Source of the DNA: Bacteroidia bacterium
GTDB taxonomy: Bacteria > Bacteroidota > Bacteroidia > Flavobacteriales_D > Crocinitomicaceae
DNA length: 60,416 nucleotides
NCBI GenBank assembly: GCA_030427935.1
Contig: JAUICI010000003.1
Coordinates: 1-60,416, forward strand
Reading direction: 5' to 3'
The notes under the pieces were generated by a model that saw only the letters and a program-made list of their open reading frames with translations, was not told the DNA's origin and made no database searches. Numbering within the stretch: the stretch's first letter is position 1; each line of letters begins with the position of its first letter. Positions 1-60,416 of this stretch are shown here, piece by piece. A program made the position numbers and the translations under genes.

Positions 1-2
1 CA

Positions 3-2195
3 TCCGACTTCCCAATGAGAAATGCTTACCAAGGAACTCCTGGCGGAGGTGATTACGATGGAATTGTTTTCAAATTTGATTCACTTCTAACAGATCTGAA
101 ATTTTCAACTTATCTGGGTGGAATTTCGAAAGATGCTTGTTATTCAGTAAAGATTATCAACGACACTTCTATAGTGGTAGCCGGAGGGACTTGTTCCAAT
201 AACTTTCCTACAACACCTGGGGCATATCAAGGTGCTTATCAAGGTGGAATTGCGGATGCTTTTATTTCAATTTTAAGCAAGGATGGTCAAACTTTAAGAC
301 ATTCAACATTTTTTGGTACAACCGATTATGAACAAAACTATTTTGTAGAAGTTGATCGTTGGGGAAAAGTGTTTACCGTTGGCCAATCTCGAGGAACTGT
401 TCCCGTTAGCCCGGGCACATACAGCAACCCAAATAGTAAACAATTCCTTACGAAATTCAGTGAGGACTTATCCACTATGGAAATCAGCACAGTCTTTGGA
501 AACGGTAATGGTTTAATCAATATCTCACCAGCAGCTTTTCTGGTTGATTTTTGTGGAAACACTTACGTTTCAGGCTGGGGTGCTGGATTATCCGCTGGAA
601 GTCAAATGCAACAAACGAATCTAACGGGAATGCCCATTACATTTGATGCTTTTCAACCAAGTTCTGGTGACGGAAGAAACTTTTATTTGATTGTTCTAGG
701 AAGAGATTTTGAAAGCCTTCTATACGGATCCTATATTGGAAGTGGTTCTTCTAGGGAACATGTTGATGGTGGTACTTCTAGATTTGATAAAAATGGAATT
801 GTTTACCAATCGGTTTGTGGGGGATGTACAAATGACTCAGGTTTCCCAACTACTCCAGGTGCGGTTTCGAATACCAATAATTCGAGCAACTGTAATAACC
901 TTGTCTTCAAATTCGACTTCGAGATTGTCCCAAAAGCTGAGTTTACACCGGATGTTACGGAAGGATGTGCACCCTTTACTGTACAGTTCATGAATACTTC
1001 TTCTGATTCTACCAACTATTTATGGGATTTTGGAGATGGAGATACCACTTCTCAGGATTTCAACCCAGTCAAAGTTTATGACACTCCGGGAGTTTATCAA
1101 GTGAAATTATTGGTTACTGACACCATTTGCTTGCTGGTTGATACTGCTGAAGTAACCATTACAGTTTACGATTCCTTGCTTATTACAACCATGAACGATA
1201 CCGTGATTTGTGGTCCAGCTACTTTTGATATTTGGGCAAGTTCTTATGGCACTTCGGTTGAATATCAGTGGTCTTCGACGAATCAATTTTTAGACACTCT
1301 AAATGCGAATCTGGCAGATTCCGTCTTAACGATCAACCCTGGAAACCCACAATATTACTACGTTAGAATTACCAATCCCTGGTGTACCGAAATCGACTCA
1401 GTCTATATTGATTTTATAGGTGACGTGCTGGTCATTAATCCCGATACCAATATTTGCTTGGGTGATGTTATTAACTTACAAGTAGTCAATACCAATCCAA
1501 GTGTCACCTTCACTTACGATTGGCAACCGGCTTCTGAAATTATTTCAGGCCAAGGAACCCCAACGGTTACGGTTTCACCTTCAAGTACTACGACTTTTAC
1601 CATTAATGCGGTCAGTAGCAATGGCTGTGTGATATCGGAAGACATTGAAGTTGGTGTATACTTTATTGATCCGGCTTCTGTTGATGCAACTGCACAATTG
1701 GATACGATTTATCAAGGTGGCTCGACATTCTTGTATGCCTCACCAGATTCAGCAGGATATACCTATCAATGGGTTCCTCCAAACACTTTGGATAATCCTT
1801 TATTGCAATCACCTTTAGCCACGCCAACACAAGATACTTGGTATTTAGTGATTATAAGAAAAGGAGGCTGTGTGGACACTGCACAAGTGAAAGTAACGGT
1901 CTTGGAAAATATTTGTGACGACCCTACGGTCTTCATTCCAAATGCCTTCACCCCGAATGATGACGGTATAAACGACGAAGTTCTAGTAAGAGGAGATAAT
2001 ATTGAATTGATGACCTTCAGAATCTTTGATCGATGGGGAGAAATGGTTTTTGAAACAGAAGATCAAACTGTTGGATGGGATGGAACTTTCAAAGGGAAAT
2101 TATTGAACCCAGATGTATATGTCTACTATCTGGATGTCACCTGCGTGGGTGGAGACGAACAATTAATAAAAGGGAATATTACCATAATTAGATAA
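3..2195 (+). CDS. T9SS type B cargo: SBBP repeats, PKD domain, gliding motility-associated C-terminal domain (5' partial)
   Basis: The reading frame is open to the left edge and the first in-window ATG (base 15) sits inside a repeat (DFPMRNAYQ matches later DFPTTPGAYQ copies), so the true start lies upstream. The visible 731 codons hold SBBP-type repeats with recurring FPTTPGAY motifs over roughly the first 290 residues. A PKD domain follows (about residues 315-390, with the WDFGDGDT core), then Ig-like segments. The C-terminal domain (about 635-731) has FIPNAFTPNDDGIND and DRWGE, the hallmark of CHU_C/type B sorting domains recognised by the type IX secretion system. It is inferred to be a secreted, cell-surface adhesin-like protein. 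The next gene encodes a PorP/SprF protein, the usual partner for export of type B cargo. The function of the exported part is unknown. Confidence 0.9.
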   Translation, partial: SDFPMRNAYQGTPGGGDYDGIVFKFDSLLTDLKFSTYLGGISKDACYSVKIINDTSIVVAGGTCSNNFPTTPGAYQGAYQGGIADAFISILSKDGQTLRHSTFFGTTDYEQNYFVEVDRWGKVFTVGQSRGTVPVSPGTYSNPNSKQFLTKFSEDLSTMEISTVFGNGNGLINISPAAFLVDFCGNTYVSGWGAGLSAGSQMQQTNLTGMPITFDAFQPSSGDGRNFYLIVLGRDFESLLYGSYIGSGSSREHVDGGTSRFDKNGIVYQSVCGGCTNDSGFPTTPGAVSNTNNSSNCNNLVFKFDFEIVPKAEFTPDVTEGCAPFTVQFMNTSSDSTNYLWDFGDGDTTSQDFNPVKVYDTPGVYQVKLLVTDTICLLVDTAEVTITVYDSLLITTMNDTVICGPATFDIWASSYGTSVEYQWSSTNQFLDTLNANLADSVLTINPGNPQYYYVRITNPWCTEIDSVYIDFIGDVLVINPDTNICLGDVINLQVVNTNPSVTFTYDWQPASEIISGQGTPTVTVSPSSTTTFTINAVSSNGCVISEDIEVGVYFIDPASVDATAQLDTIYQGGSTFLYASPDSAGYTYQWVPPNTLDNPLLQSPLATPTQDTWYLVIIRKGGCVDTAQVKVTVLENICDDPTVFIPNAFTPNDDGINDEVLVRGDNIELMTFRIFDRWGEMVFETEDQTVGWDGTFKGKLLNPDVYVYYLDVTCVGGDEQLIKGNITIIR

Positions 2196-2202
2196 TCTCT
2201 TT

Positions 2203-2234
2203 AAATAACCCCGGAATTATTTCCGGGGTTATTT
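2203..2234 (+). terminator. Perfect 14-bp hairpin after the type B cargo gene
   Basis: The two arms AAATAACCCCGGAA and TTCCGGGGTTATTT pair perfectly around a 4-base TTAT loop, 8 bases after the stop codon. The right arm ends in TTATTT, giving a modest U-rich tail. It probably ends or attenuates transcription before the PorP/SprF gene, which would partly uncouple cargo from export partner. Confidence 0.8.
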
Positions 2235-2261
2235 TAAAAGGGAAATAGGAAATAGAAAAAT

Positions 2262-3269
2262 TTGATAATTAAAAAAACCATACTAACATTTTTATTCTTC
2301 GCGAATGCGTTGGTTTTTTCCCAAGACATTCACTGGTCTCAGTACATGCAGAACCCGGTTTTCATGAACCCTGGACTTACAGGAAATTTCGATGGGAATT
2401 ACCGATTCATTGCAAATGGAAGATGGCAATGGAAATCTGTAACGGTTCCGTATCAGACCATTAATATAACAGCAGACACTAGAGGACTTGGTCTTCCTAA
2501 TTTAGGTTTAGGGATCATGTTTTTCTATGATGTTGCGGGAGATTCAAAATTATCAACATTGGAATTCATGGTTTCAGGTGCTTACAGTTTAAACTTATCC
2601 AAAGATTCGGTTCACCGTATCATGCCTGGACTTCAACTTGGTATTAATCATCGACAAATTGACTATGAAGGATTAAAATTTGACAGCCAATACAATGGGT
2701 TTTATTATGATCCTAGTTTAGCCAATGGGGAAATTTTCCCAACCATGAAAAAAACCAATTTCAATATGAGCGTTGGTTTCGTCTACACTTGGGAAGTAAA
2801 TAAACGAAAGCGCGTGAATGCGGGTGTGAGTGTACACAACTTAACGATGCCAGATCAGAGTTTCTTCCAAGTCAAACAAATCCGAAGAGAAATACGGACT
2901 TCTGTTTTTGCTGAAGGTCAATTTAAAGTAGCCGATAAATGGGATGTACTTCCTTCCCTATTCATGAATCTTCAAGGAAAATATTTTGAGTTCATTTTTG
3001 GTGGATGGGGAAGATATATTCTGAAAGATGAAAAAGGAACCTATATGGGTCTTTTCGCAGGAATTTGGTATCGCGCTCTTGATGCTGGAAGTATTGGAGT
3101 CGGCTTTGAATACAATTCCCTTTGGGGAGGAATTACCTATGATTTGAATTTTTCCAAACTTACCGTAGCTTCGAATGCCCGTGGGGGAATTGAATTCTCT
3201 TTGCGCTACATTCTTAAATATCACAAACCAAAAAATGTTCGATACAGAATTTGCCCGGAATTTATATGA
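2262..3269 (+). CDS. PorP/SprF family type IX secretion membrane protein
   Basis: 335 residues with a cleavable signal peptide (about 1-20, ending ALVFSQ) followed by the family signature DIHWSQYMQNPVFMNPGLTG, seen at the mature N-terminus of PorP/SprF proteins. The rest is aromatic and alternating, as expected for an outer-membrane beta-barrel. The family helps secretion or surface attachment of T9SS cargo, especially proteins with type B C-terminal domains, and the gene just upstream encodes such a cargo. The start is TTG: no ATG occurs in frame before the middle of the mature protein (2346), and only the TTG gives an intact signal peptide. The stop overlaps the ATG of the next gene by 4 bases, so the two are probably translationally coupled. 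Confidence 0.93.
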   Translation: MIIKKTILTFLFFANALVFSQDIHWSQYMQNPVFMNPGLTGNFDGNYRFIANGRWQWKSVTVPYQTINITADTRGLGLPNLGLGIMFFYDVAGDSKLSTLEFMVSGAYSLNLSKDSVHRIMPGLQLGINHRQIDYEGLKFDSQYNGFYYDPSLANGEIFPTMKKTNFNMSVGFVYTWEVNKRKRVNAGVSVHNLTMPDQSFFQVKQIRREIRTSVFAEGQFKVADKWDVLPSLFMNLQGKYFEFIFGGWGRYILKDEKGTYMGLFAGIWYRALDAGSIGVGFEYNSLWGGITYDLNFSKLTVASNARGGIEFSLRYILKYHKPKNVRYRICPEFI

Positions 3270-5524
3270 GAAAAATTAGTCTGATTTTATTTCTTTCCTT
3301 GTGTTCCGTAGCATTCAATCAGAATCTGAAAGAGTGTATTCAATATTCCGAGGAGTTTCTTGAAAAAGGAGACGTATACCATGCCATCCAATATTTGGAA
3401 AAAGCTTTCGAAATTGACAGTAATTCGGTCGACATTAATTGGAGAATGGCAGAAGCACAACGACTCTATAAAGATTATCGAAAAGCTGAATATTTCTACG
3501 AAAAAGTCTACAAAAAAGAAGGTGCTAAACTCTTTCCAAAAAGTATATTCTATCTCGCTCAAATGCAAGAGCACAATGGAAAATATGACGAAGCGAAAGA
3601 TAGTTGGAAAAGATCCAAAAAGATTTTTCTAAAACAGAACAAAACTTACGAATACAAAAGAAGTAAACAAGGATTGAAAAATGCTTTGTGGCTGAAACAA
3701 GCTCTGAAAGACACGACAGAATACGAAATCATACAGCTACCAACTACAATCAACACCCCAAATTCCGAATTTGGACATACGATTGTAGATGGAAAATTCG
3801 CCTATTCTTCTTTAACTGCTGACTCAATTGGCTCAGATGAAGTTGTTTTTGGAACGGACTACAAAATGCGCCTCTTTATATGCGAAATGAAAGATTCTAC
3901 CTACTCGAAACCTACGCTATTGAAAGAACTGGAAGATGAAGGCTACTCAATAGGAAATGGATCTTTAAGTCATGACAAAACGCGCTTCTATTTTACCAAA
4001 TGCAAAGACGAAAACTACAAATTTCAATGTAAAATTTATGTAGCTCGAGTGAAAGATGGTAAGCTTCAAGATGTTGATGTTTTAGGCGACATGGTCAATG
4101 AAGAAGGTTCGAACAATACGCAACCGCGAATTGCGAAATACGAAGATGGTGAAATCCTGTTCTTTTCTTCTGACCGAGAAGATCGCAAAAGTCGTGGGGG
4201 CATGGATATTTGGTACTGCATGGTCACAGATGGAAATCAATACTCCAAAGCTTATAATGCTGGTAAAATTGTTAATACACCCGGAAATGAAATCACTCCT
4301 TATTATGATGAATCTGAAAAGGTACTGTATTTCTCTTCCAATTTCCATTTTGGTTTTGGCGGCTACGATGTCCAAAAAGCAATCGGTCCCGTGGGTAGTT
4401 TCCAGAAAGTGGAGAATGTTGGATTAGAAATCAACTCTCCCGCTCAAGATATTTATTTTTTCTTTGATGAGGATTCACATGATTATTATTTTAGTTCAAA
4501 TAGAATTGGCTCTCTTTATTCGAAAAATCCAACATGTTGTCACGACATTTACAAAGCAAGAATTCCAGCTATCCCAGAAGTAGATAGTGTCAAAGAAGAA
4601 ACCTTATTTGACTTGAATAAGCGCTTACCAGTGACCCTGTATTTTCATAACGACCGACCAGGACCCAAAACGATAAAAGACACCATCGAACTAAATTATA
4701 TGACTACCTATAATCGCTATACCGCGATGAAAGAAAAGTATAAAACCGAGTATTCCAGAGGCTTAACTGGAGATAAAGCAGAAGAGGCTCGAGAAGATAT
4801 TGCCGATTTCTTTCTTGAATATGTCGATCAAGGCGTGAAGGACCTGTATTGGTTCTCTGAATTACTTTTAAAAGAGCTGAAAAAAGGAAAACGCATTCGC
4901 GTAACTATCAAAGGTTTTGCTTCTCCTCTCGCACCAACTGCTTATAATGTACATCTAACAAGAAGAAGAATTGTTTCCCTGAAAAACTTTCTTTGGGAAT
5001 ATCAAGGAGGCGCTTTTCAACCCTATATGAGTGGAACTTCTGAAGATGGTGGTATCCTGAAATTTAATCAGAATCCATTTGGGGAGTACACAGCTGATAA
5101 ACTAATTTCAGACAACCCAAACGATAAGAAAAACTCCATCTACAATCGAAAAGCAGCTCTTGAAAGAAAAGTAGAAATTCAATCCGTTGATCTCATCCAG
5201 GAAGATTCTACAGGAGCTGAAGTTACTTTCGCAGAAGAAATTCATGATTTTGGGTCCAAAAAAATAGGTTCGCAATTGGAATACACCTTTGAATTCCGAA
5301 ACGATGGAAACGAGGACCTCATCATCGAAGACATTGAAATCCCTTGCGATTGCAATACAGCCAAGGTAGATAAAAACACCATCAAACCCGGAGAATCAGG
5401 ATTCCTAACCATGACTTTCGACACCAAAGGCTACGAAGGACATGCAGTTAAATCTGTCTACCTTATCACAAACGGAATCCCTGCGAAAAAGCGGATTGTG
5501 TTTACGGTGAAGTTGGTTCCTTAA
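3266..5524 (+). CDS. TPR / PD40 / divergent OmpA-like protein with C-terminal DUF1573 domain
   Basis: The start is taken at ATG 3266, which overlaps the upstream TGA (ATGA) and begins a clean signal peptide (MRKISLILFLSLCSVAFNQ); a TTG 15 bases earlier would spoil it. The 752-residue product has TPR-like helices (about 25-120), WD40-like PD40 beta-propeller segments with YYSSNR-type motifs (about 170-430), a divergent OmpA-like domain (about 480-650, KGFASPLAPTAYN with RRRI), and a C-terminal DUF1573 Ig-like domain (about 655-752, FEFRNDGNEDLIIEDI and CDCN). The arrangement recalls PorE-type proteins that link the T9SS to peptidoglycan. In the OmpA-like part the usual GHTD is GFAS, so the diaminopimelate-binding Asp is not evident. 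A periplasmic or outer-membrane anchoring role beside PorP/SprF is inferred. Confidence 0.85.
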   Translation: MRKISLILFLSLCSVAFNQNLKECIQYSEEFLEKGDVYHAIQYLEKAFEIDSNSVDINWRMAEAQRLYKDYRKAEYFYEKVYKKEGAKLFPKSIFYLAQMQEHNGKYDEAKDSWKRSKKIFLKQNKTYEYKRSKQGLKNALWLKQALKDTTEYEIIQLPTTINTPNSEFGHTIVDGKFAYSSLTADSIGSDEVVFGTDYKMRLFICEMKDSTYSKPTLLKELEDEGYSIGNGSLSHDKTRFYFTKCKDENYKFQCKIYVARVKDGKLQDVDVLGDMVNEEGSNNTQPRIAKYEDGEILFFSSDREDRKSRGGMDIWYCMVTDGNQYSKAYNAGKIVNTPGNEITPYYDESEKVLYFSSNFHFGFGGYDVQKAIGPVGSFQKVENVGLEINSPAQDIYFFFDEDSHDYYFSSNRIGSLYSKNPTCCHDIYKARIPAIPEVDSVKEETLFDLNKRLPVTLYFHNDRPGPKTIKDTIELNYMTTYNRYTAMKEKYKTEYSRGLTGDKAEEAREDIADFFLEYVDQGVKDLYWFSELLLKELKKGKRIRVTIKGFASPLAPTAYNVHLTRRRIVSLKNFLWEYQGGAFQPYMSGTSEDGGILKFNQNPFGEYTADKLISDNPNDKKNSIYNRKAALERKVEIQSVDLIQEDSTGAEVTFAEEIHDFGSKKIGSQLEYTFEFRNDGNEDLIIEDIEIPCDCNTAKVDKNTIKPGESGFLTMTFDTKGYEGHAVKSVYLITNGIPAKKRIVFTVKLVP

Positions 5525-6056
5525 TTAAGTTTATTCAGAATAACACTGGCGGCACTTCGACTGCTTCTCGACTCCACTACGTTTCGCTCGAATCTGCTCA
5601 GTGACCGTGTTTGTAATGCTGGTAAGAATAGGCCGCAATCCTAATTCGAGATGAATAGACGACCAGTCTTTGCGGCCTATTTTAATCAATCCATTATTCC
5701 GGTCCCTGCCGTGCCGTCAGCAAGCCTGAGGCGGCCGATGGAGCTGCTTGAGCGATCATGCAGCGATCTCGATAGCTATCGGGAGAAATGATCTGTCGAA
5801 AGCTAGTCGAAGGGCATGTTTATTCGAAAACGAGGCTAGGTAAAACATCAAGCACTTCGACTGCTTTTACTTCCCTGCGGTCAGTGAGATCGCTTCGCTA
5901 GGTTCGACTCCACTAAGTTTCGCTCACTTTCCAAATCCAAACTGGAAATAAGTATTAGTGTTCAGTTATGAAACTTCCATCTCGCCTTCCCATGGGTTAT
6001 ATGCCATTAAAGTCATGAAATCATAAGGTCCGAAACTCATAATTACAACAAAACCC
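5525..6056. repeat. Gene-free island with repeated intergenic units
   Basis: No credible gene lies here. Two related units are visible: 5553-5606 and 5853-5930. Both begin CACTTCGACTGCTT and contain CGACTCCACTA followed by GTTTCGCTC; the second has an extra stretch in the middle. Between them are an inverted pair AATAGGCCGCAA (5627-5638) / TTGCGGCCTATT (5670-5681), a 12-bp perfect palindrome CGATAGCTATCG (5770-5781), and locally raised GC content. Such short structured repeats are common between Bacteroidota genes. Their function, if any, is unknown. Part of the stretch may act as a terminator for the T9SS operon. Confidence 0.6.
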
Positions 6057-6064
6057 TATCTTTG
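6057..6064 (+). promoter_or_regulatory. Candidate Bacteroidota -7 element for the FKBP pair
   Basis: TATCTTTG matches the -7 consensus TAnnTTTG exactly, 22 bases before the ATG at 6087. No good TTTG -33 element is seen at the expected distance. Confidence 0.5.
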
Positions 6065-6086
6065 TCCCTCATTAAAACAAAAACAA

Positions 6087-6674
6087 ATGAACGAAGTAAG
6101 TTATGCAATTGGAACTTCAATTGCTGGAAGTTTGATTAATCAGAATTTAGAAGACATTAGTATTGATGATTTTGTGGCAGGGTTAAAAGACGCCTTGACT
6201 GGTCAGCCATTAAAGGTGACTCCACAAAAAGCAAATCAATTAATCCAAGAACATTTGGATGAAAAGAATAAACAAGCATTTGAAAAAAATAAAACTGAAG
6301 GAGTAAAATTCCTAGAGGAAAATGGGAAGAAAGACGGAGTCGTGACTTTAGAGTCTGGTCTTCAGTACGAAGTTTTGGTTGAAGGAGATGGTGCAAAACC
6401 AGGTGAAACGGATCAGGTAACTGTGCATTATACAGGAACTCTAATTGATGGAACGGTATTCGATTCTTCAGTGCAAAGAGGTCAGCCAGCTTCATTTGGC
6501 GTAAACCAAGTGATCAAAGGTTGGACAGAAGCACTTCAGTTGATGCCTGCTGGATCAAAATGGAAACTAGCTATTCCGGAAGAATTGGCTTATGGTGCAA
6601 ACCCTCATCCGGGTGGACCAATCAAGCCATTCATGACTTTGCTTTTTGAAGTAGAATTAATTTCAGTAAACTAA
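6087..6674 (+). CDS. FKBP-type peptidyl-prolyl cis-trans isomerase (cytoplasmic, FklB-like)
   Basis: 195 residues with no signal peptide. An alpha-helical FKBP N-terminal (dimerisation) module starting NEVSYAIGTSIA covers about residues 1-80, and a classical FKBP domain covers about 95-195. The binding-pocket pattern is complete: VHYTG, VFDSS, QVIKGW, LAYG and the closing LLFEVELI. The enzyme should accelerate proline isomerisation and probably acts as a folding helper in the cytoplasm. Its stop overlaps the next gene's start by one base (TAATG), so the two isomerases are made together. Confidence 0.92.
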   Translation: MNEVSYAIGTSIAGSLINQNLEDISIDDFVAGLKDALTGQPLKVTPQKANQLIQEHLDEKNKQAFEKNKTEGVKFLEENGKKDGVVTLESGLQYEVLVEGDGAKPGETDQVTVHYTGTLIDGTVFDSSVQRGQPASFGVNQVIKGWTEALQLMPAGSKWKLAIPEELAYGANPHPGGPIKPFMTLLFEVELISVN

Positions 6675-7609
6675 TGAAACATTTATTTTTAGGAATCTTC
6701 GCTTTGGCACTCTTTTCTTGTGGTGGAGGTGAAGAAGAGGAAGCTGGCAGCAAAGAAGGCACCACTTCTTCGTGCAACCCACAGACAAAAATTGAAATGC
6801 AAACACTGGAAGAAGAAGTTTCCTATTCCATTGGATATTCAAACTGTGAAGAAATGCGCATGCAATTGACTCAAGCGAAATTGGAAGCCTATGTCTTACT
6901 AGGTGACTATTTCAAAGGGTTTTCTCAAGTTTTAAGAGGAGAAGAAACTTCCATGTCTGAAGATGAAGCAAATGAATTGTTGAGCAAATATTTCAGAAGA
7001 GGAGGAATGCCGGATTCAAGCATGATTTCCCCGAAAGAAGCTTCTTATGCTTTGGGAGTTCAGCAAGCAAATTTAACAATGCGCGGGCTGGATAAAAATG
7101 GTGTTTGGAAAGATTTCAATGGCGATTTTATCGCGGTTGGTTTTGAAGATTCTTATTGTGGAAATGCCCCACAGCTTCCAAAAGAAGAAATCGTTCCTAA
7201 AGTGGTTCAATACATGAGTCGATTGAATGAGGTAAAAGGAGAACAATTCCTCACTGAAAATGCAAAAAGAGAAGGCGTAAAAGTGACCGAATCTGGATTG
7301 CAGTACGAAATCATCAAACCTGGTTCTGGACCAAATCCAACGGAAAAGAATAAAGCTCAGGTTTATTATAAAGGAATGTTATTGGATAGCACAGTATTTG
7401 ACCAAAGACTTGCTCCCCAAGAGCCTTTTGAATTCTCATTGGCTGGTGGCGTAATCATGGGTTGGCTTGAAGGTGCGAAATTGATGAAGAAAGGTGCGAA
7501 ATACATCTTTTACATCCCGCACAACATGGCCTATGGTGCTCAAGGTGGTGGACCTATTCCACCCTATTCTACTTTGATTTTTGAAGTGGAAATGATCGAT
7601 TTTAATTAA
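6674..7609 (+). CDS. FKBP-type peptidyl-prolyl isomerase, lipoprotein with duplicated N-terminal module
   Basis: 311 residues starting with a lipoprotein signal (LFLGIFALALFSCGGG; lipidated Cys at about 16) followed by an acidic stretch, so the protein is probably tethered in the periplasmic space. Two consecutive FKBP N-terminal-like modules are visible, one starting VSYSIGYSNC (about 48) and one starting ASYALGVQQA (about 125), where the upstream paralogue has one. The FKBP catalytic domain (about 215-311) keeps VYYKG, VFDQR, GVIMGW, MAYG and LIFEVEMI. It is inferred to assist folding of exported proteins. A strong terminator follows directly. Confidence 0.9.
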   Translation: MKHLFLGIFALALFSCGGGEEEEAGSKEGTTSSCNPQTKIEMQTLEEEVSYSIGYSNCEEMRMQLTQAKLEAYVLLGDYFKGFSQVLRGEETSMSEDEANELLSKYFRRGGMPDSSMISPKEASYALGVQQANLTMRGLDKNGVWKDFNGDFIAVGFEDSYCGNAPQLPKEEIVPKVVQYMSRLNEVKGEQFLTENAKREGVKVTESGLQYEIIKPGSGPNPTEKNKAQVYYKGMLLDSTVFDQRLAPQEPFEFSLAGGVIMGWLEGAKLMKKGAKYIFYIPHNMAYGAQGGGPIPPYSTLIFEVEMIDFN

Positions 7610-7613
7610 TAAA

Positions 7614-7639
7614 AAAAAGGAGCTTTCGGGCTCCTTTTT
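7614..7639 (+). terminator. Rho-independent terminator after the FKBP operon
   Basis: AAAAAGGAGC and GCTCCTTTTT form a perfect 10-bp stem around a six-base loop, ending in a T-run, 5 bases after the stop codon. Confidence 0.88.
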
Positions 7640-7671
7640 CATTACAACTTTAATTAAAACAAATGAACTAA

Positions 7672-7899
7672 TTAGTCATTCACCACGATATCACTAATTA
7701 TAAACTGGTCCCAGAATTCGGAACTTAACACAAAAAACTTTACTAAAAACTTTCGGTTCACATTCACTTTCTCGAAAAGCTTGAAATCTCGGATTAATTC
7801 ACTTCTCGATTTTGTAAATTTTACCATCTTCCCATTTTCGTCTCTAAAGCAAAAATGATCATTATGATACCCTTGATATGTCATTGTCATCTCTCTCAT
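7672..7899 (-). CDS. Small uncharacterised protein (75 aa)
   Basis: A 75-codon frame whose first ATG lies 38 bases inside the end of the upstream P-loop gene; in-frame ATGs at 7890 and 7884 would shorten the overlap, and an AGAGAG stretch sits six bases before the latter. The product is mixed charged and hydrophobic (GYHNDHFCFRDENGKMVKF...), without signal peptide or membrane segment. I do not recognise the family. Support comes from tight placement behind the P-loop gene on the same strand and protein-like composition. It could be a small beta-rich regulatory or partner protein. Confidence 0.55.
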   Translation of the reverse strand: MREMTMTYQGYHNDHFCFRDENGKMVKFTKSRSELIRDFKLFEKVNVNRKFLVKFFVLSSEFWDQFIISDIVVND

Positions 7900-8491
7900 A
7901 ATTGAATAATTTTGATTTAAATAATAGCTCTTGAGCGATCAAGTATGGCGCTCGATCATTAGCGAATATGACATGTTTTGCAAGGTGTTGATTCATCATT
8001 GACAAAACAAATTCTTCGTTTTTCTCCATATAGGATTCAATTGAAGCATATTTGAATGGATGATTCTTATATCTTTTGATCAACCTTGAATTCAATAAGT
8101 CAATCGACTTTTGTGAATCTTCATAAGGAAGAATTAAAAAGACATTGGGATATCCCTTAAACAATTGAATCAATTTCTCACAACGCACATGATCTTCACA
8201 ATGTGTATCTGAGGCTCCTAGGTCAATTATACCTTTGAACTTAGTTAGCAAGTTTTCAAGATCTTCTACACCAAAATATCGGTGAGCATAATTAACCAAG
8301 CCTCCAAAACCCTGTACCTGCAACACTCTTCTTCCCTTGTTGATATCGTATCCATTTTGAAATCGGTAATACCACTTCAAACGGTCAACGGGATAATTGT
8401 AATAGCCTGTCAGTTCCGACAATTTCTCTGCTATAACAGTCTTTCCTGTTGCCATGGGACCAATCAGAATGATGCTTTGCTTACTATCCAT
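7862..8491 (-). CDS. P-loop NTPase, small-molecule kinase-like (209 aa)
   Basis: The N-terminus IILIGPMATGKTVIAEKL has a clear Walker A motif (GPMATGKT, residues 11-18) set as in shikimate-kinase-like and adenylate-kinase-like proteins. Later, LGASDTHCED and ILPYEDSQKSIDLLNSRLIKRY resemble the base-sensing and lid regions of such kinases. No signal peptide or membrane segment is seen, so it should be cytoplasmic. Substrate and pathway are unknown; shikimate kinase itself is not supported because the substrate-binding residues are not recognisable. It overlaps the following small gene and sits in a run of uncharacterised genes downstream of a two-component system. Confidence 0.75.
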   Translation of the reverse strand: MDSKQSIILIGPMATGKTVIAEKLSELTGYYNYPVDRLKWYYRFQNGYDINKGRRVLQVQGFGGLVNYAHRYFGVEDLENLLTKFKGIIDLGASDTHCEDHVRCEKLIQLFKGYPNVFLILPYEDSQKSIDLLNSRLIKRYKNHPFKYASIESYMEKNEEFVLSMMNQHLAKHVIFANDRAPYLIAQELLFKSKLFNYERDDNDISRVS

Positions 8492-8639
8492 TTTTACAAT
8501 GATTTGAGTAAATAAATTGTACCAAACATGAGTAAAATCATTAGAAATATGAAGCCAACCAGATACAACCGATACAAGAAAAACTTCATGGTATTGTATC
8601 TCCTGGGTGCTCTCACCGCTGCTAGTTGGACTTTCTTTT

Positions 8640-8939
8640 TCATAAATAATCTAAATCATCGTCAACACCCTCATCATCATCATCGTTTTCCAAATCGAAG
8701 TCATAGTCGTCCTCAAATTCTTCATCTTGTTTAACCGACTTTGAAAAATTATACCCATCCAAAACAACTAGGTAATTACAATCGCTAGTTTCCAAGTACA
8801 CCGCCTTCTTTCTCATTTGACTTTTTGGGTCAAATATTTCAGTAATCATTTCCTCAATTCCATTTAAGGTCATTCGTGAAAACACTGCTGCCAGATCATT
8901 CCCCATCTTACTGTATTGAACAATTCTTCTTGCTTTCAT
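8640..8939 (-). CDS. Small uncharacterised protein with strongly acidic C-terminal tail (99 aa)
   Basis: The first 70 residues look like a compact alpha/beta domain (FSRMTLNGIEEMITEIFDPK... VYLETSDCNYLVVLDGYNF). Residues 71-99 are an acidic tail with 18 Asp/Glu among 29, including runs of DDDD and DDD. The ATG at 8939 lies 31 bases after the stop of the upstream gene on the same strand, which suggests co-transcription. I do not recognise a family. Acidic tails of this kind occur on nucleic-acid mimics and on proteins that bind basic partners, but no function is claimed here. Confidence 0.65.
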   Translation of the reverse strand: MKARRIVQYSKMGNDLAAVFSRMTLNGIEEMITEIFDPKSQMRKKAVYLETSDCNYLVVLDGYNFSKSVKQDEEFEDDYDFDLENDDDDEGVDDDLDYL

Positions 8940-8970
8940 TTTTCGTGATTTTATTGATTAAAAATTATGA

Positions 8971-9267
8971 TTATAAAATTTCGATTTTTACTATTCGATT
9001 GATTGGTAGAACCACATGCTGCTTAAGAATAACCTCCGAAGATGTTACTCCCCAAATAGTCGTTTCTACTTCCTTTCTTCCTTCTACATCCTCAAACACA
9101 ATTCTTACTTTTTGATGTTCAATATTCCCTAACACCAAAGCTTTGGATAAATCTTCATTTCGATCATCTATCTCAAATCGAGAATTCAAAACTTCTGATT
9201 TTGGAAACAATAAATTAGCTATCGTTTCCTTTTCAATTTTTCTTAGTTTAAGAACTTCAGTCATCAT
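8971..9267 (-). CDS. Conserved small cytoplasmic protein (98 aa), unknown function
   Basis: Start chosen at ATG 9267 (a second ATG follows immediately; a GTG lies 9 bases earlier). The product reads MTEVLKLRKIEKETIANLLFPKSEVL, then FEIDDRNEDLSKALVLGNIEHQKVRIVFEDVEGRKEVETTIWGVT and ends VVLPINRIVKIEIL. The alternating beta-strand pattern suggests a small barrel. I recall similar proteins in other flavobacteria but no assigned function. It is the first gene downstream of the RR/HK pair, separated by 84-93 bases that carry three regularly spaced direct repeats and a candidate promoter, so it is the best candidate target of that two-component system. Confidence 0.7.
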   Translation of the reverse strand: MMTEVLKLRKIEKETIANLLFPKSEVLNSRFEIDDRNEDLSKALVLGNIEHQKVRIVFEDVEGRKEVETTIWGVTSSEVILKQHVVLPINRIVKIEIL

Positions 9268-9296
9268 TTTTGACACAATTAGAATTAATTTCTAAT

Positions 9297-9351
9297 CGAA
9301 GTTACTAAGGGAAATTGGAGAGATTCTGGATGAATTCTGAAGAAATTCTGA
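9297..9351 (-). promoter_or_regulatory. Candidate OmpR-type operator (three 11-bp-spaced direct repeats) with promoter
   Basis: On the plus strand ATTCTG recurs at 9323, 9334 and 9345, exactly 11 bases apart, in the units ATTCTGGATGA, ATTCTGAAGAA and ATTCTGAAGAT. On the transcribed (minus) strand the repeats read TTCAGAAT/CCAGAAT, and a -7-like TAACTTCG (7 of 8 matches to TAnnTTTG) lies at 9304-9297, about 18 bases downstream. Direct repeats at 10-11 bp are the usual binding pattern of PhoB/OmpR-family regulators, and such a regulator is encoded 670 bases upstream. No -33 TTTG is seen, consistent with an activator-dependent promoter. Confidence 0.5.
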
Positions 9352-9360
9352 AGATGAAAT

Positions 9361-10023
9361 TTACCTCAGAAGAAGTTGAATGGTATGAATAGTATCCCGA
9401 CTCGAATATTTAATCTGAAAGTCCAATTTATCGCAGATACTCTTGACTATGGAAAGCCCTAAACCAAGTGAGTCCAAGCGGTCATCATCCGAATTAAAAC
9501 GATTGAAAAGCGACTCATCATTTTTTTCATTTGGCAAGCCAGAATTTTCGATGATAATCCCATCTTCTTGAAGGCTAATTTTCACATAACCATTTTCAAC
9601 ATTATGCACACAGGCATTTTTGATGAGATTATTAAACAATATGGAAAGTAGGTTTAAATTGGAATGAATTTGCAGATTTTTATCCTTCTCAATTCGAATG
9701 GATATATCCATGTGACGGATTCGGTCTTCCATTAATTCAATAGAATCGGAAATAACTTCTACTACATTTATATTTTCTCTGTCAATAAACTGATCATTCT
9801 TAATCTTGGTCAAAAGAATCAATCCTTTATTCAAATGCGAAAGTCGAGCAACCGTTTTTAAAATACCATCGATATGAACCAAATCAGACTTAGTTAGGTG
9901 CTCACTTTGCAGCAAAAGTTCTGCTTTCGTTCGAATTACAGCCAAAGGTGTTAAGAGCTCATGAGAAAGATTCTCAGAATACCTTTTTAATTCCTCATAT
10001 TTCTGGTCTTTGTCTTTTTCCAT
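9361..10023 (-). CDS. Sensor-less histidine kinase (HisKA + HATPase_c only)
   Basis: 220 residues containing only the kinase core. The H box is SENLSHELLTPLAVIRTK with phospho-acceptor His21. The N box (LFNNLIKNACVHN, about 129-141), a G1-like IIIENSGLP in which Asn stands where Asp is usual, an F-like ESLFNRF (about 170-176) and G2 LGLGLSIVKSI (about 186-196) follow. There are no membrane segments and no PAS, HAMP or other input domain: residue 1 is about 20 residues before the His. It should phosphorylate the response regulator encoded just upstream (1-bp TAATG overlap). How it senses a signal is unclear; a partner protein is likely. Confidence 0.9.
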   Translation of the reverse strand: MEKDKDQKYEELKRYSENLSHELLTPLAVIRTKAELLLQSEHLTKSDLVHIDGILKTVARLSHLNKGLILLTKIKNDQFIDRENINVVEVISDSIELMEDRIRHMDISIRIEKDKNLQIHSNLNLLSILFNNLIKNACVHNVENGYVKISLQEDGIIIENSGLPNEKNDESLFNRFNSDDDRLDSLGLGLSIVKSICDKLDFQIKYSSRDTIHTIQLLLR

Positions 10024-10700
10024 TAGTCCATTTTAAAAATATACCCTACCCCATACATGGATCGAATATAATCTTGACCACCTTTATCCTTGATCTTCTT
10101 TTTCAAATTTTTAAGATGACTATAAACCGAATCGAAAGAATCATTCTGATCCATGAAATCACCCCAAAGATGCTCCGCAATAGATGATTTAGTAACGACT
10201 TTGTTGCGATTGTAATAAAAGTAAAGTAGCAAATCGTACTCCTTTTTAGTCAAATGAATCAGCTCACCATTTACTTTCACTTCCTTGGCGTCAGTATTGA
10301 TATCGACCTCATCAAATTGAATCGAGCTTGATCCAGACTGTTTTTTTCTACGGATAATGGATTTAATTCGGGAATTTAATTCCGATAAATGAAAAGGCTT
10401 TGTTAAATAATCATCTGCTCCTAAATCAAGAGCTTCTATTTTATTATCCAAATTTGAGTTGGCACTTAGAATAATCACGCCCACATCATTTTTGGTGGCA
10501 CGAATGGATTGTAATAAATGTAAGCCGGATCCATCGGGAAGACCAATGTCTAAAATCACACAATCGTAATTGTAGTTAAATACCTTCGCTTCACCTTCTT
10601 CATATGTTCGGGCTTTCTCGCAATTAAATCCTTGTTCAGAAAAATAGAACATTAAGGATTTTACAAGCTCTCTATCGTCTTCAATAAATAGAATCTTCAC
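10023..10700 (-). CDS. OmpR/PhoB-family response regulator
   Basis: 225 residues. The receiver domain (about 1-115) has acidic pair Asp8/Asp9, phospho-acceptor Asp51 (VILDIGLPDG), Ser79 and Lys101 (TKPF). A winged-helix DNA-binding domain (about 130-225) ends with the typical VYSHLKNLKKKI and YIRSMYGVGYIF. The start codon is GTG. The gene overlaps the histidine kinase by one base, so the pair forms one unit. Direct repeats 11 bp apart at 9323-9351, beyond the kinase gene, fit this family's operator style and are a plausible target. Confidence 0.94.
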   Translation of the reverse strand: MKILFIEDDRELVKSLMFYFSEQGFNCEKARTYEEGEAKVFNYNYDCVILDIGLPDGSGLHLLQSIRATKNDVGVIILSANSNLDNKIEALDLGADDYLTKPFHLSELNSRIKSIIRRKKQSGSSSIQFDEVDINTDAKEVKVNGELIHLTKKEYDLLLYFYYNRNKVVTKSSIAEHLWGDFMDQNDSFDSVYSHLKNLKKKIKDKGGQDYIRSMYGVGYIFKMD

Positions 10701-10755
10701 TTAATAAAAATTGATTCTATTAAAAATACGAGAAATTTTGATTGATTAAAACAAA

Positions 10756-11397
10756 TTAAATTCCGAATCCAACTCCCATTCTTAAGATCATAGGAATTGG
10801 TGTTGATCCTGAACGGATAATGTACTGTGATCGATAAGGTGAATAAGGGTGATTGAGTAAATCAAACATCACACCTACCATGAAATAACCCACTCGACCA
10901 ATTGGCTGATTGTATCCAGCTCCAATCCATAACATATTGACATTGGTTCTAAACGGTTCTGCCATTCCTCCGGGATAAGCTGTTGTATTTACAATCTCCC
11001 ATTCGGCCGCTAAGAGAATTCGCTTTAAAACAATGAAATGTGCAAAAACACCTCCACCAATTACGTTATCGGACCATTGAACACTTCCGTAATTTGCCCA
11101 TCTATACTGATAATTGATAGATATTCCCGGTCGAAACCAAGGTTTTACATTATAACCAATTCGCGGTCCCAAATAAATTGAACCTTGTCCTTGAGCAAAC
11201 CAAAAACCAAAATCACCTCCAATTGAAATATTCTTCAAAGGATTTTCCCTCTTGTCTTTTTTATTGGCTTTTTCTTCTTCTTTTTTCTCTTCCTCAGCGA
11301 CTTTGGTAGAATCACCTTCTTCTTTTACATACTGTCCAAAAGAACTGCCAGCTGCAAGTAGAAAACCGAAAAAGAATAAAAATATGAACCGCTTCAT
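10756..11397 (-). CDS. Outer-membrane beta-barrel protein, uncharacterised
   Basis: Start placed at ATG 11397 (MKRFIFLFFFGFLLAAGSSFGQ), which gives a textbook signal peptide; the frame extends 36 bases further upstream. After cleavage there is a charged Lys/Glu-rich linker (about 25-50), then about 160 residues of alternating aromatic/glycine strands (ISIGGDFGFWFAQG, GPRIGYNVKPWFRPGISINYQY) ending in GVGFGI, typical of a small outer-membrane barrel with a C-terminal hydrophobic residue. Function unknown. It follows the hydrolase gene by 19 bases and is probably co-transcribed with it. Confidence 0.8.
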   Translation of the reverse strand: MKRFIFLFFFGFLLAAGSSFGQYVKEEGDSTKVAEEEKKEEEKANKKDKRENPLKNISIGGDFGFWFAQGQGSIYLGPRIGYNVKPWFRPGISINYQYRWANYGSVQWSDNVIGGGVFAHFIVLKRILLAAEWEIVNTTAYPGGMAEPFRTNVNMLWIGAGYNQPIGRVGYFMVGVMFDLLNHPYSPYRSQYIIRSGSTPIPMILRMGVGFGI

Positions 11398-11416
11398 AAT
11401 TACAAATTTATGAAAT

Positions 11417-12040
11417 TCAACTGATATTAGCATGAATTCGCTCTAAAACACCGGAATCAATATCATGCTTTCCGGAAAACGAAAGATACTCCATATTTAT
11501 TTTTTTCGATTCGAAAAAGGTGATTTCAGCTTGAATTTTTTCATCATTAAAGTAAGGATCCGCATCTCCAACAACATAGTAATTCTTAGAATGGGAGAAG
11601 GCATTGTGATCGGGATCAAACTCAAGATCCGGGGGAAACACCCCTGCCCAATGCACATAAACATCCGGCTTAAAACCACCCAACTCCATCCATCTAGCGG
11701 AAGTGGCTGCGCCTTGAGAAAAACCGACTAAAATAACTCTTTCATACTCCTGAAAGTCATATTCCTCTCTAAGCTGATTCAGATACTTGACATAGTCCTG
11801 AATATCGGTTAATCTTTCTTCCTTGGTCATCCATGAAGCCCCCACTCGTCCGCCTGTTCCCTCTAAATAAAAGCGATGTAATCCTTCGGGTGCAATCACA
11901 AAGTTTTCTTGTTTATCTAAAGAATGAAACTTGCGGATAAAAAATTGAGCCAGATGCCCATAACCGTGCAACACAACCCAAAGATTCTTCGCTTGTGGGT
12001 TGCCATAGGTAATAACCTTAGCTGTTTTTGAAATGATCAT
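11417..12040 (-). CDS. Carboxylesterase/phospholipase-type serine hydrolase
   Basis: Start taken at ATG 12040; the longer frame (to 12067) reads into the terminator of the upstream gene. The 207-residue alpha/beta hydrolase has an oxyanion motif LHGYG (about 24-28), nucleophile GFSQG (Ser108), an acid in VVGDADPYF (Asp161) and His192 (GKHDID), matching the Abhydrolase_2 carboxylesterase/acyl-protein thioesterase family. There is no signal peptide, so it should be cytoplasmic. Substrate unknown; small esters or lysophospholipids are typical for the family. Confidence 0.87.
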   Translation of the reverse strand: MIISKTAKVITYGNPQAKNLWVVLHGYGHLAQFFIRKFHSLDKQENFVIAPEGLHRFYLEGTGGRVGASWMTKEERLTDIQDYVKYLNQLREEYDFQEYERVILVGFSQGAATSARWMELGGFKPDVYVHWAGVFPPDLEFDPDHNAFSHSKNYYVVGDADPYFNDEKIQAEITFFESKKINMEYLSFSGKHDIDSGVLERIHANIS

Positions 12041-12051
12041 GCTACAAAAAT

Positions 12052-12077
12052 AAAAAAGGGAAGCCACTTGACTTCCC
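12052..12077 (-). terminator. Terminator of the POT transporter gene
   Basis: Read on the minus strand, GGGAAGTC and GGCTTCCC pair (one G-U) around a small loop and are followed by TTTTTT. The stop of the transporter gene lies 23 bases upstream of the hairpin. Confidence 0.82.
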
Positions 12078-12100
12078 TTCCATATGATCTAAAATATTTC

Positions 12101-13882
12101 TTATTTGATTCCGTGCATTTTCTTTTTGATAAATGGCGTTAGCAAAATCAAGATGATTCCTGCAAAAATTGGAATCGCCATGAATATCAAGAAGAAACCT
12201 GACAATCCTACTTGTTCCGAAATTGGTTCAATGAAACTAGCTGTCATACCTCCTAAATAGTTGGCAACTGCTGTAGCTCCAAACCAAACTCCGAAAATGA
12301 TACCTAATAAATGTCCTGGAGTCAACTTACTTACATAAGACAATCCTACCGGAGAAAGAACAAGCTCTCCAAGTGTATGCAATAAATAAGCTAATACAAG
12401 CCAAACCATACTTACTCTAACAGCTCCAGCCTCAGATCCTTCTGGAATCGCCATTGCACCAAAGGAAAGAACTCCAAATCCAATTCCTAAAAGAATAAGT
12501 CCTAATGCAAACTTAACAGTTGCAGGTGGATTAAACTTTGTTTCCCATAGTTTCGAGAAAACTGGTGCAAAGATGATAATAAATAAGGAGTTCAAAATTC
12601 CAAACCACGAAGCAGGCACTTCAGATTGTTCAGCACTAAATTCCTTATAAATCATCCAAATAGCTATCGCCCAAATCCCCACAAAACTGAAACTTAAAGC
12701 CGTTACAGAGATTGGGTAATGTTTAGCTGTTTTTCTAACTAACATCGACAGTACATAGGTAATTACTGCTAAGGGTACAATGGTTAAAATTGCATTTACC
12801 CATTTAAACATCATCGCTCCACTACCAGTTAGTTCCCTTTCAGTAAAGTCTTTCGCAAAAATCGTCATACTACTTCCTGCTTGCTCAAAAGCCCACCAGA
12901 AGAATATGGTGAAAACAGCCAAAATAACAACCACCGTAACCCGATCTTTCGAGACACCTTGCAGTTTAGGATCAGTCAATATAAATCCAATAATACCAAC
13001 CATACATCCAATGATTACCGGACCAACCCACTCATCCACTTCTGGAAGCACTAGTGGTACTAAGAAATACAATCCAGAAGCAATAATTCCGGCTACAACT
13101 GTCCAAATTCCAACACGTTTATAATCAACCGGTTCTTTGGTAGCTTTTGGTGCTGCCTTTTCTTCTTTAACAACTTCGTTATCTAAAATATGCTCATCCG
13201 TGTTTACTGGGATCACTTCATTATCGTGATCGGTCACGGCTTCATTTGGGCTTAATCCTACCTTTCCAAGTATTCCTTGACCGAACCAGAATTGGATCAT
13301 ACCAGCAAACATGAATATACCTGCCAATCCAAATCCATAACTCCATCCAACTTTCTCTCCGATATATCCACATAAAAGAATTCCTAAGAATGCCCCAGCA
13401 TTAATACCCATATAGAATATCGTATAGGCCCCATCCTTTTTATCGCTTCCATCGGGATACAATCCACCTACAATAGAAGATACATTCGGTTTAAATGCAC
13501 CATTACCTAGGATCAATAAAGCCAAACCTAAATAAAAGAAAAACTCGGTTTCCAATGCCATGGACGCATGTCCTGCGGTCATCAATATGGCTCCGAGTAC
13601 TACAGCCTTTCTAAACCCAAGCCAGCGGTCAGCCAATAATCCTCCAAAAATAGGAGTCACGTAAACCAGACCTGTATATAAGGCATACAACTTTCCTGCT
13701 TCCTCACTTGTCCATTCCCATCCACCTTTTGAGGCTTCACTAACTAAAAACAGTACGAGAAGGGCTCTCATTCCATAGTAGGAAAATCTTTCCCACATTT
13801 CTGTAAAAAACAGTACAAACAATCCCGCGGGATGCCCCATTAAGGTAATGTCTTCTGGTCTATTATTCGAATTTGATGTCAT
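12101..13882 (-). CDS. POT/PTR family proton-coupled oligopeptide transporter
   Basis: Start chosen at ATG 13882 (MTSNSNNRPEDITLMGHPAG), giving 593 residues; the frame could extend 24 bases further. The first helix carries the POT signature FFTEMWERFSYYGMRALL, with the ExxER proton-coupling residues Glu28, Glu31 and Arg32. The FYMGINAGAFLGILLCGYIGE segment matches the second PTR2 signature. About 12-14 hydrophobic helices are visible, with a charged cytoplasmic insertion near 225-250. It should import di- and tripeptides using the proton gradient. A secreted-type aminopeptidase is encoded divergently next to it, fitting peptide use as nutrient. Confidence 0.93.
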   Translation of the reverse strand: MTSNSNNRPEDITLMGHPAGLFVLFFTEMWERFSYYGMRALLVLFLVSEASKGGWEWTSEEAGKLYALYTGLVYVTPIFGGLLADRWLGFRKAVVLGAILMTAGHASMALETEFFFYLGLALLILGNGAFKPNVSSIVGGLYPDGSDKKDGAYTIFYMGINAGAFLGILLCGYIGEKVGWSYGFGLAGIFMFAGMIQFWFGQGILGKVGLSPNEAVTDHDNEVIPVNTDEHILDNEVVKEEKAAPKATKEPVDYKRVGIWTVVAGIIASGLYFLVPLVLPEVDEWVGPVIIGCMVGIIGFILTDPKLQGVSKDRVTVVVILAVFTIFFWWAFEQAGSSMTIFAKDFTERELTGSGAMMFKWVNAILTIVPLAVITYVLSMLVRKTAKHYPISVTALSFSFVGIWAIAIWMIYKEFSAEQSEVPASWFGILNSLFIIIFAPVFSKLWETKFNPPATVKFALGLILLGIGFGVLSFGAMAIPEGSEAGAVRVSMVWLVLAYLLHTLGELVLSPVGLSYVSKLTPGHLLGIIFGVWFGATAVANYLGGMTASFIEPISEQVGLSGFFLIFMAIPIFAGIILILLTPFIKKKMHGIK

Positions 13883-14047
13883 AAAAATCTTAATTATAAG
13901 AGCCACAAAAATTAAACAAATTTTAATGATTCACAAGTCTTGGGTTAAAATTAATTTTTATGAGATTTTTAATCATTGGAATTCAAGGTTTGGGCGAAAA
14001 AATATCAGGATTGGTATAATATTCAATGTTTCAAGGGAATAATCTCT

Positions 14048-14055
14048 TATTTTTG
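14048..14055 (+). promoter_or_regulatory. Candidate -7 element for the M1 aminopeptidase
   Basis: TATTTTTG matches TAnnTTTG exactly, 64 bases before the start codon; a weak TTTC stands about 15 bases upstream where TTTG would be expected. Confidence 0.45.
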
Positions 14056-14119
14056 CCTCCCAAACCTGAAATTTATAACTAAGACAAGTAGTTGATAACC
14101 AATAAAAGGTGTTGTGAGC

Positions 14120-16018
14120 ATGATTAAATTAATATTAAGTTTGGCTGTTTTAATTTCAGTGATGACAGCCTGCAATACTTCTCCTCAAAAAGAGGGACAG
14201 ACAAAGAAAAATACTTCTCAGAATCCGAATGACAAGAACAAAAAGGACATGCATTCCTATTCAAATGTAGACGAGGTTCATACCAAGCACCTACATTTGA
14301 ATTTGAATATTGATTTTGACCAAAAGTTAGTTCATGGGATTGCAGTGCATCAGATCGAAAACCTTTCTGAGGCAGATGAAATGATCTTTGATATTAAAGA
14401 TCTAGAAATCGAAAAGGTAACCCTCGGAGAAGATGATCAAGAAACGGAATTTGAAATTGGTGAGGCCGATAAACTTATGGGTTCTCCTCTTAAGGTGAAA
14501 ATCACTCCGGAAACCAAAGTGGTTAAAATCCACTACAAAACTACTGAGCATACAGAAGCTCTTCAGTTTTTGAATGCACAACAAACGGCTGGAAAAAAGC
14601 ATCCTTATTTATTTTCTCAAGGAGAAGCGATTTTAACTCGAACTTGGATTCCTTGTCAGGATACACCTGGTAATCGAATTACCTATTCTGCAGATGTTAA
14701 GGTTCCTTCTGATCTTTTAGCTGTAATGAGTGCAGATAATCCTCAAAAGAAAAACAATACGGGTGAATACCATTTCGAAATGAAAAATCCAATTCCTTCT
14801 TATCTAATCGCAATTGCTGTTGGAGATTTGGAATTTCATGCGGTTGGACCTAGAAGTGGGGTTTATGCTGAACCTTCCATGATTAAAGCAGCAGCTTATG
14901 AGCTGTCAGACATGGAAAAAATGATTGAAAGTGCTGAAAGTCTGTATGGTCCATACCAATGGGGTCGATATGATGTAATTGTGCTCCCTCCTTCCTTTCC
15001 TTTTGGAGGTATGGAGAATCCAAAATTGACTTTTGCTACTCCAACTATTTTAGCTGGAGACAAGTCGCTTGTAAGTTTGATTGCACACGAATTAGCTCAT
15101 TCTTGGTCGGGTAATCTTGTTACCAATGCAACTTGGGAAGATTTCTGGTTGAATGAAGGGTTTACGGTTTACTTTGAGAATAGAATCATGGAGCAAATCT
15201 ATGGTAAAGAATATGCAGATATGCTTGCCCTTATCGAATATCAAGAATTGCAGCATGAAGTAGAAGAAATTTCTGAAGGCAAACATCCAGAAGACACACA
15301 CCTAAAGCTAGATCTTGAAGGTAGAAACCCAGATGACGGGATGACTTCCATCGCTTATGTGAAAGGAGCCTTCTTTTTGAAATCACTAGAAGAAGCTGCA
15401 GGAAGAGAAAGCTTCGATAAGTTCTTAAAACAATACTTTACGGAACATCAATTTCAAACAGTTACAACAGAAGATTTTGTTAAATATTTGGATCAAAACT
15501 TATTATCGAAAAATAATATAGAATTCAATATTGATGAATGGATTTATGGTCCTGGGATTCCTGAATCTTCGGTTAAAATTGTTTCAAATAGATTCCAATT
15601 GGTTGATGAAAAAATTGAGGTATTAAAATCAGGATCTGCAAAAGATCTTGGATTAAAAAGAAACGATTGGTCAACTCAAGAATGGCTGCATTTCCTTAGA
15701 CATTTACCTGCTGATTTAGATGTTGCTAAAATGAAAGAACTGGATGATGTATACAACTTCAAATCTTGCGGTAACTCTGAATTAATGGCCGAATGGTATG
15801 TTCAATCCATTAGAAAAGGATACAAAGGATCTGAAGCAGATATGGAGAAATTCTTGATCAACGTTGGTCGAAGAAAATTCTTGATGCCAATTTATAGAGA
15901 GCTTGCAAAATCGGAAGAGGGTGTTGCACTAGCTAAAGAAATTTATAACAAAGCCAGACCAAATTATCATGCGATCAGTACAAACAGTATAGATGAATTA
16001 TTAGCATACGAGATTTAG
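14120..16018 (+). CDS. M1 family zinc aminopeptidase, lipoprotein (leukotriene A4 hydrolase-like)
   Basis: Start taken at ATG 14120 (a GTG six bases earlier is the other option). The signal MIKLILSLAVLISVMTAC ends in a lipobox with Cys18, so the enzyme is probably membrane-anchored outside the cytoplasm. The 632-residue protein has the substrate-anchoring GGMEN (296-300) and the zinc site HELAHSW with His322, Glu323, His326 and Glu345 (LNEGFTVYFE). The C-terminal helical region (about 510-630) resembles the leukotriene A4 hydrolase C domain. It should release N-terminal amino acids from peptides. The divergently encoded POT transporter would take up short products. A terminator follows. Confidence 0.94.
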   Translation: MIKLILSLAVLISVMTACNTSPQKEGQTKKNTSQNPNDKNKKDMHSYSNVDEVHTKHLHLNLNIDFDQKLVHGIAVHQIENLSEADEMIFDIKDLEIEKVTLGEDDQETEFEIGEADKLMGSPLKVKITPETKVVKIHYKTTEHTEALQFLNAQQTAGKKHPYLFSQGEAILTRTWIPCQDTPGNRITYSADVKVPSDLLAVMSADNPQKKNNTGEYHFEMKNPIPSYLIAIAVGDLEFHAVGPRSGVYAEPSMIKAAAYELSDMEKMIESAESLYGPYQWGRYDVIVLPPSFPFGGMENPKLTFATPTILAGDKSLVSLIAHELAHSWSGNLVTNATWEDFWLNEGFTVYFENRIMEQIYGKEYADMLALIEYQELQHEVEEISEGKHPEDTHLKLDLEGRNPDDGMTSIAYVKGAFFLKSLEEAAGRESFDKFLKQYFTEHQFQTVTTEDFVKYLDQNLLSKNNIEFNIDEWIYGPGIPESSVKIVSNRFQLVDEKIEVLKSGSAKDLGLKRNDWSTQEWLHFLRHLPADLDVAKMKELDDVYNFKSCGNSELMAEWYVQSIRKGYKGSEADMEKFLINVGRRKFLMPIYRELAKSEEGVALAKEIYNKARPNYHAISTNSIDELLAYEI

Positions 16019-16040
16019 TTAGTTTACAGATTGGTTAGTG

Positions 16041-16074
16041 AAAAAGCGATTCTTTTGGGAGTCGCTTTTTTTTT
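16041..16074 (+). terminator. Terminator after the M1 aminopeptidase
   Basis: AAAAAGCGATTC and GAGTCGCTTTTT pair (one G-U) around TTTTGG and run into nine T residues. Confidence 0.88.
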
Positions 16075-16075
16075 G

Positions 16076-16134
16076 ACTTGGGGACTTGGGGACTTGGGGA
16101 CTTGGGGACTTGGGGACTTGGGGACTTGGGGACT
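16076..16134. repeat. Tandem 8-bp repeat, ACTTGGGG x7
   Basis: Seven perfect copies of ACTTGGGG (16076-16131) plus a partial ACT lie directly between the aminopeptidase terminator and the stop codon of the four-helix-bundle gene. A degenerate version in the opposite orientation lies beyond the start of that gene at 16541-16573. Perfect short tandem repeats are prone to copy-number change. Confidence 0.95.
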
Positions 16135-16492
16135 AATGAAGTCTTTTCTTTAAACTATTGATTAATCCTTGAATGTTTTTTTGAGCTATATCTAGTTGAT
16201 GAAATGATTCTTCTATCTGGATGTTGGAGTAGAGCCTTGAAATAAGTATCAGTTGTGTCTCGACCTCATAACTTGATCCTTTGGCTATTTCAAGAAATCG
16301 CAAAAACTCTTTTATAGATTTCTTACTCGATCCTTCTGCAATGTTTGATGGAATTGAAACTGCAGATCTTTTGAGTTGACTTGACAGTCCAAATCTTTCC
16401 TCAACTGGTAATTCACCAATACTTTGGTAAACAACTGTTGTCAAAGTCATGGATTCTTTCCATGCATTTAACTCTTTGAAATTGTGTTTCAT
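16133..16492 (-). CDS. Four-helix bundle protein (S23/IVS-encoded protein family)
   Basis: 119 residues matching the four-helix-bundle (S23, TIGR02436-type) family: FKELNAWKESMTL at the start, LSSQLKRSAVSIPSNIAEG in the middle (the family hallmark), EFLRFLEIAKGSSYEVETQL after it, and helix four to the end. Relatives are encoded in 23S rRNA intervening sequences and as stand-alone genes, and the Avd accessory protein of diversity-generating retroelements has the same fold. The stop codon lies at the edge of a tandem GACTTGGGG repeat, and an inverted, degenerate copy of the repeat lies 49-81 bases beyond the start, so gene and repeats look like one inserted unit. No reverse transcriptase is present. 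Function unknown. Confidence 0.9.
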   Translation of the reverse strand: MKHNFKELNAWKESMTLTTVVYQSIGELPVEERFGLSSQLKRSAVSIPSNIAEGSSKKSIKEFLRFLEIAKGSSYEVETQLILISRLYSNIQIEESFHQLDIAQKNIQGLINSLKKRLH

Positions 16493-16540
16493 TTGATTGA
16501 TTTAAGTGGTTAATAAATTTTTGAATATTGATCTAATACA

Positions 16541-16573
16541 AAAGTCCCAAGGTCACCAAGTCCTTAAGTCCCT
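16541..16573. repeat. Inverted, degenerate GACTTGGGG-like repeat
   Basis: On the minus strand this reads as degenerate units GGACTT, AGGACTTGG and TTGGGACTT; it is the reverse complement, in degenerate form, of the tandem array at 16076-16134. The stop codon of the DUF4199 gene (16564-16566) lies inside it. Confidence 0.7.
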
Positions 16574-17151
16574 CCATCTCTAGGCCCCACAACCCTCATA
16601 TCTCTAAACAAAACCCTTCGAAATAAAAAGGTCACAATAAGCGAATTCAGGAAAACGCCTGTCATCATGGATAAAAGAGCAATCGTTGCCATGAATATAG
16701 GCGAGACAAATCTGTTTGCTTGTTCGGATTGTAGGTCTACAATATCTTCTCTAGAAAGTCCCTTAAGGTTCTCATTCTCGTTTCGATACTTTTCCAAATC
16801 CTCATCATCTTTAAGTAACTCAATCACCTCTGCCCTTTGTTGCGCTTTGATTTTTTCCACATAGTCGGGGTCTACCCAAGCATAAAAAGCATAAATCGAA
16901 GCAAAAATGACGATCACGTAGACCATTCCAGATTTAATGGCAACCTTGATATCGTCCAAAAAATTAACTTCAACATAGTTTTCAGCTTTTTTCTTTAGAA
17001 ATAATCCGACGGCCACTGAAGCTAAAAGCAAAAGTATATTCAGCATAAGACCAGGCATCAAGGAGTCCTCGATTCCAGCGAAAAACATAATGCATTTTAT
17101 CACAAACCAGCCTAATCCAAAAAATAATGGGAATTTTAAGTAAGTATTCAT
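16564..17151 (-). CDS. DUF4199-like integral membrane protein
   Basis: 195 residues with four hydrophobic segments at about 5-25, 33-51, 73-92 and 150-176, and a charged helical loop at about 95-145 (KIKAQQRAEVIELLKDDEDLEKY). The layout and size match the Bacteroidota DUF4199 family, whose function is unknown. The last codons and the stop lie in a GACTT-type repeat that borders the four-helix-bundle element, so the C-terminus (RVVGPRDGGT) may have been altered by insertion. It follows rho on the same strand, behind rho's terminator. Confidence 0.7.
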   Translation of the reverse strand: MNTYLKFPLFFGLGWFVIKCIMFFAGIEDSLMPGLMLNILLLLASVAVGLFLKKKAENYVEVNFLDDIKVAIKSGMVYVIVIFASIYAFYAWVDPDYVEKIKAQQRAEVIELLKDDEDLEKYRNENENLKGLSREDIVDLQSEQANRFVSPIFMATIALLSMMTGVFLNSLIVTFLFRRVLFRDMRVVGPRDGGT

Positions 17152-17163
17152 ATTTACAAAAAT

Positions 17164-17193
17164 AAAAAAGGTCGTACTATCCGCACGACCTTT
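17164..17193 (-). terminator. Terminator after rho
   Basis: On the minus strand AAAGGTCGT and ACGACCTTT form a perfect 9-bp stem with a 9-base loop, followed by TTT, 19 bases after the rho stop codon. Confidence 0.87.
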
Positions 17194-17211
17194 AGTTCAA
17201 TTATTATCTTT

Positions 17212-18777
17212 TTAACCGTTCATCGAAACAAGAAACTCCTCATTCGATAAAGTGTTTTGCATTCGATCTTTTAAGAACTCCATAGCTTCTATTGGATTCA
17301 TGTCTGCTAAATGCTTTCTTAAAATCCAAACTCTCTGAAGTACGTCTTTATCCATCAATAGATCTTCACGTCTTGTTCCAGAAGCTAGAATATCAATGGC
17401 AGGATAAATTCTTCTATTTGAAATCTTTCTATCCAATTGAAGTTCCATATTACCGGTTCCTTTAAACTCTTCAAAAATAACTTCATCCATTTTCGAACCA
17501 GTTTCAGTCAATGCTGTAGCCAGAATCGATAAAGAACCTCCGTTTTCAATTTTTCTTGCAGCTCCAAAGAATCTTTTCGGTTTGTGAAGCGCATTCGCAT
17601 CCACACCACCAGAAAGTACTTTACCAGATGCTGGAGAAACTGTGTTGTAAGCTCTTGCCAGACGTGTAATTGAATCTAAAAGAATACACACATCATGTCC
17701 ACACTCTACCATTCTCTTTGCCTTCTCAAGAACAATATTGGATACTTTCACATGTCTGTCAGCTGGCTCATCAAATGTTGAAGAAACCACCTCTGCATTT
17801 ACCGATCTTGCCATGTCTGTTACCTCTTCAGGTCTTTCATCGATCAGTAAAACAATTAAGTAAGTTTCAGGATGATTCTCTGCAATGGCATTTGCAATTT
17901 CCTTTAAAAGGACCGTCTTACCCGTTTTTGGCTGTGCTACAATCATTCCTCTCTGACCTTTTCCAATTGGAGCAAACAAGTCCATGATTCGAGTCGACAT
18001 CGTTTCATGCTTGTGTCCCGTTAAATTGAATTTTTCATCTGGGAATAATGGAGTCAAATATTCAAAAGGTACTCGATCTCTTACATATCCAGGATCTCTA
18101 CCATTGATTTTCTCAACTTTGATTAATGGGAAATACTTCTCCCCTTCTTTCGGTGGTCTTACTGCTCCTCTAACTGTATCACCCGTTTTCAATCCAAATA
18201 ATTTAATTTGAGATTGCGATACATAGACGTCATCTGGAGAAGGTAAATAATTGTAATCCGACGATCTTAGAAATCCGTAACCGTCTTGCATCAAATCAAG
18301 AACTCCTTCGGTAATGATGATCCCATCAAAATTGTATCCGTAAAAATCGGCTTGATTCTTCTTTTCGTGATGATTTCCTTTATTTCTTCCGTTTCCGTTA
18401 TTCTTACCGTTGTTGTTTTGGTTCTTATGCTCCGGATTCTTTGGACGTCTGTCTGGTCTTTCTTTTTGTTCTGACCTAGGACTGTCCTTTTTGTCTTCTG
18501 GTTTATCTGCTTTCGCCTTTTCACTCTCGGCGGCTGTAAATAAATCTCCTGATCCTTCAGGCTTCGACTCATTATCGGCTTTTGCCACTGCTCGCTTTCT
18601 TGGTCTTCTCTTTGGCTCTTCTCCTCCTTCTGAAGGCGATTCTTTTGATTCCATGGTGGATAACTTTTCAATGATTTCTGCCTTTTTCAAAGACTCACTC
18701 TCCGCAATGCCAAGACCTTTAGCAATTTCGCGCAAATCGGAAACCTTAAGCTTCTCTAACTGTGCTTTTGTATACAT
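17212..18777 (-). CDS. rho: Transcription termination factor Rho
   Basis: 521 residues. A Rho N-terminal SAP-like helical domain (about 1-42, [18 protein letters not shown]) is followed by a long low-complexity charged and Asn-rich insertion (about 45-143), as in other Bacteroidota Rho proteins. The cold-shock RNA-binding domain comes next (about 150-225, [23 protein letters not shown]). The ATPase core has Walker A QPKTGKT (282-288), Walker [18 protein letters not shown] (about 362-378) and the [22 protein letters not shown]-loop region. It is the hexameric RNA-dependent helicase that ends transcription. It is encoded divergently from the DUF4293 gene with a 222-bp gap. Confidence 0.97.
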
Positions 18778-18953
18778 ATTTTATTGATAGACATACTGAG
18801 ATTGAATAAATATCTTCAGCATTTTCTTTTGATTATTCTTAAAAAGGGTGATTTAAAACTAGTCCTTTTGACCAGTCGTGATGCAATAATACAAAATATA
18901 TTTAATTCTCCTCGATTTTTTTTCAATATTGATCTACGCTTTTAATAAGGAGC

Positions 18954-18983
18954 TTTGCCATTTCACTTTGTTTGGTATTTTTG
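18954..18983 (+). promoter_or_regulatory. Candidate Bacteroidota promoter (-33 TTTG, -7 TATTTTTG) for DUF4293-uup
   Basis: TTTG at 18954-18957 and TATTTTTG at 18976-18983 are separated by 18 bases, matching the two-part Bacteroidota consensus. The ATG lies 17 bases after the -7 element. Confidence 0.65.
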
Positions 18984-18999
18984 CAGAAAATTATTGATT

Positions 19000-19611
19000 A
19001 TGATCCAAAGAATCCAAACCATATACTTAGTTATCTTGATCGCTTGTTTATTCGTAGCCTCATTTACTAGTATTGGAGTTTATACATTTGAAGAAAATAA
19101 CGCTTCAATATCAGCTATTGTAAGCGGACAAGGCGTGCACTTCGAATTGGTTGTTGACGGTGAACTTCAAGACCTTTCAAAAGAGATTACTGAAATTGAA
19201 AATAAAATTGCTGAAGCTGGAGCTGAAGGTAAGTTCGTTGATACGCAAACATTAGAAAGAATGAAAGAAGGAATTCCATTTCCTCTGTATATTCCATTCA
19301 TGCTTTTAATTTGTTTGAATATCTGGATTATCCTTTCCTACAAGAAATTGAAAAGACAACTTTCTCTAGCACGATTTAATACTTTTCTTTGTCTACTTGT
19401 TGCCGCTGGAACCATAATTGGATTTAGCCTTGGAACAACAATAGGAGGACAAATATTGAAAGCAGAAAAGTTTACTGATGATATGACCATTACAACTGGA
19501 ATGGGACCAGGTTTCTTCGCTGCAGTTGCAACTCTGGCTTTTGCATTGCTTGCTCAGATTTCAATCAAAAGAGACCTTAAACTGATTCAGTCTATCGATC
19601 GAATTCGTTAA
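19000..19611 (+). CDS. DUF4293 family membrane protein
   Basis: Start placed at ATG 19000, giving the family's characteristic MIQRIQTIYLV; the frame is open 45 bases upstream but a strong promoter match lies there. The 203-residue protein has four hydrophobic segments (about 5-25, 93-112, 123-146, 163-188) with a periplasmic-looking loop after the first, matching DUF4293. It sits beside rho, an arrangement I recall from other Bacteroidota, but the role is unknown. One-base overlap with the ABC-F gene (TAATG) points to co-translation. Confidence 0.85.
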   Translation: MIQRIQTIYLVILIACLFVASFTSIGVYTFEENNASISAIVSGQGVHFELVVDGELQDLSKEITEIENKIAEAGAEGKFVDTQTLERMKEGIPFPLYIPFMLLICLNIWIILSYKKLKRQLSLARFNTFLCLLVAAGTIIGFSLGTTIGGQILKAEKFTDDMTITTGMGPGFFAAVATLAFALLAQISIKRDLKLIQSIDRIR

Positions 19612-21470
19612 TGAATTATTTATCGATAGAAAATATTTCAAAGTCTTTTGGAGAGAAAATCCTCTTCGAAAACGTCAGTTTTGGCCTGAATAAAGGAGAA
19701 AAAGCGGCCTTAGTCGCAAAAAATGGCTTCGGAAAATCAACTCTTCTTTCCATTTTAAAAGATGCCGACCTAGCGGATAGTGGCTCCGTTGTTTTTAGAA
19801 ATGATATTTCAATTGGTTTTCTGGACCAGGATCAAAATCCGGATGACCAGCATACCATCCTGGAAGAAATTCTTTCTGGAACAGATGAAGAATCTAAAAT
19901 TCTAAAGGAGTATACCGATTGCATTAATTCTCAAAAAGACATTCGACAAGAAATTCTCGACCTTATGGATGAGAAGAATCTTTGGGATAAAGATGTCCTG
20001 ATCAATACAATTTGCTCCAAACTTAAATTACCACCCTTAAATTCCAAAATTGAACATCTTTCGGGTGGACAAAAGAAAAGAATTGCTTTAGCGCAAATAC
20101 TCATTCAAAATCCAGACCTACTTATTCTGGATGAGCCTACAAACCATCTTGATTTGGACATGATCGAATGGTTAGAGGATTATTTGAAAAACAGCAAATC
20201 CGCAATTTTGATGGTCACCCACGACCGTTATTTTTTAGAGGTTATTTGCGACTTGATTTTTGAACTAGCGAGAGATCGAATTCACAGATATGAAGGAAAT
20301 TTCTCATACTATTTGATGAAAAAATCAGAAAGGGAAGAACAACTTCAAGCCAATATCGACAAAGCCAAGAATACATTTCGGAAAGAGCTGGAATGGATTC
20401 GAAGACAACCGAAAGCAAGAGGGACGAAGCAGAAAGCAAGAATTGATGCTTTTGCAGAAACAAAAAAAGTTGCCAAACAGAAAATTGTGAAAGATGAACT
20501 TTCAATTAATGTGAATATTGAAAGATTGGGAACTAAAATCGTCGAATTTCATCATGTCGGAAAAGACTTTCCAAATAAGAAAATTTTGAATGATTTCAGC
20601 TACTTATTTAAAAGAGGTGAGAAAGTTGGAATCGTTGGAAATAACGGAATTGGGAAAACCACTTTTCTCAATATGATTCTTGGTAAAGAAGATCTTTCAA
20701 AAGGAAAAATCGTAATTGGAGACACAGTTAAGATTGGCTACTATTCCCAAAAAGGGATGAAAATAAAAGAGGATAAAAAAGTGATTGAGGTCATCAAAGA
20801 TATAGCCGAATTCATTCCTCTTGAAAAAGGAAAAAAACTATCTGCATTGCAATTTCTGGAGCGGTTTTTATTCCCGAAAGACATGCATTATCAATTTGTC
20901 TCAAAGCTCAGCGGAGGCGAAAAGAAAAGGCTTTATCTCATGACAATCCTCATGCAGAATCCAAATTTTTTAATTCTGGATGAGCCTACCAATGATCTCG
21001 ACATTTTTACCATTTCTGTCCTAGAGAATTATTTAAAAGATTTTCCCGGTTGCGTGATTGTAGTTTCCCATGATCGCTATTTCATGGATAAAATTGTAGA
21101 CCATATCTTCTATTTCAAAGGTGAAGGTGAAGTAAAAGACATCCATGGGAATTATACGAAATACAGAAGTTTCCTTCTAGAAGAACAAAAGAAAGTCACC
21201 AAACCTGCAACTGACCAAAAAGCAAAACCCATTGCTCCAAAAGAAGAGCAGGCCAAAAAGAAATTGAGCTACAAAGAAAAAGTTGAATTTGAAACTTTGG
21301 AAAGCGATATCGACAAATTGGAAACAAGAAAAAAAGAGATCTCTGAAATGCTCAGCTCGGGCGACTTAGAATCCGATAAAATCAATGAAATCTCCATCGA
21401 ACTCTCAAAGGTTGTAGCCGAAATAGAAGAAAAAACGGATCGATGGATCGAACTTTCTGAGTACGCCTAA
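19611..21470 (+). CDS. uup: ABC-F family ATPase (Uup-like)
   Basis: 619 residues with two ABC ATPase domains and no membrane segments. Domain 1 has Walker A AKNGFGKST (normally GxNGxGKS; here A replaces the first G), signature LSGGQKKRIALAQ and Walker B LLILDEPTNHLD. A linker of the ABC-F type (about 240-295, RRQPKARGTKQKARIDA) joins it to domain 2, with Walker A GNNGIGKTT, signature LSGGEKKRLYL and FLILDEPTNDLD. The C-terminal coiled-coil domain (about 545-619) is typical of Uup rather than EttA. ABC-F proteins act on ribosomes or nucleic acid; Uup is linked to ribosome rescue and transposon excision frequency. Confidence 0.9.
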   Translation: MNYLSIENISKSFGEKILFENVSFGLNKGEKAALVAKNGFGKSTLLSILKDADLADSGSVVFRNDISIGFLDQDQNPDDQHTILEEILSGTDEESKILKEYTDCINSQKDIRQEILDLMDEKNLWDKDVLINTICSKLKLPPLNSKIEHLSGGQKKRIALAQILIQNPDLLILDEPTNHLDLDMIEWLEDYLKNSKSAILMVTHDRYFLEVICDLIFELARDRIHRYEGNFSYYLMKKSEREEQLQANIDKAKNTFRKELEWIRRQPKARGTKQKARIDAFAETKKVAKQKIVKDELSINVNIERLGTKIVEFHHVGKDFPNKKILNDFSYLFKRGEKVGIVGNNGIGKTTFLNMILGKEDLSKGKIVIGDTVKIGYYSQKGMKIKEDKKVIEVIKDIAEFIPLEKGKKLSALQFLERFLFPKDMHYQFVSKLSGGEKKRLYLMTILMQNPNFLILDEPTNDLDIFTISVLENYLKDFPGCVIVVSHDRYFMDKIVDHIFYFKGEGEVKDIHGNYTKYRSFLLEEQKKVTKPATDQKAKPIAPKEEQAKKKLSYKEKVEFETLESDIDKLETRKKEISEMLSSGDLESDKINEISIELSKVVAEIEEKTDRWIELSEYA

Positions 21471-21624
21471 CTTTGTAATCCTATTCTTTACAAGTTACTC
21501 AATAGATTTACCACTTTATGTGTAGCTTCTCCCTTTTTAGTAAGTGAGAAATGAATTCATATGATTTTTTAGGAATCCAATAGTAATTTCGCTAAATTAG
21601 GATTGCTAAATACAGAAAAAGACT

Positions 21625-23151
21625 ATGAAACCCTCTACAGAGCTCTACAATTTAATTAAGTCCTTAAGCAAATCGGAAAAACGTTTTTTCAAATTAAGTT
21701 CATCCCTCCAATCAGGCGAAAAGAACTATTTGAAGATCTTCGATTATATTGAAAAACAGAAGGATTATGATGAGGAAAAACTCAAGCATTATTTCAGAAA
21801 TGACACCTTTATCAAGCATTTACCTTCAGAAAAGAACCACCTTTACAAATTGATTCTTAAAAGTCTTCGATCTTATTATTCAGAGCAAGACATCAATAGT
21901 ATCATCAAGCAAGAAATTAAAAACATTGAGATTCTTCACAAGAAAGCACTGTACAAAGAGTGTAAGAAGTTTATCAAAAGAACGAAAAAACTGGCATTGG
22001 ATTATGAGAAGTTTTATTATTTGTTTGAACTGATTTCCTGGCAGAAAAAATTACTTGAAGAAGAATACGAAAGCGGTAATTTCGATGAAGATTTAGACGC
22101 ACTTATCGAAGAAGAGTCCATGATTATTGAGAAACTTCGAAACTTAGCTGAATATCAAATTCTGTATTCGAAGATTAACTTTGTGTTCCGTAGTGGCGGA
22201 TTCATTCAAAATGAAAAAGACGCCAAAACAGTTGATGCCATTGCCGACTATCATTTGATTAAAGGAAAAAATACCGCCTTGTCGGATCGAGCAGCTACGA
22301 TCTGCTATTATATTAAAGGATTATGTGCGGTCACTTATAGAGAATACCAAGAGTCTTATATCTATTTCAATAAAGTGCGCTCCATCTTAGATCGAAACCC
22401 AAAGATTAAAAGCGATGTATCGAAAAGATATTTAATGGCACTCTCTCATCTTTTGAGCTCCTATATCGACAATAAAGAATACCAAAAAGCAGAAGAAACC
22501 ATCCAAGATATCCGAGGACTTGAGAAAGCTAAAGGTTTCAATAATATGGATGTGAAAGTGAGCATTTTCACTTCAGCCTTTATTGCAGAGCTTACCATGT
22601 ACAATCGTAAAGGAGAATTCGAAAACACGATTGAAACCATGATTAAACATCAGAAGATGGAAGATGAGCTTCAAGATAAAATCAATAAGGAAAAGCAAAT
22701 TGTGATCTACTTCCACAAAGCCTACGCTTATTTTGGTATTGGAGAGTTTAAAAAAGCGCTTTCGATTGTCAATATTCTGATTAATGATAATGAACAAAAA
22801 TTAAGACAAGATATTTACAGTTTTTCACGTGTCTTAAATATTCTGATCCATTTTGAGTTGGAAAACTACGACTTCCTAGAGTACGTTACAAAGTCGACTT
22901 CAAGATACTTAGGGAAACAGGATAAAGACTTCACTATCGAATCTGTTTTCGTAAAAATGATTTCCAAAATCATGAAGAAAGGTACAGAAAACAAAACCGA
23001 AATTTTAAGATTGCTGAAAGTGGAAATGGATGACCTTTTCAAAACAAAAAAGGAAAGAATCATTTTGGATTATATTGATATTGAATCTTGGGTGGAATCC
23101 AAATTAAGTGAAGAAGAATTTTCTGAAACTGTTAGAAGAAAAAATCTTTAA
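21625..23151 (+). CDS. Large helical protein of unknown function (508 aa)
   Basis: No signal peptide or membrane segment. The sequence is Lys/Glu-rich and almost entirely predicted helical, opening with MKPSTELYNLIKSLSKSEKRFFKLSS and including TPR-like stretches (YFNKVRSIL, AYAYFGIGEFKKALSIVNIL). I do not recognise a named family; a cytoplasmic TPR-like scaffold is the best structural guess. A near-match -7 element (TAATTTCG, 21584-21591) lies upstream. Its last 20 bases overlap the end of the convergent gene on the minus strand. Confidence 0.8.
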   Translation: MKPSTELYNLIKSLSKSEKRFFKLSSSLQSGEKNYLKIFDYIEKQKDYDEEKLKHYFRNDTFIKHLPSEKNHLYKLILKSLRSYYSEQDINSIIKQEIKNIEILHKKALYKECKKFIKRTKKLALDYEKFYYLFELISWQKKLLEEEYESGNFDEDLDALIEEESMIIEKLRNLAEYQILYSKINFVFRSGGFIQNEKDAKTVDAIADYHLIKGKNTALSDRAATICYYIKGLCAVTYREYQESYIYFNKVRSILDRNPKIKSDVSKRYLMALSHLLSSYIDNKEYQKAEETIQDIRGLEKAKGFNNMDVKVSIFTSAFIAELTMYNRKGEFENTIETMIKHQKMEDELQDKINKEKQIVIYFHKAYAYFGIGEFKKALSIVNILINDNEQKLRQDIYSFSRVLNILIHFELENYDFLEYVTKSTSRYLGKQDKDFTIESVFVKMISKIMKKGTENKTEILRLLKVEMDDLFKTKKERIILDYIDIESWVESKLSEEEFSETVRRKNL

Positions 23152-24628
23152 AATTTGAATTCAAAAAGGCAGACATCATTTCTATGATTGCCACACCTTC
23201 TGTATTCTTGAATGTAAGATTACTATGGATTTTGATTACATCACCCTCTGTGAACAAGGAAACTTGCATGCGATCAAAACTGTTCAAGACATTATTGAAA
23301 TTTCCAATGATGGAATTAAACAAAAGAACACCTCCAGTTGAGATCATGGTGCCATCTCCTGACATACTCACATTCTTGAAGAAAGGATTCAATTCAAAAT
23401 CCATGTAGAAATAACTTCCAGACGCATTTACATCAACCAATTCCACTTCATCCCCATTCATTGGGTAAATGATGAAATAATTCTCAATCCATTTATAGTG
23501 ATGCTGCCCAAATTGCCCCATTGTAATGATGCCTTTTGAAGTATCAATTTGAATCACATTGGAGTCTACCAGAACCTTCATGTATTGGTTAAAATCTTCT
23601 TCTGATTCGGGCTCCAATAAAATCTCAAACTTATCCTCTACATTCAAAGCCACTTTAATCTCTCGATCAGGTAGGTAAATTCCGAATTTATCTTTGGAAT
23701 CCACCAAAAAGGTTTGTTGAGGAGACTTTACTTTTAAAACCTCATTTACAGAATCCGCCTTTACTCCAGTTTGCATTTCAATCAAGGAGCCCAAGTTATT
23801 CATGCTCCATTTTTTGATCTTAGGAAAATCCAGAATTCTTTGCGAAGTTTTCATTCCTAAAGTTCTTAGGATATCCTCAAACTTCATTGTGGACGAAATA
23901 TGCAAATTCTTACTCCTTAAAATCTTTCCTTTCAAAGGCTCCACTTTGTATTCATCATTTGATAAATACTGAATATCCATGATTGCAGAAGAACTCACCA
24001 AATCCACGCTTGCGAATATATCCTGAAGCTTACTTCCTTCAATAAATGCTTGAGTATTTAAATGAATGTTTAAATCGCGATCCCAATTAAATTTCTCTTT
24101 TAGATCGTATTTTGTTCTTATGCTCTCCACATTTTTGTGAATGACTTCATCCAAATATTTGGAAGCAATTTCTTTATCTACATTATTCGTAAAGCCAAAA
24201 ATCCCAACTTCTTGATTGGAAACATGAATCAGGTTTTCATTCTTTTCTTGCAGTGTATTTAAAAATGATTCGAATTCTCTCTTTGAATCCAATTGGAATA
24301 TGAAATAATAGAAATCTCCACTCCCCCATCGCTCAATCGCAAAAACGAAGTTATTAGCAGGTGAAACTCCCATGGAAGGCACATTTCCTCGGCTTTCACG
24401 GTCTGGTAGTGGAATCTTTTCATTAAAATACTCACTATTGTACAACATGTTGTACATGAATGCCGAACCAAAATGTTTGATGTCAAATTCTATCAAAACA
24501 TCAACTTCATCAGGAATATAATTATGTATCAAAGGCTCATCTCTTCTAAGGAATGCGTTAGAGATCAGATAGACAATGATAAAACACAAGAAAACCGGAA
24601 TTATCAATAAAAATCTTAGCCTTTTCAT
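23132..24628 (-). CDS. Membrane-anchored protein of unknown function (498 aa)
   Basis: A single N-terminal hydrophobic segment (LRFLLIIPVFLCFIIVYLIS, about 4-23) without a clear cleavage site suggests an anchor, with the remaining 470 residues outside the cytoplasm. The rest is mixed alpha/beta with many short strands (YIPDEVDVLIEFDIKHFG, FVFAIERWGSGDFYYFIFQLD). I do not recognise the family. The 3' end overlaps the convergent 508-aa gene by 20 bases, and it faces away from the PlsC gene with a 47-bp gap. Confidence 0.8.
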   Translation of the reverse strand: MKRLRFLLIIPVFLCFIIVYLISNAFLRRDEPLIHNYIPDEVDVLIEFDIKHFGSAFMYNMLYNSEYFNEKIPLPDRESRGNVPSMGVSPANNFVFAIERWGSGDFYYFIFQLDSKREFESFLNTLQEKNENLIHVSNQEVGIFGFTNNVDKEIASKYLDEVIHKNVESIRTKYDLKEKFNWDRDLNIHLNTQAFIEGSKLQDIFASVDLVSSSAIMDIQYLSNDEYKVEPLKGKILRSKNLHISSTMKFEDILRTLGMKTSQRILDFPKIKKWSMNNLGSLIEMQTGVKADSVNEVLKVKSPQQTFLVDSKDKFGIYLPDREIKVALNVEDKFEILLEPESEEDFNQYMKVLVDSNVIQIDTSKGIITMGQFGQHHYKWIENYFIIYPMNGDEVELVDVNASGSYFYMDFELNPFFKNVSMSGDGTMISTGGVLLFNSIIGNFNNVLNSFDRMQVSLFTEGDVIKIHSNLTFKNTEGVAIIEMMSAFLNSNFKDFFF

Positions 24629-24675
24629 TAGGAATACATTAATTTCGCCCTAATTTATAAATTTATCACAAGCTC

Positions 24676-25233
24676 TTGAAGGCATTATCAAAGTTAATTT
24701 TAAAATGGTTGGGATGGACCGTTATGCCGCGTCCTGCAAATTCTAAAAAATGTGTAATGATAATGGCTCCCCACACCAGTAATCTGGATTTTTATATTGG
24801 CATGTTAGGTTTCTGGTCATTGGGTATGGAAGCAAAAATGCTAATCAAAAAGGAAGCTTTTAAACCACCTATCGGGTTTTTTCTGAAAAAATTGGGAGGT
24901 GTTCCTGTAGACCGACAAAAAAAGACCAACCTGACCGTAAGAATGTCTAGTCTTTTTGCCGAACATGAAGAACTTATTATCCTGTTTACACCAGAAGGGA
25001 CTAGGAGTTTAAATCCCAATTGGAAAAAAGGATTCTACTATATGGCAAAAGAAGCAAATGTTCCGATTGTATTAGCATTTATGGATTTTAAAAATAAAGT
25101 AGCAGGGTTTCTTCCCGAATTCACACCAACTTGGGACGAAGAAAAAGATTTTGAAACCATTAAACGAATGTATCGTGAGGCAAATGTTACGGGAAAGCAC
25201 CCAGAAATGAGCGATATCAGTGCTTCTTCTTAA
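24676..25233 (+). CDS. 1-acyl-sn-glycerol-3-phosphate acyltransferase-like (PlsC family)
   Basis: 185 residues with the acyltransferase motif I HTSNLD (HX4D, His33 and Asp38), a GGVPVDR motif (about 74-80) and FTPEGTRS (about 104-111). It should acylate lysophosphatidate or a related lipid at the inner membrane. The start is inferred to be TTG at 24676, because the first in-frame ATG (24724) would remove the amphipathic N-terminus (LSKLILKWLGW). It is slightly short compared with the usual 200-250 residues. The 3' end overlaps the convergent DUF5522 gene by 17 bases. Confidence 0.87.
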   Translation: MKALSKLILKWLGWTVMPRPANSKKCVMIMAPHTSNLDFYIGMLGFWSLGMEAKMLIKKEAFKPPIGFFLKKLGGVPVDRQKKTNLTVRMSSLFAEHEELIILFTPEGTRSLNPNWKKGFYYMAKEANVPIVLAFMDFKNKVAGFLPEFTPTWDEEKDFETIKRMYREANVTGKHPEMSDISASS

Positions 25234-25396
25234 AAGTTTGGCTTTTCACATCCCATCCATAAGGACAATGACGACATCCACTTTTGCAACAATGTCCTCT
25301 TTTCAATAAATATTTCTCCGTAAACACACGATATCCCTCTGGCGTAAAATAGAAATCGTCCTCCTCGAATTGTTTATTATTGAAATCTTCTGACAT
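25217..25396 (-). CDS. DUF5522-like cysteine-rich mini-protein (59 aa)
   Basis: A 59-codon frame starting at ATG 25396. The product opens with an acidic segment (MSEDFNNKQFEEDDFYFTPE), continues YRVFTEKYLLKRGHCCKSGCRHCPYG and ends in a basic tail. Cys36, Cys37, Cys41 and Cys44 form a compact cluster that could bind a metal. The sequence matches the DUF5522 pattern common in Bacteroidota, function unknown. It is divergent from the PLP-enzyme gene (38-bp gap) and its 3' end overlaps the convergent acyltransferase gene by 17 bases. Confidence 0.85.
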   Translation of the reverse strand: MSEDFNNKQFEEDDFYFTPEGYRVFTEKYLLKRGHCCKSGCRHCPYGWDVKSQTFKKKH

Positions 25397-25402
25397 GCTT
25401 AC

Positions 25403-25410
25403 TAAATTTG
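25403..25410 (+). promoter_or_regulatory. Candidate -7 element for the PLP-enzyme gene
   Basis: TAAATTTG matches TAnnTTTG exactly, 24 bases before the ATG at 25435. No clear -33 element is present. Confidence 0.45.
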
Positions 25411-25434
25411 TAGCGGATTTGAATTACAAAATTA

Positions 25435-26361
25435 ATGCTTTTAGAATTACCTGAAATAAAAATTGAAAAACTCGATGAACCGCTTTTTGAAAAAAAAGAA
25501 ATTCAGGTATTCATTCAAAGAGAAGATCTGACTCACCCCATTATTTCAGGGAATAAATGGAGGAAACTTAGATTCAATGTTGAAAAGACTCAGCAACTCA
25601 AAAAAAAAGCGATTCTAACTTTTGGAGGCGCCCATTCCAATCACTTACATGCAACGGCTGAAGCCTGTAAATTGGCAAACATAAAAGCTATTGGAATTGT
25701 AAGAGGCGAGGAAATTGATAGCAAGACACTTTCGGACTGCAAGAATGCTGGCATGGATTTAATTTTTGTGGATCGACAAGAATATCAGCTAAAGGATACT
25801 AAAGAATATTTAAACTGGTTAAATGAAAAATTTGACTACCCCTATATCATTCCTCAAGGTGGAGACAATTATTATGGAACATTGGGATGTATGGAAATTC
25901 TGAAAGGCCAAACTCTGAATCCCGATCTTATTTTCGTTGCCTCTGGAACAGGAAACACAGCTTCAGGAATCTTACTAGCTTCAAATGAAAACCAAAAAGT
26001 GGTGAGCGTCCCTGCCTTAAAAGGAGAGTTCATGAAAGATGAAATCCGCTCTTCCATTCAAAACTTCCTGCAAAACAAAGAAGTTGCAGAGGAATACCTA
26101 GAACGCCTAGTAGTACTCAATGATTATCATTTTGGTGGTTTTGCTAAATACAAACCTGAATTAATCGAGTTCATTTCCAACTTCCACAAAAAACACCAGG
26201 TTAAACTAGATCCGATTTATACATCAAAGATGATGTTTGCCCTTTACGACCAAATTGAAAAGAATCAAATCCCAAAAAATACAACTGTTCTTGCCATTCA
26301 TACAGGAGGACTTCAAGGTATAGAGGGGTTTGAAAAAAGATATAGTCTAAAACTATTTTAA
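25435..26361 (+). CDS. PLP-dependent enzyme, ACC deaminase / D-cysteine desulfhydrase family
   Basis: 308 residues of fold-type II PLP enzyme. The motif SGNKWRKLRFN contains the probable PLP lysine (Lys41); FGGAHSNHLHATA (about 63-75) and ASGTGNTASGILLA (about 169-182) match the substrate and phosphate-binding loops of ACC deaminase and D-cysteine desulfhydrase. There is no signal peptide. Sequence alone cannot tell which amino acid is used: true ACC deaminase and D-cysteine desulfhydrase differ at a few active-site residues. The product would be ammonia with alpha-ketobutyrate, or pyruvate with sulfide. Confidence 0.88.
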   Translation: MLLELPEIKIEKLDEPLFEKKEIQVFIQREDLTHPIISGNKWRKLRFNVEKTQQLKKKAILTFGGAHSNHLHATAEACKLANIKAIGIVRGEEIDSKTLSDCKNAGMDLIFVDRQEYQLKDTKEYLNWLNEKFDYPYIIPQGGDNYYGTLGCMEILKGQTLNPDLIFVASGTGNTASGILLASNENQKVVSVPALKGEFMKDEIRSSIQNFLQNKEVAEEYLERLVVLNDYHFGGFAKYKPELIEFISNFHKKHQVKLDPIYTSKMMFALYDQIEKNQIPKNTTVLAIHTGGLQGIEGFEKRYSLKLF

Positions 26362-26508
26362 CCTATTAAAAAAGGTATTACAGACATATTTTAAGATTTT
26401 TTAGCAAGTACTTTCGACTGGTTTTGTAACCAAAAAAACAACACTACCGTACTATCAATTATCCGATTAAAAAACGGATACAACAAACAACAACAAACAG
26501 TCAATATC

Positions 26509-27447
26509 ATGAAAAAATTAATCTTTCTTTTAGCAGTCGGGTTGACAAACTTCTCCTTCGGCTTCTATGCTTCAAAAAAGGATTATATTGAAACATGGAA
26601 GGAAGAAGCCATCAATCAGATGAATCTTTATCAAATCCCTGCAAGTATTACGCTAGCACAAGCAGTACTTGAGAGTCAGTACGGAAACAGTAAGCTTTCT
26701 ACTGAAGCGAACAATCACTTTGGAATTAAATGTCACAAATGGACTGGAGAAACCTTCATCCAAGATGACGACCGAAAAAATGAATGTTTTCGAAAGTATT
26801 CCAATGCAAAAGAATCTTTTAAGGATCATTCTGAGTTCTTAAAATATCGTAGTCGTTACGCTCAACTATTCGAATTGAAAATGACGGACTATAAAGCTTG
26901 GGCAAAAGGATTAAAAAAATGCGGGTATGCGACAAATCCAAAATATGCGCATCTCTTGATTGATATTATTGAAAAGTACCAATTATACAAGTATGATTAC
27001 CCTTCAAAAGTGGAAAAGGTATCTGTGCATTCAATTGCTAACAATACAGAAAACAAAACAATCAAGGCCTCCACTTTCATTGCTCCAAAACCAAATAAAC
27101 ATGATGTGAAAATAAAACCAAATGGGGTGCATTATGTGGTAGCAAAAAAAGGTGATACATTTTATAAAATTGCCAAAGAATTTGAATTGGGAATGTGGCA
27201 ATTGTACAAATACAATGACTATGGAAAGCAAAAAGATGTTTTGGTTCCTGGAGACATTGTATATCTACAACCTAAAAAATCAAAACCGGGAAAACATCAT
27301 GACAAAACAGTTGTATTGAAGGAGAATTCTTCACTTCGAAAATTATCTCAAGAATACGCTGTTAAACTATCGACTTTATTGAAAAAAAATAATCTGGAAA
27401 TGCCAGATGAAACATTGGCAACAGGGACTAAAATCATCCTCAAGTAA
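26509..27447 (+). CDS. Secreted peptidoglycan hydrolase: glucosaminidase domain plus two LysM
   Basis: 312 residues with a signal peptide (MKKLIFLLAVGLTNFSFGF). The glucosaminidase (GH73-type) domain spans about 25-165; LAQAVLESQYGNSKL places the catalytic Glu near residue 55, and NNHFGIKCHKWTGE is the usual companion motif. Two LysM carbohydrate-binding domains follow (about 206-255, VVAKKGDTFYKIAKEFEL; about 262-312, LKENSSLRKLSQEYAV). It should cleave glycan strands in the periplasm during wall growth or division. The terminator lies 47 bases downstream inside the convergent transporter gene. Confidence 0.92.
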   Translation: MKKLIFLLAVGLTNFSFGFYASKKDYIETWKEEAINQMNLYQIPASITLAQAVLESQYGNSKLSTEANNHFGIKCHKWTGETFIQDDDRKNECFRKYSNAKESFKDHSEFLKYRSRYAQLFELKMTDYKAWAKGLKKCGYATNPKYAHLLIDIIEKYQLYKYDYPSKVEKVSVHSIANNTENKTIKASTFIAPKPNKHDVKIKPNGVHYVVAKKGDTFYKIAKEFELGMWQLYKYNDYGKQKDVLVPGDIVYLQPKKSKPGKHHDKTVVLKENSSLRKLSQEYAVKLSTLLKKNNLEMPDETLATGTKIILK

Positions 27448-27469
27448 ACATGGTTTAATTGATGAGGTT

Positions 27470-29776
27470 TTAGTTTGTTGTTTGTTTGTTTGAAGAGGCT
27501 GCGGTGGTAGCCTCTTTTTTTATGCTCAAAAGTAGGATGGGCAAAATTGTAAGATCCGCCAATACAGCAAAGAATAATGCTATGGTGATGAGCAGTCCTG
27601 TATAAAACGTTCCACTAAAATCTGAAAAAATCAACATGAGAAATCCCGAGCATAAAATCAATGAGGTCAAAACAATGGCTTTCCCAGTTGCCAAATAAGT
27701 CCTTTTCAAGGCATAAAGCAATGATTTCCCCTTCTTCAATTCCAAGCTGAATTTACTTAAAAAGTGAATGGTATCATCTACACAAATCCCAAAGGCAATG
27801 GTGAATATAATTGCTGTTGTTACTTTAAATTCGATACCAAAATACCCCATGATTCCCGCAATAATTACTAATGGAACAATATTGGGTATAATCGAAATCA
27901 CAACAATTTTAAGCGATCGATACAGGATAGCCATGATCAAAGACACAATGATTACAGCAATGATCAATCCCAAAGTCATGGAATCTGACAAGCTTCGGAT
28001 GTTTTGATCCAATAAATGGGCCGTCCCCGTAATTTTGACTTCTATCAATTCTGAATCGATATTCTCCTCGATATAGGCGAGTAACTCTTGATTCTTTCCG
28101 TCAATAACTTCTGAACCTAAATCACCAATGTTCCCCATGATTCTGGTGGTTCTTTTATCTTTTGAAATCAAGGTTTTTGTCAAATCCAAAGACTTTTTAC
28201 TAAGGAATTTTCGCTGATAACGAGAAACGGTAGAGTTCTTTTCCGGAAGTTTAAAATACTCCGGATTAGCGGCATGATTAATTCGATTCAAAGTTTTGAA
28301 GACGGTCGCCAAAGAATTCACTCGTCCAACTCCATATTCTGTTTTTAAATAAGTCTCCAGTTTATCTATTTCATTCAAAACAGAAATATCGGTTAGACTA
28401 TCCCCTTTCGAACCAAGTGTGATGGCTAATTCAAAAGGACGAACTCCTCCAAAATTACGATCAAAAAAGGAAGCGTCTTTCTTAACAGGTGAATCCGCCG
28501 ACAAATCGTCCAGGATAAAGTGGTTTCTGCTAATTTTAGTGATCCCAAAGGAGGCCACCATTAAGATTAGAACGGTTCCAATAACCACTAGAACCCGCTT
28601 GCGCATCACGGAAATAAATAAACGCCTGAGATGCTTATCCCAAAAATTATTTTTCTTAAGCTGGGACCTTCCATCTATTCGGGTAGATAAAATCAAGAAA
28701 AAAGGAAGCATGCCATAAGTGACCAAAAAAGCTAGTAAAACACCGATCCCAGTATACAAACCAAATTCTGCAACTGGCTCCACTGGAACTAAACTTAAGG
28801 AGAAGAAACCTACGGACGTGGTAAATGAAGTAAGAAATGTTGCCAAACCAACCTCACGTACAGATATCTTTAATGCTCTCACAGCCCCTTCCCCACTCCT
28901 CTTTTCATCAATATATCTTGACACAAAATGTATGACGTCCGACATCGAAACCACAAACATGATGGTAGGTAAAATAGTCAGCAAAATATTCAAAGGCTCC
29001 TGAATCATGCCCATGAAACCGAAAACCCATATCATGGATGACAACACGATTATTAAGGGAAAGAAAATTCCCTGAAAAGATCGAAAGGCGATAAACAGAA
29101 AAATGACAACCAAGACGGCCGAAATCAAAAAGAAAATGGCCAGTTCTTTCTTCATTTGATCCACGTAGTAAGCCTGACCAACGGCTCTTCCTGCAAGGTG
29201 GTATTCATCAACTTCAACTTCAGCTAATAAGTTGTTTACATGTTTTAATAGTGTATCACACTTCGCTTTACTGAGGAAATTTTCATGTTTAATATAAATA
29301 TTAACAACTTCGCCGGACTCATCAACAAGAGCTCCAATTAGTTCTTCATTCTGATAGATTTGTGTGGAATCTTTGATCGGATCCTTTTTCTCAAAATCGA
29401 TGTAGGGAATCTCAAAAATCTCAAAACCAAAGGGAGCCTTGGCGTAGTTTTTCTGATTCGTGATTGAAACAGCATACTGGACGAGCTCTAAACGTTCTAT
29501 TTTTCTGGTTAAACTGTCGACAAGACTTAAAAATTCATAATCAAAAATCCCTCCTTCATTCCTGAGGGCAATTAGCATGTAATCATTGTCTGAATCAAAT
29601 TCTTCTCGATAATCTAAGAAGAACTCCGTTTCCTCTGAATCCTGAGGGAAGAACTTTTCGAAATCGTAATCTACTTTTAGACTGAACAATCCGAAGGCAA
29701 GACCAATAGTTAGACCTATTGAAACAAAAAAGAAAATCCTAACAATCTTTCGAAACCCTTTTTCGGATAATTCCAT
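27470..29776 (-). CDS. RND superfamily (MMPL-type) transporter
   Basis: 768 residues with two repeats of one helix, a large extracytoplasmic domain, then five to six helices: helix 1 at about 13-31 (FFFVSIGLTIGLAFGLFSL), periplasmic domain 35-210, helices about 212-360, and the second repeat from about 395 on. The motif FGICVDDTIHFLSKF and the matching MSDVIHFVSRY contain the intramembrane acidic residues of MMPL/HpnN-type exporters. It probably moves lipids or hydrophobic molecules across or out of the inner membrane. The last 15 or so codons (KKEATTAASSNKQTTN) overlap the plus-strand terminator of the convergent gene. Confidence 0.9.
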   Translation of the reverse strand: MELSEKGFRKIVRIFFFVSIGLTIGLAFGLFSLKVDYDFEKFFPQDSEETEFFLDYREEFDSDNDYMLIALRNEGGIFDYEFLSLVDSLTRKIERLELVQYAVSITNQKNYAKAPFGFEIFEIPYIDFEKKDPIKDSTQIYQNEELIGALVDESGEVVNIYIKHENFLSKAKCDTLLKHVNNLLAEVEVDEYHLAGRAVGQAYYVDQMKKELAIFFLISAVLVVIFLFIAFRSFQGIFFPLIIVLSSMIWVFGFMGMIQEPLNILLTILPTIMFVVSMSDVIHFVSRYIDEKRSGEGAVRALKISVREVGLATFLTSFTTSVGFFSLSLVPVEPVAEFGLYTGIGVLLAFLVTYGMLPFFLILSTRIDGRSQLKKNNFWDKHLRRLFISVMRKRVLVVIGTVLILMVASFGITKISRNHFILDDLSADSPVKKDASFFDRNFGGVRPFELAITLGSKGDSLTDISVLNEIDKLETYLKTEYGVGRVNSLATVFKTLNRINHAANPEYFKLPEKNSTVSRYQRKFLSKKSLDLTKTLISKDKRTTRIMGNIGDLGSEVIDGKNQELLAYIEENIDSELIEVKITGTAHLLDQNIRSLSDSMTLGLIIAVIIVSLIMAILYRSLKIVVISIIPNIVPLVIIAGIMGYFGIEFKVTTAIIFTIAFGICVDDTIHFLSKFSLELKKGKSLLYALKRTYLATGKAIVLTSLILCSGFLMLIFSDFSGTFYTGLLITIALFFAVLADLTILPILLLSIKKEATTAASSNKQTTN
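27494..27521 (+). terminator. Terminator of the glucosaminidase gene, inside the convergent ORF
   Basis: AGAGGCT and AGCCTCT form a 7-bp stem around an 8-base loop, followed by seven T residues. The hairpin lies within the last codons of the minus-strand transporter gene. Confidence 0.82.
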
Positions 29777-29885
29777 TGATCAAAATTACTTAAATCAAAC
29801 ACATGGAAGATAAATTATGTTCAATCTATTCGGAAAATGGCAATTAAATAATGTGATAACCAACCTATTGGAATTCAACTGCGTG

Positions 29886-29914
29886 TTTGATTCAGTAAAG
29901 AATTACTATTTTTA
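29886..29914 (+). promoter_or_regulatory. Candidate promoter for the T9SS type A cargo gene
   Basis: TTTG at 29886-29889 and TATTTTTA at 29907-29914 (7 of 8 matches to TAnnTTTG) are 17 bases apart; the ATG lies 19 bases downstream. Confidence 0.45.
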
Positions 29915-29932
29915 CCAAAAAAAGAAACGATT

Positions 29933-31009
29933 ATGAAAAGAAAATTACTATCTCTAATTGCGGTTCTAGCAGGGGTAGGTGTGACATTTGCTCAACCAAC
30001 ATTTAACTCAACAGACGAAGCTGCTGTGGGAACCAACTTGAATTACTATCTAGGTGATACGCTAAATTTTGATTTGAAAGAATCAACAAATGGAGCGAAT
30101 GCTACTTGGGATTGGTCTACTTGGCCATTAAACACGACAATTAACCAAAGAACGGCAGATGTGCAAGACGCAACTGCTGATCCCGTTTACAGTCCATTAG
30201 GAGCGACTCAAAATTTTAATATTCAAGATTATTTAAATCAGTATTCAAACTATGATGCTACTGTGAAGCACTCTCAAGGGTTTAGATATACAACTGCAGG
30301 TACTGAGTTGGCAATCATTCAATTTGATTCTGCTCAATACAATATGATGGAATATCCTTTTGATCACACAGATATCATCAACAATACATATACTGGAAGT
30401 ACAACAATCGATTTTAACTCGACGCCTTTTAATGCGAATAGTACGAATGGAGTTGGGTTCATCGAGTATGATGGATATGGAACTTTGATGCTTTATGACA
30501 CAACGTTTACAAATGTTGCTAGAATCCACCAAAGAGATTCTGTTCATGCTTCTTTCGGATTTCCAATTAATGATGTGGATTTTGTAGTTGACAAATATGA
30601 GTTTTATGATTTAGCGAACTTGAATATTCCTATTTTCATCTGCTCAAGAGTTAAAGTTTATACTACAGGTATGTTACCTTCTTTTGATCCAGTTGTAAGT
30701 GTGTATAGCGCGGTTCCTTTTGCTCCTGCTAACTTGTCAATTGAAGAAAATGATATTAACAATGCGATTTCTGTTTTCCCAAATCCAGCAACGAATAACC
30801 TAACAGTTCAGTTTGACGCTTCAAATTCTTCAGATGATGAAATTAGATTAGTTGATCTTTCTGGTAAGACTGTTAAAGTTATCGCTAACGGATTTTCAAA
30901 TGGAATCAACACATTGAATGTGGATGTATCCAACATGACAAAAGGAATTTATTTATTAGAGTTTACAATGGATTCAAAAGCTGTTTCCAAAAAAGTTGTG
31001 ATTCAATAA
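29933..31009 (+). CDS. T9SS type A cargo protein of unknown function
   Basis: 358 residues with a signal peptide (MKRKLLSLIAVLAGVGVTFAQ), a Thr/Asn-rich beta-type central domain (about 22-260) and a C-terminal type A sorting domain (about 275-358). That domain has ISVFPNPATNNLTVQF, IRLVDLSGKTVKV and the ending MTKGIYLLEFTMDSKAVSKKVVIQ. Proteins with this ending are exported by the type IX system and usually anchored to the surface or released. The central domain is not recognised. It stands alone, with its own promoter match and terminator. Confidence 0.9.
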   Translation: MKRKLLSLIAVLAGVGVTFAQPTFNSTDEAAVGTNLNYYLGDTLNFDLKESTNGANATWDWSTWPLNTTINQRTADVQDATADPVYSPLGATQNFNIQDYLNQYSNYDATVKHSQGFRYTTAGTELAIIQFDSAQYNMMEYPFDHTDIINNTYTGSTTIDFNSTPFNANSTNGVGFIEYDGYGTLMLYDTTFTNVARIHQRDSVHASFGFPINDVDFVVDKYEFYDLANLNIPIFICSRVKVYTTGMLPSFDPVVSVYSAVPFAPANLSIEENDINNAISVFPNPATNNLTVQFDASNSSDDEIRLVDLSGKTVKVIANGFSNGINTLNVDVSNMTKGIYLLEFTMDSKAVSKKVVIQ

Positions 31010-31083
31010 GCCTAAAATTTTGATGTAAGTTTTTTATTTATTTAATTTGCATCACTTGTTGCTTTAAGATTAATAGAAGATTT

Positions 31084-31118
31084 ACCCTGACAGGCTCGCC
31101 TCGTCAGGGTTTCTTTTT
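31084..31118 (+). terminator. Terminator after the T9SS type A cargo gene
   Basis: ACCCTGAC and GTCAGGGT form a perfect 8-bp stem around an 11-base loop and run into TTCTTTTTTT. Confidence 0.87.
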
Positions 31119-31179
31119 TTAGAACTGTAACCTAATCTTATTTTCTTTATTATTTTTAGCGGAAATACTAATTCCATCA

Positions 31180-33438
31180 ATGAAAATTACATTCTACATA
31201 GCTTGTATTTGGCTATTCCTCATCAACTCGAGTCAGGTATTTAGTCAAAAAGAAATCGTATTCGATGGCGAAAGAAAAGCCTTTATCTACCACGTTATTT
31301 GGAAAAATGAACGACTCGAAGATAATTTCGGGAAGTATTTCGAATATATCGGAACACCCTACCTCAAAAGAGATGGAGAAAAACCAAAAAGAGATTCTGT
31401 TGAATGGGCCATCAAAAACAACCCAGATAATCTTTTGATTCGAAAAAACGAATTAGCTGCCGTAAGTAAGGGAATGTTGATGGAACTCTGCAACAAATTA
31501 GCTTTGCACGACATTAACCTAACAATCAAACACCGAAATTCAGAAGAACCTCAGCATCAAAAATTCATTGAAGAATATGAAACTTTAGTGGAAATCTTAT
31601 CCAATAAACTTCCGCCCTATGCGATGAAAGATAAAGATGGTAAAAAAGTGCCTTTACTTAAGATGGAGAAGATTCTTGCACCAACCTATTCAACAAAATC
31701 AAAAATTAATGTATCAAGCTCAGGTGGTGCATTTGACCCAACTGAAACCAAAGCAATTGTTAAAGCAGTCAACCAATCCATAAAACTATGGGTCGAAAAT
31801 CGAGCTCTCCAATACTTCAGAGTATTTGGTGGACGAGCCAACTTATTCGATAACCAGTTAATGTCTGCTGGAGATGGTAGTGGATTTGCAGGAGCAGGTA
31901 AAGAACATAAGCAAGATAAATGGTACAAAGGCCTTACACATGCAATTGGATTTTTCTATTACCTGACCGACATCATTCTGGATGGGAAATCAAAAAAACA
32001 AAAGGTGAAGGCCATGCATGTGCCAATCGTCAATTACAAGACTTACGGATCCGATACCATTACCAATATTCATTTTGATGTTTGGGGGAAAAGTCAAGAA
32101 AGACAAACTACGGTGGTAATTCAGAAAGGTATTAACTCCTATATTTTATACGGCAAAGATGAAACCAACCTTTTGAGCCCCGACTCTGCCTATGGCAAAG
32201 AAGGAGTAACAACTTATCAAATGCTTATTGATGAATTAAAAGATGTTCACATTGCCCACTACGAAGAGATGATCTACGGGAAAAGAGGGTACGATTATCA
32301 AATTGAATTCCACAAGAAAGAGCGAGACATCTGTCTGGAAAAGATCAAGGTCACCGAATACAAGCTTAATAAAATCCGCTATACTCCCGGTTCTGGAAAT
32401 GTCATCAACTATAAACCGAAAGACCCGAAAAATCATCAACCCAATGCAAATGAATCGGTGAAAAAGAAAAAAAGAACGACCCAGGACTGGTTAATGTATT
32501 GGTATGAAAAATGGGAATTCCATAAAGAGATGATTGTCAAACTACAGAAGGAAAAAGAAATCGCTCTTGAAATTCTAGCTACGCTGAAAGACAAACTCAG
32601 TGAAATGGAGCAAAATTTAGGATACCGTGTTCTAGAATATGAGGAGAAAGACGGCATTTACATGTTCGAGGACTCAACTATTTTCAATTATGAAACCCAA
32701 GATTTTAAATTTTTAGGTACACAATACCCAGAAGAATTCAATATTCGTGTCCTTTCCTTTGATGAAAAAGTATTAAGCACAAAAGCAGACGAAGTGCAGA
32801 TTCATTGGTCGCTAACGGATGAGGATGAAGATGAGAGTTTGGTCTACAACAGGAAATTCATAAATGACTTCAAACTAAATGAAGGCTATAATTTCACTAA
32901 AGTTTTAGACGAAAACGATTCCATTCGAATAAAAGAACTCATCAATTTCATTGTGGAGAATCCAAAAAAGATCAAGATGAATCTATCTGGAAACGGAAAA
33001 GGAAGAATTTTATCCAATGGTAAATACACCAAAGACTTACAACCGGAATACTTTAAGGAATATCCGCAAGATTCCAGTCAATACTCAAATCAAAACGCAA
33101 CAACATTCAAAATTCGAATGAATCAAAATCTTATTTTCGATATTGCGGGTTATACCGATGGTAGAATCATTCATATTCGGCCAGAAGACGCGGAAGGAAT
33201 TAAATTGACTAGTCCTGGAAATAACGTTCATCCAAATGAATTCCTTTCTGGAAGACGCGTACAAAATTTTGCTTACAATTTCCTTCACGACATAAATAAA
33301 ATAGGAAAGAAGTTCTTCCCAAATGGAGAGGCCGAAGAAGCTTATAAAATATTGGAAAAAGCTTTCAAAAAGTTTAAGATTCAAATCGGATCAAAGACGA
33401 TGAAGCTCTATATGAAAAAGGTTAAAGCCAGATTGTAA
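31180..33438 (+). CDS. Secreted protein of unknown function (752 aa)
   Basis: A signal peptide (MKITFYIACIWLFLINSSQVFSQ) precedes about 730 residues with no recognised family. Visible parts are an N-terminal beta/alpha region, a central GDGSGFAGAGKEHKQDKWYKG segment (about 228-246), a lysine-rich coiled-coil-like stretch (about 360-480, including KKKKRTTQDWLMYWYEKWEFHKEMIVKLQKEKE), and a C-terminal region ending in basic helices. There is no T9SS sorting domain, so a periplasmic location is more likely than the surface. It converges on a helicase gene with the two stop codons directly abutting. Confidence 0.8.
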   Translation: MKITFYIACIWLFLINSSQVFSQKEIVFDGERKAFIYHVIWKNERLEDNFGKYFEYIGTPYLKRDGEKPKRDSVEWAIKNNPDNLLIRKNELAAVSKGMLMELCNKLALHDINLTIKHRNSEEPQHQKFIEEYETLVEILSNKLPPYAMKDKDGKKVPLLKMEKILAPTYSTKSKINVSSSGGAFDPTETKAIVKAVNQSIKLWVENRALQYFRVFGGRANLFDNQLMSAGDGSGFAGAGKEHKQDKWYKGLTHAIGFFYYLTDIILDGKSKKQKVKAMHVPIVNYKTYGSDTITNIHFDVWGKSQERQTTVVIQKGINSYILYGKDETNLLSPDSAYGKEGVTTYQMLIDELKDVHIAHYEEMIYGKRGYDYQIEFHKKERDICLEKIKVTEYKLNKIRYTPGSGNVINYKPKDPKNHQPNANESVKKKKRTTQDWLMYWYEKWEFHKEMIVKLQKEKEIALEILATLKDKLSEMEQNLGYRVLEYEEKDGIYMFEDSTIFNYETQDFKFLGTQYPEEFNIRVLSFDEKVLSTKADEVQIHWSLTDEDEDESLVYNRKFINDFKLNEGYNFTKVLDENDSIRIKELINFIVENPKKIKMNLSGNGKGRILSNGKYTKDLQPEYFKEYPQDSSQYSNQNATTFKIRMNQNLIFDIAGYTDGRIIHIRPEDAEGIKLTSPGNNVHPNEFLSGRRVQNFAYNFLHDINKIGKKFFPNGEAEEAYKILEKAFKKFKIQIGSKTMKLYMKKVKARL

Positions 33439-34854
33439 TTAATCTTTCAATAAGCCTCTTTCAAAATTCACTAAAAAAACTTTGGATTTAGCACGGGTAA
33501 CGGCTGTATACAACCATCTTAAATATTCCTTATTCTTAGCATCTGGATGTAAAAAACCTTGATCGATATACACATGCTCCCATTGCCCACCTTGAGATTT
33601 GTGACAAGTAACAGCATAAGCATACTTTACCTGAATTGCAGTAAAATAAGGATCTTCCATAATCTTTTTAAAGCGAGTATTCTTATTTTTTTCATCCAAA
33701 TAGTCCTTTTCCACCTCAAAAAATAAGCGTTTTTGGTCTTCCCTACTAAGATTTGGACTCTCAGATTGCAGAGTATCCACTAGTAATTTGACCTCAATTT
33801 CGTCCATATTAGGATAGTCCACTAATTGCACAAGGGCGTCAACAAAGTGAAAACCATACATTTCTCTTCTTCCCATGATTTTGTTCACTTGCATCATCTC
33901 ACCATTGGCGATGAAACCAGGTTCAGAATTCTCTGGTAACCAAGAATAATTGTTCTTAACGGCCATCAAAATATCGCCAGCAGCAATTTCTTCTTCATGA
34001 AAAAACACCCTCGAACGAATATGATTGTTGTATTGATTTGCCCGTTTATTTGACCTCGTAATTACTAAAGTTTCTTCTACACCAACATTTCGGTGACTAT
34101 CTTCTAAAGCATCTTGTAATTCTTGCCCATTTAGATCAATAAAATCATCCGGATTAATTTCCATGATTAAATCTTCAAAATGCTGAATATTTCGAATGTG
34201 TGTTGCATTCATTAATACTCCAGAGTCCTTTGCTTGTCTTGAAACTTCAGTCAATTTATGCTGAAAAACCTCCACATTATAAAGCGTGTTTTCCAAGTAT
34301 TCTTTATTTAGAGCTGGACTAAAATCCGCACCTACAGGAGGAAGCTGTCCTTCATCTCCAACTAAAATCAACTTATTATTTGTCCCACTAAAAACATACT
34401 CAACAAGATCCTCCAGTAAATTTCGATTCGACCAAGGATTCGAACCCGAAGGCATTGAATAATCAGCAATCATGGAAGCTTCATCTACAATGAAAATTGT
34501 ATGGTTCTTATTATTAAAGGCCAATTCGAAACTAACTGCCCCGTTTTTCAATACTTTTCTTTGATAAATAACACGATGAATGGTACTCGCCTTCTTTCTC
34601 GAATAATTTCCGATCACCTTTGCCGCTCTTCCTGTTGGAGCCAAAATCTCTGTTCGAAACCCCTGTTTACCAACCACTTTGATACAAGCACTAATCAAAG
34701 AGGTCTTTCCAGTACCGGCATAACCCGATAAAATGAGTAAGTCTTTTTTGTACTTTCTCTTAATTAGATCATTCAGTTTATTTAAAAATTCGGATTGACC
34801 TGAATTTGGCTCATAGTCTAGTTTCTCCTTGATATTTAGAATAAAATCACTCAT
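33439..34854 (-). CDS. RecD2-like SF1B DNA helicase / AAA ATPase
   Basis: 471 residues. Walker A SGYAGTGKTS (about 43-52), motif Ia LAPTGRAAKV, Walker B IFIVDEASMI (about 117-126), motif III LVGDEGQLPPVGA, and C-terminal VTCHKSQGGQWEHVYID and LYTAVTRAKSKVFLV match SF1B helicases of the RecD/TraA type with a UvrD_C_2 module. It lacks the long N-terminal domain of full RecD2 (about 720 residues), so it is the short form common in Bacteroidota. A role in DNA repair or replication-fork processing is inferred. It is divergent from the membrane protein gene at 34986. Confidence 0.9.
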   Translation of the reverse strand: MSDFILNIKEKLDYEPNSGQSEFLNKLNDLIKRKYKKDLLILSGYAGTGKTSLISACIKVVGKQGFRTEILAPTGRAAKVIGNYSRKKASTIHRVIYQRKVLKNGAVSFELAFNNKNHTIFIVDEASMIADYSMPSGSNPWSNRNLLEDLVEYVFSGTNNKLILVGDEGQLPPVGADFSPALNKEYLENTLYNVEVFQHKLTEVSRQAKDSGVLMNATHIRNIQHFEDLIMEINPDDFIDLNGQELQDALEDSHRNVGVEETLVITRSNKRANQYNNHIRSRVFFHEEEIAAGDILMAVKNNYSWLPENSEPGFIANGEMMQVNKIMGRREMYGFHFVDALVQLVDYPNMDEIEVKLLVDTLQSESPNLSREDQKRLFFEVEKDYLDEKNKNTRFKKIMEDPYFTAIQVKYAYAVTCHKSQGGQWEHVYIDQGFLHPDAKNKEYLRWLYTAVTRAKSKVFLVNFERGLLKD

Positions 34855-34946
34855 CCGAATTATGCAAAAATAGAGGATTATGCATCTCCTTTATTGAGGT
34901 GTAGAAAAAATATATTGATTGAAATCGAATTTTATTCAAAAAATTG

Positions 34947-34954
34947 TAGTTTTG
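34947..34954 (+). promoter_or_regulatory. Candidate -7 element for the 34986-40059 operon
   Basis: TAGTTTTG matches TAnnTTTG exactly, 31 bases before the ATG. A TTTG -33 element is not visible at the expected distance. Confidence 0.45.
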
Positions 34955-34985
34955 CCTTGAACGTACTTAAACAAAAACAAGACAA

Positions 34986-35981
34986 ATGAATAATATTTTG
35001 CGTGTTATCGGGATTTACTTCTTACCAGCTGTATTCTTGGTTTTAGGAATTTGGAGAATCTGGGTTGGATTGAAAACCGAAGTGGTTATGGATTCGGCCG
35101 GAAACGAATATTTAATCGAGCAGAATTTCTACGCTATTTTAGCAGGAATTCTTTGTTTCGTTATTAGTGCGATCATCTTCTTATTTACTACTGGTAAATT
35201 AAACAGAAAAATGATTATTGCTATTGGTGCTGTTTCTGTTCCGATTGCAATTATCGTTATCGTTTTGAACTTCCTTTCAATTAAAAACGAAGTGGAAGCA
35301 ATTGCATTTAAGAAAAAAGTTAGAGGAGAAATGATTTTGAGAATTCTTGATTTAAAAGAAGCTCAAATGGCCTATAAAACTGTTCACGGAGATTTTTGTG
35401 ATGATATTGACGAGCTTGTTAAGTTTGTTAAAACTGGAAAAGTGCCGATGCCTGTTTCTGCAGGAAATGTACCTCCAAGAAAAATCACACCTCTTGAAAA
35501 TGATTCACTTTATCCAGGGCAAAACAGAGTAATTGATAACAATATGTCTGAAATTGAGGCTTGGAGATTATCGAACATGGCGAAATCACTTAGTTCAGAG
35601 CAATTGGCAGAGATTAATGCGAATGAGCCTTCTGACAGACAATCATTTTCTGACTTGTTAGAATTCAAAAGAGATACGGTATACATTTCTGTGATTGAAA
35701 AATACTTCTCTGGAAATAAGTATGCAGAAAGAAGAAATACAGTTGAAAGAACTATGGAATTCACATCAGAATTTCCATTCCACCCGGATTCATTAGCAGT
35801 GATTCCTCATAGTGGTGAATCAAAACCAAAGTTTGGACTTGCGAAAAGTTCGATTGTAAAGTCTACTGGTCCAGCTCCAACTCTTTTGATTTGGGCAGTA
35901 CACCCAATGGATTCTTTGGAAATGGATTCAGTTTATTTGGGTAACCTGGACAAAGTAGATTTCAACGGAAGCTGGCAATAA
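34986..35981 (+). CDS. Membrane protein of unknown function (331 aa)
   Basis: Three hydrophobic helices in the first 100 residues (about 5-25, 48-70, 78-98) are followed by a helical and then mixed soluble region of about 230 residues (MILRILDLKEAQMAYKTVHGDFCDDIDELVKFVKTG...). The EAQMAYKTVHGDFCDDIDEL segment recalls the helix after the transmembrane anchor in pilin-like proteins, but here it follows three membrane helices. I do not recognise a named family. It heads a tight run with DUF3822 (4-bp gap), rsmD and coaD. Confidence 0.82.
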   Translation: MNNILRVIGIYFLPAVFLVLGIWRIWVGLKTEVVMDSAGNEYLIEQNFYAILAGILCFVISAIIFLFTTGKLNRKMIIAIGAVSVPIAIIVIVLNFLSIKNEVEAIAFKKKVRGEMILRILDLKEAQMAYKTVHGDFCDDIDELVKFVKTGKVPMPVSAGNVPPRKITPLENDSLYPGQNRVIDNNMSEIEAWRLSNMAKSLSSEQLAEINANEPSDRQSFSDLLEFKRDTVYISVIEKYFSGNKYAERRNTVERTMEFTSEFPFHPDSLAVIPHSGESKPKFGLAKSSIVKSTGPAPTLLIWAVHPMDSLEMDSVYLGNLDKVDFNGSWQ

Positions 35982-35985
35982 TCTA

Positions 35986-36735
35986 ATGATTAATAGTTCG
36001 AACGCGCATCAACATCAACTCAGCATTGAGCTGTCTGATGCTAAAATTCGATTTGCCATTCTTAAAGAAAAGTCTCTACTAAAAGAGTTTTCAGAAAATC
36101 TTGCGGAAAAATCAAGAGAAGAAGTAGAGAAGATTATCAAAAATCATAGTGACCTACAATATGATTTTGGTGATGTGACCCTTTCTTATTCCGAACAAAA
36201 AAGCACCCTGGTTCCTGTTCAAATGATTTCGGAATCTCAACCAGAAAAACTCTTTAAGTTTTGTTATGGTGATACTTCGGAGAACATTGACTACAACAGA
36301 ATTCCGGAACTAGGAATTGCAAATATCTTTCAAATCCCGCTTTGGGTGAAGTCGGCTTTTGTAATTAATTTTCCTGTAATCAATATCTACCATACCAATA
36401 CGGTTTTCTTAAAAGGAATCTTTAATGAAACGGTCTTCAAACCAAAAGCACATGTTTTGGTCTATGAAGATTATTTTAATCTTATAATTGTCCATAAAAC
36501 ACATTTGTTGCTTTCGAATAGCTATGTGTACAAATCTACTGATGACGTGGCTTATCATTTATTATTTGCTCTCGAGCAGAAAGAAGTTCCGCTAAAAGAT
36601 GTAGAAGTCAATCTTTATGGAGATCAAATAAGCTCGGAACTCTTATCAAAACTGAAAAGGGATTTGAAGAATACAAAAGACCATTCCACGAAACATCAAA
36701 ATTTCATCCTTCAAAGTCAAGCATTGTGCGTATAA
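35986..36735 (+). CDS. DUF3822 family protein
   Basis: 249 residues, no signal peptide. The sequence (HQLSIELSDAKIRFAILKE, YIYHTN-type strands, DYFNLIIVHKTHLLLSNSYVYKSTDDVAYHLLFALEQ, VNLYGDQI) matches the Bacteroidota-restricted DUF3822 family, which has an actin/ASKHA-like pattern. Its constant position before rsmD and coaD is typical for the phylum. The role is unknown; a link to ribosome or envelope biogenesis is only inferred from neighbours. The stop overlaps rsmD by 10 bases. Confidence 0.85.
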   Translation: MINSSNAHQHQLSIELSDAKIRFAILKEKSLLKEFSENLAEKSREEVEKIIKNHSDLQYDFGDVTLSYSEQKSTLVPVQMISESQPEKLFKFCYGDTSENIDYNRIPELGIANIFQIPLWVKSAFVINFPVINIYHTNTVFLKGIFNETVFKPKAHVLVYEDYFNLIIVHKTHLLLSNSYVYKSTDDVAYHLLFALEQKEVPLKDVEVNLYGDQISSELLSKLKRDLKNTKDHSTKHQNFILQSQALCV

Positions 36736-37256
36736 TCAGCGGGAAACTAAAAGGAAAACGTATCGCTTTTCCTAAAAATTTTCATTCTCGTCCAACTACC
36801 GATCGAGCCAGAGAAGCTTTGTTTAGTATCATTGATTCCCAATATGAATTTCAAGGACTACATGTTTTAGATCTTTTTTTTGGAACTGGAAGCATCAGCG
36901 TAGAATTTATTTCCAGAGGGGCTGAAAGAGTTGTATCAGTGGATCAAAACTTCCACTCCATAAAGTTTCTCAATAAGTTTATTGAAAAGGAAAATATCGA
37001 AAATATTAAAACCATTAAATCAGACTATAAAAGTTTTATCAAACTCAATTCGGAGAAATTTGACATCATCTTTGCCGACCCTCCATTCGAAATGGCAGGT
37101 GTAGATGAAATCCCTGATTTAATATTTGCAGCCGATTGTCTAACAAATATTGGCACTTTGATTGTAGAACATTCTGATAGAATAGACTTCTCCTCTCATC
37201 CTAAATTTGTAGATTTAAGAAAATATGGAGGAGTGAATTTTTCATTCTTTGAATAA
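36726..37256 (+). CDS. rsmD: 16S rRNA (guanine966-N2)-methyltransferase RsmD
   Basis: 176 residues starting at GTG 36726, which yields the conserved family N-terminus MRIISGKLKGKRIAFP; the frame overlaps DUF3822 by 10 bases. Other markers are RPTTDRAREALFSII (about 22-36), the SAM-binding LDLFFGTGSISVEFISRGA (about 49-67) and the catalytic DPPF (about 120-123). It methylates G966 (E. coli numbering) of 16S rRNA during 30S assembly. The gene is followed after 11 bases by coaD, a pairing widespread in bacteria. Confidence 0.95.
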   Translation: MRIISGKLKGKRIAFPKNFHSRPTTDRAREALFSIIDSQYEFQGLHVLDLFFGTGSISVEFISRGAERVVSVDQNFHSIKFLNKFIEKENIENIKTIKSDYKSFIKLNSEKFDIIFADPPFEMAGVDEIPDLIFAADCLTNIGTLIVEHSDRIDFSSHPKFVDLRKYGGVNFSFFE

Positions 37257-37267
37257 ATCTGAATACT

Positions 37268-37735
37268 ATGTCTAAAATTGTCGTTTTTCCAGGTTCCTTT
37301 GATCCATTCACAAAAGGACACGAAGAAATCGTAAATCGAGGTCTTGAGATCTTTGACAAAGTGATTATTGCAATTGGTGAAAATTCTCAGAAGAACTATC
37401 TTTTTAGCAGAGAAAGTAGAATCAATCATATTGAATCTATTTTCGATGGTCAGGATAATATTGAGATCAAACCCTTTACTGGTCTCACAGTGGATTTCGT
37501 TAAAAAAGAAAAAGCCAATCTTATTTTAAGAGGTTTAAGGAATTCATCTGACTTCAATTTTGAAAGAACGATTGCCCAAATGAATCATGCAATACAAGAC
37601 ATAGAATCCATCTTTTTGATGACAACTCCAGAACTATCTGCAATCAATTCTTCCGTAATCCGAGACATTAAAAAAAATGGGGGTGATATTTCGCAATTTG
37701 TAACAAACGATCATTTGTTGGCTTATAATGAATAA
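37268..37735 (+). CDS. coaD: Phosphopantetheine adenylyltransferase (CoaD)
   Basis: 155 residues with the nucleotidyltransferase motif FPGSFDPFTKGHEEIV (His18 in the TxGH loop), LILRGLRNSSDFNFE and the C-terminal NSSVIRDIKKNGGDISQFV. It transfers AMP from ATP to 4'-phosphopantetheine, the fourth step of coenzyme A synthesis, in the cytoplasm. The length is standard for the family (about 160). Confidence 0.97.
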   Translation: MSKIVVFPGSFDPFTKGHEEIVNRGLEIFDKVIIAIGENSQKNYLFSRESRINHIESIFDGQDNIEIKPFTGLTVDFVKKEKANLILRGLRNSSDFNFERTIAQMNHAIQDIESIFLMTTPELSAINSSVIRDIKKNGGDISQFVTNDHLLAYNE

Positions 37736-37742
37736 AGATTTA

Positions 37743-39215
37743 ATGACAAGGAATTTCTTAACACTTCTATTTTTCCTCTTCTCAATCTGTAGTATTGGGC
37801 AGACTTCCATTGTAGGTTTTGCACCAGAATTCATCGGGAAAGAAGCCAATGTATACATCATTGAAGATTACATCACTTATAAACGAAAAAAAGTAGGTAA
37901 TGCTATTGTAGAAGCTAAAGACAGTTCCTTTCACATTAGCTTCGATTTAAAAGAAATTAATAAGGCGGTTGTCGAAATTGAGAATATAATTGGATATCTC
38001 TATGTGGATGTCGATAAGAAATATGAAGTTATTTTTCAACCTAAATCAAAAGAAGCTAAAAGATTGACGGAAAACGAGATTGTACTCTCTTTTCTGAACC
38101 TTTCTGAGTCAGATATCAATTATAAAATTCTGGCTTTTGATATGTGGGTGGATGACTTTCTATTCAAACATTATTACAAATCCAATATCAATACTAATAA
38201 TGTAAAAAGTGACTCCCTTAAAGACAAGTCTTCTAAATCTGCTTTTTATGCGGAATTAGACACTTTCAAAATGTATGTTGATGAGTATTACAAAAACGAA
38301 TCAGATGTCTTTTTTCTGAATTACATCAAGTTTTCGGTTGCCCAATTGGATAATATTCATCATTCAAAAATGTCTAATAATGAAGGAATCAAAAGATTTG
38401 AAACCTATTTGAAAGATGTTCCGGTATATTACAATAATGAAAAGTACATGAACTATTTTAAGTTCTTCTTTTCTAAATATTTCTCGACACTTCCAAGCAT
38501 GTATCAAGCTCAAATCGATACTGCTATTGCTCATGCTAGTCCAAGAGAATTATGGAAAGCACTTTCATTTGATTATCGCTTGAGAAATCCTCAGCACAAG
38601 GAATTACTAATGATACTGGCTTTAGGTGAATCTCATTTTTCATTGGCTTATGATTATGGAGATGCCGCAATTATTATGTTAGATTCTTTGACAGAAATTG
38701 CGAGAGTGCCAGAAAATAAGATTATCGCTCAAAATATTTTAAATGAAATCACAAGTCTTTTACCGGGTTATCCTGCACCAGTAATCGCTTTAAAAGGTGA
38801 TGACGGCAAACCAAAAACCTGGTACAATTATGAAGGCATCCACATTTATGTATCCTTTTTTGAAACTTGGTGTACCGAGTGCGTCAAGGAAATGAGAATC
38901 ATTAAAGCCATGAATGAACGTTATGAAGGTGCGGTTAAATTTGTTTCTATTTGTACGGACTCAGATCCTGAGAAATACGCCAAATTTAGAAAAGACCACC
39001 CCGATTTCAATTGGGACTTCTATCATGTCGCTGGAAATAAAAATGAGGTCATGAATAAATTTAAAGTAAAAGACCTACCAGCTTATTTTTTAATTGATCA
39101 AGATGGTTTTATTGTTCAAGCTCCAGCTCAATCCCCTATTCCTGATGGAGAAGGTGAAACTGTTGAAGAAACCTTTGAAGAAATTGTAAAAGCCTTGAGG
39201 TATAGAAATGAGTAA
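37743..39215 (+). CDS. TlpA-like thioredoxin-fold protein (periplasmic)
   Basis: Start chosen at ATG 37743 because it gives a clean signal peptide (MTRNFLTLLFFLFSICSIGQ); the upstream ATG 37728 would overlap coaD. The 490-residue protein has an unrecognised N-terminal part (beta domain about 20-110, then helices) and a C-terminal thioredoxin domain (about 350-490) with active site WCTEC (Cys377, Cys380) and a cis-Pro motif LPAYFLID. Such TlpA/ResA-like proteins reduce disulfides outside the cytoplasm, for example in cytochrome c maturation. The stop overlaps the kinase gene by 8 bases. Confidence 0.9.
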   Translation: MTRNFLTLLFFLFSICSIGQTSIVGFAPEFIGKEANVYIIEDYITYKRKKVGNAIVEAKDSSFHISFDLKEINKAVVEIENIIGYLYVDVDKKYEVIFQPKSKEAKRLTENEIVLSFLNLSESDINYKILAFDMWVDDFLFKHYYKSNINTNNVKSDSLKDKSSKSAFYAELDTFKMYVDEYYKNESDVFFLNYIKFSVAQLDNIHHSKMSNNEGIKRFETYLKDVPVYYNNEKYMNYFKFFFSKYFSTLPSMYQAQIDTAIAHASPRELWKALSFDYRLRNPQHKELLMILALGESHFSLAYDYGDAAIIMLDSLTEIARVPENKIIAQNILNEITSLLPGYPAPVIALKGDDGKPKTWYNYEGIHIYVSFFETWCTECVKEMRIIKAMNERYEGAVKFVSICTDSDPEKYAKFRKDHPDFNWDFYHVAGNKNEVMNKFKVKDLPAYFLIDQDGFIVQAPAQSPIPDGEGETVEETFEEIVKALRYRNE

Positions 39216-40059
39216 TCCCGATCCAGTTGTATTAGGTTCTGGAAATTTTTCAACCACTTTTCTCAAGGTTGAAAATGATCAAAAATTTGTTCTAAAAAAA
39301 CTCAAACCCAAACATCGAGACAACCCAAAAGTTATTCGCTTATTTGAGAACGAAGAACTGTTTATTTTTGATCATCCCGGATTGCCAAATGAAATTCGAT
39401 ATTTTGAAGACTATGGCGACCATTTTCTGGTAAAACCTTTTGTTGATGGCCATTCTCTTGAGGATTTGAAAAAGAAGTTGACTGCACCTCAATTAAGAAC
39501 TATACTCCTCGAATTAATCGACTTACTACTTTTTCTTGAGAAAGAAGAAATTGTGCATTGCGATCTCAAACCCTCCAATATCCTAATTGATGATGATGGT
39601 AAGGTTAATTTACTCGATTTTGGTTTGGCCCAAAGAATTGGAGATCCAAAAATTAATTTCACACTGTTTTCATTGGGATTTTCAGCTCCAGAGCTAATTT
39701 TAAATCGGAGACAAATTATCGATCAACGCACCGATATTTTTTCTTTTGGCATGCTCATGTACTATCTAATCGAAGGCAAACTTCCATACACGGACTCGAA
39801 TCCGAGTCATTTTACCAACCTTCAAATCACCTACCCCATCCCAAAAGGAAGTAAAATCCAAAAAGATATATGGCCTATTATCAGCAAATGTTTGGCTAAA
39901 TATCAATTTGAATTCCCACCAAATCGATACAAAGATTTAGAGCTAGATAAACGCCTGTGGGATGGTATGAATCAGAGATATAACAATTTCTCGGAACTAA
40001 AAGAAGATCTTCAAAAATTAGAAGAAAAAGCATTCAAATCTAAACGATTTAGATTTTAG
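39208..40059 (+). CDS. Hanks-type Ser/Thr protein kinase (soluble)
   Basis: 283 residues forming little more than a kinase domain. Glycine loop GSGNFSTTF (10-18), ATP-anchoring Lys30 (FVLKKL), catalytic HCDLKPSN (Asp119, Asn124; Cys replaces the usual Arg of HRD), DFG at 137-139, APEL (about 160-163) and DIFSFGMLMY of subdomain IX are present. There is no membrane segment or sensor domain. HCD instead of HRD is the non-RD form, expected to need no activation-loop phosphorylation. The ATG overlaps the previous stop in an ATGAGTAA arrangement. Targets unknown. Confidence 0.92.
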   Translation: MSNPDPVVLGSGNFSTTFLKVENDQKFVLKKLKPKHRDNPKVIRLFENEELFIFDHPGLPNEIRYFEDYGDHFLVKPFVDGHSLEDLKKKLTAPQLRTILLELIDLLLFLEKEEIVHCDLKPSNILIDDDGKVNLLDFGLAQRIGDPKINFTLFSLGFSAPELILNRRQIIDQRTDIFSFGMLMYYLIEGKLPYTDSNPSHFTNLQITYPIPKGSKIQKDIWPIISKCLAKYQFEFPPNRYKDLELDKRLWDGMNQRYNNFSELKEDLQKLEEKAFKSKRFRF

Positions 40060-40071
40060 ATTGTTAATCCT

Positions 40072-40079
40072 TAAGTTTG
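40072..40079 (+). promoter_or_regulatory. Candidate -7 element for the LmbE-symporter operon
   Basis: TAAGTTTG matches TAnnTTTG exactly, 31 bases before the ATG of the deacetylase gene; no convincing -33 element is seen. Confidence 0.45.
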
Positions 40080-40109
40080 TTGGAACAAATACCAAACATT
40101 CAAACTTAA

Positions 40110-42551
40110 ATGATGAGCAAATTTATTCTTTGTTTTCTACTACTTACGTCAACACATTTGCTGGCAAATAAACCGCCCTCAGAGATCTATCAGAACCTTT
40201 TAAAATTGAAATCTCTTAAGCGTGTTCTTTATATTGCCGCACATCCTGATGATGAAAACACAAGGGCCCTTGCCTACTTTTCTTTAGGGGAAAATGCGCA
40301 AACTGCCTACTTATCACTTACAAGAGGTGATGGTGGTCAAAACCTTATTGGGGGCGAATTAAGTGAAGACTTAGGTGTACTCAGAACTCAAGAACTTCTC
40401 GCCGCACGTCGACATGATAAAGCCAATCAGTTCTTCTCAAGAGCCGTTGATTTTGGCTATTCAAAAAATGCTGAAGAGACCTTTGAAAAATGGGGCAAAG
40501 AAAATGTTCTTTCGGATGTCGTACTTGTGATTCGAAAATTTAAACCAGATGTAATTATCACGCGATTTCCTCCAGACAAAAGAGGTGGTCATGGTCATCA
40601 TACTGCATCAGCAATAGTAGCAATCGAAGCTTTTGAAAAAGCAGCCGACCCTGATTTCAGACCTGATCAAGTTGAGGAATTTGGTACATGGAAAGCAAAT
40701 GCTGTTTATTGGAACTCGTCTACTTGGTGGGACAAAGAGCTTGCGGAAAAAGCAAAAGACAACTCCAAATACATTGTCAAAGATATTGGTGGATACAATC
40801 CTTACCTTGGAATGTCCTATAATGAAATTGGAACCATTGCTCGTTCCCAGCATAAATGTCAAGGCTTTGGTGCCGTTATTGAAAGAGGTAGTCGAGTGGA
40901 GTATTTCGAGCATTTGGCAGGAGAAGAATTAAAAGATTTCTTTGAAAATCAAAATAATGATTGGTCCATCTTAATTGACAAGAATTTCAGTAAAAAACTA
41001 AATGAACTTATTGAGAATTTCAATTTTGTTTCTCCTGAAAAAAACATTGTCAAACTAGGCGAAATTCGAAAGGAAATTTTGAAAATCAATGACGAAGAAA
41101 TTCAAAAAGAGAAATTGGAATTGATTCATCAAATCATATTGGACTGTGCCGGCTTGTACTCAGATTTTAAAACCTCTGATTTTGCAATTTCTTTAGATGA
41201 TTCTGCAGGTGTTGAATTGACCTTACTCAACCGATCCGGAGTTGAGATCTCCTTAACGGGTGTTTCAAATCCATCGGATAGAATTACAAAGGTATTTTCT
41301 GATAAACTGCAGCCAAATGTGCCTATGATTCAGAAATTCACGATCAATTCAAACAACACGATTTCAAATCCATTTTGGTTAAATGATCCCTTTACAACTC
41401 TATATCATGTAGAAAAAAAATACCTCGGAGCAGCTGAAAATGAAGCAAGTTTTGCTTTTCAAGTCAACCTAAATATTGAAGGAATCCCAGTACATTTTAA
41501 AGTTCCCCTCGAACAAATAACCAGAGATCCCGCTTATGGAGAAAGGAGACGACCTGTTATTTCAACACCTTCGCTTACCGCAAGTTTTGATCAGAAACTG
41601 ACTTTGATCAAACCTGGGGAAACCAAAAAAGTAAAAATCAATTTTCACTCCTTTGCGGATTCGCTTAAGCAAACTGTCAAAATACTAGCACCAAAAGGCT
41701 GGAAAATTGAACCGAGAGAAATTCAGATATCTTCCAAAAGAAAACATGAGGAGATCTTTAAAGAACTTACGATAACGGCTAATGAAACAAGTGAAAGAGG
41801 TTATTTAATTCTTGCCAATGGTGATCAGCAATTAAAATCGTATACCGAAATTTCTTACGATCACATTCCAACTCAAGTTATTTTCAAGCCAAGTCAAATA
41901 GAGTTGATAAAATTGGACGCTAAAATCAACAAGAGAAAAATTGCGTATATCAAGGGAGTGAAAGATGCCGTACCAGATGGTATTCGCGAATTGGGCTTCG
42001 AAATCGATGAATTTGAAGTTGAAGATTTGGCGGAATTAGATCTGGCACCTTATGGCACGGTAGTTTTAGGTATTCGAATATATAATGTCAAAAATGAATT
42101 GAAAAATTTCGACCAAAAACTATTCGACTATGTTGCAAAAGGGGGCCGTGTAATTATGCAATACAACACCGCGTCAAGATGGGCTCGAGCTCAGGAATAT
42201 GGACCAAAACCTTTCAAAATTGGTCGTAAAAGAGTCACTGAGGAAGATGCCAAAGTAACTTTCCTGATAAAAGAACATCCGGTTTTAAATCAGCCCAATA
42301 AAATTACAGAAAAAGATTTCGACAATTGGGTACAAGAAAGAGGCTTATATTTTGCTGATTCTTGGGATGATGACTATAAATCCATTTTTGCATGGAATGA
42401 TAAAGGTGAAGAACCAACGAAAGGCGCTCTCATCATTTTAAATCACGGTAAAGGTCAATTTATTTACACGGGAATATCTTTCTTTAGAGAATTGCCAAAT
42501 GGAGTTGAAGGGGCTTTTAAGTTATTTGCTAATCTCTTGAGCTATGAGTAA
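40110..42551 (+). CDS. PIG-L/LmbE family deacetylase, secreted, with C-terminal domains
   Basis: 813 residues with a signal peptide (MMSKFILCFLLLTSTHLLA). The PIG-L domain (about 35-280) has the metal motif AAHPDDE (44-49), LTRGDGGQN and GGHGHHTAS (about 158-166). A beta-sandwich region follows (about 370-620), then a class I glutamine amidotransferase-like region (about 625-813, KIAYIKGVKDAVPDGIRELG and GKGQFIYTGISFFREL). This architecture is common in Bacteroidota. It should deacetylate N-acetylglucosamine-containing sugars in the periplasm or at the surface. Downstream are a tiny membrane protein and a sodium:solute symporter, suggesting uptake of the product. Confidence 0.9.
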   Translation: MMSKFILCFLLLTSTHLLANKPPSEIYQNLLKLKSLKRVLYIAAHPDDENTRALAYFSLGENAQTAYLSLTRGDGGQNLIGGELSEDLGVLRTQELLAARRHDKANQFFSRAVDFGYSKNAEETFEKWGKENVLSDVVLVIRKFKPDVIITRFPPDKRGGHGHHTASAIVAIEAFEKAADPDFRPDQVEEFGTWKANAVYWNSSTWWDKELAEKAKDNSKYIVKDIGGYNPYLGMSYNEIGTIARSQHKCQGFGAVIERGSRVEYFEHLAGEELKDFFENQNNDWSILIDKNFSKKLNELIENFNFVSPEKNIVKLGEIRKEILKINDEEIQKEKLELIHQIILDCAGLYSDFKTSDFAISLDDSAGVELTLLNRSGVEISLTGVSNPSDRITKVFSDKLQPNVPMIQKFTINSNNTISNPFWLNDPFTTLYHVEKKYLGAAENEASFAFQVNLNIEGIPVHFKVPLEQITRDPAYGERRRPVISTPSLTASFDQKLTLIKPGETKKVKINFHSFADSLKQTVKILAPKGWKIEPREIQISSKRKHEEIFKELTITANETSERGYLILANGDQQLKSYTEISYDHIPTQVIFKPSQIELIKLDAKINKRKIAYIKGVKDAVPDGIRELGFEIDEFEVEDLAELDLAPYGTVVLGIRIYNVKNELKNFDQKLFDYVAKGGRVIMQYNTASRWARAQEYGPKPFKIGRKRVTEEDAKVTFLIKEHPVLNQPNKITEKDFDNWVQERGLYFADSWDDDYKSIFAWNDKGEEPTKGALIILNHGKGQFIYTGISFFRELPNGVEGAFKLFANLLSYE

Positions 42552-42690
42552 GAAAGAAGACATTTTAGATCACAAAGAACCTGAAAATCAAAAAGACGGG
42601 ACCAATTGGAGTTATTGGTATATTGGTTTATTGGGCTTCCTTTTACTTCAAATCGCTATTTATTCATGGATCACATTAAGCTATAAATAA
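42544..42690 (+). CDS. 48-aa single-pass membrane protein between LmbE and symporter
   Basis: A 48-codon frame, ATG at 42544 inside the last codons of the LmbE gene (ATGAGTAA overlap) and stop overlapping the symporter ATG (TAATG at 42688-42692). The product has a charged N-terminus of about 20 residues and one hydrophobic helix (about 24-45, SYWYIGLLGFLLLQIAIY) ending SWITLSYK. Overlaps at both ends indicate tight translational coupling. It is likely a small accessory subunit of the sodium:solute symporter; small partner subunits are known for other members of that family, but no direct match is claimed. Confidence 0.85.
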   Translation: MSKKEDILDHKEPENQKDGTNWSYWYIGLLGFLLLQIAIYSWITLSYK

Positions 42691-44378
42691 TGAGCGTATT
42701 TGATTGGCTGGTATTAGGAATAACCTTAGCACTCATTGTTGGCTATGGTAGCTGGAAGACAAGGAAAAACAGAAATCTTGAAGGTTATTTAAAAGGCAAT
42801 AATTCTGAAAATTGGGCTACCATTGGTCTTTCGATCATGGCCACTCAAGCCAGTGCAATTACTTTTCTTTCCACTCCTGGTCAAGCCTATGAGCATGGCA
42901 TGGGATTCGTCCAGTTTTATTTCGGACTTCCACTAGCCATGGTTTTGATATCCGTTTTCTTTTTACCAATTTACTACAGATTAAAAGTTTATACCGCATA
43001 TGAGTATCTTGAAAGTCGTTTTGATGTTAAAGTACGAGCTTTTACAGCACTTTTATTTCTGATTTCAAGAGGATTGGCCGCCGGTATTACTATTTATGCT
43101 CCTGCGATTATCCTTTCTACTCTTTTAGGTTGGCATCTTCAATTAACCTGTATATTGATTGGAGGCTTAGTAATTGTCTATACCGTTTCAGGGGGAAGTC
43201 GAGCTGTTTCATTAACTCAGAAATGGCAAATGGCCATCATCATGGGTGGAATGGTAGCAGCGTTTTTCTTTGTACTCGGAGAACTTCCGGAGAATTTTAG
43301 TATGATGGATGGTGTCAACCTAGCAGGTGCAATGGGTAAAATGAATATTATTGACACCTCAACGGAATTAGATAATAGATATACGCTTTTGTCTGGACTT
43401 GTAGGTGGCTTGTTTTTATTCCTCTCCTACTTTGGTACAGATCAATCGCAAGTTCAGAGATATTTGGGAGGAAAAAGTCTAAAAGAATCCAGACTCGGAT
43501 TAATGTTTAATGGTCTAGTGAAAATCCCCATGCAATTCTTCATTCTTTTCATCGGGATTATGGTTTTTGTCACCTACCAATTTAACACACCTCCAATTAT
43601 CTTCAATAAATCTGCAACCACAATAGATACGGAACAAAATCAAGAATTGGTGGAGATTGAAAAAAAATACAAAGAGGTGAGATCCTACAAATCGATCGCA
43701 ATTGCAGGTTGGAAAGAAGGAGAGCCCATGGCAACTTCTATGCTGCATCATCTCCACCACCAAGAGAAGGAATTGAGAAAAGAATACAAAGAAAAACTAA
43801 TCGAATTGGATCCGAATTATCAAGAAAAAGATTCGGATTATATTTTTCTAACTTTCGTTCTTACTTATCTACCACATGGATTAATTGGATTACTCCTAGC
43901 AGTTATATTTTCGGCCGCCATGTCCTCAACCGCAGGAGAATTAAACGCGCTTGCCAGTACCACAACCGTCGATTTTTACAAAAGGTATTTTTCGAAATCA
44001 GATGATGAAAGAAAAGATCTTATTACGAGCAAAATATTAACCATCATTTGGGGTTTACTTGCCATTGGCGTTGCCTTAATCGCGGGTCTCTTTGAAAATT
44101 TGATCCAATTGGTAAATATTCTAGGCTCTTTATTTTATGGAACAATTCTAGGTGTTTTCCTCGTTGCTTTCTTCTTTAAAGCTGTAAAAGGAAATGCGGC
44201 TTTGGTAGGTGGTATTGTTTCTCAAGTATTCATTCTAGTTGTCCATTTTTTCAAAGAAGAAGAATGGATGCCACAAATCGAATTTTTATACTACAATTTA
44301 ATTGGTAGTATTATTGTAATTTTAATCGCTCTAATTACTCAGTTAATTCTTAATAATTCAAATAAATTAAAAACTTAA
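42690..44378 (+). CDS. Sodium:solute symporter (SSS family)
   Basis: 562 residues with about 13-14 hydrophobic helices. The N-terminus VFDWLVLGITLALIVGYGSWKTRKNRNLEGYLKGNNSENWATIGLS and the TQASAITFLSTPGQAYEHGMGFVQFYFGLP region match the solute:sodium symporter signature; SSTAGELNALASTTTVDFYKRYF is the second conserved block. A hydrophilic loop at about 310-390 (EIEKKYKEVRSYK...EKELRKEYKEK) is longer than usual. It should import a sugar, amino acid or organic acid with sodium; the upstream deacetylase gene suggests an amino-sugar-related substrate. It is translationally coupled to the 48-aa protein. Confidence 0.93.
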   Translation: MSVFDWLVLGITLALIVGYGSWKTRKNRNLEGYLKGNNSENWATIGLSIMATQASAITFLSTPGQAYEHGMGFVQFYFGLPLAMVLISVFFLPIYYRLKVYTAYEYLESRFDVKVRAFTALLFLISRGLAAGITIYAPAIILSTLLGWHLQLTCILIGGLVIVYTVSGGSRAVSLTQKWQMAIIMGGMVAAFFFVLGELPENFSMMDGVNLAGAMGKMNIIDTSTELDNRYTLLSGLVGGLFLFLSYFGTDQSQVQRYLGGKSLKESRLGLMFNGLVKIPMQFFILFIGIMVFVTYQFNTPPIIFNKSATTIDTEQNQELVEIEKKYKEVRSYKSIAIAGWKEGEPMATSMLHHLHHQEKELRKEYKEKLIELDPNYQEKDSDYIFLTFVLTYLPHGLIGLLLAVIFSAAMSSTAGELNALASTTTVDFYKRYFSKSDDERKDLITSKILTIIWGLLAIGVALIAGLFENLIQLVNILGSLFYGTILGVFLVAFFFKAVKGNAALVGGIVSQVFILVVHFFKEEEWMPQIEFLYYNLIGSIIVILIALITQLILNNSNKLKT

Positions 44379-44382
44379 AAAA

Positions 44383-45219
44383 ATGAAAAAAGTACTTTTC
44401 GCTCTAGCTTTTGGAGCATTTCTATCAACTTCTATCGCACAGGAACTTCCTGTCCCAAGTCCATCATGTAAGTTGGAACAAAGAGTTGGTTTAACAGACG
44501 TCACTCTTGAATATTCTAGACCAGGAGTAAAAGGAAGAACCATTTTCGGTGACCTTGTGCCTTATGATAAAGTTTGGAGATTCGGAGCAAATAAGAACAC
44601 GATGATCACTATTTCAACTGATATCATGATCCAAGGTAAAACTTTGAAGAAAGGGACCTATTCCATTTTTGCAACACCGTCAAAGAAAGAATGGACAATT
44701 GCTTTTAATACCGATACAGAGCAATGGGGAGCTGGAAACTACACAAGTGAAAAGGACGCTCTTTCTATTAAAGTCCCTGCAAAAGAACATGCAAAGCACG
44801 AATCATTCACTATCGAAATCAATGATGTTTCTGCTAATGGAGCTATAATTTCAATGATTTGGGATGAAGTTCAAGTGAATATTCCTTTTAAAGTAGAAAC
44901 GGATAAATATGCTTTAGCAAATATTGAAGCAGCTATCAAAGAAGGAAAAGATTTAGATAAAGTGTATTACCAAGCGGCACGTTATTTTCACGGTAAAAAA
45001 GACGCCAAAACGGCTTTGGATTATATTGCTAAGTCACTTAAAGAGAAAGAAGGATTTAGAGCTTTATACTTAAGAGCACAAATTCATCTAGATGCAGGTA
45101 AGAACAAAGAAGCAATCGATGATGGTGAAAAAGCTATGAAACTGGCATTGGATGCCAAACAAGAAGGATGGGCAAGTTACATCAAAGAAAATCTAGCCAA
45201 ATGGCGCGATAAAAAATAA
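44383..45219 (+). CDS. DUF2911 domain protein, secreted
   Basis: 278 residues with a signal peptide (MKKVLFALAFGAFLSTSIAQ). DUF2911 (about 28-165) is recognisable by SPSCKLEQRVGLTDVTLEYSRPGVKGR, VPYDKVWRFGANKNT and KKGTYSIFATP. A TPR-like helical tail follows (about 185-275). Function unknown; the family is common in Bacteroidota periplasm. It lies 4 bases after the symporter and is the last gene of the run, followed by a terminator. Confidence 0.9.
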   Translation: MKKVLFALAFGAFLSTSIAQELPVPSPSCKLEQRVGLTDVTLEYSRPGVKGRTIFGDLVPYDKVWRFGANKNTMITISTDIMIQGKTLKKGTYSIFATPSKKEWTIAFNTDTEQWGAGNYTSEKDALSIKVPAKEHAKHESFTIEINDVSANGAIISMIWDEVQVNIPFKVETDKYALANIEAAIKEGKDLDKVYYQAARYFHGKKDAKTALDYIAKSLKEKEGFRALYLRAQIHLDAGKNKEAIDDGEKAMKLALDAKQEGWASYIKENLAKWRDKK

Positions 45220-45224
45220 TAACG

Positions 45225-45255
45225 AAATGCGGTCTTAGGGCCGCATTTTATTTTA
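45225..45255 (+). terminator. Terminator between convergent DUF2911 and phosphatase genes
   Basis: AAATGCGG and CCGCATTT form a perfect 8-bp stem around an 8-base loop followed by TATTTTA. It may also slow minus-strand transcription, since the convergent stop codon is only 5 bases away. Confidence 0.8.
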
Positions 45256-47472
45256 GATCCGAAGACCGAACATACAGACATCATCTAGTTGCTCAAGATC
45301 TCCTTTCCATTTTTCGAAATTATCAGCTAATAAATCCCCCTGCTTGCCAAGCTCATAATTACTGAATTTCGCAACCCAAGACTTTAAGTTTTTTGTCTTT
45401 AATTTTTTTCCGGCTTTTTTTGATCCCTCCATATTATTGCCCCCGAACTGATCTGCAATTCCATCAGAATAAAAGTAAAGTAGATCGCCTTTTTCAAGAT
45501 CTACTTTCACGGTCTCGAAGGCTACAGAATTTGTATGGTTTCCTATAGGCTGCTTCTGCGATTTTAACTCAATCAATCTTTTCTCATACACTTCAAAATC
45601 TTCTTCCCGAATTCTTTCACTTTCTAGTGAATCTGAAGCATTCTTTTTATCTCTAACAATCCAGAGGTTATTATTGGCACCAGACCATTGCATCTCATTT
45701 GTTTGCATATTGATACGAGCCAAACTAATATCCATTCCATCTCGAATACCTTCATTCGAACTGAATTTTTCAATAACCAACTCCCTAGTTCGGTCCAATA
45801 TGGCTCCGGGATCAAGAATACCTTCTTCGATAATCGCCTTCGTTAGGGCATTACTGCAAACAACTGAAACAAGAGCTCCAGGCACTCCATGCCCTGTACA
45901 ATCAGCTACGGCAACAAATGAATATTCCTTGACTTTTTCCATCCAATAAAAGTCACCTGCCACTATATCCTTAGGCTGATAGAAAAGGAAATAATCCTGA
46001 AATAATTTTTCAATTTTCTCATCAGAAGGTAAAATAGCCGATTGCAGTTTTTTGGCATAATTTATCGAATCCAATATCTCCTGATTTTTAGCCTCTACTA
46101 TCTCTTTCTGAAGTTCCGCCTCAGCACGCTTCGATTCTACAATTGCTTGTTGATCCTCAATGATTTTCTTTTGATTCGAAATAACTTTCAGCCTAGAATA
46201 AATATATCCTCCAACCAAAGCCAACAATATTAATCCTCCCCAAAGAAATAATTGTTTCTGTTTTTCTTTCTGGGTTTTCTCTTTCTCTACTTCTAATGCG
46301 AGGTCAGCTATTTTATCTTTCTCTATCTGCTCTAAACTATCGGCCATGACTTTTCGATCGTACTTGTATTGAAAAGACTGTTGCAAAACTTGTTTTTTAT
46401 CTTCCTCACTTCTGAGACTATCTTTCATATCCAAATAAAGTTCGTGCATTTTTAATGCCTCTCCAGCGTTTCCGAGTTTTTTATGGATCTTATATAAATG
46501 TTCGGAGATCGACTTTAATTGGGTAACATCGCCAACCTCAATAGCCAATTGGTAAGATTCTTTTGCCTTTTTAAGCGCTTTGGTCATATTCCCTTTTTGA
46601 AAATCGATCTCAGATAAGCTATTCAACACCATACTCACACCTTTTTTCTCCCCAAGATTCTGATAATGCTGCAAACACATTCGATAGTACTTTTCAGCAC
46701 TCTCCAAATTCCCCATGGTTAAATAGACTGAAGCAATATTAAGATTTGTGGTCATCTCGCCATGGGTATTTTTTATGCTTCTGTCCATTCGAATTCCTTT
46801 AAAAAAATAGAACAAGGCAGAATCTAATTGCCCCATGGACTCCTTAAGTAAACCAATATTTCCAATAAGGTAGGCTTCCATCATTTTATTATTCTCTTCT
46901 CTTGAAATCATTAAGGCTTCTCGATAGGTTTGATCTGCTTTATCGTATTCCTTTTGATAGATATAGACACCCCCTATATAATTCATAGCATTGAGAGCTC
47001 CATTCATGTTTCCCATTTTCTCGAAGACTTTTTTACAATAAATGAAGTTTTTAAGCGCAGGACCGTACTCCGCTTGTCCCATGTACAGAATTCCAAGATT
47101 ACCCAAAGCGGAGGCCTCTCCAAGTTGATTCCCCAGCTCTTTATTCAAATCAATACACTTTTCTAAATAATCTATGGCTAAAAGATATTCTCCTTTTATT
47201 CTATAGGCTGATCCAAGTGAATTATAGGAATCAGCTAGCCATTGTTTTTGATTCTTTTCATCAGAGAAATCCCTCATTAGAATAGCATATTTTATAGCCG
47301 AATCCACTTGGGTATTCAGGTATTCATTCCAAATCAAGGACCTTAAAGCATCTTTCCTAGTGGAATCCGCATTTGAATTGTCATTCCAAACCAGTTTCAA
47401 GGAATCTACATTGACCTGAGAATTCAGAGTGAATAAAAATAATAGGGAAAACGTTAGAAAAATTTTGTTCAT
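45253..47472 (-). CDS. TPR sensor protein with SpoIIE/PP2C-type Ser/Thr phosphatase domain
   Basis: 739 residues: signal peptide (about 1-18), TPR repeats (about 55-335, e.g. SYNSLGSAYRIKGEYLLAIDYLEKC), a transmembrane helix (about 408-428, LFLWGGLILLALVGGYIYS), a coiled coil (about 430-480) and a cytoplasmic SpoIIE-type phosphatase domain (about 490-739). Metal motifs are AGDFYW and ADCTGHGVPGALVS, with a final LDDVCMFGL. Such proteins read an external signal through the TPR domain and dephosphorylate a partner, often an anti-sigma-factor antagonist. No STAS or anti-sigma gene is adjacent. It stands alone. Confidence 0.92.
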   Translation of the reverse strand: MNKIFLTFSLLFLFTLNSQVNVDSLKLVWNDNSNADSTRKDALRSLIWNEYLNTQVDSAIKYAILMRDFSDEKNQKQWLADSYNSLGSAYRIKGEYLLAIDYLEKCIDLNKELGNQLGEASALGNLGILYMGQAEYGPALKNFIYCKKVFEKMGNMNGALNAMNYIGGVYIYQKEYDKADQTYREALMISREENNKMMEAYLIGNIGLLKESMGQLDSALFYFFKGIRMDRSIKNTHGEMTTNLNIASVYLTMGNLESAEKYYRMCLQHYQNLGEKKGVSMVLNSLSEIDFQKGNMTKALKKAKESYQLAIEVGDVTQLKSISEHLYKIHKKLGNAGEALKMHELYLDMKDSLRSEEDKKQVLQQSFQYKYDRKVMADSLEQIEKDKIADLALEVEKEKTQKEKQKQLFLWGGLILLALVGGYIYSRLKVISNQKKIIEDQQAIVESKRAEAELQKEIVEAKNQEILDSINYAKKLQSAILPSDEKIEKLFQDYFLFYQPKDIVAGDFYWMEKVKEYSFVAVADCTGHGVPGALVSVVCSNALTKAIIEEGILDPGAILDRTRELVIEKFSSNEGIRDGMDISLARINMQTNEMQWSGANNNLWIVRDKKNASDSLESERIREEDFEVYEKRLIELKSQKQPIGNHTNSVAFETVKVDLEKGDLLYFYSDGIADQFGGNNMEGSKKAGKKLKTKNLKSWVAKFSNYELGKQGDLLADNFEKWKGDLEQLDDVCMFGLRI

Positions 47473-47511
47473 TGTAAAAGCTTGGTCCCCTAAAAATAAG
47501 GTTTTTTAAAA

Positions 47512-47542
47512 TAAAAAAAGCCCATTCAAAACGAATGAGCTT
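47512..47542 (-). terminator. Terminator of the subtilase gene
   Basis: On the minus strand AAGCTCATTC and GAATGGGCTT pair (one mismatch/G-U) around a 5-base loop and run into a T-tract of seven. Confidence 0.85.
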
Positions 47543-47562
47543 TCTTTTAATATGATTTAAAA

Positions 47563-50500
47563 CTATTTCTTAATCACTTTAGTTGTATACAATTTATTTC
47601 CTTGTTGCACACGAACAAAATAAACTCCGGTGGTATAAAGACTTAAGTCAACCTTTGACTCATTTTGTCCATTACCATCCATGATTTTCTGACCAAGATC
47701 ATTTGTAATAGTGAACTGATACTCACCATTGAGTTCAATGTTTAACTCAGTTGCAACAGGATTTGGATAAACTCTAAATTTGATTTCTGAATTCTCCCCT
47801 ATTCCAAGTAAATCATTTACTGTATAAGTATCCGTAATTGTACAACCGTTTGCATCAGTTACAACAACTGTATAGGTTCCAGCAGCTAAACCTGTAAGAT
47901 CTTCACTTGTCCCTTGAGCTCCCCAGTTATATGAATAAGCTGGTGTACCTCCTGAAACCGTGATATCAACTTCCCCGTCATTACCCGCATTTTCATGGGT
48001 AACGTTACCGGAAACCGCTAATGCATTTGGTTCAGAAATCGTAACAGATTCTGTAGATGTACATCCATTTGCATCTGTAATCACTACTGAATAAGTTCCA
48101 GCCGATAAAGCATTTGGATTTTCTCCTCCCCAGTCTTCAGAATAGGGTGAAGTACCTCCAGAAATACTCAAAGAAGCTGAACCATCAGTGAAACCATTAC
48201 AAGAAACATCATTTGTATTCGGTGTTACACTAATCGCATTGGGTTCTGTAATTGTCACCATGTGGTTTGCAGTACAGTTGTTTGCATCAGTTATGATAAC
48301 AGTATAAGTTCCTGCAGAAAGTGCTGTATTGTTTTCACCCTGCCAATCTTCAGAATAAGGTGAAGTACCTCCTGAAATATTCAAGAAAGCTGTACCATCA
48401 TTTCCACTATTACAATCAACATTTGTTACAGTTTCTGTCGCAGATATTGCTGCTGGTTCATTAATGGTAACACTTGTGTTGTATGTACACATACTTGCAT
48501 CCGTAACAATAACTGGATAAGTACCAGCAGCTAATGCACTTGGATTCTCACCTGACCAGTTTTCAGTGTAAGCTCCAGTTCCTCCTGAAACATTCAAAGT
48601 AACTGAACCATCAGACAAGCCATTACAAGAAACATGTGAAATTGTTGGTGAACTTGAAAATGCTGTTGGTTGTGTAATAACTACGGTCTCTGATCCAACA
48701 CATCCTGAACCATCAGTAACTGTAACCGAATAAGTACCCGCACTCAAACCTGAAATATCTTCAGAAGATCCTTGTGCTCCCCAGTTGTACGAATAACCAG
48801 GCGTTCCTCCGGAAACAGTAAGATCAATCGAACCATTACTACCTCCAGGACAAGTTACATTTACTTGAGAAGAACTCAAAGTTGGTCCTCCGGTAGATGA
48901 AATTGAATAGGTTCCATTATAAACACAACCTACATTATCCGTAACCGTATATGAATGAGACCCCGGCGCCAATGCAAGCGGATTATCTCCTCCAAAATCT
49001 TCTGTATATGGACTTGCTCCACCAGAAATATTTAGTGATACCGTTCCATTATTTCCGCCACAGGAAGCATTTGTCGTGTTTTCAGTAACTGCAATTGCAG
49101 AATTCTGATTAACAGTATAAGATTGCGTTGCTACACAATTTAGAAGAGATGTTACGGTCACAAAATAAGAACCAGCAGCTATTCCTGTGAGATCTTCATT
49201 TGTTCCTTGTGCTCCCCAATCATAAGTACAATTCGATAAATTCGTTACTGTCAAATCAATGGCTCCGGTACTAGCTCCATTACAATCAACATCCGTGATA
49301 GAAGCTGATAAATTTGGAATTTCTCCAACTTCAATTTGAATCGATGCCGATCCATCACAACCTCCAATACTTCCGGTAACTGTATATGTTGTTGTAGATG
49401 TTGGAGACACATTTATACTTGCGGTTGTTTGTCCACCTGGACTCCAAGAATAAGAACTTGCTCCCGATGCTGTAATGGTTATTGGACCATCTCCAACACA
49501 AATTTCATCATCTGTAGAAGATATCACGATAGTTGGACTCGCATTAACTGTTATCTCTACTGAGTCAACCAAGTAATTTGAACATCCTCCACCAACAACT
49601 TCGAGATACGCTTTGTAAGTTCCAGAATTGTTGTAAACAGCTGTTTCTGTTACGTTCGTAGAATTCACTGGATTTGATCCAACAAAAGTCCAAACTAAAG
49701 TATCGTCATATGTCGAACCAGTTGCATCGAAATCAATCGTTTCTCCTTCACAAATATTCGTTGCAGAAGCAGACAAACTTATTGAAGGTGGTGCACTGGT
49801 TAAATCAGGAAAGATATAATTTGACAATGCCGTGATTGATCCCCAACCATCTACATAAGTATGCCAGGTATTATCGCTCCATTGTTCCCAACCTGTAGAT
49901 GAAGAAACTTGACCATTTTGATTTGTTACAAGTCCCATGGTATCCCCACCGGCATAATCCAAATTAGACATATCAACCCCGACTGCAATCTCTCCACCAC
50001 CAGGCACTGCAATTGGTGGATTAAATTGATAATAATAAATTCCTCCAGTTCCAATATCGCCCATTGTTACTGTTCTAGTTCCTATCACTGCACCTGGAGT
50101 ACCTCCTGATGCGTCATAAACATTGATATCAACTGTTTTATTGGCATTACCTGAATAGGCATTTCCAAACCAAACATAGGTTCCGACAACGTGTGTCGCT
50201 CCACCAACCATCGCGGATGGGAAATACTCGACTTTTGACTTATCTCCATATTCATTTATCCCTGCTAGATAACCGTCTCCATTTGTAGAGTATAAAGTAG
50301 GGTTCCAGCCAACATGTATCGAAGTTAAGGTATCAAAAGTGGGATCATCTAAATTCAACTGCGCACATCCTGCAGGTGAGTTTACAATAATATAAGCTGA
50401 TTTCGTTTCAGTATCATTTCCGTTTGCATTGGTAACAGTTAATCTAACTTCGTATGTACCTGGTGTGTTATAGGTTACAACATGAGGTCCTTGCGTATTA

Positions 50501-52017
50501 GCCGTTCCAGGAACAACCGTCGCCCCTCCAACATTGGTATTATCAAAATCCCAATCCCAAGTGGTTGGATTATAAGTACTCAAGTCCGTAAATTGAACTG
50601 AACCACCAGCAGTTATCGTAGTAAAATTGGCTGAAAAATCAGCAACTGGTGCATTGTTAGAAAACGCAGTAACACAATTCAAAGCTTGAAGTGCATTTAT
50701 TCTACCGGACCCTAAATCACCATTGTACCCCGGATTCTGAGCACTGATGTCATCACATGAGTTGATCAAACAATTCACATAATCATCCTGAGGTAATCCT
50801 GGCTGTGCTGAAATCATCAACCCTAGAAGACCAGACACTAATGGAGTTGCCATAGAAGTTCCTGACATATATCCATAATCATCAAATGGTACTGTACTTA
50901 AAATACTAGAACCAGGTGCCGTTACATCTACAGCTGATCCATAATTTGAAAAACCAGATTTTGAATCCGATGAAGTAGAAGATGCCACACAAATCACATC
51001 ATCATAATTTGATGGGTAATGTGCATTCCCACCAGTATCCATATTATAATTATCATTTCCTGCTGCAGCCACAACAATGGAACCTTGATTCCATGCCCAA
51101 GTCACCAAGTTCTGACCAGTTTGAGAGAATCCATAGCCTCCCCATGAACATGAAATTACATCTGCACCTGATAATGCTGAATAATAGATACCATCATATC
51201 CATTTGTAACAGCGGTTGAACTTGCGCTATTTGTGGTCACTTTAACTGCCATGATTGAAATACCAAAGCCAATGGAAGATACACCTTGATTATTATTTGT
51301 TTCTGCTCCTACAGTTCCCGCACAGTGAGTTCCATGATCCCAATTCGTATTCAAAGGATTTGGATTGTTATCATCATCTCCAACATCCCATCCATTAACG
51401 TCATCGATATATCCATTTCCATCATCATCAACTCCGTTTCCTGGAATTTCTCCTGGATTCACCCAAATTACATCATCAAGGTCTTCGTGAGTTGTCTCAA
51501 TCGCATTGTCTGTTACAGCGACTACAACATTTGAATTTCCTACTGAGATGTTCCATGCTAATTCCGCCTGAATTGTACTCAAAGCCCATACTGAACCATG
51601 GTAAGTATCATTCGGGGTTAAAGACAATTGATGCAATGGTACTTTTTCCGCATAATCAACTAGATCGTTTGCTGATAAATTTCGAATCAAATCATCGACT
51701 TGTGATGCATCATTGAACTCGATTAAAAAGGTTCTTTGTAATGCTTCTCCTCCTTTCCCCATGGCTTTTGGGAATGGTCTTGACATATTTGTAATGCCAA
51801 ACTGACCTGAAAGATCCTTTACAAAACCATATTTAGAGACTAAATTGGTATTTGGATTTCCTTCCCGTGCAACAACAAAATGCAGAGGAAAATTATCCTT
51901 TAGTTTTACATAGATTTTACCATCTTGATAATGAGGGTAAACAGATTGTGAATGAGTAGTGAGGCTGAAAAATAAGACAATAGAGCCTAAGATAGCTCCT
52001 AAGCTAGTAATTTTCAT
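47563..52017 (-). CDS. Subtilisin-like (S8) peptidase with PKD, SprB-like repeats and T9SS type A sorting domain
   Basis: 1484 residues with a signal peptide (1-24). The S8 domain (about 160-445) has catalytic Asp170 in VVAVTDNAIETTHEDL (DNA instead of the usual DTG/DSG), His228 (DHGTHCAG), oxyanion Asn321 (AAAGND) and Ser388 (GYMSGTSMATP). Next come a PKD domain (about 455-545), a beta-rich region (about 550-770), further Ig-like domains, then seven SprB-like repeats of about 67 residues (about 920-1400) with DCNG, SGGTSPYSEDW and YSVVITDANGC motifs. The type A sorting domain ends the protein (FRVYPNPVATELNIEL ... GVYFVRVQQGNKLYTTKVIKK). It should be exported by the T9SS and act at the cell surface or outside. 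Confidence 0.94.
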   Translation of the reverse strand: MKITSLGAILGSIVLFFSLTTHSQSVYPHYQDGKIYVKLKDNFPLHFVVAREGNPNTNLVSKYGFVKDLSGQFGITNMSRPFPKAMGKGGEALQRTFLIEFNDASQVDDLIRNLSANDLVDYAEKVPLHQLSLTPNDTYHGSVWALSTIQAELAWNISVGNSNVVVAVTDNAIETTHEDLDDVIWVNPGEIPGNGVDDDGNGYIDDVNGWDVGDDDNNPNPLNTNWDHGTHCAGTVGAETNNNQGVSSIGFGISIMAVKVTTNSASSTAVTNGYDGIYYSALSGADVISCSWGGYGFSQTGQNLVTWAWNQGSIVVAAAGNDNYNMDTGGNAHYPSNYDDVICVASSTSSDSKSGFSNYGSAVDVTAPGSSILSTVPFDDYGYMSGTSMATPLVSGLLGLMISAQPGLPQDDYVNCLINSCDDISAQNPGYNGDLGSGRINALQALNCVTAFSNNAPVADFSANFTTITAGGSVQFTDLSTYNPTTWDWDFDNTNVGGATVVPGTANTQGPHVVTYNTPGTYEVRLTVTNANGNDTETKSAYIIVNSPAGCAQLNLDDPTFDTLTSIHVGWNPTLYSTNGDGYLAGINEYGDKSKVEYFPSAMVGGATHVVGTYVWFGNAYSGNANKTVDINVYDASGGTPGAVIGTRTVTMGDIGTGGIYYYQFNPPIAVPGGGEIAVGVDMSNLDYAGGDTMGLVTNQNGQVSSSTGWEQWSDNTWHTYVDGWGSITALSNYIFPDLTSAPPSISLSASATNICEGETIDFDATGSTYDDTLVWTFVGSNPVNSTNVTETAVYNNSGTYKAYLEVVGGGCSNYLVDSVEITVNASPTIVISSTDDEICVGDGPITITASGASSYSWSPGGQTTASINVSPTSTTTYTVTGSIGGCDGSASIQIEVGEIPNLSASITDVDCNGASTGAIDLTVTNLSNCTYDWGAQGTNEDLTGIAAGSYFVTVTSLLNCVATQSYTVNQNSAIAVTENTTNASCGGNNGTVSLNISGGASPYTEDFGGDNPLALAPGSHSYTVTDNVGCVYNGTYSISSTGGPTLSSSQVNVTCPGGSNGSIDLTVSGGTPGYSYNWGAQGSSEDISGLSAGTYSVTVTDGSGCVGSETVVITQPTAFSSSPTISHVSCNGLSDGSVTLNVSGGTGAYTENWSGENPSALAAGTYPVIVTDASMCTYNTSVTINEPAAISATETVTNVDCNSGNDGTAFLNISGGTSPYSEDWQGENNTALSAGTYTVIITDANNCTANHMVTITEPNAISVTPNTNDVSCNGFTDGSASLSISGGTSPYSEDWGGENPNALSAGTYSVVITDANGCTSTESVTISEPNALAVSGNVTHENAGNDGEVDITVSGGTPAYSYNWGAQGTSEDLTGLAAGTYTVVVTDANGCTITDTYTVNDLLGIGENSEIKFRVYPNPVATELNIELNGEYQFTITNDLGQKIMDGNGQNESKVDLSLYTTGVYFVRVQQGNKLYTTKVIKK

Positions 52018-52044
52018 AACAACATAAATTTTCTTGGTTTCGTC

Positions 52045-52066
52045 GCCAATTTAGTAATTAATTGGC
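52045..52066. repeat. Inverted repeat upstream of the subtilase gene
   Basis: GCCAATT (52045-52051) and AATTGGC (52060-52066) flank 8 bases, 28 bases upstream of the subtilase start on the minus strand. There is no T-run on either side, so an operator is more likely than a terminator, but nothing else supports this. Confidence 0.35.
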
Positions 52067-52099
52067 AAAATACCTTGGAAATGAAGAAATTGAATTCAG

Positions 52100-53629
52100 T
52101 TATTTACTCTTTCCCTTCTTCTTGTTTGCTTTCTTTTCAGCCTTTTCCTTCTTTTTTTGCTCCTTTAAAGCTTTTCTTCTTTCCTTTGGAGGCAAGTCAT
52201 AAAAAGGAATGATATACTCTTCAAATAGCTGATTATTATCTTCAGCTTGCTTCACTTCCTCTGGAGACAACCATCCACCACCGATGGATTTATAAAGAAG
52301 TGTATAATAAGATAATAATTCCTGATATACTCTAGAATATTCTAATTGCGCTTGGAATGATTGCTTTTGCGTTTCTAATACTTCCAGATAACTTGTGACA
52401 CCTTTATTGTATCTTTCATATGCCAATATCTCTGCGTTCAGTGCTGCCTTCATATGGTCTTTTCTGGCTAGAAGCTCTTCTTTTAGTTTCTTAATAGAAA
52501 TCAAGTTATCTTCTACTTCTTTGAAGGCCTGTAATACAGTCTTTTCATATTTAAAAGCCATTTCTTCAGCTTTGAATTTCTCGATTTCCATTCGTCTTTT
52601 GTTCTTGTTGAATTGGAAAAGCGGGCCAAATAATGAGGCTCCGATATTCCAAGCAAACCCAACAGGGCTAAAACTTCCTCCAATACCAGCTGCACCACTA
52701 ATGGAGAAAGATGGAAACCTCATGGCTTGAGCTACTCCAACTCGGGCAACCTGAGCATGCAAATCTGCTTCAGCGGCTAGAATGTCTGGACGTCGTTTCA
52801 ATAATAATGAAGGAACTCCAGATGGAATAGAATCGGGAATAGGGAAATTAAACAGTAATTTATCTGTAATAATCGTATCCGGATTCTCACCTATTAAAAT
52901 AGATAAATTGTTTTCAATAAAAGTGATTTCTCTTTCATAAAGAGGTATGGACGCCTTCGAAATTGCGGTTTGAATTTGTGCTTGATTCAAATCAATCTCA
53001 GGAGCATAACCTCGATCAAACCTAGCCTGAATAATATTTTCTGCTGAATCACGAGCAGCAAAAGTCTTGTTCGCAATAATCAACCTTTGTCTGTAATCAA
53101 GTAAAAGGAAGTAGTTGTTTGCTACTTCTGCAATCAAACTAACCTGAATCGACCTCATACCGTGAATTGAAGATACCAAATCAGCCCTGGCTGCCTCAGT
53201 CGATCTTCTATATTTCCCCCAAAAGTCAATTTCCCAGTTTATTTGTGGAGTAATTCCCCATCCACCAATAGGCGTATTTCCTGTAAATTGACCATTTGCA
53301 TAATTACCATACAAAACATTGGCTCCAATGTCGAAATGAGGAAATTGATCCGAACGTTTAAAACCTAAATTCGACTTCGCTTGCTCTATTCTAGTTGCAG
53401 CCATAAGAACATCTCGATTATTCTTTAAGGCTCTTACGATTAAAGTGTCTAAAATAGGATCATTGTAAAAATTCCACCATCTAATATCAATGGTTGAATC
53501 AGAACTCCCTTGATTTCTATATTCTGCATTTGTTTTATACTCCGGTTTTTTGAAATCTGGTCCAACCGCACAGCTTCCTAAAAATAGTGTAGAAGCAAAA
53601 ACTAATATGATGAAATACGATTTACCCAT
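52100..53629 (-). CDS. Outer-membrane efflux channel, NodT/OprM (TolC-like) lipoprotein
   Basis: Start chosen at ATG 53629, which begins a lipoprotein signal (MGKSYFIILVFASTLFLGSC, Cys20) and gives 509 residues; it overlaps the pump gene by 8 bases (stop 53622). The family marks are SCAVGPDFKKPEYK, WWNFYNDPILDTLI and the two repeats of long periplasmic helices (e.g. NYFLLLDYRQRLIIANKTFAARDSAENIIQ). The final 50 residues are an unusual basic, Lys/Glu-rich tail (KKEKAEKKANKKKGKSK). It forms the trimeric outer-membrane tunnel for the RND pump encoded just upstream. Confidence 0.93.
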   Translation of the reverse strand: MGKSYFIILVFASTLFLGSCAVGPDFKKPEYKTNAEYRNQGSSDSTIDIRWWNFYNDPILDTLIVRALKNNRDVLMAATRIEQAKSNLGFKRSDQFPHFDIGANVLYGNYANGQFTGNTPIGGWGITPQINWEIDFWGKYRRSTEAARADLVSSIHGMRSIQVSLIAEVANNYFLLLDYRQRLIIANKTFAARDSAENIIQARFDRGYAPEIDLNQAQIQTAISKASIPLYEREITFIENNLSILIGENPDTIITDKLLFNFPIPDSIPSGVPSLLLKRRPDILAAEADLHAQVARVGVAQAMRFPSFSISGAAGIGGSFSPVGFAWNIGASLFGPLFQFNKNKRRMEIEKFKAEEMAFKYEKTVLQAFKEVEDNLISIKKLKEELLARKDHMKAALNAEILAYERYNKGVTSYLEVLETQKQSFQAQLEYSRVYQELLSYYTLLYKSIGGGWLSPEEVKQAEDNNQLFEEYIIPFYDLPPKERRKALKEQKKKEKAEKKANKKKGKSK

Positions 53630-56600
53630 TTTCCTTCTGATCTCTTTTTTTCTCGTAACCAGCCAATTTTCCAATCAACACAAAAAGCATGGGGTAAAAG
53701 AATACTCCTAATATTGTGGCCAATGTCATTCCTCCTAATAAAGCCATCCCCATTACCTTTCTAGCCTCGGCTCCGGTACCACTGGCAAATACAAGGGGAA
53801 GAATACCTAAAATAAATGAGAAGGCCGTCATCAAGATTGGTCTAAATCGCGATCTAGCTGCTTCTGTTGCAGCATCAACTAGACTCTTGCCATTTTTAAA
53901 TTCATCATTCGCAAACTCTACAATTAAAATCGCATTCTTAGCTGCCATTCCAATAAGCATAACGAATGATACTTGAGCAAAAATATTATTCTCAAATGAT
54001 TCACTAAACAAACGAGCAATCCATAATCCGAAGAATGCTCCAAAAATGGCGAATGGGGTTCCCAAAAGTATAGAGAACGGTAATGACCAAGACTCATATT
54101 GAGCGGCCAAAATCAGAAATACAAAAAGTAAAGAGAAAGTTAAAATGGCTCCTAAAGATCCCGAAGCCTTTTTCTCTTGAAAAGACATAGCGTTCCACGC
54201 ATACCCCATTTCTGGTTGAGGTAGAACCTCGTCTGCAACTTCTTCCAAGGCAGCCATTGCTTGAGCTGAGGTATAACCTGGTGCAGGTGCTCCCGTAACT
54301 TCGACTGATCTATACAAATTGAATCGAGTCGTATAGTCTGGACCACTTATCTTTTTGACCTTTACCAAAGTTGATAATGGCACCATTTCTCCTTTGTTAT
54401 TCTTTATAAAGAAGCTAGATAATTTGGACTCATCAACCCTGTATTCAGGTGTTGCTTGAATATAGGTTTTGTATAATCTTCCATATTTAGTGAAATCATT
54501 TACATAGGACCCTCCCATAAAAGACCCAATTGTAGCATAGAGTTCACTTAAAGGAACTCCCAGTTTTAAGGCCTTTTCTCTATCTACATCTAAATATCTC
54601 TGAGGAACGGATGCCTGAAACGGAGTAAAAGCAGAAGCGATTTCGGGTCTTTCATTAGCCGCTTTTATGAATTTCATAGTATTCTTTGCCAAATATTGAG
54701 GATTATTTCCAACACGATCTTGAATCATGATACTATATCCAGATCCATTTCCTAATCCAGGTATGGCAGGAGGACCGAAAGCAAATACCGTTGCATCTTT
54801 AATTTCAGTAGCAAGCCTTACATTTAACTTTTGAATAATCTCTTTTACTGTTTCGGGCCGTTTACTCCACTCCTTTAGGGAAATAAAAAGAAAGGCATTA
54901 TTTGAAGTCATGGATCCAGATAGCATACTATATCCTGAAGCAGTAGTCGTGTATTCAATTTCATCATACTCCTCCAAAATCTCTTCGACCTTTTTAGATA
55001 CCTGATCCGTTCTCTGGAGAGAAGCTGCATTAGGTAACTGAATATTCAAAAAGAAATATCCCATATCTTCCTCTGGAATAAATCCACCGGGAACTCGATT
55101 TCCAAAAATGCCGGCTAAAACTGTAAAAAGTACAATATAAATGGCTCCTCTTTTTATTTTCCTTGTAAAAACAGAAGTTAAACTCATGTATCCATCTGTA
55201 GACTTGCCCATCCATTTATTAAATCCTTTAAAGAACTTCCCCAAAAGACCACCATAAGGTTTTGGTTGTTTTAAAAGGATTGAGGATAAGGCTGGACTCA
55301 ATGTTAAAGCGTTTACAGAAGAAACACATACGGAAACAACAATAGTAATTGCAAACTGTTGGTAGAGAAGCCCCGTTATCCCTACCATTCCAGCTACTGG
55401 AATAAAAACAGCAACTAATACAAGTGTAGTAGCTATAACAGGTGCGGTAACCTTTCGCATGGCATCTAATGTAGCCTCCTTTGCAGTCATACCTTTTGCA
55501 ATATTTACTTGCACTGCCTCAACAACAACAATAGCATCATCTACTACAATACCGATGGCTAACACCAATCCCAAAAGAGAAAGTACATTGATCGTAAATC
55601 CTAAAAGAGGAAAGAAAATGAAAGCCCCTATTAGGGAAACTGGAATAGCCAATGTTGGTATCAGTGTCGCTCTCCAATCTTGGATAAAGATAAAGACCAC
55701 TAAAATTACAAGTAACAAGGCAATGATTAGAGTAACTACAATATCCTTGATTCCTACTTTTATCGGAAGTGTTGTATCAATTGATATATCAAATTTCATC
55801 CCCTCTGGAAAATTTCTTTCCAATTCATTCATTTTGTTCTTTACTTGATTCGAAAGATCCACAGCATTTGAACCCGGAGCCTGATACAAAGCAATAATTG
55901 CACAATTCTTCCCATTCAACCTAGTAAATGCATTGTAGGTTTCAACTCCCAACTTAATATCCGCTACTTGATTCAATTTAACTTGAGAACCATCTGGTAA
56001 AGTTCGCACTACAATTTCTCCAAAAGCTTCTGGAGTGTTGAACCTATCAGGTAATCTTACCGTATAAGTATGTTCTGTTCCAACAGGTGCTGGTTCAGCT
56101 CCCATTCGACCACCAGGTACAATTGTATTCTGTTCATTAATAGCTTGCTTAATTTCAGAAATAGTCATTTTCAGTTGAGCCAACCGATCTGGTTTAACCC
56201 AAATACGCATGGAATAATCTGAAGCTCCAAGAACATTTACCCTACCAATTCCTCTAATTCGTGCCAATTGATCTTTAATATTGATCAAGGCGTAATTTCC
56301 CAAGAACTCTTGATCATAACGATCGTCATCTGAAGTTAAGGCAATCAACATCAAAATAGAAGGCAGTGATTTTTCCGTGGATACGCCGTATTTCTTTACA
56401 TCCTCAGGAAGTTTTGCGGTAGCCGCCGATACTCTATTCTGAGCTAGAACCGTATTCATATCTGGATCCGTTCCTACTTCAAATGAGATATCAATAACCA
56501 TTGTTCCATCATTGGAATTGGTCGACTTCATGTAAATCATATTATCAACTCCATTGATTTGCTGTTCTAATGGTGTTGCAACTGATTCTTCAACATTTGT

Positions 56601-56774
56601 AGCATTTGCTCCAGTGTATGTTGCTCTTACCTGAACTATTGGAGGTGTAAGATTTGGGTACTGCTCTATTGGAAGACCAATCATGGAGACTGCACCTACA
56701 ATAACAATAACAATGGCAATAACCATTGCAACGATGGGTCTATGTACGAAAAAATTTCCTTTTGATTCCGCCAT
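53622..56774 (-). CDS. RND multidrug efflux pump, inner-membrane subunit (HAE1/AcrB-like)
   Basis: 1050 residues with the HAE1 layout: helix 1 (FFVHRPIVAMVIAIVIVIVGAVSMIGLPIEQYPNLTPP), large periplasmic porter domains and 12 helices in two halves. The proton-relay Asp pair is in LAIGIVVDDAIVVVEAV and the relay Lys in GMAAKNAILIVEFAN. The length equals that of AcrB (1049). The pump exports hydrophobic drugs or metabolites from the periplasm and outer leaflet using the proton gradient. It is encoded between adaptor and channel (1-bp gap upstream, 8-bp overlap downstream). Substrate cannot be inferred. Confidence 0.96.
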   Translation of the reverse strand: MAESKGNFFVHRPIVAMVIAIVIVIVGAVSMIGLPIEQYPNLTPPIVQVRATYTGANATNVEESVATPLEQQINGVDNMIYMKSTNSNDGTMVIDISFEVGTDPDMNTVLAQNRVSAATAKLPEDVKKYGVSTEKSLPSILMLIALTSDDDRYDQEFLGNYALINIKDQLARIRGIGRVNVLGASDYSMRIWVKPDRLAQLKMTISEIKQAINEQNTIVPGGRMGAEPAPVGTEHTYTVRLPDRFNTPEAFGEIVVRTLPDGSQVKLNQVADIKLGVETYNAFTRLNGKNCAIIALYQAPGSNAVDLSNQVKNKMNELERNFPEGMKFDISIDTTLPIKVGIKDIVVTLIIALLLVILVVFIFIQDWRATLIPTLAIPVSLIGAFIFFPLLGFTINVLSLLGLVLAIGIVVDDAIVVVEAVQVNIAKGMTAKEATLDAMRKVTAPVIATTLVLVAVFIPVAGMVGITGLLYQQFAITIVVSVCVSSVNALTLSPALSSILLKQPKPYGGLLGKFFKGFNKWMGKSTDGYMSLTSVFTRKIKRGAIYIVLFTVLAGIFGNRVPGGFIPEEDMGYFFLNIQLPNAASLQRTDQVSKKVEEILEEYDEIEYTTTASGYSMLSGSMTSNNAFLFISLKEWSKRPETVKEIIQKLNVRLATEIKDATVFAFGPPAIPGLGNGSGYSIMIQDRVGNNPQYLAKNTMKFIKAANERPEIASAFTPFQASVPQRYLDVDREKALKLGVPLSELYATIGSFMGGSYVNDFTKYGRLYKTYIQATPEYRVDESKLSSFFIKNNKGEMVPLSTLVKVKKISGPDYTTRFNLYRSVEVTGAPAPGYTSAQAMAALEEVADEVLPQPEMGYAWNAMSFQEKKASGSLGAILTFSLLFVFLILAAQYESWSLPFSILLGTPFAIFGAFFGLWIARLFSESFENNIFAQVSFVMLIGMAAKNAILIVEFANDEFKNGKSLVDAATEAARSRFRPILMTAFSFILGILPLVFASGTGAEARKVMGMALLGGMTLATILGVFFYPMLFVLIGKLAGYEKKRDQKENG

Positions 56775-56775
56775 C

Positions 56776-57933
56776 TTATTTCTTTTGAGCTGGCACTCTA
56801 GATTTGTATTCAGCTTCGACGACTGTAACTTCAGCTCCTGGTCTTATGCGCTGAATCCCTTCAATTACGATGCTTTCATTTCCATTTAAGCCATCACTGA
56901 TGATATAATAATCATTATAAGTTCCAAAAACTTCAATCTGTTTCGACTCAATTTTCTTATCAGCGGAAACTGTATATACTGAAAACTGTCCTTGAGTTTC
57001 TTGCACACATTTCTGGGGTATGATAATCGAATTTTCCGCTGTTTTGAAGGTATAACGTAATCGACCGTACTGTCCTGGTCGGATCAAATTCCCTTTATTC
57101 GGAAATGATGCTTGGATTAAAATTGACCCGGTTGAAGTATTAACACTCCGATCTATAAAATCAAATCTTCCTGGAAAAGGATGAATACTTCCGTCAGACA
57201 AAACAAGCTCGAGCTTTCCGTTATCATCGGCATCATTTAGTCCATTTTCCTCTACTTTCATGGCATACCTTGCCATTGTTAAATACTCATTTTCAGATAA
57301 GAAGAATTGAAGTCTTATCGTATCCGTTCGAGAAACTGTATTTAGAATTACTGGATTGGGAGATTTACCAACATACTCTCCTTGCTTTGCTTCCGTTTTA
57401 CCTATTGTTCCATCTATTGGAGAAAGTAATCGGGTATATGAAAGGTTAATATTCGCTAATTGAATTTGAGACTTTGCTGCGTCAATTTTTGCTTCAGCAG
57501 CTCCTTCAGTAGCTATTGCGGCATCCAAATCATTCTGAGAAACGGCATTAATTTCTGCAAGCGGTTTTACTCGGTTTAGTTCATTTATTGCTCTAACATG
57601 TTCCGTTTTTGCAGCAGCTAATTCTGATTTTGCATTGGCCAGCTGAGCCAGAAAAGGTTGATCATCTATAACATACAACAGCTGACCTTTCTTCACTTTT
57701 GAACCTTCCACAAAAGCAACTTTCTCCAAAAAACCATCCACTCTAGCACGAATCGGAATATCAAAATACCCACTAATTTCTCCAACAAATTCCTTAACTA
57801 CAGGAACTTGTTTCGTTTCTGGTTTAATCACTCCTACTTCGACCGGAGGAGCTGTGCTCGCTTCTTCCTTACAAGAATTAAGTAAAAAAAAGGCAACTGA
57901 AATAAAGAGAAAGAATCTCAAAAGTTTAAGCAT
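56776..57933 (-). CDS. RND efflux periplasmic adaptor (membrane fusion protein), lipoprotein
   Basis: 385 residues with a lipobox (FLLNSC, Cys21). Biotinyl-lipoyl-like halves (EISGYFDIPIRARVDGFLEKVAFVEGSKVKKGQLLYVID and YTRLLSPIDGTIGKTEAKQGEYVG) flank an alpha-helical hairpin (about 90-155), followed by beta-barrel and membrane-proximal domains. It links the pump to the outer-membrane channel. The gene opens the operon; an exact -7 match sits 18 bases upstream. No TetR-type repressor is encoded nearby. Confidence 0.94.
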   Translation of the reverse strand: MLKLLRFFLFISVAFFLLNSCKEEASTAPPVEVGVIKPETKQVPVVKEFVGEISGYFDIPIRARVDGFLEKVAFVEGSKVKKGQLLYVIDDQPFLAQLANAKSELAAAKTEHVRAINELNRVKPLAEINAVSQNDLDAAIATEGAAEAKIDAAKSQIQLANINLSYTRLLSPIDGTIGKTEAKQGEYVGKSPNPVILNTVSRTDTIRLQFFLSENEYLTMARYAMKVEENGLNDADDNGKLELVLSDGSIHPFPGRFDFIDRSVNTSTGSILIQASFPNKGNLIRPGQYGRLRYTFKTAENSIIIPQKCVQETQGQFSVYTVSADKKIESKQIEVFGTYNDYYIISDGLNGNESIVIEGIQRIRPGAEVTVVEAEYKSRVPAQKK

Positions 57934-57951
57934 AGTTTAAATTTAGCTGTG

Positions 57952-57959
57952 CAAAAATA
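57952..57959 (-). promoter_or_regulatory. Candidate -7 element for the RND efflux operon
   Basis: On the minus strand TATTTTTG matches TAnnTTTG exactly, 18 bases before the adaptor ATG. It lies in the 54-bp gap after the gyrB stop codon, so the efflux operon can be transcribed independently of gyrB. Confidence 0.5.
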
Positions 57960-57987
57960 AGACTTTTACTAGCTAAAATCCTACTAT

Positions 57988-59967
<1,980 letters not shown>

Positions 59968-59971
59968 CTAA

Positions 59972-59979
59972 CAAAGATA
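59972..59979 (-). promoter_or_regulatory. Candidate -7 element for gyrB
   Basis: On the minus strand TATCTTTG matches TAnnTTTG exactly, 31 bases before the gyrB ATG. Confidence 0.5.
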
Positions 59980-60173
59980 AGAAATTCGGTCTTCCACGAT
60001 TCGAAAATCGGGGGTATTGCATGTTTTTTATTAACATGAAATTAACAATAAGTAAGAGCTGAAAAAATCAATATGATTAGGAATCCAAAATAGTCTTCAG
60101 ATCATAAAAAAAAGCGGCTCTAAGTGCTGAATAAAAAGAAAATAATACAAGAAAAATGCTTAAGATAAGTATC

Positions 60174-60250
60174 AAAAAAAGTGGCATCGATCAGTCGGTA
60201 GACTGACAGGCATACTCTCCCATCCGTCAGCTGACGGACAGTACCATCTA
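60174..60250 (-). pseudogene. Rearranged fragment of a 5S rRNA 3' end
   Basis: Three blocks match the genuine 5S rRNA in the same order and orientation: AAAAAAAGTGGCATCGA (60174-60190, compare 60292-60308), CATACTCTCCCA (60211-60222, compare 60309-60320) and CAGTACCATCT (60239-60249, compare 60333-60343). Between blocks one and two is a 20-base insert carrying the hairpin TCAGTC-GGTA-GACTGA; between two and three the native CCCTCAAAAGGG hairpin is replaced by the palindrome CCGTCAGCTGACGG. The 5' half of the 5S is absent. It cannot be a working 5S rRNA. Confidence 0.7.
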
Positions 60251-60263
60251 ATTTTTTTTCCAT

Positions 60264-60291
60264 AAAAAAAGCCACGCTGTTAGCGTGGCTT
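60264..60291 (-). terminator. Terminator of the rRNA operon
   Basis: On the minus strand AAGCCACGCT and AGCGTGGCTT form a perfect 10-bp stem with a 3-base loop, followed by seven T residues. It lies 8 bases beyond the 5S rRNA 3' end. Confidence 0.88.
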
Positions 60292-60298
60292 AAAAAAA

Positions 60299-60412
60299 GT
60301 GGCATCGACATACTCTCCCACCCTCAAAAGGGCAGTACCATCTGCGCAAATGAGCTTAACTTCTCTGTTCGGAATGGTAAGAGGTGGACCTCATTGCAAT
60401 AGACACCTAAAG
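60299..60412 (-). rRNA. rrf: 5S ribosomal RNA
   Basis: Read on the minus strand, the sequence contains the conserved 5S blocks GTCCACCTCTTACCATTCCG, CCGAACAGAGAAGTTAAGC, GATGGTACTGC and GGGAGAGTATGTCGATGCC. The terminal GGTGTC pairs with GATGCC (two G-U). The 5' end is placed near 60412 by this pairing and is uncertain by a few bases. By the usual 16S-23S-5S order, the 23S gene should lie just to the right, outside the window. Confidence 0.93.
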
Positions 60413-60416
60413 TCGT

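Follow-up and report, generated by a model that had tools for sequence, protein, structure and literature searches.

An S23 gene between inward-facing arrays of 7-8-nt repeats: a candidate family of miniature intercistronic elements

Results

An S23 gene lies between two inverted arms

The window (the whole stretch of 60,416 nucleotides that was analysed) carries a small S23/IVP gene set between an M1 aminopeptidase gene and a DUF4199 gene and bracketed by short repeats. The features are listed below, with the arms named as seen from the S23 gene.

14114..16018, plus strand: M1 family aminopeptidase, the downstream host gene; it adjoins DUF4199 without S23 in genome G001
16041..16074, plus strand: hairpin and T-run of the aminopeptidase terminator; the element begins at the next base
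16075..16134, plus strand: 3' arm, 7.5 perfect ACTTGGGG units, the last partial unit overlapping the S23 stop codon
16133..16492, minus strand: S23/IVP four-helix-bundle ORF, 119 aa (PF05635, TIGR02436)
16541..16575, minus strand: 5' arm of four degenerate units, in the orientation opposite to that of the 3' arm (direct sequence reading); the two arms pair in the predicted fold
16564..17151, minus strand: DUF4199 gene, the upstream host gene; its stop codon (16564-16566) lies inside the 5' arm

The S23 ORF scored 104.9 bits against PF05635 (cut-off 33.8) and 107.7 against TIGR02436 (cut-off 24). Its 3' arm contains seven exact copies of ACTTGGGG (16076-16131), where 1.05 would be expected by chance in the window, and seven copies were reached in none of 100 shuffles. 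TRF described the same arm as a period-8 array of 7.5 copies with 100% matches (16075-16134), the top-scoring tandem array of the window. At one end the array begins at 16075, right behind the T-run that follows the aminopeptidase terminator hairpin (16041-16070), and at the other, two bases of the S23 stop codon (CTA, 16133-16135) come from its partial last unit. The 5' arm, beyond the S23 start, reads GGGACTTA AGGACTTG GTGACCTT GGGACTTT on the gene strand. An earlier note on this DNA had placed a four-helix-bundle gene with bracketing repeat arrays at 16075-16573, and every feature that it named is present, as judged by sequence reading, TRF and PF05635. This anatomy is best read as an element of about 0.43-0.5 kb with two inward-facing arms, inserted between two genes.

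All S23 genes of the source genome are flanked by short repeats

The source genome (3.9 Mb in 289 contigs) contains nine PF05635 genes. Short repeats flank all nine, with a different 7-8-nt unit at each locus (AAGTTCT, AAAGTCT, CCTTAAT/GAAGGAT, TTACCTA, AAAAGTA, ACTTGGGG and others), and they are inverted wherever both flanks are readable, one of the nine loci being a contig end. When the upstream flank was scored against the reverse-complemented downstream flank, seven of the eight measurable S23 genes scored above the 99th percentile of a control set, 292 further genes from this genome. A one-off locus is ruled out, since all nine S23 loci are alike, and a chance repeat or an ordinary terminator is ruled out by the shuffles, these 292 control genes and the swapped-flank controls described below. 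The genome-wide search for copies of the 8-mer array that the earlier note had proposed gave a divided answer: the exact double ACTTGGGG unit has no second site in the 3.9 Mb, so the unit found in the window stays confined to this one locus, and similar arrays with other units stand at the eight other S23 genes.

Strong tandem arrays were then counted in 387 kb of the source genome, a sample picked so as to include S23 contigs. They had a period of 7 (14 arrays) or 8 (five arrays), and none of period 5, 6 or 9-12 was present in the same 387 kb. Seven of them lie at most 300 bp from S23 genes. The 12 others resemble the local S23 arms, with a score of 496 against 314 +/- 36 for a null in which arms were drawn from other genomes, and none of 200 random draws scored as high. 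At one gene-less locus (L344, G000:C170, 8960-9360), a TAGGTAA array and its flank (GGATTTTATCACTTCACTCTCCGAACTCTGCG...) occur twice, about 200 bp apart; the array is repeated together with its flank, and the repeated unit is therefore larger than the heptamer array.

Inverted arms accompany S23 genes in many phyla

S23/IVP genes are present in 32 of 39 related genomes and in 35 of 79 Xanthomonadaceae; no S23 relatives were found in phage records. Across 117 S23 loci from the source genome and its relatives, the median inverted-repeat score was 31 for a gene's own flanks versus 20 for swapped flanks, and 50 loci lay above the 99th percentile of the swaps, where about one would be expected. A further 89 loci from many phyla and from plasmids behaved similarly (33 versus 19; 38 above the 99th percentile). 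Of the 206 loci, about 40% pass this strict test, the remainder having weak, decayed or no arms, and in one S23-rich complete genome (G025) no strong arrays were found in 400 kb, even beside S23 genes. Sequence autocorrelation peaks at 7, 8, 14, 15 and 21 on both sides of the gene and only within 200 bp of it, and C is scarce on the sense strand of the upstream arm.

What sets the unit of a locus? Overall protein similarity was rejected as the determinant: unit and protein similarity were uncorrelated in distant pairs (rho -0.05) and correlated only among close relatives, where some pairs may be unrecognised same-site pairs. A fixed consensus or an 'AG' anchor within the unit was likewise rejected, its enrichment being modest (74 units versus 55 expected, with 40 of 114 lacking AG). 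These values bear on a TRAP-like regulator, in which the S23 ring would bind one mRNA repeat per subunit and regulate the expression of its own gene and of genes beside arrays, the arrays being regulatory sites and not mobile arms. The regular spacing of the units would suit such a protein, as would the arms that often adjoin start and stop codons, and the solved S23 homologue Xcc0516 (PDB 2gsc) is indeed a homopentamer of four-helix bundles (PMC4990558). Units that differ from locus to locus and the modest AG anchor argue the other way, as does a median net charge of the S23 protein of only +2, and we consider this explanation highly improbable.

Some loci display more complex arrangements. 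Two loci of one genome (L069 and L082, both G026) encode S23 proteins that are 82% identical, at different sites and with related arms, AATTGACAATGGAT and TTGATAGTTGACAG; their main homology block stops just outside the gene, making the pair a candidate within-genome copying event. In two Clostridia MAGs (L131, L152), TTAGCCG-type S23 arms are joined to further shared sequence, GGGCGGGACACCCGCACCCGAT, which flanks the gene on both sides in L152. In a Paludibacterium MAG (L165), complex longer repeats of the GGCGGGAGTAAAAGCGAAACCTTA type surround the S23 gene, in both orientations on each side.

Sites without the element exist, and the two arms of a site match

Conserved gene pairs are often split by S23, such as nrdB-nrdA on a Nostoc plasmid, or accB-accC and carA-carB in Xanthomonadaceae (acc and car identities being read from translated gene starts). 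At the window locus, the one same-genus genome compared (G001) has the aminopeptidase gene adjoining DUF4199 and no S23 gene, with flanks of 79-80% nucleotide identity. This empty site retains a short heptamer-like stretch, AGTTTGAAGTTTGAG, so the site may reflect loss of the element instead of gain. At another site, orthologous in the source genome and G001 (L008/L059), the unit is AAGTTCT in both and the copy number differs.

The accB-accC junction of Xanthomonadaceae exists in two states: closed, usually with about 10 nt, or occupied by an insert of ~430 bp made of arm, ORF and arm. Measured between the stop codon of accB and the first accC codons that are conserved, the junction spans 15-115 nt (most often 22) in 20 of the 21 S23-minus genomes where it was measurable and 347 nt in the last, all without S23. 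In 15 S23-plus genomes it spans 445-544 nt, made up of a few-unit arm, the ORF and a second arm reaching accC. At several of these loci (L239, L248, L249, L251, L253, L254, L257) the S23 frame reads through the 3' arm and stops inside the accC start, so that translation of the arm gives a C-terminal tail. These precise empty sites of homologous elements, the G001 site and the other repeat-gene pairs support the idea, put forward in the earlier note, that a unit had dropped between two genes; an arrangement fixed in every relative, with no other pairs and no empty site, is not what we found.

The accB-accC site also reveals how the arms vary. Its unit is GTGAATC, GGGAATC, GGGAATG, GTGATTG, GTGATTC or GGGATTC, depending on the species, and the two arms of one species match each other (mean 42.7) better than they match the arms of other species (29.3; p 5e-5 in a permutation that leaves in units common to related species).

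In some genomes, gene-less arrays carry the unit of a resident S23 gene

In Luteimonas, whose S23 arms are built of GGGAATC, 63 exact triple-unit matches are dispersed, and the reversed control gave none. Inward-facing pairs 25-120 bp apart were present at 12 of the 20 gene-less loci read, close outward-facing pairs were seen at none of the 20, and several gene-less arrays abut start and stop codons. Among the 79 Xanthomonadaceae genomes, four-unit GGGARTC arrays are present in 19 of the 35 that have S23 and in 4 of the 44 that lack it (Fisher 1e-5); dispersed arrays of the tested units are absent in 15 of the 35. On an accC tree, itself weakly resolved, S23 presence changed at least eight times, and the available sister contrasts favour the S23-plus genomes for arrays, with one tie; one S23-minus genome (G080) carries arrays. 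A genome with GTGAATC S23 arms (G065) holds 273 GTGAWTC matches. Two of its contigs (C5, C8) start 2-4 bases from long GTGAATC arrays, so the arrays probably break the assembly and the array counts are minimal. RAYT was rejected as the agent in Xanthomonadaceae, being detected in one of the 79 genomes at a strict E cut-off of 1e-20 that may miss divergent RAYTs.

TAACTGA was rejected as an S23 arm unit: four-unit arrays of it occur in one of 299 genomes of the order, and there they are gene-less. One gene-less TAACTGA array (L346, G128:C34, around 7100) lies between acyl-CoA dehydrogenase-like and thiolase-like genes, a pair that is split by S23 at L133 and L170 in the opposite gene order.

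These distributions have to be weighed against passive arrays, that is, heptamers produced by polymerase slippage at gene junctions, into which S23 inserted or by which it is tolerated, in a non-causal role. Among long simple repeats, heptamers are the most frequent in many bacteria, and slippage has been proposed for them (PMC4692102, PMC4679880), and arrays without S23 do exist, as in G080 and G128. Slippage, however, leaves three observations unexplained: the identical inverted unit on both sides of the gene, the joint change of both arms at one orthologous site, and the tracking of S23 presence and unit by arrays across genomes. We therefore judge passive arrays improbable.

The element resembles the intervening sequence of 23S rRNA

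The 23S rRNA intervening sequence (IVS) of Coxiella burnetii is 428 nt long, with terminal inverted repeats, an S23 ORF and GACAGAT heptamer repeats upstream of that ORF, and it is cut by RNase III (PMC4990558). Like an IVS, the window element places an S23-family ORF in an insert of ~430 nt, with inverted ends that are complementary in the minimum-energy fold. Unlike an IVS, it lies between the aminopeptidase and DUF4199 genes, outside a 23S rRNA gene, and its arms are built of 7-8-nt units in tandem, which are specific to the locus, and have dispersed gene-less relatives.

The likeness raises the possibility of an RNA-level insulator, an IVS outside rRNA whose arms would pair in the co-transcript so that a duplex-cutting RNase (RNase III) frees the S23 mRNA from the message of the host operon. 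Selection on pairing would then keep the arms complementary, and mobility would be ancient or rare. With neighbours called by ORF length alone, S23 runs in the same direction as both of them at 147 sites and lies antisense to the two at 17, as co-transcription would have it, although codirectionality may merely reflect a need for read-through expression. The 513-nt transcript of the window element has a predicted fold of -121.2 kcal/mol (z = -4.9). Its minimum-energy structure pairs the two arms, yet the centroid leaves them unpaired. Pairing alone, moreover, leaves the 7-8-nt tandem period and the gene-less single arrays unexplained. The insulator is compatible with a mobile element, and the two may coexist; as the main explanation we regard it as unlikely.

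Discussion

Our analysis points, with somewhat better than even confidence, to the window locus being one copy of a widespread, mobile family of miniature elements, each made of an S23 ORF and of 7-8-nt arms that are recognised and copied. The family is apparently undescribed so far. The arrays at S23 genes, the empty sites, the matched arms, the unit shared by gene-less arrays and the co-occurrence of S23 with arrays count for a mobile element; S23-plus genomes without dispersed arrays, the arrays of G080 without S23, the heptamer-like remnant in G001 and the fact that no movement was seen count against it. Mobility and arm recognition are what we infer from this comparison of genomes. The term 'self-copying' used in the earlier note thus goes further than our results: movement was not observed, the S23 protein shows neither a known motif of nucleases or transposases nor a recognisable catalytic family, and the window unit is not dispersed. 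We know of no transposition intermediate of S23 elements.

The family is best understood by analogy with RAYT/REPIN, as a system that would work similarly with a non-homologous protein. There, the repeats flanking the gene recur without it as inverted, hairpin-forming extragenic pairs in the same genome (PMC3116915). Luteimonas displays the same relation between a repeat-flanked gene and dispersed gene-less inverted pairs, and the source genome displays it in part, with gene-less arrays, none of them of the window's own unit. By contrast with RAYT, a Y1 HUH transposase (PF01797), the S23 protein is a four-helix bundle; the window protein has no PF01797 match, its sole Pfam match being PF05635. 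The repeats differ too, being heptamer arrays here and palindromes of ~20 bp in REPINs. In the mechanism that we propose, the S23 ring, a pentamer in the homologue Xcc0516, would recognise its own arms, as DNA or as folded transcript, and this recognition would allow new intercistronic gaps to receive copies of arm pairs and of the whole element. Gene-less pairs would be non-autonomous derivatives that depend on the resident S23 gene for their maintenance, in the way that REPINs depend on RAYTs. Slippage, combined with arm-to-arm (hairpin-templated) correction, could prevent the two arms from diverging from each other as the unit drifts.

The link drawn in the earlier note between this family and Avd of diversity-generating retroelements (DGRs) has weak sequence support, in the form of a distant similarity (7 of 13 S23 family members match Pfam bAvd, best E 2e-8). 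Unlike an Avd gene of a DGR, the window copy is flanked by M1 aminopeptidase, DUF4199 and Rho, with no adjacent reverse transcriptase, and no template/variable repeat pair was seen at it.

The S23 arms also recall published heptamer arrays, which share the period of 7 and an intergenic position near start and stop codons. In Xanthomonas, GGGAATC arrays form 70-75 convergent pairs per genome and were left unexplained by Rehm et al. (PMC4692102); their unit is the S23 arm unit of Luteimonas. Nostoc has GGGGA(C/T)T arrays (PMC4692102) and Beggiatoaceae have TAACTGA repeats (PMC4679880), and the three have been described as G-quadruplex or translational elements (PMC4692102, PMC4679880). No TAACTGA-armed S23 gene was found here. 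A term search retrieved no mention of S23 or four-helix genes in PMC4692102 or of S23 in PMC4679880, and no paper joining S23 and heptamer repeats was found among open-licence PMC papers.

We propose tentatively, at a little less than even confidence, that many heptamer arrays, namely the GGGAATC arrays of Xanthomonas, the STRR-type arrays of Nostoc and those of Bacteroidota, owe their existence to one common agent, the S23/IVP proteins. This would be a new kind of replicator: a small ring protein would recognise short tandem-repeat arms that are free to drift in sequence, keep them homogeneous and spread them, with the rRNA IVS as a special case.

Heptamer repeats have been noted in bacteria for decades with no agreed cause, slippage, G-quadruplexes and translational control having all been proposed, and S23/IVP genes are common and, to our knowledge, have no known function. 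S23 elements may explain the puzzling heptamer repeats of bacteria such as Xanthomonas and Nostoc. If this is true, the S23 protein would gain a likely substrate and the heptamer repeats a likely origin, and rRNA intervening sequences would be extended to a general intercistronic element.
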